Positions 1-35,462 of a stretch of 35,462 bases of DNA are shown piece by piece (within the stretch, counting starts at the first letter, position 1; each line of letters opens with the position of its first letter). Both the position numbers and the translations under genes were made by a program. Source of the DNA: Chthonomonadaceae bacterium (GTDB taxonomy: Bacteria; Armatimonadota; Chthonomonadetes; Chthonomonadales; Chthonomonadaceae); the NCBI GenBank assembly GCA_027450145.1, contig DAIDKH010000044.1, forward strand, positions 1-35,462, written 5' to 3'. Under the pieces are notes generated by a model. It was not told the origin of the DNA. It made no database searches and saw only the letters and a program-made list of their open reading frames with translations.

Positions 1-645
1 CCGGCGCTTGTACGCATAAAGGCTGCACTCACTGCGACGGCCATAGCCGAATACTTTAGAGACAAGGGCAAGAGCGTCCTGTTAATGATGGACTCGGTTA
101 CCCGTCTTGCCCAGGCGCAACGCGAGGTCGGCTTGGCAATCGGCGAACCGCCTGCTACCCGTGGTTACACACCTAGCGTGTTCGCCATGTTGCCTCGCCT
201 GCTGGAGCGGGCAGGCACCGCTTCTCAGGGCGATGGCTCAATAACAGGAATATATACGGTTCTAGTCGACGGTGACGATATGAACGAACCAATAGCGGAT
301 GCCGTACGCGGTACGCTGGACGGGCATATTGTACTCTCTCGTGAACTGGCGCATCGAGGTCACTACCCGGCGATCGACATACTGCAGTCGGTTAGCAGGG
401 TGATGCCGCAGATCGTTCCACCTGAACAGCTCAAGTCTGCTGGAATGCTGCGCGAACTGTTAGCTGCCTATCGTGATGCCGAAGACCTTATTCGAATTGG
501 CGCCTATGTAGACGGAAGCGATCCGAGAGTAGATCGCGCACGGGCGAAAATAGGCGCAATTGAAGCGTTTTTGCGACAGACAGTCGGTGAATCGTGCTCA
601 TATTTCGACACTCTAAAATCACTTTTGACCCAGATGCCGGCTTAA
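1..645 (+). CDS. fliI: Flagellar type III export ATPase FliI (3' part)
   Basis: The frame is open from the first base, so this is the C-terminal ~214 residues of a longer gene whose Walker A half lies outside the window. Visible are the Walker B strand ([20 protein letters not shown]), the [14 protein letters not shown] segment typical of flagellar/type III secretion ATPases, and the C-terminal helical domain around [20 protein letters not shown]. FliI is the hexameric cytoplasmic ATPase that, with FliH and FliJ, feeds flagellar subunits to the export gate. The fliJ gene begins 4 nt after the stop, which supports FliI over F1 ATPase beta or Rho. The internal ATG at position 85 is not the true start, because conserved sequence continues upstream of it. 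Confidence 0.95.
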
Positions 646-649
646 TACG

Positions 650-1129
650 ATGCGCAAATTCAAATTCCGATTAGAAACATTACTAACGGTTCGTGCAGCC
701 CAGGAGAAGCAGGCGGAACAGGCGTTTGCCGTAGCTCAGGGGCGTCTCTCCCTGGCAACACGCATGCTGCAGCAATCGCTGCAGCAGTTCAATACCGCTC
801 TCGCGGAGCGTGCCGGTACAACCACGGGGGAGCGCATTGACGCAGCTTCCTGGCTGGATCGCGAAAGATACCTGGGCGTATTGGCCACGACTATTGAGCA
901 GCAACAGCGAATTGTTGATACGGCGAAGCTGGTGGCGGAAGAATACAGGCAGGAGTTGATTAAAGCAAGCCAGGCTCGCGAGTCCGTAAGCCACCTAAAA
1001 AAGAGGGACATGCAACGCTACACAGCAGAATACAACCGGCAAGAACAGGTCTCAATGGATGAGCTGGCAACACAACAGGCAGGACGGAAGCGGCAGGAGG
1101 CCGCAGCAGCCCTGCGCGATGAGGAATAG
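650..1129 (+). CDS. fliJ: Flagellar export chaperone FliJ
   Basis: This 159-residue protein is charged and almost entirely helical, beginning MRKFKFRLETLLTVRAAQE, a typical FliJ opening. Long heptad-rich stretches with many Gln, Glu, Lys and Arg residues predict an antiparallel coiled coil throughout. FliJ is the central stalk of the flagellar export ATPase and links FliI to the FlhA export gate, resembling the gamma subunit of F1. Sequence conservation in this family is low, so the call rests on length, composition, the N-terminal pattern and its position 4 nt after fliI. The ribosome-binding site is weak, which suggests translational coupling to fliI. Confidence 0.85.
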   Translation: MRKFKFRLETLLTVRAAQEKQAEQAFAVAQGRLSLATRMLQQSLQQFNTALAERAGTTTGERIDAASWLDRERYLGVLATTIEQQQRIVDTAKLVAEEYRQELIKASQARESVSHLKKRDMQRYTAEYNRQEQVSMDELATQQAGRKRQEAAAALRDEE

Positions 1130-1134
1130 ACAAT

Positions 1135-1731
1135 ATGCTAAGCGACTACAGTGCAGCGCTCAGCCGCATTCAGGCAATAGAATCGCGCATTCACGACTTA
1201 CTTGCGGTAGATAACCCAACGCAGGCTTCCCCAGACATGGCGGCGCCTGGGACTGCCCCCGGGGCTACAATGCCCCCTGTGACCACTCCCGCATCGTTTA
1301 ACTCAGCCTTGAGCGCCGCCGGTGCACTGCCCACCCTTAAAGGACCGCAATTCTCGCCTTTTATAGAGGGGCTAATCTCAAAATACGCCAATGCAAACAA
1401 CGTCGACCCTAACCTGGTGCGTGCGGTCATCGCTCAGGAATCGGGTGGTAATCCTAATGACATATCCTCAAAAGGCGCTCGCGGTCTGATGCAAATTATG
1501 CCCGAAGAAGCACAGTCACTTGGTGTATCAGATCCGTTTGATCCTCAGCAAAACATAGCGGCAGGTACGAAGCTTCTGGCGACGCTCCTAAAGAAATATC
1601 AGGGCGATATCCCGCTTGCACTGGCTGCCTACAATGCAGGCTCCGGCGCTGTAGAGCGCTACAACGGCGTTCCACCATTTCCGGAAACGCAGAAGTATGT
1701 ACACAATATTCTTCACATGCTGGGACAATAG
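1135..1731 (+). CDS. Lytic transglycosylase (SLT domain) in flagellar operon
   Basis: The protein has 198 residues. Residues 1-30 form a short helix, about 31-70 is a Pro/Ala/Thr-rich linker, and about 75-195 is an SLT/lysozyme-like domain. Family motifs are visible: AVIAQESGGNP with the likely catalytic Glu102, GARGLMQIMP (117-122 region), LAAYNAGSGAVERYNG near 165-175 and the closing FPETQKYVHNI. It should cleave peptidoglycan with 1,6-anhydro-MurNAc formation. No clear signal peptide is present, so it may leave the cell through the flagellar export apparatus, as FlgJ-type muramidases do. The start has a GAGG site about 10 nt upstream and lies 5 nt after fliJ. The probable job is opening the cell wall for the flagellar rod (inference from context). 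Confidence 0.85.
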   Translation: MLSDYSAALSRIQAIESRIHDLLAVDNPTQASPDMAAPGTAPGATMPPVTTPASFNSALSAAGALPTLKGPQFSPFIEGLISKYANANNVDPNLVRAVIAQESGGNPNDISSKGARGLMQIMPEEAQSLGVSDPFDPQQNIAAGTKLLATLLKKYQGDIPLALAAYNAGSGAVERYNGVPPFPETQKYVHNILHMLGQ

Positions 1732-1761
1732 CTGGCCGAGGCCACCGAGGATTCGATTTTC

Positions 1762-2385
1762 ATGTTAAAAGTATTGAAATTGAGTTTGCTATTCATTGTG
1801 CCGCTGGTTGTCGGCGTGGGAGCCTTCATAGGTCTTGCTCACACGAAGATTTTACCTGGCCACAAATGGGCTACCGAGAAGGGACCACTTGGCGAAATAA
1901 TGCGCCTTACTGGTGTTAAGCCTCTCAAACGACCTGCAGCAAAGACCGCGACAGCGGCTAACCCGGCTGCTCCCAACGCGTCGACTGCCACCGCAGCTGT
2001 AGATCCTCTGGCCGCAGAGAAACAGGCGCTTGCAGCCGAGCGCCAGGCGTTTGACACGGAACGAGCCAATTGGCAGGCTCAACAGCAACAACAGGCACAG
2101 CAGGCCGCGGCTGCTACCGCTGCTGCAGCGGCAGCTCAACCAGATCCGCAGCAAATTGCAAAACTTGCCGATGTATACAGTAACATGGACTCGCCAACCA
2201 TTGACAAGATCCTTGCGCATCTACCTGAGCCAGAGGTTGTGGCTCTTTTAAGGCAGATGGACGGCCGAAAGGTTGCCCACGTTCTGGCAGGCATGAAAAC
2301 GACGACGGCAGCACGACTAACCCAATTGCTTGCTCAACCGCCACCTGCCCCGCCGGATGCAACGGCTAGCGCAAACTCACCTTAA
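1762..2385 (+). CDS. MotE-like flagellar protein with MgtE N-terminal-type domain
   Basis: The protein has 207 residues: a single N-terminal membrane segment (about 7-27), an Ala/Pro/Thr linker, a Gln/Ala-rich coiled coil (about 85-128, including runs of Gln and Ala), and a compact helical domain (about 130-195). That domain has the MgtE-N/FliG-like pattern of MDSPTIDKILAHLPEPEV and LLRQMDGRKVAHVLAGM. This order matches MotE-type proteins found beside fliI/fliJ, which are thought to act as chaperones or structural partners of the stator. It ends the flagellar operon and is followed 15 nt later by an intrinsic terminator. A full MgtE Mg2+ transporter is excluded because the CBS and channel domains are absent. 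Confidence 0.75.
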   Translation: MLKVLKLSLLFIVPLVVGVGAFIGLAHTKILPGHKWATEKGPLGEIMRLTGVKPLKRPAAKTATAANPAAPNASTATAAVDPLAAEKQALAAERQAFDTERANWQAQQQQQAQQAAAATAAAAAAQPDPQQIAKLADVYSNMDSPTIDKILAHLPEPEVVALLRQMDGRKVAHVLAGMKTTTAARLTQLLAQPPPAPPDATASANSP

Positions 2386-2400
2386 AATGTTTCTTAAACG

Positions 2401-2428
2401 AACGGACCTCCACGGGGGTCCGTTTCTT
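2401..2428 (+). terminator. Intrinsic terminator of the flagellar operon
   Basis: A perfect 8-bp inverted repeat (2401-2408 AACGGACC pairing with 2417-2424 GGTCCGTT) can extend inward by two pairs, one of them a G-U, to leave a 4-nt loop. It is followed by TCTTCT. It lies 15 nt after the stop codon of the last flagellar gene. Confidence 0.8.
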
Positions 2429-2834
2429 CTGTCACGGTTTCCTGCTTACCACCGCCGGTACCATGCACGAGAACTGGCGTACCCTACCGAGCAGTAGCCT
2501 ACGACAAATCCTTAGATAACCTGAGTTTCTCATCTTGCCACGCGGCCCCTAAACAAGAATTATCCTACGATCTCCCTGTCAATGAATTGCTAGTCATTAT
2601 CCCAACGGACAATTGGGGCTGGTCGTTCAAGAGGGATGATAAATAAGTTCTATTTACTAAGGTATTAGTGCTACAATTTGCACTACGCCTGAGGCTCAGG
2701 TGCTGCACACAAAGTTTATCTAATAACAGTGCGGGGCGAGCGCCACGTCGCGCACTTGGAAAGTATATCTGCATCACGTCGAACCGTGCAAGTGGCCGAA
2801 ATACTGTAGGCTTACTCAACAAGGATTTAAAAGC
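2429..2834. other. Intergenic region upstream of the TPR lipoprotein
   Basis: I see no convincing gene. Short open frames here lack ribosome-binding sites and protein-like composition. The features noted are an extended -10 element (listed separately), a small hairpin CCTGA-GGC-TCAGG just after it, and an AAGGA ribosome-binding site 9 nt before the lipoprotein ATG. The implied 5' leader would be about 150 nt. Confidence 0.5.
2669..2677 (+). promoter_or_regulatory. Possible extended -10 promoter
   Basis: TG-C-TACAAT matches an extended -10 element (TGN then a 5/6 match to TATAAT). Upstream, TTCTAT at 2648-2653 is only a poor -35, as is usual for extended -10 promoters. It would start transcription about 150 nt upstream of the TPR lipoprotein gene. 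Confidence 0.35.
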
Positions 2835-5189
2835 ATGTACCGGTTGCGTACAACGAGCGTCCGAGCGTTCACATTTGGCCTCATTGCATCTGCGCTGCTT
2901 TCAGGTTGTGGCAGTAGTCACCACACGCGACCAACGATCAAAGCTGCAGCCACCACTATTGACGGAATTGCATTGACTTCATTTGTACCCAATTTGGTAC
3001 CTGCGTATTTAACTGCTCCTTCAGAGAAATCACATTTAGTGTCGCAATCACTCGCGTCACCTATGATCTGTGAACCTGTAGTGGGTACTGGCCTGCCCGT
3101 TACCGTGGCACAATTTGGTTCAGGTTGTTCGCGATGGCTGCAGTTTAATGTGGGTGGGCTACCACAGGTCGGTTGTACACCTAGGTGGTATTCATTCGCA
3201 CGTGCGTGCGCAGAAACCAACCGGCCCGATCTTCGCCTCGAACCTCAAGATATTACAGGCTTTACCAGAGTGACTGGTGTCAACATCATGGTGCTCAGTT
3301 CCATTACCGGTACACCCAGCAATCTTATTGTCACCTATCGCCTATTCGACACACATACGCAACAACCATTCGACAAGCCCTTGGTACTTAAAGGCACTAC
3401 CCAGGCGATCGTCGCGAAATTACCGGAAATAGCTGCGCAGCTTGCCAAATTGCTCGGGGTGCATGGAGCACACTTACCGAATCGTGTAGAAGTGAGTCCA
3501 GCAGATCTTACGCTCATGGGAGGGATTCCGTGGGTACCGGCTACCGATTTGGATGAAGTGACCCGCCAGCGGTTGATCAAGTTAAGCCGTTCCTCCGGTT
3601 TGGCAGTAAGGCTGCTTTTATGGGTAGGGAGCAATCGAGGCAGAGTCACTGCCAGCCTTGATAGTCATCCCCTTCCAGACGCTACCTCTAATGTTTTACT
3701 CATCCAGGGCTATTACGACAAGTATCATCGCCTACCCACAAACAAATCTGTATTTGATGGACTATTACGCCAATTTCCGACAAATTTGGCTATGAATTCT
3801 ACCGCTGCCTACCTTAGCGATCTATCCAATAAACAATCATACAGCGTTCAATTGGCGAAGCGCATTACAGAAATAGCTCCCAACCAACCGTATTCATGGG
3901 TGATTCTTAGCGATTGTATCTCCAACGAAGCGGATGCAATTCGGCAAGGTAGATATTCCTATGAGATGAGCTATGCCACTTCCAATGAAGTCCAGACACT
4001 TTATCGAGAGGAGTTGAAGGCTGCTGAGCGCTCTGTAGCTCTAGATCCTGCATACGGACATGCTTGGTATGAAGTTCAATTGGCTGCTATGTTCCGTGGG
4101 GATAGCAACTTAGCCTGGAGTGCCTTTGCTAAGGCCTCTAAATTAGATCGCGATGTCTGGGAGCCCTATAGTACAGCATTGGAAATGGCCCAATTCAAGT
4201 GGTTCGGTAATCGCATTGAGCTTATTCGATTGGCAAATCGAACGGCTGCTCATTTCCACTACGACCGCTATGCCATGAAGGCTGCAACACAGCTATGGCG
4301 GGACGGCTACAAAAACGTCGCACATAAGATGATGACCACGATTATCAAAAAGAACCTCGCACTGCTAGCCCACTCGCCTAACAATGCTGAGGCTCTCTAC
4401 GCGCTGGGGAGTTCGTACCGTATTGAACACGAATGGGCAGTATCAACCATATACTACGCTCGTCTCACCAGGCTGCGACCATATTACGGGCGTGCTTACA
4501 CACGGCTCGGCGACTCCTATATGGCGGTTAACTTATGTCAGCCGGCATATGATGCGCTAAAAAAGGCCACTGAGCTTTCTCCCCTCAATGAAGACGCCTT
4601 CGAGCGGATGGCGGAGGCATGTTTTCGCCTCGGTCATTACCACCAGGCGGAAACCGCTGCTAAACGTGCATTGTCCATTCAACCGTCAGCAGTTTTTCCA
4701 CTATTCTATGCAGGAGACAGCCTGTTGATGCTGTCGAAGTATAAACAAGCTTTGCCCTATCTCCAAGAGTCCATCCAGTTGTATCCACGGGATTTCCATA
4801 CAGCAGCCTCGTTTGCGTTTTGGAGGGTATTAGGAAATTGCCAGTTAGGCCTCGGACAATATCACCAGGCTATAAATTCATATAAAACATGCCTTGCTGA
4901 AAAAGCCACATGTTTTCCAGCCTTAAACAACATGGCGGCGTGTTACAACGATCTGCATCAATACAATCTAGGCATTGCATGTAACCGCCAGGCACTACAA
5001 CTGGAACCCAAGAGTCCCTACTCCTGGGCGGGTTTAGCCTACGCTCTTTACGAGTCCCACAACGTTGCAGGTGCTCGGCAAGCGTGGGAGAATGTCGTCA
5101 ACTTTGGCGGTAACGGCCGGCTCGCGGCCGTCGCGCGTAAAGACCTTGCACTCACCAGCAAACACGCGCCTGCAAGCAAACCCAGATAA
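2835..5189 (+). CDS. Large TPR-repeat lipoprotein
   Basis: The protein has 784 residues. The N terminus is a basic stretch, a hydrophobic core and the lipobox LLSGC with Cys25 as the lipidation site, so the protein should be membrane-anchored and face outward. Residues about 110-210 resemble the TolB-N/FlgO-like module that precedes TPRs in many bacterial proteins (VNIMVLSSITGTPSNL, then TYRLFDTHT). From about 290 to the end there are repeated helical pairs with the TPR signature, for example AEALYALGSSYRIEHEW, AFERMAEACFRLGHYHQAE and ALNNMAACYNDLHQYNLG, giving roughly ten repeats. TPR arrays are protein-binding scaffolds; the partner is unknown. The start is fixed by AAGGA 9 nt upstream. It stands alone between the flagellar operon and hppA. 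Confidence 0.8.
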   Translation: MYRLRTTSVRAFTFGLIASALLSGCGSSHHTRPTIKAAATTIDGIALTSFVPNLVPAYLTAPSEKSHLVSQSLASPMICEPVVGTGLPVTVAQFGSGCSRWLQFNVGGLPQVGCTPRWYSFARACAETNRPDLRLEPQDITGFTRVTGVNIMVLSSITGTPSNLIVTYRLFDTHTQQPFDKPLVLKGTTQAIVAKLPEIAAQLAKLLGVHGAHLPNRVEVSPADLTLMGGIPWVPATDLDEVTRQRLIKLSRSSGLAVRLLLWVGSNRGRVTASLDSHPLPDATSNVLLIQGYYDKYHRLPTNKSVFDGLLRQFPTNLAMNSTAAYLSDLSNKQSYSVQLAKRITEIAPNQPYSWVILSDCISNEADAIRQGRYSYEMSYATSNEVQTLYREELKAAERSVALDPAYGHAWYEVQLAAMFRGDSNLAWSAFAKASKLDRDVWEPYSTALEMAQFKWFGNRIELIRLANRTAAHFHYDRYAMKAATQLWRDGYKNVAHKMMTTIIKKNLALLAHSPNNAEALYALGSSYRIEHEWAVSTIYYARLTRLRPYYGRAYTRLGDSYMAVNLCQPAYDALKKATELSPLNEDAFERMAEACFRLGHYHQAETAAKRALSIQPSAVFPLFYAGDSLLMLSKYKQALPYLQESIQLYPRDFHTAASFAFWRVLGNCQLGLGQYHQAINSYKTCLAEKATCFPALNNMAACYNDLHQYNLGIACNRQALQLEPKSPYSWAGLAYALYESHNVAGARQAWENVVNFGGNGRLAAVARKDLALTSKHAPASKPR

Positions 5190-5489
5190 TCAAATACCGC
5201 AATTCTCCGTTTAGTATAACGTTTACCAGGGTGCAAACTCTCGATGCCCGCAGATTTTAGACACATTAGGCCCTGAGTATGCATATCTACGATGCTATTG
5301 TTTTAATTACTTTGTTAAATTTAGGCCAGCAGCAACAACTTTTCTATATAAGTTAGTATAATACGTTAGCAGCACAATGCTCGCACAAGCCGAATATAAC
5401 GCGATTTGTGTCTTTTCAATTGGTTCGATAGCTGCTTCGGTAGCATTTAATATCAAATAGGGCGGTCGTTCAATACGCCAAAAGGTTGA
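5190..5489. other. AT-rich intergenic region before hppA promoter
   Basis: There is no gene-like frame. Two similar AT-rich boxes occur, TTAGTATAAC near 5211 and TTAGTATAAT ending at 5362. The second contains a perfect TATAAT (5357-5362) but lacks a recognisable -35. No obvious terminator follows the lipoprotein gene. Confidence 0.45.
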
Positions 5490-5517
5490 TTGACGGCGAA
5501 GGAGATTGTAGCATAAT
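5490..5517 (+). promoter_or_regulatory. Sigma70-type promoter of hppA
   Basis: TTGACG (5490-5495), a 16-bp spacer and CATAAT (5512-5517) make a good housekeeping-type promoter. The implied 5' leader is about 65-70 nt. A near-consensus AGGAGG ribosome-binding site follows at 5575-5580, about 10 nt before the hppA ATG. Confidence 0.6.
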
Positions 5518-5590
5518 CAACTTATAAATCTAGTCGCTTTTTAGGTAAAGCGATCTTGACAAAGCGTCTTCCATAGGAGGAAAGCGTACA

Positions 5591-8107
5591 ATGAAAAGAG
5601 ATTATACGTGTGGAAACGCAGCGCCACACGGCTTTCGAAGCTCGCCTGCGACGATAGTTGGACTATCTGCTGCGCTAATGGTCGCTGCATCTGGGGCAGC
5701 GCAGGCAAGTGAGACCGTCGCACTTCCGTCATTTACCTCTTCCGAACTAAACATCGTCTATATGGCACTAGTGGCCGGGTTTATTTCACTAGCAGCGGGC
5801 GCCTACTGGTTTATAAAAATTAAAAATCTGAGTCCGGGCACTCAGAAAATGGAGGAGGTGGGCAAGGCAATTCGAGATGGCGCGTATGCCTACCTAAGGC
5901 AACAGGTCAAACTGATGATTCCCCTCGTGGTAATTATCTCCGTCCTGTTGTTTTTTCTTTACAAGGGTGAGTCAGCCGCGGGTTACAATACAGGTGATGC
6001 CCTGGGGGTTGCGCTCTTCTTCATCCTCGGCGTCTCATTTTCCTATATAGCCGGTTACACCGGCATGTCTATGGCGACCACAGCCAACCAAAGAACTGCC
6101 CACCAAGCACGAACGACCTTCAAGGGTGCCTTGGAAACCGCCTTTCAGGCTGGCGCGGTGAGTGGGATGATGACCGTGGGGCTGGGGCTAATAGGTGCAT
6201 GTTTCGTCTTTCTTATTTTCCGCGAGAAGGCCATGCTCATACTCGTTGGTTTTGGCTTTGGTGGCTCCCTTGCAGCCCTGTTTATGAGGGTTGGTGGTGG
6301 GATCTTCACGAAGGCGGCCGACGTGGGTGCTGACCTAGTAGGCAAGGTGGAAGCCGGTATACCAGAGGACGACCCTCGAAATCCGGCAACAATCGCCGAC
6401 AACGTGGGTGATAACGTTGGAGACTGTGCAGGAATGGCAGCAGACGTGTTTGAGAGCTACGAGGTTACGCTTGTTGCTGCCATTATACTTGGAGCATCGG
6501 TTATTCCTCAAAACCTGTGGCAGAACGGGGCAAGCCTTACCCATTCTGCACTGATGTTGGTCATGTATCCCCTTATTGTTCGAGCAGCAGGTGTCATCGC
6601 GTCCATCATTGGCGTACTTACCGTTCGCGGTGAGGACCGCGACGACCTCGATGCTATGCAGCCCATCAATGTCGGCTTCCGATGGTCGGCTGCCGCCGCC
6701 ACGATTCTATTCGGCATTGGCTCTTACGTCTATTTCGACCTTATGAACCCGACCCACGTGGTATCGGTACCGTCGACCTCAGGTCAGGGTTTAGAAACTT
6801 ACACATGGGTACCATTTTTCCTGTGTACATTTCTGGGCATTCTGCTCGCCATCTCCATTGGTTACTTAACCGAATACTTCACCTCCATGGAGAAAAAGCC
6901 AGTTACAGAAATTGCATATCAGAGCAAAACTGGCCCAGCAACGATGATTATTTCAGGTTTCAGCTTCGGCTTGGAAAGCTCAGTATGGGGTGTTGTCTCC
7001 ATTGCGCTCACACTTATGTTTGCGCTTATCATCTTCCAGGGTAATGCGATCCTGGCAGCTTACGGAATAGCGCTCGCAGGGCTTGGCCTGCTCTCCACCA
7101 CTGGCTACATTCTGGCAATGGATACGTTTGGTCCGATTACCGACAATGCTAACGGAATATTTGAGATGTCGGGTGTACTGGAGGATGACCGTGCAGCGGG
7201 TGCCGTTACCGCGAATAGGATATCCGGGGATCGCATCGTCGGTAGGCTCGATGCGGTGGGTAACACAACTAAAGCGCTGACAAAGGGCTTTGCAATTGCA
7301 ACAGCCGTCATTGCCGCAGTATCCCTTTTCCGTTCCTTCATGACGAGCGCTGGTCTACTGAATGTGGGAATTCGGCTGGATGTACCGGAAGTCTTCATTG
7401 GGGCACTACTTGGTGGCGCGGCGCCGTTCCTGTTCAGCTCGTTTGCGATTAATGCCGTGGGGCGAGCAGCCTCCCAACTTATTGAAGAGGTTCGGCGTCA
7501 ATTCCGCGGCGATGCGGGGATCATGGCCGGCACCAGCAAACCAGATTACGCAAAGTGTGTCGCGATCGTCACACAAGCCGCTCAAAAGGAGCTTCTTGGC
7601 CCTGGTATTCTGGCAATTTGTCTCCCTATTCTAGTTGGTTTTGGACTGGGGTTCGCGGATCCGCAGAAGGGCGCAGAGGCACTGGGAGGCTACTTGGCTG
7701 GAGCCATTATTACTGGCCAGTTGCTGGCGGTGCTTCTCTCCAACTCCGGTGGGGCGTGGGACAACGCCAAGAAGAAAATTGAGGACGGATTATTTGGCGG
7801 AAAAGGTACAGAGAACCATAAAGCAGCCGTTATTTGCGATACAGTAGGTGATCCGTTTAAGGACACGGCAGGCCCTGCCCTTAACCCCTTGATCAAGGTT
7901 ATGAACCTGTGCGGAATCCTCATTGCCGGTATAGTGATTAATCCCATTAGCCTGGTGGCTCGTTCCGCTATCGTGCTCATAACCGTAGCGCTCCTTGCAG
8001 GAGCTATCCTGTTCAGCAAACGCGGCACCATCACCGATAATCCGGATTACAATCAGCCAGCTACACCAGAGGAGGAGGAAAAGGTGGCTGTATCCGCCGG
8101 ACATTAA
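5591..8107 (+). CDS. hppA: K+-independent membrane H+-pyrophosphatase
   Basis: This 838-residue integral membrane pump couples PPi hydrolysis to proton translocation. The diagnostic block ADVGADLVGKVEAGIPEDDP starts near residue 243 and is followed by DNVGDNVGDCAGMAADVFE. The C-terminal acidic motif lies around AVICDTVGDPFKDTAGPALN. At the K+-selectivity site the sequence is GNTTKALTKG, with Lys561 and Thr564. In this family Lys there replaces the activating K+ and marks the K+-independent, H+-only subclass; K+-dependent and Na+-pumping enzymes have Ala. The protein has an extra N terminus: residues 1-40 look like a signal peptide or leader ending GAAQAS before the first conserved helix. The start is set by the strong AGGAGG site. 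It is monocistronic, with its own promoter and terminator. Confidence 0.95.
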   Translation: MKRDYTCGNAAPHGFRSSPATIVGLSAALMVAASGAAQASETVALPSFTSSELNIVYMALVAGFISLAAGAYWFIKIKNLSPGTQKMEEVGKAIRDGAYAYLRQQVKLMIPLVVIISVLLFFLYKGESAAGYNTGDALGVALFFILGVSFSYIAGYTGMSMATTANQRTAHQARTTFKGALETAFQAGAVSGMMTVGLGLIGACFVFLIFREKAMLILVGFGFGGSLAALFMRVGGGIFTKAADVGADLVGKVEAGIPEDDPRNPATIADNVGDNVGDCAGMAADVFESYEVTLVAAIILGASVIPQNLWQNGASLTHSALMLVMYPLIVRAAGVIASIIGVLTVRGEDRDDLDAMQPINVGFRWSAAAATILFGIGSYVYFDLMNPTHVVSVPSTSGQGLETYTWVPFFLCTFLGILLAISIGYLTEYFTSMEKKPVTEIAYQSKTGPATMIISGFSFGLESSVWGVVSIALTLMFALIIFQGNAILAAYGIALAGLGLLSTTGYILAMDTFGPITDNANGIFEMSGVLEDDRAAGAVTANRISGDRIVGRLDAVGNTTKALTKGFAIATAVIAAVSLFRSFMTSAGLLNVGIRLDVPEVFIGALLGGAAPFLFSSFAINAVGRAASQLIEEVRRQFRGDAGIMAGTSKPDYAKCVAIVTQAAQKELLGPGILAICLPILVGFGLGFADPQKGAEALGGYLAGAIITGQLLAVLLSNSGGAWDNAKKKIEDGLFGGKGTENHKAAVICDTVGDPFKDTAGPALNPLIKVMNLCGILIAGIVINPISLVARSAIVLITVALLAGAILFSKRGTITDNPDYNQPATPEEEEKVAVSAGH

Positions 8108-8126
8108 TCAACCTACGATCGATTGT

Positions 8127-8171
8127 ATAATGAGAAAATGCGGCCCCCACCGGGCCGCATTTTCTCATTAT
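8127..8171. terminator. Strong bidirectional terminator after hppA
   Basis: A perfect 20-bp stem (8127-8146 with 8152-8171) has a 5-nt loop CCACC. The stem contains GAAAATGCGGCCC and its complement, so a T-tract follows the GC core on each strand. It lies 19 nt after the hppA stop and would also stop transcription arriving from the other side. Confidence 0.85.
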
Positions 8172-8459
8172 TAGCCACTAGCAACGCCACATGGATCTCC
8201 CCGCGCACTTTAGGCAGAGCCGCCATAAATCCCAGTTCAAGTGGGTACTGAAGTCTAGGAAATTGTCTATAACGAGAGCATAGCCTGCTACATCGGTAGT
8301 GACATGCAGCAATGCCAGCCATCATTCGCAATGCCGTTGTCACAACAACAACCACAGGACCCGCCGCTCTACTGTCTACAAGCAGGAAGTATCCACTACT
8401 AGAGTACAAACGATTAGCGGGTCACAGTTATACCCAATCATTTAGGCGGTGTTAGGTAA
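8172..8459. other. Intergenic region between convergent hppA and GH35 genes
   Basis: I see no gene and no further clear hairpin. A 98-codon minus-strand frame overlapping the terminator has no ribosome-binding site and no protein-like pattern. Confidence 0.4.
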
Positions 8460-11456
8460 TTATCGGCCGACCTGCGTGTTGCGCATCGCAAGGTTCCAGC
8501 TACTGGCTTCTTCTACGATGAGGTGAACATTGGCAGCCGATGCACCTTGTTGATCGAAGATCTCGATCGTGTTTTTACCTGGCTTAAGCCAGCTCTCAGG
8601 AAGGTACATTCCTGGTGCAGGAGTGGGATCAGGATACCTGCCCAGGTTATGTCCATTTAGCCATGCCGAGCCGCCGAACAGGCCACTGGTCATCAATCGA
8701 TAAATGGGGTGAACGCCTTCAGCGCCGTAGGCTGGCAGTGTAAATTCGGCTCGATACCAGGTTGGAATACCGCTTGCCTTTCCACCTTCATAAGGGAGCC
8801 AGTGTGAACTCTGCTGCTTATCAAACCTAACGCCACCATGGTATTTCCAGCCGCTTATAGGCGTACCGGTTTCCGGTGTAGTAGTTTCTAGCAACGCGGG
8901 TTTGTCTAGGCCGCCAGTCCCATCAGTGTTATGAATGAGTACGGCCAACACATTTTTGCCATTCGGATTCCATGCTCTATCGAGTGAAACTGTGAACGAG
9001 GTATCCCATCCTGCGTGTTCGCCCACTATCTTGCCATTGAGATAGACAATTCCGTCGTCATCCACGCTGCCAAAATATACAGAATGATGGGGCGCCGTGC
9101 TAGCAGGTAGATCAATCCGTACCCAAACCCAACCGGGGCGGTTGTTGAAAAGATCCTGCCCTATGCTGGCACTTAGCCACTGTCCACGAGCAATTGGACC
9201 GGCGGCGTCTGCTGCATCGGATGCCGCTGGATTGTTTACCGCCTGCCATTTCCAGGCAGTAAGAGGAATGCCTGGGTGTCCCATTGGCAAACCGTTTCGC
9301 AGGAACACCGGCCCTGAAAGGCCTTTGCGGTCTACCGAATTAAGTGGTCCTATGTACGAAAAGCGCTTAGGACGTCCGTAATGGGTGGTAAACACCGACA
9401 CTAGATTAATGCCCTTACGTAATGTCACTCCGGCATTTTGCGCGACGGGATTCTGTGTGCGGCGGATTAGTTGACCAGTGAACTGGGGCCGTCCGTTGAC
9501 AAAAACCTGCAACCAATCGCCCACATCCGAAAAGTGCAAGGTATAGCTGCCCGCTCTCTGTACATTCAACAGCGAACGGTACCAGGCATAACATCCGTTA
9601 TAGCCATCCGCTCCCATCTGGCGTGGATTGGGTGAAAACAACCAATTCAGGCTCTGAAACTTGGTGCTTGCCGGTTCGTCGCCAGGTCTCACGTGCCAAG
9701 AAACAAGCTTCGGAGCTACGGGCATGGGTCGGGCAGCTGGGTCGGCAGTGCTCAACACGTGTGCCTCTCCAGTTGCACCATAAACACGAGCTGGTACAGC
9801 CATCGTGTCCGCAGCCGGTTCATCGCACTGAAGCTGTAGCTTGGTCCCCTGAAGTCTAGCAGTGCCGACGTACGCGGGCCCCACCACTATAAACTCCCTA
9901 TCACCGGCCTTTACATTCCATGTGTGATCGGCGCTGCGCTCGTTTTCCCATAGCACTCGTATCACCCTGCCAGCCGATGCAAAACTGAAGAGCTGAGGTT
10001 CGTCAGACGCTTGGGCCGTTAGCGTAACACCGTTGGCGAATTTTTGCCAATGAGAACCGCCAACTAATTCGTGGGGCGAACTACACAAAAATTCCATCTT
10101 GCTCGAACTGTCCGTTGGCCCATAGACAACAAGCGTTGTTTCAGTTGCACTCTGGTTAACGATGCTAAGCAGGCGTGGTTCACACAGCTTCAATTCGACG
10201 CCTGGTTTTAGGGCATAGTTTAGAATAACTGGCCGCACCTCGCCGCTGAGAACGTGAAGGGAAGCATCCTGTCCAAGAACGTGCAGCGTAGTGGTCTGTG
10301 TTACACTCGTATTATTGTCGAGAAACACCACCGTGCCATCCGGTGCAGTACGCGCGGTAATGCGAACATCCGAATTGCTTCCTGAGCCAGAATATTTATC
10401 TGTACTGTCGTCGCTCTCTTCCAGAATTCGGGGAAGGCTTACGGCGAACATGGCAGCCTTCTTAAAGCGGTAATAGACTGGCCGAAGGTCGCCTGCCTGC
10501 CCTATGGCGCCGGCGTAATCGTACGATGCAGCATCTTCGTCATTATTCCAGTAGCCGAAATTACTCCCGCCGTGCAGCATGTAATAGTTGTAGCCATTAC
10601 CGCCGTAGGCGATAATATGCCACGTTCCGCGATCGAAAAAGCGTAGTCGTGAAGGACTCAGCGGCCCGTAAAGGTTGTACCAACCTGGCCAGAATTCAGT
10701 CGTATACCAAGGATTTACCCTGTTTGCACTACTCCACGGTGTGTTTCCTGCCGGATCGCTGCCATGATGCAGCCCGCTAAAAAAGTAAGGTACCTGAATG
10801 CCGTACTCTAGCGCCTGCTGCTGCAGAAAGTGGAAGTACTGATTCGGCATGTCGGTGCCCCAACCAAATGGGTGCTCGTTTTCCAACTGTACCATAATGA
10901 CCGAACCGCCATGATTTATCTGGTTACGAGCGACGATGGGAAGCAACTTACTGAAGAATTGATGCACCGCGTCCTCAAATGGCTTGTTGGGGGTACGGAC
11001 ATCTAATCCCTTAACGAACTTTAGCCACACGGGATAACCGCCACTATCCCACTCTGCACAGTAATATGGGCCAACGCGGACGGTGGCATACATACCCAGG
11101 CTGTGAACCAGTTTGAGAAATGCATCCAGATCGTATCGCCCAGTAAAGTTGAACTGGCCGGGTTCGGGCTCATGTGCATTCCAAAAAAGGTAAGACTGCA
11201 CCGTATTGAACCCGGCGCGCTTCATCTTCAGCAACCTATCACGCCATAGCGCGCGTGGGACCCTGGCATAATGCATACTGCCTGAAACAATAAATGTGCG
11301 CTTCCCGTTGATAAGGAAGCCTCGACCGTCGAAGTTTATGTATGGCGCGGCGGCAGCGGCGGGCCTGAACATGTGATCATTTGCCGTGGCGCGAATGGGT
11401 GTTAAACAGCACATGGCGGCTAGGCCAGCAAGTGTGGCTCGCGAATTCCAACGCAT
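8460..11456 (-). CDS. Secreted GH35 beta-galactosidase
   Basis: The protein has 998 residues. The start at 11456 is chosen because GAGG lies 8 nt upstream and the first 25 or so residues then form a signal peptide (hydrophobic LAGLAAMCCLTPI, then ATAND). The open frame runs 35 codons further upstream without that logic. The TIM-barrel domain shows GH35 hallmarks: GSMHYARVPRALWRDRLLKM, FWNAHEPEPGQFNF, AEWDSGGYPVWL, VQLENEHPFGWG (likely acid/base Glu194) and TEFWPGWYNLYG (likely nucleophile Glu254). Later beta-sandwich modules carry jelly-roll patterns such as DWLQVFVNGRPQFTG and SAWLNGHNLGRYP. It should remove non-reducing beta-galactosyl residues from glycans outside the cytoplasm. Substrate is not readable from sequence; no transporter or sugar-catabolic partner lies beside it. 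Confidence 0.9.
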   Translation of the reverse strand: MRWNSRATLAGLAAMCCLTPIRATANDHMFRPAAAAAPYINFDGRGFLINGKRTFIVSGSMHYARVPRALWRDRLLKMKRAGFNTVQSYLFWNAHEPEPGQFNFTGRYDLDAFLKLVHSLGMYATVRVGPYYCAEWDSGGYPVWLKFVKGLDVRTPNKPFEDAVHQFFSKLLPIVARNQINHGGSVIMVQLENEHPFGWGTDMPNQYFHFLQQQALEYGIQVPYFFSGLHHGSDPAGNTPWSSANRVNPWYTTEFWPGWYNLYGPLSPSRLRFFDRGTWHIIAYGGNGYNYYMLHGGSNFGYWNNDEDAASYDYAGAIGQAGDLRPVYYRFKKAAMFAVSLPRILEESDDSTDKYSGSGSNSDVRITARTAPDGTVVFLDNNTSVTQTTTLHVLGQDASLHVLSGEVRPVILNYALKPGVELKLCEPRLLSIVNQSATETTLVVYGPTDSSSKMEFLCSSPHELVGGSHWQKFANGVTLTAQASDEPQLFSFASAGRVIRVLWENERSADHTWNVKAGDREFIVVGPAYVGTARLQGTKLQLQCDEPAADTMAVPARVYGATGEAHVLSTADPAARPMPVAPKLVSWHVRPGDEPASTKFQSLNWLFSPNPRQMGADGYNGCYAWYRSLLNVQRAGSYTLHFSDVGDWLQVFVNGRPQFTGQLIRRTQNPVAQNAGVTLRKGINLVSVFTTHYGRPKRFSYIGPLNSVDRKGLSGPVFLRNGLPMGHPGIPLTAWKWQAVNNPAASDAADAAGPIARGQWLSASIGQDLFNNRPGWVWVRIDLPASTAPHHSVYFGSVDDDGIVYLNGKIVGEHAGWDTSFTVSLDRAWNPNGKNVLAVLIHNTDGTGGLDKPALLETTTPETGTPISGWKYHGGVRFDKQQSSHWLPYEGGKASGIPTWYRAEFTLPAYGAEGVHPIYRLMTSGLFGGSAWLNGHNLGRYPDPTPAPGMYLPESWLKPGKNTIEIFDQQGASAANVHLIVEEASSWNLAMRNTQVGR

Positions 11457-11532
11457 TTCAAGTACCTCAATGATAAAAATGTTTGCCACGTTGAATTCAT
11501 CGGAGACGAAGGAATATCCTGCACAATAGTCA

Positions 11533-11571
11533 AGTTTATTCGCAAAAACACGATGGCTCAACTATTTGAGC
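11533..11571 (-). promoter_or_regulatory. Possible GH35 promoter with overlapping palindrome
   Basis: On the minus strand, TTGAGC (11561-11556), a 17-bp spacer and TAAACT (11538-11533) form a moderate sigma70-type promoter about 75 bp upstream of the GH35 ATG. The -35 hexamer is one arm of a perfect inverted repeat GCTCAA-CTAT-TTGAGC at 11556-11571, the position expected for a repressor operator. No cognate regulator gene is in the window. Confidence 0.4.
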
Positions 11572-11697
11572 ACAATTTGCTTACTATTACAATACCGTTA
11601 ACGAGACCAATGGGTAGTAACGGTGCTCGAAACCTCATCGCTAATTAAGTCGTCCTGCAATTACAATGCGATGTCAAAGAACCCAGCATGGTTAAAG

Positions 11698-11709
11698 TAG
11701 TAGCTACTA
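11698..11709. promoter_or_regulatory. Perfect 12-bp palindrome upstream of membrane protein gene
   Basis: TAGTAGCTACTA is a perfect palindrome about 50 bp before the earliest start of the downstream gene. It could be a dimeric repressor site in the divergent intergenic region (11457-11757), which otherwise holds no gene. A 12-bp palindrome can arise by chance, so the weight is low. Confidence 0.3.
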
Positions 11710-11757
11710 TGTTCATGCCAACGCTATTCCGTGCAATAGGGCAGATTTATCTTATCT

Positions 11758-12747
11758 GTGAAAGGGCGCCTGTTGCTCACAATGTCAAAACGCAATGCCA
11801 TATTATCGTTGATTTTATGTTCTTCGATATTTCCTGAGTTGTTTACAGGCAGTACCCCATTGCCGCAGTTTTTTCGTCCTCTCACACTCCCGTTCCTCAT
11901 GGTAGGCTACGGTTTGTTTGTACTGGTAATTCGCGAAGCCGCAGTGCGCATGAACGCAGGTACTACACGGATAGTACTAATGGGCCTAGCATACGGAATT
12001 GTGAACGAGGGCTTGTTCGCAAAAACGCTGGTCACCAGAAATAACCTGCCAATAAATCAGTTCGATGGATATGCCGTGGTTTTGGGCTTTAATACCGGAT
12101 GGGCCAGTGCAATCCTTCTGTGGCACGCGTTCGCTTCAGTTTTGTTTCCTATTTATCTCGTTCATTACTGCTTGCCAGATGCATCGCGGGAAAGATGGTT
12201 AACCAACAAGCAGATGGTTGTAATTACCGTAGCAATCTCGTTATTTGCGGTCGCCAACTTTCTGCTGCGACGAATAGACGGTGCTACCAACTCACCTATA
12301 CAACTATCGATTACCCTGGGCGCCATTTTTGCACTGGTGCTTGCAGCCGTCCTTTTAGAGGGATCGCCGCTACCGCTTGCGCACAACAATGGCAGACCTG
12401 CAATAGCCGTGGGAATGTCAGCTGTAATCCCCATGGCGGCCCTCATCATAATGGCAACTGAACGCATACCGCCAGCGATCTACTTTCTGGTTCTCTTATT
12501 GATGGTGGCTGGTTACAATCGATTAATGTGGCGACTTGGCTGGGTACATCAGCCGGCCCTCGTCTACTTTGGTGTGGGATGGTACATCCAGAACGCTGTT
12601 GGATCCATAATCGCAAGCCTTCACAACCCTTCACTTGCCGCCTTAATGCTGGTGGTTGACACCATGCTAATCTCAGCCACATACTGTTCTGTGGCTAAAG
12701 CCTCTAAGCGCCAGCAGCACGACGCCTACGAGCAGGTTGCGACTTGA
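11758..12747 (+). CDS. Multi-pass membrane protein of unknown function
   Basis: I do not recognise the family. The frame starts at GTG 11758 (329 residues), but ATG 11782 (MSKRNAILSLILCS) is an equally plausible start; neither has a strong ribosome-binding site. The product has about nine hydrophobic segments of helix length (for example LTLPFLMVGYGLFVLVI, ISLFAVANFLL, LGAIFALVLAAVLL, YFLVLLLMVAGY) joined by short loops. Charged residues embedded in or near the membrane (REAAVRMN, GIVNEGLFAKTL, a Trp-His pair in LLWHAFASVLFPIYL) hint at a catalytic or transport role. The pattern is not a complete CPBP protease (no EExxxR). It stands between divergent GH35 and convergent ABC exporter genes, with a hairpin after it. 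It is probably a real gene of unknown role. Confidence 0.65.
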   Translation: MKGRLLLTMSKRNAILSLILCSSIFPELFTGSTPLPQFFRPLTLPFLMVGYGLFVLVIREAAVRMNAGTTRIVLMGLAYGIVNEGLFAKTLVTRNNLPINQFDGYAVVLGFNTGWASAILLWHAFASVLFPIYLVHYCLPDASRERWLTNKQMVVITVAISLFAVANFLLRRIDGATNSPIQLSITLGAIFALVLAAVLLEGSPLPLAHNNGRPAIAVGMSAVIPMAALIIMATERIPPAIYFLVLLLMVAGYNRLMWRLGWVHQPALVYFGVGWYIQNAVGSIIASLHNPSLAALMLVVDTMLISATYCSVAKASKRQQHDAYEQVAT

Positions 12748-12771
12748 TTCGATGCACCTGCCGCGGTTCAC

Positions 12772-12823
12772 CCGGCGCGAAATAAACTACATGCTGATTG
12801 CGCACTTTTCGCCGGCTTTTATT
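12772..12823 (+). terminator. Weak terminator-like hairpin after membrane protein gene
   Basis: CCGGCG (12772-12777) pairs with CGCCGG (12810-12815). After a 2-nt bulge, AAA pairs with TTT. The T-rich CTTTTATTT follows. The long loop makes it a modest candidate. Confidence 0.4.
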
Positions 12824-12858
12824 TAAGAGAGTTCAGCACCTGCCCGTGGCAAACAAAC

Positions 12859-12913
12859 ATGACCAACATTCAGCGATACTGAGTGATTACACCACTCGCT
12901 GACTGTTGGTCAT
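12859..12913 (-). terminator. Long imperfect hairpin downstream of the ABC exporter
   Basis: ATGACCAACA (12859-12868) pairs with TGTTGGTCAT (12904-12913), and TCAGCGA (12870-12876) with TCGCTGA (12896-12902). That is 17 of 18 positions paired, with one internal mismatch. On the minus strand it is followed by GTTTGTTT, so it may terminate the ABC exporter transcript 40 nt past its stop. An inner GAGTG/CACTC pair competes with the helix end. Confidence 0.55.
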
Positions 12914-12952
12914 ATATTACGTCACTGTTGATAAGTGGTTGATTCGGACGGT

Positions 12953-15268
12953 TTACAGGGCCCTCAACTGATTAATTTGCGTTTGAACCCGTACCAAGCC
13001 CGCATAGACGCCATCGATATCCATGAGTTCATCGTGGGTACCACTCTCCACCATCTTGCCATCTTTCATAACCACAAGCCGATCCGCGTTGCGCAGGGTC
13101 GAGAGCCTGTGAGCAATAGCAAAGGTAGTTCGGTTCTGTATGAGACGAGCGATCGCGTCCTGAATAAGCTTTTCCGTTTCGGTGTCTACAGAGGCAGTCG
13201 CTTCGTCTAGTATGAGAATGCGCGGGTTATGCAAAATAGCCCGGGCAATGGAGATCCGCTGCCGTTCACCACCAGACAACCGTTGCCCTCTCTCACCCAC
13301 GCTGGTGTCGTATCCATCGGGAAACCGCATGATGAACTCATGACAGTTAGCAGCCTTTGCAGCGGTAATGACCTCCAGCGGAGTCGCATCTGGCCGCGAG
13401 TAGGAGATGTTGTCGTAAATAGTGCCAGGGAACAGGAAAGGTTCCTGTGGAACTATTCCCAGCTGCCTCCGGAAGTCGGCTCGTGAGATGTTCCTGATGT
13501 CGACGCCATCTACCGTGATTGTGCCTTCTGTGGGATCGTAGAACCGTGACAACATATTGATGATAGTCGTTTTGCCAGCACCGCTGTGCCCCACTAAGCC
13601 GATCATCTCGCCAGATTTCACGCAGAGTGAGAAGTTTTCCAGTGCCCGCCGAGCGTTGTCATAGGTGAATGTTACGTGATCAAATTCCACGTCGCCGCGC
13701 ATTTCAGGCATCCCCACGGCATCGGGTGCGTCTACTATTTCGGGATCTGTATCCAGTACCTCGAAAACACGCTCTGCCGCGGTCATCGATCTGGTAGACC
13801 AGTCTAGAACCTGACTGAAGTTCATGAACGGTTGGTAGAAAGACATCAGGTAGCCGTTGAACATTGTAAGCGTTCCAATCGTCATCACCTCCGAGATAAC
13901 GAAGTGGCCGCCCACGAGCCAGATAATGTACGATCCAACAGACATCAGTAGACCCAACAATGGCCAGAAGGTAGCCCGGAATGCGTTTGCATCATAGCTT
14001 GCCTGGAAAACAGACTGGTTTCGGTTGCCAAAGAAGTTGACCTCGCGATCTTCCTGGGCGAACGCCTTCACGACCCTCATACCTGACAGCGTGCTGTTAA
14101 GTACCGAATACATCTTACTTATTCGGTGCCACACAACGTGATAGCGCCGCCGCGCTCGTGGCATAAACCACCGGGCCAGGAAGAAAATACCTGGCGCAGG
14201 CAGCAGCATGAGCAACGCCAGTTCAGTGTTCAGCTTAAACAGGATTATTCCAATGCCAACCAGCGTCAGAATGTTCGTCGTTAACCAGGGCACCCCCCCC
14301 TGCAGAAAGTCCCAGAGGTTATCTGAGTCGCCGGTAACTCTAGACATCACCGACCCGGTGCTGCGCTTATCGTAATAGCTGAGTGACAACTGGTTAAGCT
14401 TGGCATATAACGCCATGCGTATGTCCATAGCGATACGACCGCCAAGCCACGGGTTCAAACGTTGTTGGGCATAGTTAAGCGCGGTGCTAGCCAGTTTAAC
14501 GACTGCCAACAGGATGACCCAGAGAACAAGCACGTGAAAACTAGGGCGAGGAGCAGGAATGTACACGTGGTTGGGACCATGGTGCCCAACGGGCCTTAAT
14601 AGGTCGATGATACGACCGGCAACATAGGGCGGTGTGAGATCTGTAAGAGTCGAGCCGACGATGAGCGCAACGCCCAACAGCACCTGTGGTTTGTAGGGTG
14701 CAAGGAACTGGAACAACCGCATAAGTATGGCGCGTTTGTCCAAACACGCAGGACACACGTCGGTATCGTCAGCCAGAATGCGCTGACATTTTGGGCAATG
14801 TCGGCGCTTTCGTTTAACAGTCTCCGCACCCGGGTCCTCACCGCGGGCAAGGGCACTCAGCTTTCTAGCCACCAGGTTTGCATCAGCATTGACGGCATGT
14901 GAGAAGCGCATGAGCGGCACGGTCTCAGTGGAGGTGAGTGCCTGCAGTTCGCCGTTACCAATCTGCATTTCGGCGCGAACTTCCCGGACCTCGCCCAAAG
15001 GTATGGATTTAACAAGTTTGGCCTGTTTTCCGCCATTAGGAGCAAATACAAGAATCTGCTCACGGTCGGCTACGAGCCATTCTGGGGAAAATTCTCCGCG
15101 TACGTTGATATCTGTAGCAAAAGCGATACGGGAATCCTTGTCGGCTCCCATTTCCTGCCTTGGAAGAGAATCTAGGGAACGAAGACCGTTCTCGACTTCC
15201 TCCGGCAGAACTTCCAGTAAAGCCAATGTAATCTCCGGTTCAGATTGAATTGCAATGAGTTGCAGCAA
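12953..15268 (-). CDS. ABC exporter with N-terminal accessory domain and zinc ribbon
   Basis: The protein has 771 residues. Residues about 40-145 form a soluble beta-rich domain, possibly PH-like (PEWLVADREQILVFA, then IPLGEVREVRAEMQIG). Residues 158-175 are a zinc ribbon, CPKC-x10-CPAC (Cys158, 161, 172, 175). Residues about 185-500 are a six-helix type I exporter membrane domain. Residues about 530-771 are the nucleotide-binding domain with Walker A GHSGAGKTT (Lys566), signature LSGGERQR and Walker B ILILDEATAS. The ABC core is of the MsbA/multidrug type; substrate unknown. The homodimeric exporter core is standard but the N-terminal fusion is not. Start choice is unsure: TTG 15268 immediately follows an in-frame stop and lacks a ribosome-binding site, whereas TTG 15226 has GGAG 6 nt upstream. 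Confidence 0.88.
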   Translation of the reverse strand: MLQLIAIQSEPEITLALLEVLPEEVENGLRSLDSLPRQEMGADKDSRIAFATDINVRGEFSPEWLVADREQILVFAPNGGKQAKLVKSIPLGEVREVRAEMQIGNGELQALTSTETVPLMRFSHAVNADANLVARKLSALARGEDPGAETVKRKRRHCPKCQRILADDTDVCPACLDKRAILMRLFQFLAPYKPQVLLGVALIVGSTLTDLTPPYVAGRIIDLLRPVGHHGPNHVYIPAPRPSFHVLVLWVILLAVVKLASTALNYAQQRLNPWLGGRIAMDIRMALYAKLNQLSLSYYDKRSTGSVMSRVTGDSDNLWDFLQGGVPWLTTNILTLVGIGIILFKLNTELALLMLLPAPGIFFLARWFMPRARRRYHVVWHRISKMYSVLNSTLSGMRVVKAFAQEDREVNFFGNRNQSVFQASYDANAFRATFWPLLGLLMSVGSYIIWLVGGHFVISEVMTIGTLTMFNGYLMSFYQPFMNFSQVLDWSTRSMTAAERVFEVLDTDPEIVDAPDAVGMPEMRGDVEFDHVTFTYDNARRALENFSLCVKSGEMIGLVGHSGAGKTTIINMLSRFYDPTEGTITVDGVDIRNISRADFRRQLGIVPQEPFLFPGTIYDNISYSRPDATPLEVITAAKAANCHEFIMRFPDGYDTSVGERGQRLSGGERQRISIARAILHNPRILILDEATASVDTETEKLIQDAIARLIQNRTTFAIAHRLSTLRNADRLVVMKDGKMVESGTHDELMDIDGVYAGLVRVQTQINQLRAL

Positions 15269-15395
15269 TTAAAGTGTCATACATATTACCTTAATTGACG
15301 AACAACCACTCATGCCGTTAGCAATTAATGCCGCATCAATCTAAAACGGTTTAATGCGCGTCGTGTTTTGCTAAATCTGCTGTTTAGCAGGGATT

Positions 15396-15983
15396 TCAAC
15401 TGGCGCTGTAAATCGTTGAGCTGCCACCAACTAGCAGGACATCGTGACTGAACGTGAGAGTATGGCTTTTGGAGTTTAAGCTGGCATGGAGAGTGTAATC
15501 TGCCTTACCAATCGTTAGATCCACCCGATTACCAGAAAGAATCTTGTAGGTACCGTGCCAGTTTGCAGTAAGTTTATAGCCGTCACCGCTCTCGGTAACG
15601 CTGTCTACAGAGTGATCCGGGAATGGTAAATGGGCCGTACCGGCCGGGCTATCGGCGCGCAGGATGGTAGTCCCCTTTACCGACCCGCCGCTGAACTGAA
15701 CAGTCTGCTTAATCACACCAGGGAATTGACTTACCGCGTTTGCGCTTAGAACCCAATTTCCATTTAATTGAGCGCTGGTAAGGCCCTTCAATACGTGCAT
15801 CTGCTTGGCGTGTACCGTATACGCGATACCTGCCCCAGCCAATAATGTGAGTGCCACACCTATCAGAAGCTTCTTCTTTTTACCACCACGATGAATTTGG
15901 CTGTCCTCGTCCAGACGGTCGTCATCTAGCCCCATATCTGTCCAGGCACCAGATTCCTGAACTGCTAATTGTGCGTCGCTCAT
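15396..15983 (-). CDS. Single-pass membrane protein of unknown function
   Basis: I do not recognise the family. The 195-residue product has an acidic cytoplasmic N terminus (about 1-32, DDDRLDEDSQ), a basic KKKK stop-transfer cluster, one membrane helix (about 38-58) and an exported C-terminal domain of about 135 residues. That domain is rich in alternating polar/hydrophobic strands (LNGNWVLSANAVSQFP, TTILRADSPAGTAHLP, VDLTIGKADYTLHASLN), suggesting a small beta-barrel or lipocalin-like fold. There are no catalytic motifs and no cysteines. It lies upstream of the ABC exporter on the same strand with a 127-nt gap, so co-regulation is possible but not shown. The ribosome-binding site is weak. 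Confidence 0.6.
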   Translation of the reverse strand: MSDAQLAVQESGAWTDMGLDDDRLDEDSQIHRGGKKKKLLIGVALTLLAGAGIAYTVHAKQMHVLKGLTSAQLNGNWVLSANAVSQFPGVIKQTVQFSGGSVKGTTILRADSPAGTAHLPFPDHSVDSVTESGDGYKLTANWHGTYKILSGNRVDLTIGKADYTLHASLNSKSHTLTFSHDVLLVGGSSTIYSAS

Positions 15984-16255
15984 TGCCGCTCGCTTTCTGT
16001 CGCGTTACCCACCCTTATCTATATCGGGATTAGGTTAACAATGCACGAGGACAAGTATCGGCAAATCACCCGCTTGAGAATATTGTACCAATTGCTAGGT
16101 TTTAAGCGTCCTAAAATCACGGAGCACCTGCACCATATTTCAACGCTAGCCGTGTACAAACGAAGTGCGGGCCAGTATTGCACTCTCGTTGCAACACTGT
16201 CCCGCAATGCAGATATGGAGACCGTCATATTGGTAACGGTCCACGCACATTTTAA

Positions 16256-17179
16256 TCAGTGGCAGCGATCTATGGCCATCATTAGGAACAGAAGCGCGAG
16301 GTAGATCATAGAGTATTTAAATAGCCACAACGCTTGTTTGCGCTCTATGACTTTAACCAAACCAACTGTATAGTAGGCTAGCATAACATTTAAAATGACG
16401 GCACTTACCAGGTACGTGTCACCGGTATAGTGTAATGCCGCGGGCACCAAGGAGATAATCACCGTAAGGACCATGTAAATCGCAATTTGAATAACGGTTT
16501 GACGTTCTCCTCTTACAACGGGCAGCATAGGTATGTTGGCCGCTGCATAATCGTCTTTTAGCAGCAGAGCAAGCGCCCAAAAGTGCACCGGCGTCCAGAA
16601 GAAGACGATTGCAAACAATATCCATGCCAACGGCGATAGACTATGCTCCGCAGCGGCCCACCCAACCACGGCGGGAAAGCAACCTGCAGCGCCGCCGATA
16701 ACGATGTTGTGCCAGGTCCGGCGTTTTAACAGGAGCGTATAGATCACCACATAGAACAACAGTCCCGCATCCGCAAGCAATGCACACAAGGTGCCACCAT
16801 AGTGCTGAAGCAGAAAATTAGACAATACGGTGAGAACGATGGTGAATACTATTGCGTCACGACGAGAAACGGTACTGGTCACGATGGGACGCTGTGCCGT
16901 TCTCGCCATTCGTATATCGATATCCTGATCGATAATCATGTTGATCGTATTAGCCGCCCCGGCAATCATGTAGCCGCCAATTGCGACCGCCGTAAACAGA
17001 GCCAATGATATTGGGTGTCGGCCGGCAGCGCCAATGTACAATGAGGCCAGCGTAGTAAACAGCAGCAGGCTGATAACCCGCGGTTTTGTAAGCGCCAGGT
17101 AATCGCGCCAACCAGCTGTCAAATTTAGGACGGCCGGTGTGGTAGCCGGCGGAGCCAACGAACTATCCGAACTTTTCAA
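16256..17179 (-). CDS. ctaB: Protoheme IX farnesyltransferase (heme O synthase)
   Basis: This 307-residue polytopic UbiA-family prenyltransferase converts heme B to heme O for heme-copper oxidases. The first Asp-rich motif is intact: NMIIDQDIDIRMARTAQRP. The early KPRVISLLLFTTLASLYIG segment and the later FWTPVHFWALALLLKDDYA segment are also characteristic. About nine membrane helices are predicted. The start is TTG at 17179, preceded by GAAGGA about 9 nt upstream. It overlaps the end of ctaA by 17 nt, so the two are translationally coupled. The downstream gap to 15983 holds only a weak 6-bp inverted repeat (16220-16241). The oxidase subunit genes are not nearby. Confidence 0.95.
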   Translation of the reverse strand: MKSSDSSLAPPATTPAVLNLTAGWRDYLALTKPRVISLLLFTTLASLYIGAAGRHPISLALFTAVAIGGYMIAGAANTINMIIDQDIDIRMARTAQRPIVTSTVSRRDAIVFTIVLTVLSNFLLQHYGGTLCALLADAGLLFYVVIYTLLLKRRTWHNIVIGGAAGCFPAVVGWAAAEHSLSPLAWILFAIVFFWTPVHFWALALLLKDDYAAANIPMLPVVRGERQTVIQIAIYMVLTVIISLVPAALHYTGDTYLVSAVILNVMLAYYTVGLVKVIERKQALWLFKYSMIYLALLFLMMAIDRCH

Positions 17180-18104
17180 CTGAGCTTTTCCTTCGCGCCA
17201 GTGCGGCTGCCGTCATCAAAACAAGGTTTATCCACAATAGTTCAGCAAATAGTAGGTGAACTACCTGCATCCAAATCGGTGCCAAAATGACGACATTTAA
17301 TAGGCCAGCACAAAACTCCAACAAGCACAAAGCCTGACACCACCCGGCAAACCGAACTGCATCCGGGGAGGGGTCCCGCCTAATTATCGTACGCGTAGCC
17401 CACACAATCACAACGATCGCCGCAATAGCCGCAATTGGGTGCCACACACGGAGGTGTATCATGATGGGTGACGCTCCTGAGATGTCTTGTCTCAGCGCAT
17501 CCGCCAGGCTTTTTGGTGGATATATCGTATCTGCTAGACCTGCTATACCGCCGCTTACGCACAACAGCAATGCGGAAATCAGGGCGGCGCTGGCAGGAGC
17601 TAGGTATTTCTTTCCATGGGCAATGTCAGGCTTTGGGCCTCCACTTACAACCCATGCGGTGACAGTAATCGCAGCCGTGAGCAGCAGGGTATTGGTAAGG
17701 TGAGTTGCTTCAGCGATCACTCTTGCATCACTCGCTACTTGATCCACCAAGCCAAATAAAACGAGTGCGCCGCCCAATAGTGCCTCGGTAAAGGTGAAAA
17801 ATATGGAGGCAGTCATCGCTTTACGCGCAGGGTGTCCTGAGGGAAATACCTTAAAGATGCCAATGGCGAGCGCAACGAGTAAACATGCATCCACACCCGT
17901 TGATGCTCGATGCAGGAACTCTATCAGGGTTGCAACAACCTTGAACGTTGGAATTAGGTGTCCGCCACATAGTGGCCAATGCTCGCCGCAACCGTTCCCA
18001 GAAAGTGATGCTCGCACAACCTCACCCCACAGGATGACAATCACATTCCAGGCAAGAGTTACCCACGCAAGCTTCGCAACCTTGTCCCTCGTTATCAGCT
18101 CCAT
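17163..18104 (-). CDS. ctaA: Heme A synthase (CtaA/Cox15 family)
   Basis: This 313-residue membrane protein with about eight helices oxidises the heme O C8 methyl group to make heme A, the cofactor of aa3-type oxidases. Family marks are GEVVRASLSGNGCGEHWPLC (the conserved loop Cys pair), IEFLHRAST with the key Glu and heme-ligand His, EATHLTNTLL with the next His, then LRVWHPIAA and VHLLFAELLW in the second half. It is first in a ctaA-ctaB pair, which implies that heme A-containing cytochrome oxidase, hence aerobic respiration, is present. The start ATG has GGA about 7-9 nt upstream. A hairpin at 18145-18164 separates it from murG. Confidence 0.93.
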   Translation of the reverse strand: MELITRDKVAKLAWVTLAWNVIVILWGEVVRASLSGNGCGEHWPLCGGHLIPTFKVVATLIEFLHRASTGVDACLLVALAIGIFKVFPSGHPARKAMTASIFFTFTEALLGGALVLFGLVDQVASDARVIAEATHLTNTLLLTAAITVTAWVVSGGPKPDIAHGKKYLAPASAALISALLLCVSGGIAGLADTIYPPKSLADALRQDISGASPIMIHLRVWHPIAAIAAIVVIVWATRTIIRRDPSPDAVRFAGWCQALCLLEFCAGLLNVVILAPIWMQVVHLLFAELLWINLVLMTAAALARRKSSVEKFG

Positions 18105-18144
18105 AACTTTTCCATATCTCCAGTTTATATTACCTTGAAAATTG

Positions 18145-18164
18145 GTCCACTGGTTGCAGTGGAC
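18145..18164 (-). terminator. Likely terminator at the end of the dcw cluster
   Basis: GTCCACTG (18145-18152) and CAGTGGAC (18157-18164) form a perfect 8-bp stem with a 4-nt loop. On the minus strand it is followed by CAATTTTC. It lies about 90 nt past the murG stop and 40 nt before the ctaA start, consistent with ending dcw transcription before ctaA. Confidence 0.55.
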
Positions 18165-18251
18165 TGTTCAGCAGGTAGAAAGACCAGGAAATACACTGCC
18201 ATGAACAAGTTAACGAACGACATACGTTTCTGCTAAGGGTGCCGGTAGGAG

Positions 18252-19361
18252 CTATCCTGTAATATCATCCAGAATATTGCACACGTCATGAGCGGCATTT
18301 GGACGCGCACTCTCTCCCGCGGCGTTGGCTAATGCGGATAATCTGGTTTGGTCCGCACGCAAGGCGGCGACTTCGCGTGAAAGTACTTCTGCATTAAGAT
18401 CTCCCTGCCTTTTCAAAATGCATGCACCTCTTGTCTCAAGAGCATGAGCGTTATGCGTCTGGTGATCTGCATAGGCGGTGGGCAGCGGTACCACAATGGC
18501 CGGTAGACGGTTTTGCATCACTTCAGTCAGCGTAGAAATACCGCCTCGGCACAATACGAGATCGGCGGAGCGTAGAGCGGCAGCCATTTCGTCACCGTTT
18601 AAGAAGGGTATGGGAAAATACCCGCCAGCCTCAATCAATTGCGCGTATGCTCCACGTATTTCCTCATAGTTGCGAGTGCCGGTTTGGTGCAGAATTTGTA
18701 CACCGCTGGTTATGAGGTCCTCGGCAGCATCTCCCACTACCTGGTTGATGGCGCGAGCTCCCTGGCTGCCACCAAGAACCAACAAGGTAAACCTATCGGG
18801 CTTCAGACCGGGCAGTCTGCCCCTTGCTTCCTCTGCTGTAACCGTGATCGGCAGCGAAACGCCGCTACGAAGGGGCATACCTGTCACCACGGTCTTCGCC
18901 GCGGGGAAAAATGAAACAGACTCCTCAAATGTAACGCATATGCGGTCCACAAAACGGGCCAAGAGCAAGTTGGTTCGTCCCGGAACCATATCTGGCGCGA
19001 GTATAGCTGTCTTAATGCCCATAGAGGCACCCGCAATTACCGCCGCCGCTGCAACGTAGCCCCCGGTACCCAGTATGATGTCGGCCCTAAAGGCCTTAAT
19101 GTATCGCCGTGCCTCCAGGCAGCCTCGTCCAAGTGAAAGTGCTACAAGCGCTGTATCAGCGGATAGAACCTTGCGCAGCTTTCTTGCCGTCACACCCTGA
19201 AACGGAATTGCGGTGGAAGGTACGATACTCGCCTCCATGCCATCTCGACTGCCTATAAATAGAACTTCGCTTGTTGGATATCTCTTGCGAAACTCCTCTG
19301 CAATCGCAATAGCAGGAAAGATATGTCCTCCCGTACCGCCACCACTTACTACAAGCCGCAT
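18252..19361 (-). CDS. murG: UDP-GlcNAc:lipid I GlcNAc transferase MurG
   Basis: This 369-residue GT28 glycosyltransferase adds GlcNAc to lipid I, giving lipid II on the inner face of the membrane. The start at 19361 is preferred: GGGAG lies 10 nt upstream, the protein then opens with MRLVVSGGGTGGHIFPA (the glycine-rich loop), and only 4 nt separate it from the ftsW stop. The longer frame from 19415 would overlap ftsW by 50 nt. Other motifs are LVLGGSQGARAINQ and CRGGISTLTEVM followed by PTAYADHQTHNA, the UDP-GlcNAc-binding region. It is the last gene of the dcw cluster here; murC and murB do not follow. Confidence 0.95.
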   Translation of the reverse strand: MRLVVSGGGTGGHIFPAIAIAEEFRKRYPTSEVLFIGSRDGMEASIVPSTAIPFQGVTARKLRKVLSADTALVALSLGRGCLEARRYIKAFRADIILGTGGYVAAAAVIAGASMGIKTAILAPDMVPGRTNLLLARFVDRICVTFEESVSFFPAAKTVVTGMPLRSGVSLPITVTAEEARGRLPGLKPDRFTLLVLGGSQGARAINQVVGDAAEDLITSGVQILHQTGTRNYEEIRGAYAQLIEAGGYFPIPFLNGDEMAAALRSADLVLCRGGISTLTEVMQNRLPAIVVPLPTAYADHQTHNAHALETRGACILKRQGDLNAEVLSREVAALRADQTRLSALANAAGESARPNAAHDVCNILDDITG

Positions 19362-19365
19362 TCGG

Positions 19366-20592
19366 TTAAATCTCCCGCTGGTCCGCAAGCTTGGTCGGGG
19401 CTTTGCTGCTTCCAATATTGAGCAGAATACCTACTGCACAGAGCGACAGGATTAATGACGATGATCCGTGGCTTATAAATGGCAATGGCACGCCGGTCGC
19501 AGGCACTGTGCCAGTCACTACTGCAATGTTTAGAGCTGCTTGAAGGCTGATTAATGCCCCTATTCCGCCTGCAAATATGGTTCCAAATCGGTCCGGCGCA
19601 TTCATGGCGATGATGTAGGATCTCCAGGAAAATATTCCCAGCATTCCCAGCAGAATGATATCCCCTAAAAAGCCGGTCTCTTCAGCATATGTCGCAAAGA
19701 TGTTGTCGCTGTTTGCCTGGGGAAGGTAATACTTCTGCCGACCTTTGCCAAGCCCTACACCAGTCCATGAACCAGAACCCACTGCCAATTTCGCTTGCAT
19801 TACCTGATAGCCAATTCCCTGCGGATCCATATTTGGGTGCAGGTAAACCTCTATGCGATGAATACGGTGTTGTACATTATTACCGTGAAGCCCAATTGTA
19901 GCGACCATCACCAGTGCCAGTGCAATCAATGCGGCAATATGCTTCATTTTAACGCCGCCAAGGTACAGTTGCGTCAGTACCGCTGCCATAACGACCGCAG
20001 CTGTTCCTAAGTCTGGTTCTTTGTCAATAAGCAGTAAACAAACGCCGGTTAGAACGAGAATGAGGCTAACCTGATATAAATTGTGCGGTATATTTCGCCG
20101 CATGGTTCTTGGCAGGATCGATTTTAGTAGAAATATCCAGGTACCCAATAGAGATACCGGGTGGATATTTCGGTCCTCGGCCAACACACTCGCTGTCACA
20201 AGAATTAGCGCAAGTTTAGCAAATTCAGAGGACTCCAGGTGAATCGGTCCAATCCGCACCCAGCGACTGGAGTCGTTCAATCTCACTCCCAGATGCGGAA
20301 ACCAAACAGCAAGCAATAGCAAAATGCCAATAAAAATACCTAGACCGCTAACTTTTCGTAATTTGCCATAGGGTATGGCCATGAATACGATCATACAGAA
20401 GGTACCAACTACTGCCCCTATTATCTGACCGCGTATCTGCAGTTGAGCGTACTGTAGTACAGATTGGTGAGGGGGAACATTAACATAGCTGGTGTCAGAA
20501 ACGAGCCAAAGTCCAACAACCATGAGAAACATGGTTGCACCCACCAGCCAAAGATCGAGGTGTCGCTGATACCTTGCTTGAGAAACCGTCAT
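19366..20592 (-). CDS. ftsW: SEDS peptidoglycan polymerase FtsW
   Basis: This 408-residue polytopic SEDS glycosyltransferase polymerises lipid II at the division septum together with its class B PBP partner. Conserved pieces are PIHLESSEFAKLALILVTAS, IDKEPDLGTAAVV with the catalytic-loop Asp, GVGLGKGRQKYYLPQANSDN, FATYAEETGFLG, and the C-terminal GVPLPFISHGSSSL. About ten membrane helices are predicted. Its ATG overlaps the murD TGA (ATGA), and GGGGAG lies 6 nt upstream. RodA is the main alternative, but the position between murD and murG is the standard ftsW slot. Confidence 0.95.
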   Translation of the reverse strand: MTVSQARYQRHLDLWLVGATMFLMVVGLWLVSDTSYVNVPPHQSVLQYAQLQIRGQIIGAVVGTFCMIVFMAIPYGKLRKVSGLGIFIGILLLLAVWFPHLGVRLNDSSRWVRIGPIHLESSEFAKLALILVTASVLAEDRNIHPVSLLGTWIFLLKSILPRTMRRNIPHNLYQVSLILVLTGVCLLLIDKEPDLGTAAVVMAAVLTQLYLGGVKMKHIAALIALALVMVATIGLHGNNVQHRIHRIEVYLHPNMDPQGIGYQVMQAKLAVGSGSWTGVGLGKGRQKYYLPQANSDNIFATYAEETGFLGDIILLGMLGIFSWRSYIIAMNAPDRFGTIFAGGIGALISLQAALNIAVVTGTVPATGVPLPFISHGSSSLILSLCAVGILLNIGSSKAPTKLADQREI

Positions 20593-22007
20593 CCATTCTC
20601 CCCTGAGAGGTCGCGCACAAGGTTCCGGAACTGGGTACCTCGGTCCTCAAAATTTGCGAACATGTCAAAACTTGCGGCTGCAGGACAAAGGATGACACAG
20701 TCACCGGGCTGAGCTTGCAGTTTCGCCTGTTGCAGTGCGTCTGCCAGATTAGATGCCAGTTTTGTTTCACCATACCCACTTTCAGCCAGTACGCGCTTCA
20801 TCTCCTGGGCATTGGCCCCCATAAGTACACTACATCGCGCATGACGCTGCAACGCTGTGGCGAGTGGCGCATAGTCTAGACCTTTGCCTGCCCCACCTGC
20901 AATTACCACGGCAGGTGCACGCAGTGCCGCAAGCGAACTTACAGCCGCGTCGGTGTTAGTGCACATGCTGTTATTGATATATGTAACGCCATTGATAACA
21001 GCCACGGTCTCCATTCTGTGGGGTACACCGGCAAAGCCTTTTACCGCGTCGGATATTGCCTCAGGTGAAGCACCAAGCGCTAGCGACATTGTTGCTGCCG
21101 TGAGCACATTTTCAATATTATGCCGTCCGGCCAACGACATCGGCAGATCCCGGACGTCGCAGATATTAACTGCTTGAGAAGCTGGGGTGAGCGCAATTGT
21201 CAGCAGTCCATTCTCTACCCAGGCACTGCCGCCCTCAAGGTGGGGTTTTCGCAGTGCGCTTACCCACACGCGCTGTGATTTCAGCGGACGCGATCCTATC
21301 TGCCGACAGTAAAAGTTATCCGCGTTTAGCACCGCCCACTGGTCTTCCGTCTGCGAGGAAAAGATACGTGACTTCGCCTCGGCATACTGTTCCATGTTCG
21401 CATATCTGTCAAGGTGGTCCGGTGTAACGTTGGTAATGGCGCCAGCTTGCGGGGCAAATGTTTGAGTAGTCTCCAACTGAAAGCTTGAGATTTCTGCAGT
21501 CAAAATGCTGCCGGCTTCGGCACCCCAGGCAGCGGCAACAAGAGTCTGCTTTACGTGATCGGCACTAATGTTCCCACAAACGTGCGACGTTATACCGCTG
21601 GCCAAAAACATTTCGTGTAACAACATCGTAGAAGTCGTTTTACCGTTTGTTCCCGTGATGGCGGCTATCGGCACATCGGATACGCGCGCCCCAAGCTCAA
21701 TCTCACTCCAGACAGGAATCCCCATGGCGCGCGCCCGCAAGATTATAGGCGATGATAAGGGCACACCAGGGCTTACAACCACCAGGTTTGTACCTGCAGG
21801 TACCGCCTGCTCTGGGTCCGTTGTGATAATGAATTGGCCGCCAGCCGCAATAACCTGGGAAATTCTTGCCTCATTCAGCAATTCGACAGGGCCTCGATCC
21901 GAGAGCACCACCATTGCGCCAAGGTTGAGGAGTGCTAATGCGCTGTCAGTTCCGCTGCGTCCGCCGCCAATCACCGCAGTGACCCCGGGAAGTTTTAAAT
22001 GTTTCAT
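20589..22007 (-). CDS. murD: UDP-MurNAc-L-alanine:D-glutamate ligase MurD
   Basis: This 472-residue three-domain Mur ligase adds D-Glu to UDP-MurNAc-L-Ala in the cytoplasm. An N-terminal Rossmann-like domain (TAVIGGGRSGTDSALALL) is followed by the ATP loop AITGTNGKTTSTML, by TNVTPDHLDRYANMEQYAEAK, by GRHNIENVLTA, and by a C-terminal domain with GVTYINNSMCTNTDA. That last segment normally reads NDSKATN, so Asp-Ser-Lys is replaced by Asn-Ser-Met here, a substitution worth noting. The start has GGGAGG 5-6 nt upstream and overlaps the mraY stop by 4 nt. It sits between mraY and ftsW as in most dcw clusters. Confidence 0.94.
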   Translation of the reverse strand: MKHLKLPGVTAVIGGGRSGTDSALALLNLGAMVVLSDRGPVELLNEARISQVIAAGGQFIITTDPEQAVPAGTNLVVVSPGVPLSSPIILRARAMGIPVWSEIELGARVSDVPIAAITGTNGKTTSTMLLHEMFLASGITSHVCGNISADHVKQTLVAAAWGAEAGSILTAEISSFQLETTQTFAPQAGAITNVTPDHLDRYANMEQYAEAKSRIFSSQTEDQWAVLNADNFYCRQIGSRPLKSQRVWVSALRKPHLEGGSAWVENGLLTIALTPASQAVNICDVRDLPMSLAGRHNIENVLTAATMSLALGASPEAISDAVKGFAGVPHRMETVAVINGVTYINNSMCTNTDAAVSSLAALRAPAVVIAGGAGKGLDYAPLATALQRHARCSVLMGANAQEMKRVLAESGYGETKLASNLADALQQAKLQAQPGDCVILCPAAASFDMFANFEDRGTQFRNLVRDLSGENG

Positions 22008-23062
22008 GATATCCTCCCTGTAAGCCAGAACATCGCGACAGCCGCCAGTAGAGCACCCGCAATCCAGAACCGGCCAACAACTTGAGTTTCTGGTACTCCT
22101 ATCTCCTCAAAATGATGGTGGAGAGGCGCTCGACGAAAAACTCGATGTTCTCGCGCATATTCAAGGCCCCGCGTGCGACGCCTAAATTTGAAGATCGATA
22201 CCTGAAGTATAACCGAACACAATTCTGCCCAAAAAGCGAGCCCGCAAACGATTACCGCGATTTCCTGTTTGCCAAGAATTGCGACCGCAGCAAGTACCGC
22301 ACCTATCGCCAACGAGCCGGTATCTCCCATAAATATACGCGCTGGGTGTGTGTTCCACCAGAGGAAGCCTAATGTTCCGCCTGCCAAAGCTGCGCAGAAA
22401 AATGCGAGGTCGGGCTGAAACGGCAACAGCAATCCCGCCATCACAATGCTGGAAATAAGTGTTAAGCCACCTAGCAGACCATCTAATCCGTCCGTTATAT
22501 TCGTGGCATTCGAATAACCCACCAGCAACAACATCGACAGTGGGAAATAAAGCCATCCGGCGTCCCACACGATTTGCCCCACGCGAAGTGGATTTATAAT
22601 TGCCGAGGGAAGGAACGCAATGGAAGTTGTAAGCCCCGGGTGAATTGTTGCGGCAAGGTACGCTGCAAAGCCCGCTGCCGCGATCACCTGCGCAGCGAAC
22701 TTCTCGCGCGCCCTAAGACCTAGATTTCTTCCGCGCGTCAGGCTCAACATGTCATCTGCAAAGCCGATGCAGCCAAATACAAGGAACACGGCCAGAACAG
22801 GAATCAAACGGAAGTCCTGGACTTCTCGTCTATGGGTGCCAATCTCATCCCATGCCACGTAGAGTACCGTTACCACAACCGTTGAGAAGAGAATGAGCAG
22901 GCCGCCCATCGTGGGCGTTCCCTGCTTGGCAGCATGACTGGCAGGGGCGTCGGTGCTAATATTTTGCCCTGCCTTAAAGGCCTTTAGTCTACGAATTAGC
23001 ATTGGCCCAGGAAGAAGCGCAAGCAGCGTTGCCGCAACAAATCCAACCACAAGACTAACCAT
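22004..23062 (-). CDS. mraY: Phospho-MurNAc-pentapeptide translocase MraY
   Basis: This 352-residue membrane enzyme transfers phospho-MurNAc-pentapeptide to undecaprenyl phosphate, making lipid I. Visible motifs are KQGTPTMGGLLIL, the Asp-Asp pair in CIGFADDMLSL, NATNITDGLDGLLGG with the catalytic Asp, WWNTHPARIFMGDTGSLA, and the HHHFE cluster in RRAPLHHHFEEIGVPE. About ten membrane helices are predicted. It overlaps murF upstream by 8 nt and murD downstream by 4 nt, so it is part of one translationally coupled run. Confidence 0.97.
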   Translation of the reverse strand: MVSLVVGFVAATLLALLPGPMLIRRLKAFKAGQNISTDAPASHAAKQGTPTMGGLLILFSTVVVTVLYVAWDEIGTHRREVQDFRLIPVLAVFLVFGCIGFADDMLSLTRGRNLGLRAREKFAAQVIAAAGFAAYLAATIHPGLTTSIAFLPSAIINPLRVGQIVWDAGWLYFPLSMLLLVGYSNATNITDGLDGLLGGLTLISSIVMAGLLLPFQPDLAFFCAALAGGTLGFLWWNTHPARIFMGDTGSLAIGAVLAAVAILGKQEIAVIVCGLAFWAELCSVILQVSIFKFRRRTRGLEYAREHRVFRRAPLHHHFEEIGVPETQVVGRFWIAGALLAAVAMFWLTGRIS

Positions 23063-24443
23063 GGTATGAGCTTCTCTTTCCGGTAACGGCCTCTACTACT
23101 ATTTCCAGCCCCACCGCCCTCGATGCCTTCACCAGTACCACATCGCCGCATTGAAGATGCGCACCTATCAAATCGACCGCATCAGTTGCCGCAGCGCACG
23201 TGTACATTTCACCCGTATAACCGGCCGCACGTGCGCCTTCAGCAATATATTCAGCGTACTCACCCACCACTATCAACAGTTGCACACCTGCGGTTGCGAC
23301 AGCCGTACCTACAGCGACGTGCGCCGTACGGGTAAAAGTCCCCAGCTCGCGCATATCACCCAGCACTGCTACTCTGCGGCGCACACCGCCCCACGCGCTC
23401 AACGTCGCAATTGCAGCTAGCATGGATTCCTGCCCCGCGTTGTAGCAGTCGTCCAGTACACTGATATTCCGGTCAGTAACCTGGCGTATCTGCATCCTGC
23501 CTTCGGCACCCTGCCATTCACCAATGGCCACCAAAGCGCTCTGCACATCCTGCCCCATTGCGAGAGCCGTCGCCACGGCACATGCCGCATTTTCCGCAAC
23601 ATGGGCGCCGGCTGCCTTAAGAGCGAGACTGAAACGTTCCCCGCGTATCAACAATGACCGTTTGTCCAACGACAGTGCAACATCCGCATCCCCGTCTTCC
23701 CGTGCAGAAAACGTTATGACGTTGGCGTGGTGAGGAACAAGCGATACCAACAGGTCATAGTATTTAGAGTCTCTGGGCAGCACCGCTGTTCCATCAGCCG
23801 CAAGACTGCTGAAAATCTCTGCTTTTGCACGTGCGATTGCCTCTTGTGAACCTAAAAGCTCGATGTGACTAAGTCCGATGTTCGTAACGACGGCCACATC
23901 GGGCTGGGCAACGCGTACCAGGGGAGTAATCTGCCCCGCACCTCGCATACCAATCTCGATCACAGCAAATTGGTGTTCAGGCTGCAGACGTAGGAGCGTG
24001 AGCGGCACACCTAATTCATTGTTGTAGTTGCCACTTGTTGAAAGCGTGGGCCCAGATTTGGAGCAGATCGCTGCCACCATCTCTTTCACTGAAGTTTTGC
24101 CCACACTGCCAGTAATAGCCGCCACCAAGGGATCGCGCTGCTGCCGCCACCACGCTGCTAGCAGCCAAAGGGCCTCCTGAGTATCGGGGACTACCAGCAG
24201 AGGATGAAGGTTTCCAGGAATCTCCCGCGTAACCAGGGCGGCTACTGCACCCGCTTTAAAAGCAGCGTCCACCCAGTTATGGCCGTCTGTATTTTCACCA
24301 GGAAGCGCCGCAAAGAGCGTCCCCGGTTCAGCCTTACGCGAGTCGATAACAACGCGGTTTATTCTGCCAGGCGGCCTCGCACCTTCTACCAGTTTTGCTT
24401 TCGTAATCTGTGCGGCGAGTTCAACTTCCATGCCCTGGCTCAA
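23055..24443 (-). CDS. murF: UDP-MurNAc-tripeptide:D-Ala-D-Ala ligase MurF
   Basis: This 462-residue Mur ligase completes the pentapeptide by adding D-Ala-D-Ala. Motifs are VIDSRKAEPGTLFAALPGEN in the N-terminal substrate domain, the ATP loop ITGSVGKTSVKEMVAAI, NNELGVPLTLLRL, NIGLSHIELLGSQEAIARAK, and DDCYNAGQESMLAAI in the C-terminal half. The start is TTG at 24443: GGGAG is 7 nt upstream and it overlaps the murE stop as TTGA, while the ATG four codons later has no well-spaced ribosome-binding site. Codon use and spacing match its neighbours. Confidence 0.95.
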   Translation of the reverse strand: MSQGMEVELAAQITKAKLVEGARPPGRINRVVIDSRKAEPGTLFAALPGENTDGHNWVDAAFKAGAVAALVTREIPGNLHPLLVVPDTQEALWLLAAWWRQQRDPLVAAITGSVGKTSVKEMVAAICSKSGPTLSTSGNYNNELGVPLTLLRLQPEHQFAVIEIGMRGAGQITPLVRVAQPDVAVVTNIGLSHIELLGSQEAIARAKAEIFSSLAADGTAVLPRDSKYYDLLVSLVPHHANVITFSAREDGDADVALSLDKRSLLIRGERFSLALKAAGAHVAENAACAVATALAMGQDVQSALVAIGEWQGAEGRMQIRQVTDRNISVLDDCYNAGQESMLAAIATLSAWGGVRRRVAVLGDMRELGTFTRTAHVAVGTAVATAGVQLLIVVGEYAEYIAEGARAAGYTGEMYTCAAATDAVDLIGAHLQCGDVVLVKASRAVGLEIVVEAVTGKRSSYHG

Positions 24444-25981
24444 TTTCGTACTCCCACAGCATGTAGAGCTCTCTCGGCCAGTTCACAGTCATCCATGTGG
24501 ATTTTCTCAGTTCCAATAATCTGATAGTCCTCGTGCCCCTTACCTGCAAGAACAACAATGTCGCCAGGGCGCGCCAGCTGGATTGCCATGGTGATTGCAG
24601 ATGGACGGTCGGCGTCTACGTGTACGTCTGCACGAGAGGCTTTCATGCCAGCCAACACTTCGTTGATGATTGTCTGTGGATCCTCAGTGCGGGGATTGTC
24701 CGAGGTGACGATCGCAACGTCAGCAAGATCACCCGCTATTTTGCCCATAATGGGCCTTTTGGTCGCATCACGATCTCCCCCACAGCCAAAAACCAAAATC
24801 ATACGAATTGGCTTTAACGCCGCGACTGACTCCAAAAGGTTCTTCAGTCCATCCGGCGTGTGGGCATAGTCCACTATAATACTAAACCCAGCGTCGCCCG
24901 TGGGTACGCTCTGGAAGCGGCCCGGTACAGCCGGCATAGCGGCAAGCGCTCTAGTAATGGTTTGAATATCCACCCCCAATCGCAGCGCCGCCCCAATGGC
25001 GCCCAGGGCGTTGTTCACCTGAAATGCGCCACCGAGCGATAGTGCAACATCGGCCTCAAATCGTTTGGTTCCAGAGTCGTGAACCACTACAAAGCGGCTG
25101 CCGCTAGGGCTCAATTCAATGTTTTTGGCCTGCAGTACGGCTGGCATGCCAGGATCCGCGGAATAGGTGATCACGTCGCCACGAACCATGGTCACGAGAT
25201 CCCGCCCTTCCCACTGGGCAACGTTCACTGACGCAACGAACATTCTACCGTCATCACGGGGATACCTAACCGGATACTCAGTAAATAGAAGTGCCTTCGC
25301 TTCGAAATAGGCTTCCATGGTGCCGTGAAAATCCAGATGATCCTGCGTAAGGTTTGTAAATATCGCTGCGTTAAATGCAATTCCATCGCTACGATGCTGA
25401 GCCAAGGCGTGTGACGAGACCTCCATGATCACGGCCTGCGCGCCCTCGTCGCGCATTTGGGCCAAAAGCCACTGAAGTTCATCCGCCTCGGGTGTAGTGT
25501 GGTTACTCTCAATTGGTACGCCGTCAAGTTCCGCACCAAGTGTCCCGATAGTTCCAACACGCATACCCGCCTCTCGAAGTATAGCGGCCATCATGCGCGT
25601 TGTGGTCGTTTTCCCGTTGGTTCCCGTTACGCCCACCACGATCATTGACTGCGACGGATCTCCATAGAACTTGCTCGCAAAGATTGGTAGGGCCTTGCGC
25701 GTGTCCTTTACAGTGAGGAGCGCCACATCGGGCGGGACATTCAATGGTTCGGCGGTCACATGATCGGCCTGTGCAATGATTGCTGCCGCTCCGCTTGCCA
25801 CCGCCTCGGAGATATACTGATGTCCGTCATGACTTGCGCCAGGTATGCAAACAAAAATGCTGCCAGGGCCAACCTTCCTGGAGTCGTGGGTAATCCCCGT
25901 AACGTCACAGGTTAAATTACCTTGAGCGGAGAGGCAGCGCACCGCGGGCAGAAGACTATTAAGAGGTAACGGAGTAACCAT
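24440..25981 (-). CDS. murE: UDP-MurNAc-dipeptide:meso-DAP ligase MurE
   Basis: This 513-residue Mur ligase adds the third stem-peptide residue. It shows GTNGKTTTTRM (ATP loop, Lys124), HTTPEADELQWLLAQM, MEVSSHALAQHRSDGI, NLTQDHLDFHGTMEAYFEAK, and DNPR at 428-431. DNPR is the signature of meso-diaminopimelate-specific enzymes, so the wall is predicted to be of the meso-DAP type (family knowledge applied to a visible motif). It begins the second part of the dcw cluster: unlike its neighbours it is separated from ftsI by 210 nt that hold a terminator and a -10 box. The ribosome-binding site before the ATG is weak. Confidence 0.97.
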   Translation of the reverse strand: MVTPLPLNSLLPAVRCLSAQGNLTCDVTGITHDSRKVGPGSIFVCIPGASHDGHQYISEAVASGAAAIIAQADHVTAEPLNVPPDVALLTVKDTRKALPIFASKFYGDPSQSMIVVGVTGTNGKTTTTRMMAAILREAGMRVGTIGTLGAELDGVPIESNHTTPEADELQWLLAQMRDEGAQAVIMEVSSHALAQHRSDGIAFNAAIFTNLTQDHLDFHGTMEAYFEAKALLFTEYPVRYPRDDGRMFVASVNVAQWEGRDLVTMVRGDVITYSADPGMPAVLQAKNIELSPSGSRFVVVHDSGTKRFEADVALSLGGAFQVNNALGAIGAALRLGVDIQTITRALAAMPAVPGRFQSVPTGDAGFSIIVDYAHTPDGLKNLLESVAALKPIRMILVFGCGGDRDATKRPIMGKIAGDLADVAIVTSDNPRTEDPQTIINEVLAGMKASRADVHVDADRPSAITMAIQLARPGDIVVLAGKGHEDYQIIGTEKIHMDDCELAERALHAVGVRN

Positions 25982-26059
25982 GGTTTGATTCCAATTTAGC
26001 AGGAGGTCGAAACCTTCTCTTGCTGCGTTCTGCTCCTTGTAGTTGGGAGCAACGAATTA

Positions 26060-26065
26060 ATTATA
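26060..26065 (-). promoter_or_regulatory. Perfect -10 box upstream of murE
   Basis: TATAAT occurs on the minus strand about 80 nt before murE, just downstream of the terminator at 26088-26142. The -35 position is poor (a TTCTTC-like pyrimidine run), so strength is uncertain. A 6-bp hairpin TGCTCC/GGAGCA lies in the implied leader. Confidence 0.4.
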
Positions 26066-26087
26066 TTCTAACCCAGCGACGAAGAAG

Positions 26088-26142
26088 AAAAAAGGGGTCG
26101 TGCCTGAAAAAATAAAACATCAGGTGCGTTTGGCACGACCCC
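26088..26142 (-). terminator. Intrinsic terminator between ftsI and murE
   Basis: On the minus strand GGGGTCGTGCC (26142-26132) pairs perfectly over 11 bp with GGCACGACCCC (26104-26094), followed at once by TTTTTTCTTCTTC. The 27-nt loop can form an alternative CCTGA/TCAGG stem that shares two bases with the outer helix. It lies 50 nt after the ftsI stop. Confidence 0.8.
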
Positions 26143-26191
26143 GGAGCCATGCGCATAACCGGAGCACGAAGCGCATAGCAAATCACAAAGA

Positions 26192-28090
26192 CTAGTTATT
26201 TACGGCCACAACGTCCGGTGCTTGTTGCTTGAGAGGCGGTAACCCCTCTTGTGCACGCTGACTGGCCTGAGCAGCTAAATACTGGCTGTTACCGGGATCA
26301 TCCTGCGGAACGCGCCACAAAGCTAACAGACGCTGGGCGATCTCCTTGAAATAGGGCGCAGCAACCTCCGCACCGTAGTAGTGCGAGTGGTCTGGATCCC
26401 TAACGGCAACCAGAATCACCATTTGAGGGTTAGATACCGGAGCGATGCCTATGAACGAACCAGTGTAGGCCCCGGGGCGGTAGAGGGAGGCAGTTCCAGT
26501 TTTGCCCGCAACCAAATATCCAGGGATTGCAGCACAAGTACCGGTTCCACCGGTCACCACCCCTTCCAGCATCTTCAGCACCTCATCAGCCACGGCTGCA
26601 TGTATCGGGTGCCTTATCACCTCTGGTTGCCACTGACGTACCACGCGGCCGTCCTCGTCTATTAACCTCTTAAGTAGCATAGGTTTCATTAAAGCGCCAT
26701 GGTTAGCGATTGCAGCATATCCCATAGTGAGCGCGAGCGGGGTGGTTGTAACCGATTGCCCGAACGCAGAGCGTGCAGTTTTTGCATTGCTGAAGGGCAG
26801 CGCATATTTGTCGTAGGTCCATGCTCCCGCTAATACATTTGGCAGGTGAACCTGCGGCGGTGAAAACAGGTCGAAATCATTGAACGCTTTGTCGAGGTTT
26901 CGTCCGCCCATGCGCATACCCACCTGGGCCGCTCCTAAATTGCACGATACTCGCAAGATTTTAGCGGCATTTACTACGTGATGCACCTCACCCTTTGCAC
27001 AGTGTATGTATCGGCCATCGACTTTCAACTCTCCGGCACAGTAGAAAGTGCTATCTGGCGTAATGTAACCACGATCCAGGGCATAAGAGAGCGTGAATGC
27101 CTTCATAGTAGAGCCAGGTTCGTAGACCTCACCTACACATCGATCCATCAGCGACGCCAAATTGATAGGAGCCCTCTTCGTGGGCTGGCCCTTCAATGGG
27201 TTAGCGTCGTATGTAGGTAGGCTTACCATCGCTCGAATCTTCCCCGTGGACGGCTGAACAATAACAATTGCAACACCATGCGGATGAAACTTTTGCATGA
27301 TCTGCATACCCGCCTGAGTTGCAATCTGCTGGGCAGCAGGGTCCAGGGTTGTCTGAACGTCCTCACCCGAGCGTGCAGGTACTACATTTGTCAGCGTTCC
27401 AGGGATCTCGGTATTATGATCGTCAACCTGTATTTGCGCCGAACCCGGTGCCGCTTGAAGCCAAGATTGGCAGCTTCGTTCCAGACCAGCTGCCCCGCGA
27501 CCCGAGGGACCCAAAAACCCAACGACTTGTGCAGCGCTCATACCACAGGCATACCTGCGAACGGTGCTCTGTAACTCACTAAACCCGTAATGCGGCCCGT
27601 TCATGAGTTTCGCCGCTGTCTCAACAGAAACGCCAGTCATCAAGGGGTACCAAAACCGACGCGGAGCATTAGCAGTCGCCACCTGGGCGGCATACTTGGA
27701 TTCCGCGGAGCCTATATCTGTGATCAGGTCGGTGCTGCTTATTCCTAACAAGCGACAAACACGGGACTGTGCAGTGATCTGTTGTTTCTGCAGGGCGGCG
27801 TCCTCGGATTTTGTACCGTGCAGTGGCAGAAAAGATCGCACATCGAACCCGATGGTTTCATAATCCACGGTTGCCGCAAGCGGATTGCCAAACCGATCCC
27901 GTATCGTACCACGCCGGGCAGGCAGCACAATCGTCCTCATCCGGTTTTTAAGCGCTGCAGAGCGGATGGCCGCCCCGTGAAGCGCCTGAACCTGAAAGAG
28001 GCGTGCACCCAGGACCCCGTAAATTAACGAGGTAACCACCGTGACCTGAAGTACGCGGTGCCTGGTTACACGGCGCGATGGGCTGCTCAT
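26192..28090 (-). CDS. ftsI: Class B penicillin-binding protein FtsI (PBP3-like)
   Basis: This 632-residue septal transpeptidase cross-links new peptidoglycan. One N-terminal membrane helix (about 12-34) is followed by a pedestal domain with RRGTIRDRFGNPLA (59-72), then the transpeptidase domain. All three catalytic motifs are visible: STMK (Ser327-Lys330) in YEPGSTMKAFTL, SCN (382-384) in VSCNLGAAQ, and KTG (530-532) in VAGKTGTAS. No PASTA repeats are present. The C-terminal tail after about 600 is Gln/Ala-rich and probably disordered. Its ATG shares an A with the ftsL stop (TAATG). It lies between ftsL and murE, the standard ftsI slot. Confidence 0.95.
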   Translation of the reverse strand: MSSPSRRVTRHRVLQVTVVTSLIYGVLGARLFQVQALHGAAIRSAALKNRMRTIVLPARRGTIRDRFGNPLAATVDYETIGFDVRSFLPLHGTKSEDAALQKQQITAQSRVCRLLGISSTDLITDIGSAESKYAAQVATANAPRRFWYPLMTGVSVETAAKLMNGPHYGFSELQSTVRRYACGMSAAQVVGFLGPSGRGAAGLERSCQSWLQAAPGSAQIQVDDHNTEIPGTLTNVVPARSGEDVQTTLDPAAQQIATQAGMQIMQKFHPHGVAIVIVQPSTGKIRAMVSLPTYDANPLKGQPTKRAPINLASLMDRCVGEVYEPGSTMKAFTLSYALDRGYITPDSTFYCAGELKVDGRYIHCAKGEVHHVVNAAKILRVSCNLGAAQVGMRMGGRNLDKAFNDFDLFSPPQVHLPNVLAGAWTYDKYALPFSNAKTARSAFGQSVTTTPLALTMGYAAIANHGALMKPMLLKRLIDEDGRVVRQWQPEVIRHPIHAAVADEVLKMLEGVVTGGTGTCAAIPGYLVAGKTGTASLYRPGAYTGSFIGIAPVSNPQMVILVAVRDPDHSHYYGAEVAAPYFKEIAQRLLALWRVPQDDPGNSQYLAAQASQRAQEGLPPLKQQAPDVVAVNN

Positions 28091-28533
28091 TAGGGAGCGT
28101 CCTGTCCGACGATTACCGTGGAGCGTGAATCCGGAATAGTCATGCCCGCTAGTTTGGCCTGGTGCTCTACGTAAATGGTGTTATTCGCTACAGCCTTCGC
28201 CTGATGAAGCTGCAGAGATATGGCATATTCATAGTGAAGCTGATGTTTCAAAGCCGACCGCCTGTGGATTTCCGCCTCCTGCTTGGCGTTTCCATATGCG
28301 AAAACAATGGTTGCGGTGCACAGAAGCGCGGATACCAGCGCCATAGTTGCCACTAGATCGAGCGTACCTTTGCGTTCAATCTGCTTTGTTTGTGGCGCAG
28401 CAGTGCGTTCACGGGTTGGGTTCTGAGTTTCTGGCCTCGTACGTGGATGGAGGTTCGGTATTGCACTTGCAGCGCCACGTGAATCGACATAAAAAGACTC
28501 AACCGCCGATACTTTTTGTGCTGCTCCTGCCAT
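28090..28533 (-). CDS. ftsL: FtsL-like divisome protein
   Basis: The protein has 147 residues from the chosen start: a disordered basic cytoplasmic region (1-65), one membrane helix (about 68-88, LVATMALVSALLCTATIVFA), and an extracytoplasmic coiled coil (about 89-130, Glu/His/Arg/Gln-rich). That layout and its place between rsmH and ftsI identify it as FtsL-like, although FtsL sequences are barely conserved. FtsL with FtsB activates FtsW-FtsI. The start at 28533 is preferred because AGGAGG lies 9 nt upstream; the open frame extends further but would overlap rsmH. It could equally be a lineage-specific FtsL/DivIC replacement. Confidence 0.7.
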   Translation of the reverse strand: MAGAAQKVSAVESFYVDSRGAASAIPNLHPRTRPETQNPTRERTAAPQTKQIERKGTLDLVATMALVSALLCTATIVFAYGNAKQEAEIHRRSALKHQLHYEYAISLQLHQAKAVANNTIYVEHQAKLAGMTIPDSRSTVIVGQDAP

Positions 28534-28585
28534 TGTACTACCCCTCCTGCCCGTGCCTTCACCCGGTAAGATAACCCACAGCGCT

Positions 28586-29563
28586 TTAGACCTTTGCAGC
28601 CGCCCGTAACCTTGCACTTCTAGCACGGGGGTTTGCTGCCACTTCCTCCGCACTCGCCTCAACTGGCTTACGCGTTAAAATCTCCAAAACGGGCACATCG
28701 TTGCGCGGCACCATTGCTGCCGGAGACCAGCCAGGTGGCGAGGGCGCCCTTCCTGCAGCAGACAAAAACTTCTGCTTTACGAGCCGGTCCTCTAAGGAAT
28801 GAAAGCTGATCACCACGAGCCTGCCACCGGGCTTTAGAAGGTTGATCGCCAGATTCAAACCTTCCTCAATATGCTGCAGTTCCTCGTTTACCGCGATTCT
28901 AATTGCCTGAAAGGTGCGCGTGGCAACATGTTTATCCTTTGGCCACGCGGCCTTTGGGACAGCGGACTTTACAATATCCACAAGCTGTGAGGTGCTGGAA
29001 ATACGCTCTCTCACACGCCGTTCCACAATCCGCCGGGCAATGGCACCGGCAAACCGCTCGTCACCAAAATCTCGCAGAATGCGAAACAGTTCATCGCCGC
29101 TTGCCGTTTCCAGAAGATCCGCGGCGGTCCGCCCAGCAGTGCGATCCATGCGCATGTCAAGCGGCTCGTCTCGCAAGAAACTGAACCCGCGCGGACCATC
29201 CAACTGATACGATGAAACACCCAGGTCAAATAATGCGCCGTCCAGGGTGCCAGTAATGTCGCCGGCTACCGAGTGCAACGTGGCGCCCGCATGCGCGAAA
29301 TCCGTGCGCAGCACCCGCACATCATTCGTGGCAATATGCGCGCGCAACCTTTGGCTCGTTGCAGCGATGGCATCTTCATCACGATCTAAAGCGAACAAAG
29401 TTCCCGAGGGCGCTATCTTCTCTGCAATTGCTGCAGAATGGCCGCCGCCGCCCGCAGTAAAATCGACGACATGAGCCCCAGCATGTAGGTTTAACAGATC
29501 TAGGCACTCCGCCAGCATCACCGGTCGGTGTACATAGTCTGCAGACCCACCGCCAACCGTCAT
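28586..29563 (-). CDS. rsmH: 16S rRNA (cytosine1402-N4)-methyltransferase RsmH
   Basis: This 325-residue enzyme (MraW) methylates N4 of C1402 in the decoding centre of 16S rRNA using SAM. Motifs are HRPVMLAECLDLL near the N terminus, the SAM loop VDFTAGGGGHSAAI, YQLDGPRGFSFLRDEPLDMR, FQAIRIAVNEELQHIEEGL and GRLVVISFHSLEDRLVKQ. The start at 29563 gives an ATGA overlap with mraZ and removes 34 non-conserved upstream codons. It is the second gene of the dcw operon, as in most bacteria. Confidence 0.96.
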   Translation of the reverse strand: MTVGGGSADYVHRPVMLAECLDLLNLHAGAHVVDFTAGGGGHSAAIAEKIAPSGTLFALDRDEDAIAATSQRLRAHIATNDVRVLRTDFAHAGATLHSVAGDITGTLDGALFDLGVSSYQLDGPRGFSFLRDEPLDMRMDRTAGRTAADLLETASGDELFRILRDFGDERFAGAIARRIVERRVRERISSTSQLVDIVKSAVPKAAWPKDKHVATRTFQAIRIAVNEELQHIEEGLNLAINLLKPGGRLVVISFHSLEDRLVKQKFLSAAGRAPSPPGWSPAAMVPRNDVPVLEILTRKPVEASAEEVAANPRARSARLRAAAKV

Positions 29564-30042
29564 CCCGCAATCGCCGCTGGCGGCCTGTAGGCTTCGTTGT
29601 ATGCCATAGCTACCTGCTCCGCGGAAATGGCAGCATACTGCTGATCCCACTTTGAGCGTGACCACAACTCAATGCGGTTTCCAAGCGCCACCGCTGCAAC
29701 AAAGTCACCGTCATTTAAACCTGCAAAGCTTTTAAAAAACCTGGGTATGGTAAGTCGGTTTTCACGATCCAGGGAGACCGTTTCGCAATTACCCAAAAGC
29801 TGCATCACCACCTCGATATTGTGGTTCATCTCCGACGCCAAACCAAATTCGTCGAAACCTCGGGTAAGCTTCTCCCAGGATTCTTTGCGATAAATGCGAA
29901 TGTGATTGGGAGCACCAATGGTCATAACAGCGCCGTCGTCGAAAAACCACCGAAGACGCGGAGAAATCAGCACCCGGTTTTTATCATCCAGGCTGTATTC
30001 AAAGCGTCCCCAAGCTGCGTTATCTGGTGCTGCGCTAGCCAT
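29560..30042 (-). CDS. mraZ: Transcriptional regulator MraZ
   Basis: The 160-residue protein has two AbrB-like swapped-hairpin halves. The first carries YSLDDKNRVLISPRLRWFF and the second VSLDRENRLTIPRFFKSF, the repeated DxxxR signature of MraZ. MraZ forms a ring-shaped oligomer and binds direct repeats in its own promoter, usually repressing the dcw operon. A fitting array lies upstream at 30129-30165. The N terminus is about 12 residues longer than is usual, and the C-terminal tail beyond about residue 140 is extended. No strong ribosome-binding site precedes the ATG. Confidence 0.95.
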   Translation of the reverse strand: MASAAPDNAAWGRFEYSLDDKNRVLISPRLRWFFDDGAVMTIGAPNHIRIYRKESWEKLTRGFDEFGLASEMNHNIEVVMQLLGNCETVSLDRENRLTIPRFFKSFAGLNDGDFVAAVALGNRIELWSRSKWDQQYAAISAEQVAMAYNEAYRPPAAIAG

Positions 30043-30128
30043 GATTGAGTTCTGCTCGCTCCAAGAAGGGTCATTTCACGCCAAACAATTGGTTCCCACT
30101 GAAATATCACCAGGCCATACTTCAGTTA

Positions 30129-30165
30129 CCCCAACAACTCCCCCTGAAAACCCCCAACCTACCCC
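30129..30165 (-). promoter_or_regulatory. Four-box MraZ operator candidate (11-bp period)
   Basis: The minus strand carries four G-tracts of 4-5 G whose 3' ends fall at 30162, 30151, 30140 and 30129, an exact 11-bp spacing, giving GGGG-N7 repeated. Known MraZ sites are direct repeats with a GGG core at about 10-bp intervals in front of mraZ. The array starts about 13 nt downstream of the predicted start site, in the mraZ leader, a good place for autorepression. The same stretch fits the G-quadruplex pattern. Confidence 0.65.
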
Positions 30166-30184
30166 TAATCTACACTTGGTAGTA

Positions 30185-30213
30185 ATTGTACAGGTCTTAG
30201 ACATGATTGTCAA
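30185..30213 (-). promoter_or_regulatory. Sigma70-type promoter of mraZ/dcw operon
   Basis: On the minus strand TTGACA (30213-30208), exactly 17 bp, then TACAAT (30190-30185): a perfect -35 and a 5/6 -10 at optimal spacing. Transcription would start near 30178, giving a leader of about 135 nt that includes the G-tract array. Confidence 0.8.
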
Positions 30214-30395
30214 TGCCTTCCTGAACATATATTCATAATTTGTTATAATTATCTGTAACAAACCGCAACGGCATGCCACAAATTCGACCATACTCTCACC
30301 ACACAGCGGATGATGGCGTTCCTCCGTGGGGCGTATAACCTATTTGACAGGCACACTTTTGTGAACTCACGAATGTAGAAAGGATCTCGTAGCAG

Positions 30396-30683
30396 ATGGC
30401 TGATCCGTTGTGGGGGGTAAACGGGGCGTTTGCGGCAGGTAACAAAGTGTATATGCGAGCCGCAGCGGGACAGATATTGCGCAGGGATGGCTTGCAGACG
30501 TCGTTCCATATTGTAGGCACTTACCGGCCAACCATATGGTTTGAACCAGATTGGGATCACGGCAAGCAGCTTGCCCATGCGTTCCCGTACTGCAGAATCT
30601 GTTCAATTCCAGTGGAGTCGTGTTCAGTGAACCTGAGAAAGGTTCCGGGATGGAGGCCGCGCCGAGATTACGGCAGAGTGTAA
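30396..30683 (+). CDS. Small hypothetical protein, divergent from mraZ
   Basis: I do not recognise this 95-residue product. It begins MADPLWGVNGAFAAGNKVYM, is rich in aromatic residues (Trp in PLWG, IWFEPDWDH and PGWR) and has cysteines in YCRIC and ESC that could bind a metal. The C terminus is strongly basic (RKVPGWRPRRDYGRV). AGGA lies about 10 nt before the ATG. A TTGACA at 30344-30349 has no good -10 partner, while TATAAT at 30244-30249 has a poor -35. It ends just before the minus-strand terminator at 30682-30713, a convergent arrangement that mildly supports a real gene. It may also be chance. Confidence 0.4.
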   Translation: MADPLWGVNGAFAAGNKVYMRAAAGQILRRDGLQTSFHIVGTYRPTIWFEPDWDHGKQLAHAFPYCRICSIPVESCSVNLRKVPGWRPRRDYGRV

Positions 30684-30713
30684 AATTATAGCCCGATGCC
30701 ATTGGCACCGGGC
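30682..30713 (-). terminator. Intrinsic terminator of the candidate small RNA
   Basis: On the minus strand GCCCGGTGCC (30713-30704), loop AAT, GGCATCGGGC (30700-30691), then TATAATTTT. The stem is 10 bp with one G-U wobble. On the plus strand the same position is an A-C mismatch and no T-tract follows, so the minus strand is the transcribed one. Confidence 0.75.
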
Positions 30714-30873
30714 TTCAGCAGGTCAACAGGACGGTTTGTCCCGTTCATCACTACTCTTGACAGGAGGGGGTCGCGTTGCGAGCCCACTCGCCAAGATGGT
30801 TAAAACAGGCTAACCCGCCTGATCACCTCGTTGACTATAATCCATAAAAACGCACCACCTCCTTTCTTAGTCT
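30682..30873 (-). ncRNA. Candidate structured small RNA (~190 nt), unrecognised
   Basis: It is bounded by a consensus promoter (30880-30908) and an intrinsic terminator (30682-30713). Several helices are visible on the minus strand. A long-range helix pairs AGGAGG (30863-30858) with CCTCCT (30767-30762), continued inward by GGT/ACC and GCG/CGC. Inside it are CAGGC-GGGTTA-GCCTG (30821-30806) and GCGAG-TGGG-CTCGC (30791-30778). GTCAAC (30835-30830) can pair with GTTGAC (30727-30722), with AGG/CCT added across a one-base bulge. That helix crosses the first, so it would be a pseudoknot or an alternative fold. The helix also hides a perfect ribosome-binding site ahead of an 11-codon frame (30845-30810). 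I do not recognise 6S, SRP, RNase P or tmRNA landmarks. Confidence 0.6.
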
Positions 30874-30879
30874 GATTCC

Positions 30880-30908
30880 ATTATCGCAAAAAGAGACGAT
30901 TCTGTCAA
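30880..30908 (-). promoter_or_regulatory. Consensus promoter of the candidate small RNA
   Basis: On the minus strand TTGACA (30908-30903), exactly 17 bp, GATAAT (30885-30880): a perfect -35 and a 5/6 -10. The predicted start is near 30873. No protein gene with a normal reading length lies between here and the terminator at 30682. Confidence 0.8.
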
Positions 30909-30913
30909 TATGC

Positions 30914-31002
30914 AACATTTCAGGTCTTTTATTTGCTTGTCGGTTCCATTGGCGCTACCGCGTACGTCGCGTACCTCTACGGTGGTTTGTACAATCGCAT
31001 CT
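30914..31002. other. Non-coding stretch with repeated GCGTAC elements
   Basis: There is no gene here. CGCGTAC occurs twice in tandem at 30959-30965 and 30968-30974, forming GTACG-TCG-CGTAC. The same GCGTAC core recurs in both arms of the terminator hairpin at 31012-31060. It lies just upstream of the small RNA promoter, so a regulator site is possible but unproven. Confidence 0.3.
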
Positions 31003-31060
31003 AAAAAAGGGAATAGCGTACAAACCTCCGGCTTTAGAGCAGGAGAGTCTGTACGCTATT
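31003..31060 (-). terminator. Intrinsic terminator of the dnaJ-prmA-rsmE-TPR operon
   Basis: AATAGCGTACA (31012-31022) and TGTACGCTATT (31050-31060) form a perfect 11-bp stem. Inner CTCC/GGAG and GCT/AGC pairs extend the hairpin. On the minus strand CCC then TTTTTT (31008-31003) follows. It lies about 35 nt beyond the stop of the TPR gene. Confidence 0.8.
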
Positions 31061-31095
31061 GCAAAAAACGGAAACGTTACGCCTAGCTGTTTCGG

Positions 31096-32568
31096 TTAGA
31101 TTCCAAATTTAGGGCTCTTAACCGGCGAGTGCATGGGGAGTGGCTTACGGCTCAAGGTACCGTCGCGATGATCGAGAATAAGGTCGCTGCACTGGTCCAT
31201 CTCCTCAATAATCTCCTTCGCCGCCGCATCAAAGTCCTCTGCTTCACCGAACTGCGCCGCTATTTCAGTTGCGATGGTGTGGGGATCCCGCGTCTCTTCA
31301 ATGGGTACTGGCTGAGAATCCGGTGTCTCCATTTGTAGCCGTGACTCCCACGGTAGATTGCATATCTGGGTCATGAAACCAGCTATATCCGGCGTGATGA
31401 ACTGTCGATCAGTCCAGTGCAGATCCAGGGCAAAGAGGATGAGGTCAGGGTTCGCAATTGCAAGTTCCGTGAGGACTTCCTGATTAGGAATGTCGTAAGA
31501 GTGAGCCAGGCACAAGAGTGCCAGCTTCTCGCCTGTCGCACTGTTATCACCAGATTGGTAAGGGCGAACGGCCTCCGGGTCTACTTCCCACCAATGGGAA
31601 AACAGCCGGGCAAGCGGCTCGCCAGATTCGCCCAGCCAGAGAATGGTATCGGGAGCGAGGCCGCGCTGATCCAGAAACGCCGCCGTCATCCCCACCACCC
31701 AGGCAATATCTTCTTCACTTGGCTGCCAGAAGACGAATCGCTCACCAGGCACATTTTCATCAGGATTTGTCTCCATAAGGAGCGATCGAGTCTGTATGTA
31801 GTGCCAACCGCGTAAACCTAGCTGAGAAAGGTCCTCAAAATCTCGTGCGCGTGCCAGAAGATCGCCAACTTCCTCCCGAACCTCATCCATGCCCGGGAAA
31901 GCGGCCGCGGATTCTGGTGACGCCAAATCATACACCGTATCGGCCTCATCCAACTGGCAAGTAAGCGCGTAACATTCAGCCATTTCAAGCAACAGCCAAA
32001 TTGGCAGACCGCCGTAGGTGTCATTCAATGCGTGAAAGGCATCAATTGCAGCACCGTAGTCACCGGTATCCATCAGCACCTGAGCGTAATCCACATCAGC
32101 GGCCCGGCGCAGCTGCAAGTATTCTGGTGGCGCCTGCTGCATATCCTCCGGTTGCATTGCGAGAAGCAGCTCCCGGCACCGAATCATGAATGGCCGGGCC
32201 ATTGCAGGCTGGCCAAGCTGGAAGAAGCGATTACCCAGATTGTAGTAGATCACCGGGTTATTTCTGTCGGCCTGTAACGCCTGAAAGAGTTCCAGTTCGC
32301 TAGGTGGCAGCGGTTCATCGCCTTCCGAAGGAGCAACTGGCTGAACATTGCCGGTAAGCTCGCTCATTGCCGTAATCAGCTGGAGTGTCGTATCAATCAC
32401 GAGATCGGATACTACGTCCTGCTGAAATACCAGTGCCATTTGCTGTAATGCGGGCTCCAGGTTACCGCTGTTTGCCAGTTCAAGTGCCTGCGCAACGGCC
32501 TGCTTTATCTCGTCGCTTGGCTGTGGACCGCTCGACAGGGGTTGCCCGTCTGGACCTAAAATGCGCAT
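31096..32568 (-). CDS. Cytoplasmic TPR-like protein of unknown function
   Basis: The protein has 490 residues, is acidic and has no signal peptide or membrane helix. The start at 32568 is chosen because GGAG lies 8 nt upstream and only 1 nt separates it from the rsmE stop; the TTG six codons earlier would overlap rsmE. Residues about 20-60 and 90-260 contain helical repeats of TPR type (ELFQALQADRNNPVIYYNLG, QVLMDTGDYGAAIDAFHALN, ECYALTCQLDEADTVYDLA). Residues about 270-440 look like a separate globular, Trp-rich region (RFVFWQPSEEDIAWVVGMTA, ILWLGESGEPLARLFSHWWE) that I cannot assign. It is last in the dnaJ-prmA-rsmE operon, so a role linked to protein folding or ribosome maturation is possible, but this is guilt by association. 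Confidence 0.75.
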   Translation of the reverse strand: MRILGPDGQPLSSGPQPSDEIKQAVAQALELANSGNLEPALQQMALVFQQDVVSDLVIDTTLQLITAMSELTGNVQPVAPSEGDEPLPPSELELFQALQADRNNPVIYYNLGNRFFQLGQPAMARPFMIRCRELLLAMQPEDMQQAPPEYLQLRRAADVDYAQVLMDTGDYGAAIDAFHALNDTYGGLPIWLLLEMAECYALTCQLDEADTVYDLASPESAAAFPGMDEVREEVGDLLARARDFEDLSQLGLRGWHYIQTRSLLMETNPDENVPGERFVFWQPSEEDIAWVVGMTAAFLDQRGLAPDTILWLGESGEPLARLFSHWWEVDPEAVRPYQSGDNSATGEKLALLCLAHSYDIPNQEVLTELAIANPDLILFALDLHWTDRQFITPDIAGFMTQICNLPWESRLQMETPDSQPVPIEETRDPHTIATEIAAQFGEAEDFDAAAKEIIEEMDQCSDLILDHRDGTLSRKPLPMHSPVKSPKFGI

Positions 32569-32569
32569 A

Positions 32570-33307
32570 TCAGCGTCTCCGATCAAGTTGAAATAGAATT
32601 TGTGTTACGGCTACCAGGGCCGCGGTCTCTGTTCGGAGTACGCGGGGACCCAGGGTTACAGGTGTCGCCCCCGCCTCCAGTGCAAGCTCAACTTCGTCCC
32701 CAGCCCAACCACCCTCTGGCCCTACTGCCACCGTCACAGCGGCGGCGTTCATGAGTTCCATGTCACCGATTGGTTTGCGACTACCTACCGTGTGCAACAT
32801 AAGGAGTTCACCACGAACCTCGCGTTCTAACGCGATCTCGAGCGGCAACGGGCCGGTGATCTCCGGCAGGCGGGTACGCATACTCTGTTCTGCCGCACCA
32901 CGAACAATCTTTCGCCATCGCTCCACGCGATCCGGCACTCGTTCCGCGGGTATGTCAACCATGCTTCGCCTGCTCAAAACAGGGACAAATCGGCTGGCTC
33001 CCGCTTCGGTACAGTGTTGCAAAACCTCGTCAAAACGATCCCCACGGCCAATCGCCTGCAGGATGGTGATCTCAACCTGCGGCTCCGTGGCGACCTCAAT
33101 GTATGCGTTATTTTGCAGCGTAACTTCTTGAGAAGTGACCGCGGTGACAGTCGCCTCACGGGCGCGACCGCTATTGTCGAGAAGCAACACGCTGCTGCCG
33201 ATGTCTACCCGCAAAACTTTCGCAAGGTGCCTATAATCAGCCCCACGAAGCTCGACCTCTTCAGCTTCCATTTGAGGGGTGGTCACAAACAGACGGGTGG
33301 TTCTCAC
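32570..33307 (-). CDS. rsmE: 16S rRNA (uracil1498-N3)-methyltransferase RsmE
   Basis: This 245-residue SPOUT-family enzyme methylates N3 of U1498 in 16S rRNA using SAM. An N-terminal PUA-like domain (RLFVTTPQMEAEEVELRG, HLAKVLRVDIGSSVLLLD) is followed by the knotted domain with AIGRGDRFDEVLQHCTEAGA, VAVGPEGGWAGDEVELA and TLGPRVLRTETAAL, the three SPOUT motifs. The start is GTG at 33307 (GTGA overlap with the prmA stop), which places RLFV near residue 5 as in other RsmE proteins. The longer frame to 33349 overlaps prmA and is less likely. Confidence 0.94.
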   Translation of the reverse strand: MRTTRLFVTTPQMEAEEVELRGADYRHLAKVLRVDIGSSVLLLDNSGRAREATVTAVTSQEVTLQNNAYIEVATEPQVEITILQAIGRGDRFDEVLQHCTEAGASRFVPVLSRRSMVDIPAERVPDRVERWRKIVRGAAEQSMRTRLPEITGPLPLEIALEREVRGELLMLHTVGSRKPIGDMELMNAAAVTVAVGPEGGWAGDEVELALEAGATPVTLGPRVLRTETAALVAVTQILFQLDRRR

Positions 33308-34245
33308 GCCTGTGCCCAGGCTCCGCCAAGGGGCGGCAGCGTCGCCCATAGGCGTTCGAGAGCCGCTCTATCGGGCTCGGCTGTATTTCGTCGTGCGGCC
33401 AGGCAGATCCAGATATCCTCTTCCTTGACGCTGATATCATCGAAGCCCGCAGCGGCCAGCGCCTCAGTCATTAGAGATCGATGATCCTCTACAATACCCG
33501 ACGCAATAAACCAGCCCCCGGGCTTCACGATGGCGGCTGCCTGGGGCAGAAGCTGAAGGATGGTGTTTGCGACGATATTCATTACGACAATGTCGGCATT
33601 TCCAACCGTCTCATAAAACTGGTCGGGATGGAGTACAGTTACGCGGTCTTCGCATGAGTTATGGGCCACGTTCTCTGTCGCAACTCGCCGTGGTAACAGA
33701 TCGCTGTCGGTAGCCGTCACACTCGCGGCGCCGAGCAACGCGGCGGCTATAGCCAGTATTCCGCTTCCGGTGCCAATGTCCGCAACAGTGCATCCCGGCG
33801 TCACGAGGTCTTCCAGAGTAAGAAGGCAAAGACGGGTTGTTGGGTGACCTCCCGTTCCAAAGGCCATACCAGGATCCAGGGAGAGAACCACCTCATCGTC
33901 CGTGGGTTCATACGCCTCCCATGTAGGCTTTATCACTACCTTCGCGCCAGGTCGTACGCTCTTAAAATACTTTTTCCACGCGTTCGCCCAGTCCTCTTCA
34001 TCCAGTTCTCTTACCGCAATCGTGCCAAGCAGCGGTGGCAGGCCCCACTCCTCCAGGTGCGAAAAGTGCTCGGTAAGCTCTGCCAGCTTTGTTTCGAATT
34101 CTTCGTCGGCGGGGAAGCTGCAGGAGACTCGGACAGGATCCGTACCGGTCATCATGACGCCACCGCATCCCTGGCCTAACAACGCTTGACTAACTGCCTC
34201 GGTTGAGGCAGGAGGACAGCTCACTGCAATTTCAAACCATTTCAT
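33304..34245 (-). CDS. prmA: Ribosomal protein L11 methyltransferase PrmA
   Basis: This 313-residue SAM-dependent enzyme trimethylates ribosomal protein L11. The N-terminal domain binds L11. The catalytic domain shows DPGMAFGTGGHPTTR (124-138), the PrmA signature, and the SAM loop ADIGTGSGILAI (155-166), followed by VVMNIVANTILQLLP, the family's substrate-site segment. It lies 9 nt after dnaJ and overlaps rsmE, so it is mid-operon. The dnaJ-prmA-rsmE order is common across bacteria. Confidence 0.95.
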   Translation of the reverse strand: MKWFEIAVSCPPASTEAVSQALLGQGCGGVMMTGTDPVRVSCSFPADEEFETKLAELTEHFSHLEEWGLPPLLGTIAVRELDEEDWANAWKKYFKSVRPGAKVVIKPTWEAYEPTDDEVVLSLDPGMAFGTGGHPTTRLCLLTLEDLVTPGCTVADIGTGSGILAIAAALLGAASVTATDSDLLPRRVATENVAHNSCEDRVTVLHPDQFYETVGNADIVVMNIVANTILQLLPQAAAIVKPGGWFIASGIVEDHRSLMTEALAAAGFDDISVKEEDIWICLAARRNTAEPDRAALERLWATLPPLGGAWAQA

Positions 34246-34254
34246 TTAATGTGC

Positions 34255-35376
34255 TCAGTGCTTTCCAAATACTCTACCAAAAATGCCTGTCTTTTCTGAA
34301 TGCTCTTCCACTTTGTCGCCAAAGCTAATCGCGAGTTGCTCAACAGCCTGGCGCTGTTCGGCGGTAAGTTTCGTAGGAACTTGTACTTTTATCACGACCT
34401 GCTGGTTACCCCGCCCGCGTCCGTGAACTTCTGGTAGACCCTTGCCCTTCAGTGTGTAGATCTGCCCCGGCTGGGTTCCTGGCTCAATCTTCAGTTCCTC
34501 GACTCCGCCAATAATCGGAACGGTGATAGAACCGCCAAGCGTGGCACGGAAAATACTAACGGCCACCTCGCATCCAATGTCAAGCCCCTCGCGAACAAAC
34601 GTGTCGTGGTCCTTAACGTAGAGGAACACGTAGAGGTCACCGGAAGGTCCACCACGTTCTCCTGCGTCCCCTTCCCCGGATACACGAAGGCGGGTTCCCG
34701 ACTCGACGCCTGCAGGGATTGCCACTGTTCGCTCGCGCTGTTTGCGCACCCGCCCGCCGCCGTTGCACGACTGGCAGGGGTTGGCGATAATTTTGCCAGT
34801 TCCACGGCAGCGACCGCAGGGTTGAACGGACTGAAATGTGCCTAGGAGTGTGTTTTGGGTAAAGCGAACCTGGCCAGTTCCTCGGCACTGCGGGCAGGTT
34901 TCTGGCTCCGTCCCCGCTCGTGCGCCGCTGCCACTGCAGACCTCGCACTTTTCCATATGCGGATAGGTAATAGTTTTACTGACCCCTTCCGCCACCTCTT
35001 CCAGAGTGAGCTCCAGGTCATACCGAAGGTCATCACCACGTGCAGGGCCAGAGGGATTGCGAGGCGAAGTTGCCTGGCCAAACAGGTCAAACAGATCTGA
35101 AAACGGAAATCCACCGCCAAACGGGCTCCCGGAATCCCCGCCTGAGCCAGAGAATGCCGCCATACCGTACTGGTCATAGCGCTCACGCTTCTGCTGGTCA
35201 CCTAGCACATCGTAGGCAGATTGAATTTCCTTAAACTTTTCCGCCGCTTCTGGGTCCGGATTAACGTCGGGGTGGTACTTTCGTGCGAGATTGCGATATG
35301 ACCGCTTAATCTCATCGGCAGTGGCGTTTCGCTGTACACCAAGAATTTCATAAAAATCGCGCGGCTCTACCGGCAT
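34255..35376 (-). CDS. dnaJ: Chaperone DnaJ (Hsp40)
   Basis: This 373-residue type I DnaJ delivers unfolded proteins to DnaK and stimulates its ATPase. The J domain (about 6-70) has HPD at 35-37. A Gly/Phe-rich linker (about 75-105) is followed by four CxxCxGxG zinc-finger repeats, starting at Cys144, Cys161, Cys187 and Cys201; the fourth reads CQSCNGGG. The client-binding beta domains and dimerisation tail follow. The ATG at 35376 is preceded by GGGAG about 13 nt upstream, which is distant. The remaining 86 nt to the window edge show no gene; grpE or dnaK may lie beyond. No CIRCE inverted repeat is visible in that short stretch. Confidence 0.96.
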
Positions 35377-35462
35377 TTCGCTATATATGCTCCCGTAAGG
35401 TGAAACAATGCAAGGGTAAGTTGAACACGTTCATTTCGATCATGAATGGCAAGCGTTTGCTG

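Follow-up and report, generated by a model that had tools for sequence, protein, structure and literature searches.

The window examined here, a stretch of 35,462 nucleotides, carries on its minus strand at positions 30680-30910 a conserved RNA gene, which on comparison with related genomes we are nearly certain is real. Its features are collected in Table 1. The promoter proposed in the initial annotation (TTGACA and GATAAT separated by 17 nt) is present and matches the consensus at 11 of 12 positions. The intrinsic terminator is also as described, valid only on this strand, although we count 11 pairs in its stem (30714-30690) instead of 10; the stem includes one G-U pair, closes on a 3-nt loop and is followed by ATAATTTTAC. 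A TPR-protein gene lies on the promoter side, and between the two is a long inverted repeat (AATAGCGTACA ... TGTACGCTATT, 31007-31062) followed by a T-run, which looks like the terminator of the TPR-protein gene. On the other side, a 95-aa ORF (MADPLWGVNGAFAAGNK..., plus strand, 30396-30683) is convergent with the RNA, and related ORFs are convergent to it in several relatives (cluster c8). The start of mraZ is ~640 nt past the RNA terminator. A second minus-strand site upstream of mraZ (30185-30213, TTGACA-17-TACAAT, 11 of 12) is probably a separate promoter of the dcw operon.

Table 1 Predicted features of the RNA gene, in order of transcription
Feature	Position	Strand	Basis or remark
-35 box, TTGACA	30903..30908	-	promoter scan
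-10 box, GATAAT, preceded by extended TG	30880..30885	-	promoter scan
Predicted transcript, ~190 nt	30683..30873	-	ends inferred from promoter and terminator; no transcript data
SD1, strong Shine-Dalgarno sequence, AAAGGAGGTGGTG	30853..30865	-	nearly invariant alignment columns; ~8 nt from predicted 5' end
Micro-ORF, 11 codons, ATGGATTATAGTCAACGAGGTGATCAGGCGGGTTAG = MDYSQRGDQAG*	30810..30845	-	frame kept in homologs
SD2, anti-Shine-Dalgarno match in the ORF, GAGGTGATC	30821..30829	-	GAGG to stop codon 13 nt
Segment 1, P2 5' strand, last ORF codons, UCAgGCGGGUUA	30811..30822	-	swap test
Segment 2, P3 5' strand, CCUGUUUUAACC (family consensus NNGUUUUAGCC)	30798..30809	-	near-invariant UUUUARC; alternatively in hairpin S with the stop region
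Variable loop insert of P3	30753..30797	-	in the genus holds CGCGACCCCCUCCU (30775-30762), complementary to SD1
Segment 3, P3 3' strand or hairpin C 5' strand, AGUGAUGAACGGGAC (family consensus GGUYAUGAAC)	30738..30752	-	AUGAAC near-invariant in most lineages
Hairpin C, alternative to P3, AACGGGAC AAACC GUCCUGUU	30725..30745	-	predicted fold and swap test
Segment 4, P2 3' strand, UGACCUGCUGA	30715..30725	-	swap test, covariation
Intrinsic terminator, 11-bp stem and T-rich tail	30680..30714	-	terminator scan

Homologs of the RNA were found across the Armatimonadota. In a BLAST search with the 231-nt region, 28 of 101 genomes (that of the window together with 100 relatives) were matched, nearly always at a single place. 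A sequence profile built from these homologs gave matches in 99 of 291 Armatimonadota genomes; with a broader one, the count is 91 of the 205 genomes that are at least 90% complete. Both profiles gave one place per genome. Weak profile matches were read individually, and 13 of 14 share the anatomy of the other copies. One of these lies in a 5.23-Mb single-contig genome that we take to be Fimbriimonas ginsengisoli. One weak model match (L168) resembles noise from coding sequence. When 84,980 species were scanned with a pattern, 57 stretches were returned, comprising 49 true matches, whose names or element anatomy fit Armatimonadota (Chthonomonadaceae, Fimbriimonadaceae, Armatimonadaceae and unnamed MAGs), and eight chance matches outside the phylum, which are segments of ordinary, unrelated protein genes.

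The genes next to the RNA differ between lineages. Based on reading of translations and not on family searches, the RNA is followed on the same strand by mraZ in some members of the window's family, by greA-lysS in two further families, and by an amidohydrolase gene in a single-contig 3.44-Mb relative (G003, probably Chthonomonas calidirosea T49). The nearest downstream gene is often convergent. The copies upstream of greA-lysS are L010, L104, L119 and L133 (families f8 and f19). The position upstream of mraZ that was initially emphasized is correct for the window, but it is one of several contexts across the phylum and incidental; given this variation, we do not favour a function linked to mraZ.

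When the region is considered alone, scans for transcription signals are uninformative: three promoters were found where 1.9 are expected in shuffled sequence, and two terminators where 2.3 are expected. Both counts are at chance level, so comparative evidence was required. Among 61 non-redundant copies, 72% have a sigma-70 promoter (at least 9 of 12) within 68 nt upstream of SD1, compared with 1% of random windows, and 59% have a terminator-like site 70-280 nt downstream, compared with 2%. The distance from the end of the -10 box to GGAGG is tightly constrained in the homologs (interquartile range 15-17 nt). Conservation in relatives removes the doubt left by the chance-level scans. This enrichment and the varied, often convergent downstream genes point to a stand-alone RNA, although its transcription is inferred. 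Members of the family measure ~110-200 nt.

The family is previously undescribed. With the covariance models of Rfam 15, no match was obtained anywhere in the window at the gathering score, and relaxed filters gave only a chance match to SNORD95 (E = 3.1). The suggestion that no standard RNA family is present at the locus therefore holds for all Rfam families at both thresholds, including 6S RNA and tmRNA. No match to 6S RNA (RF00013) occurs in the window; among 41 relatives, 22 have a 6S RNA, and in several of these the new RNA is present as well, at other coordinates. A tmRNA has tRNA-like ends and a tag ORF without its own Shine-Dalgarno sequence. There is no tmRNA (RF00023) match in the window, the ORF described below has a strong Shine-Dalgarno sequence, and the tmRNA of this genome is a separate gene (G000:C20:29860-30213). 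A search of the literature on small RNAs, leader peptides and structured RNA motifs of Armatimonadota found nothing relevant to this RNA. As a separate observation, 13 of the 17 genomes in the window's family (f1), the window's own among them, lack a 6S RNA match. Elsewhere in the phylum most families have one; f1 possibly has a divergent 6S RNA.

The initial annotation saw no normal gene in the ~190 nt between promoter and terminator, and read the locus as a small RNA. The RNA gene stands, but this reading missed an 11-codon ORF (30845-30810) behind a near-perfect Shine-Dalgarno sequence, as well as a second such sequence linked to its stop codon. The RNA is thus not purely non-coding, as judged from its predicted micro-ORF. 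The 16S tail GGATCACCTCCTTT is present in 5 of 7 relatives tested and was not found in the window's own draft assembly. In homologs the ORF has 10-14 codons and directly follows SD1, starting with ATG, or with TTG in one lineage. We located the stop without using the frame, and the first in-frame stop lies at the border of helix P3 (the UUUUAGC motif) in 60 of 61 copies for frame 0, compared with 19 and 3 for the other frames; the lone exception is a mis-picked ATG start. The frame is preserved although the stop codon itself is UAG in 43 copies, UAA in 12 and UGA in 6. In Fimbriimonas-type members, the UAG within UUUUAGC serves as the stop codon. The micro-ORF is very probably translated, although translation remains an inference.

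The encoded peptide has a core of S-Q/L-R-G-D/G, or GG-x-GF at the C-terminus. Synonymous changes occur at conserved residues (Leu as CTC, TTA, CTA and TTG; Arg as CGA, CGG, AGA and AGG). The only Gln codon used is CAA, and nearly every Arg codon is CGA. The peptide varies (QRGD, QRRC, QPEGG, QGGxGF) where the nucleotide sequence of SD2 stays, in different codon phases.

SD2, which includes forms such as GAGGUGA, GGAGG and GGGAGG among the homologs, keeps its place relative to the stop codon and not the start codon, whatever the ORF length or codon phase. SD2 and the stop are 12.5 +/- 1.1 nt apart, and ATG and SD2 21.7 +/- 3.4 nt; the three codon phases are represented by 49, 9 and 3 copies. 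The mean duplex energy with the 16S tail has a sharp peak 10 nt before the stop. Measured to the P-site codon of a terminating ribosome the spacing is ~9.5 nt, compared with 10.6 nt from SD1 to AUG. This is the spacing that an element holding the ribosome at the stop would be expected to show, with the holding itself being inferred. Selection for P2 pairing or for the peptide, and not for the ribosome, could also explain why SD2 is retained.

The predicted fold of the RNA has an energy of -81.7 kcal/mol (z = -5.6; 0 of 200 shuffles as good) and includes the hairpins reported earlier. The crossing pairing is also present, as segments 1 and 4, and is conserved across the phylum. The long closing helix, in which SD1 pairs with CGCGACCCCCUCCU, appears in the predicted fold, but is limited to the window's own genus (L001-L003), the only copies with the SD1-complementary sequence. 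This minimum-free-energy helix, which hides SD1 (SD1 with CCCCCUCC), was rejected as a family feature. A further helix, P1, would pair GACU upstream of SD1 with AGUC in the ORF; the swap test lends it no support (z = +0.6).

The crossing pairing, P2, joins the 3' end of the ORF to the strand just before the terminator. When partner strands were swapped among 33 lineages, the true partners paired at -18.6 kcal/mol and the swapped ones at -15.6 kcal/mol (z = -6.6; 0 of 20000 permutations). Reversed-strand controls are near zero (z from -0.8 to -1.5), and each of four clades, taken alone, also shows a negative effect. Based on 25 copies with the stop in UUUUAG, which are mostly Fimbriimonas-type and form an independent clade, z is -7.9 (0 of 20000; controls -1.6 to -1.9). 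In this clade both strands have changed at 8 of 10 pairs, and double-change cells number 26, compared with 5.9 in shuffles; it should be noted that the 3' register was picked as the best-pairing one, which somewhat favours the helix, and that a one-column slide gives 2-5. P2 here includes SD2 itself. Pair counting for P2 and P3 in a small compact alignment gives only marginal support because the P2 register slips between lineages.

The other helices are less well supported. The UUUUAGC and GUYAUGAAC motifs are near-invariant just after the stop in most lineages, and P3 is formed by GUUUUAGC with GUYAUGAAC plus flanking pairs, enclosing a loop that ranges in homologs from 3 nt to more than 80 nt. 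The core is near-invariant. Covariation is seen in the outer pairs (z = -6.3), but the reversed-strand controls are themselves negative (-3.8 to -4.3). For hairpin S (the stop region with UUUUAGCC) the controls are -2.3 to -2.9. Part of the swap signal of P3 and S is thus due to clade composition, and S is weakly supported. Hairpin C (z = -4.4) has clean reversed controls, is weak inside single clades and is only moderately supported. RNAalifold preferred S and C with the compact set, and P2/P3-like pairings with the window's own family; this is consistent with alternative folds but is not proof of them. The tandem duplication of the UUUUAGC ... GUYAUGAAC module after the ORF in family f6 (L021-L026, L153 and L159; Chthonomonadia / HRbin16 group) suggests a discrete functional unit.

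Comparison with relatives thus bears out the proposal of a new RNA gene with a switch-capable fold, through homology across the phylum, enrichment of promoters and terminators, and covariation in helices. The four segments can pair as 1:4 and 2:3, or as 1:2 and 3:4, which amounts to attenuator logic without an attenuated gene. These alternatives rest on predicted energies and covariation.

Our preferred explanation, to which we give about an even chance, is that the RNA is a stand-alone switch and that its fold is governed by whether a ribosome is held at the stop codon. A ribosome would load at SD1, translate the short ORF and arrive at the stop. There, SD2 would pair with the 16S tail at the spacing of SD1 and start codon, and the terminating or post-termination ribosome would be held. 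The held ribosome would keep the ORF end and UUUUAGC single-stranded, so that P2 and P3 could not form and hairpin C would form instead. Without a ribosome, P2 and P3 would close, and in the Fimbriimonas-type clade P2 would directly bury SD2. The fold would in this way report ribosome loading or termination. Support for the switch comes from one copy per genome, the promoter and terminator enrichment, the kept frame, the stop-locked SD2, the strong covariation of P2 and the mixed downstream genes; transcript, ribosome-profiling and probing data are lacking. Because the RNA has its own terminator and differing neighbours, action in trans is most likely, and might proceed via a protein, an mRNA or the ribosome itself, with no target or output identified. 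The fuller proposal, that the RNA is a trans-acting sensor of ribosome supply or termination, with the Shine-Dalgarno sequence at the stop holding the terminating ribosome and no cis target, is tentative, and we would not yet bet on it.

The same evidence was weighed against four other explanations. A classical non-coding small RNA that pairs with antisense targets would account for the size and the free-standing promoter and terminator, and its ORF would be an accident; the excess of in-frame stops (60 of 61 copies), the nearly invariant SD1 and the conserved start codon leave it barely tenable. If, conversely, the 10-14 aa peptide were the product that matters, with the structured tail only protecting or tuning the message, then the preserved frame, the strong SD1 and the synonymous changes at conserved Leu and Arg residues would be expected. 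We nevertheless consider such a micro-mRNA unlikely: the peptide changes where SD2 stays as nucleotides in differing codon phases, Gln and Arg codons are nearly fixed, and the end of the ORF covaries with a downstream RNA strand, a pairing for which a peptide has no need.

A ribosome decoy or parking RNA, which would titrate or hold 30S or 70S ribosomes, for example during slow growth, and whose fold would toggle the docking site, is suggested by the presence of two anti-Shine-Dalgarno matches in so short an RNA, the second at initiation spacing over a stop where there is no start. This appears improbable, as such a role would demand very strong expression from one gene whose sigma-70 promoter is ordinary, and the conservation of UUUUAGC and GUYAUGAAC suggests a partner beyond the ribosome. 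We regard as similarly improbable a cis-acting leader of the downstream operon (mraZ-dcw in the window) with occasional terminator readthrough. The ORF resembles that of a leader peptide and has alternative pairings and a terminator after it, and mraZ lies downstream of the RNA in several genomes of the window's family, as greA-lysS does in two other families. However, mraZ is far past the terminator and has its own promoter-like site, a convergent gene often lies in between, families do not share the same downstream genes, which are often on the opposite strand, and no switch segment overlaps the terminator stem.

The retention of the RNA as a single copy across a deep-branching and little-studied phylum suggests a core function. 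If ribosomes are held at its stop codon, it would be a natural system in which to study Shine-Dalgarno-assisted pausing at termination. Conserved ORFs of ~10 codons whose constraint is partly at the RNA level are missed by annotation pipelines. We know of no described system that joins a free-standing RNA, attenuator-like exclusive helices and a stop-locked second ribosome-binding sequence.

Several known systems share parts of this anatomy. Attenuators with leader peptides (trp, his and erm types) also have a short ORF with a strong Shine-Dalgarno sequence, mutually exclusive pairings and an intrinsic terminator, and in them, as proposed here, ribosome position can decide the fold. The RNA differs in having no common regulated gene downstream on the same strand (mraZ, greA-lysS or amidohydrolase, often convergent), no run of codons for a single amino acid, and an SD2 tied to the stop codon. 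Its terminator is not one of the alternative folds, as the stem is 3' of segment 4 without overlap. Control of the pairings by the position of a translated ORF, as in attenuators, is inferred here from the kept frame and from the covariation of P2 and P3, with C and S weaker. The internal Shine-Dalgarno-like sequence just upstream of an in-frame stop resembles the programmed-frameshift signal of E. coli prfB, in which such a sequence lies 6 nt before the stop and causes a +1 shift on CTTT (PMC12421855). Here, the spacing is mostly 10-13 nt, approximately that of a start codon, and there is neither a slippery CTTT in the ORFs listed nor a downstream reading frame.

The dual-function or mRNA-like small RNAs SgrS-SgrT (PMC4021124) and VcdRP (PMC8672173) are likewise free-standing and also carry an ORF. 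An independent unit with its own promoter and terminator, as expected of this class, is present here on sequence evidence alone. The Armatimonadota RNA is unrelated to them in sequence and phylum, its ORF has only 10-14 codons with a 3' end inside the conserved fold, and SD2 is placed at the stop. The trans-acting leader peptide peTrpL (PMC7298713) illustrates that the product of a tiny attenuator-type ORF can act away from its gene. Unlike peTrpL, the RNA has no shared attenuated operon, and it is the RNA that is conserved and not only the peptide.
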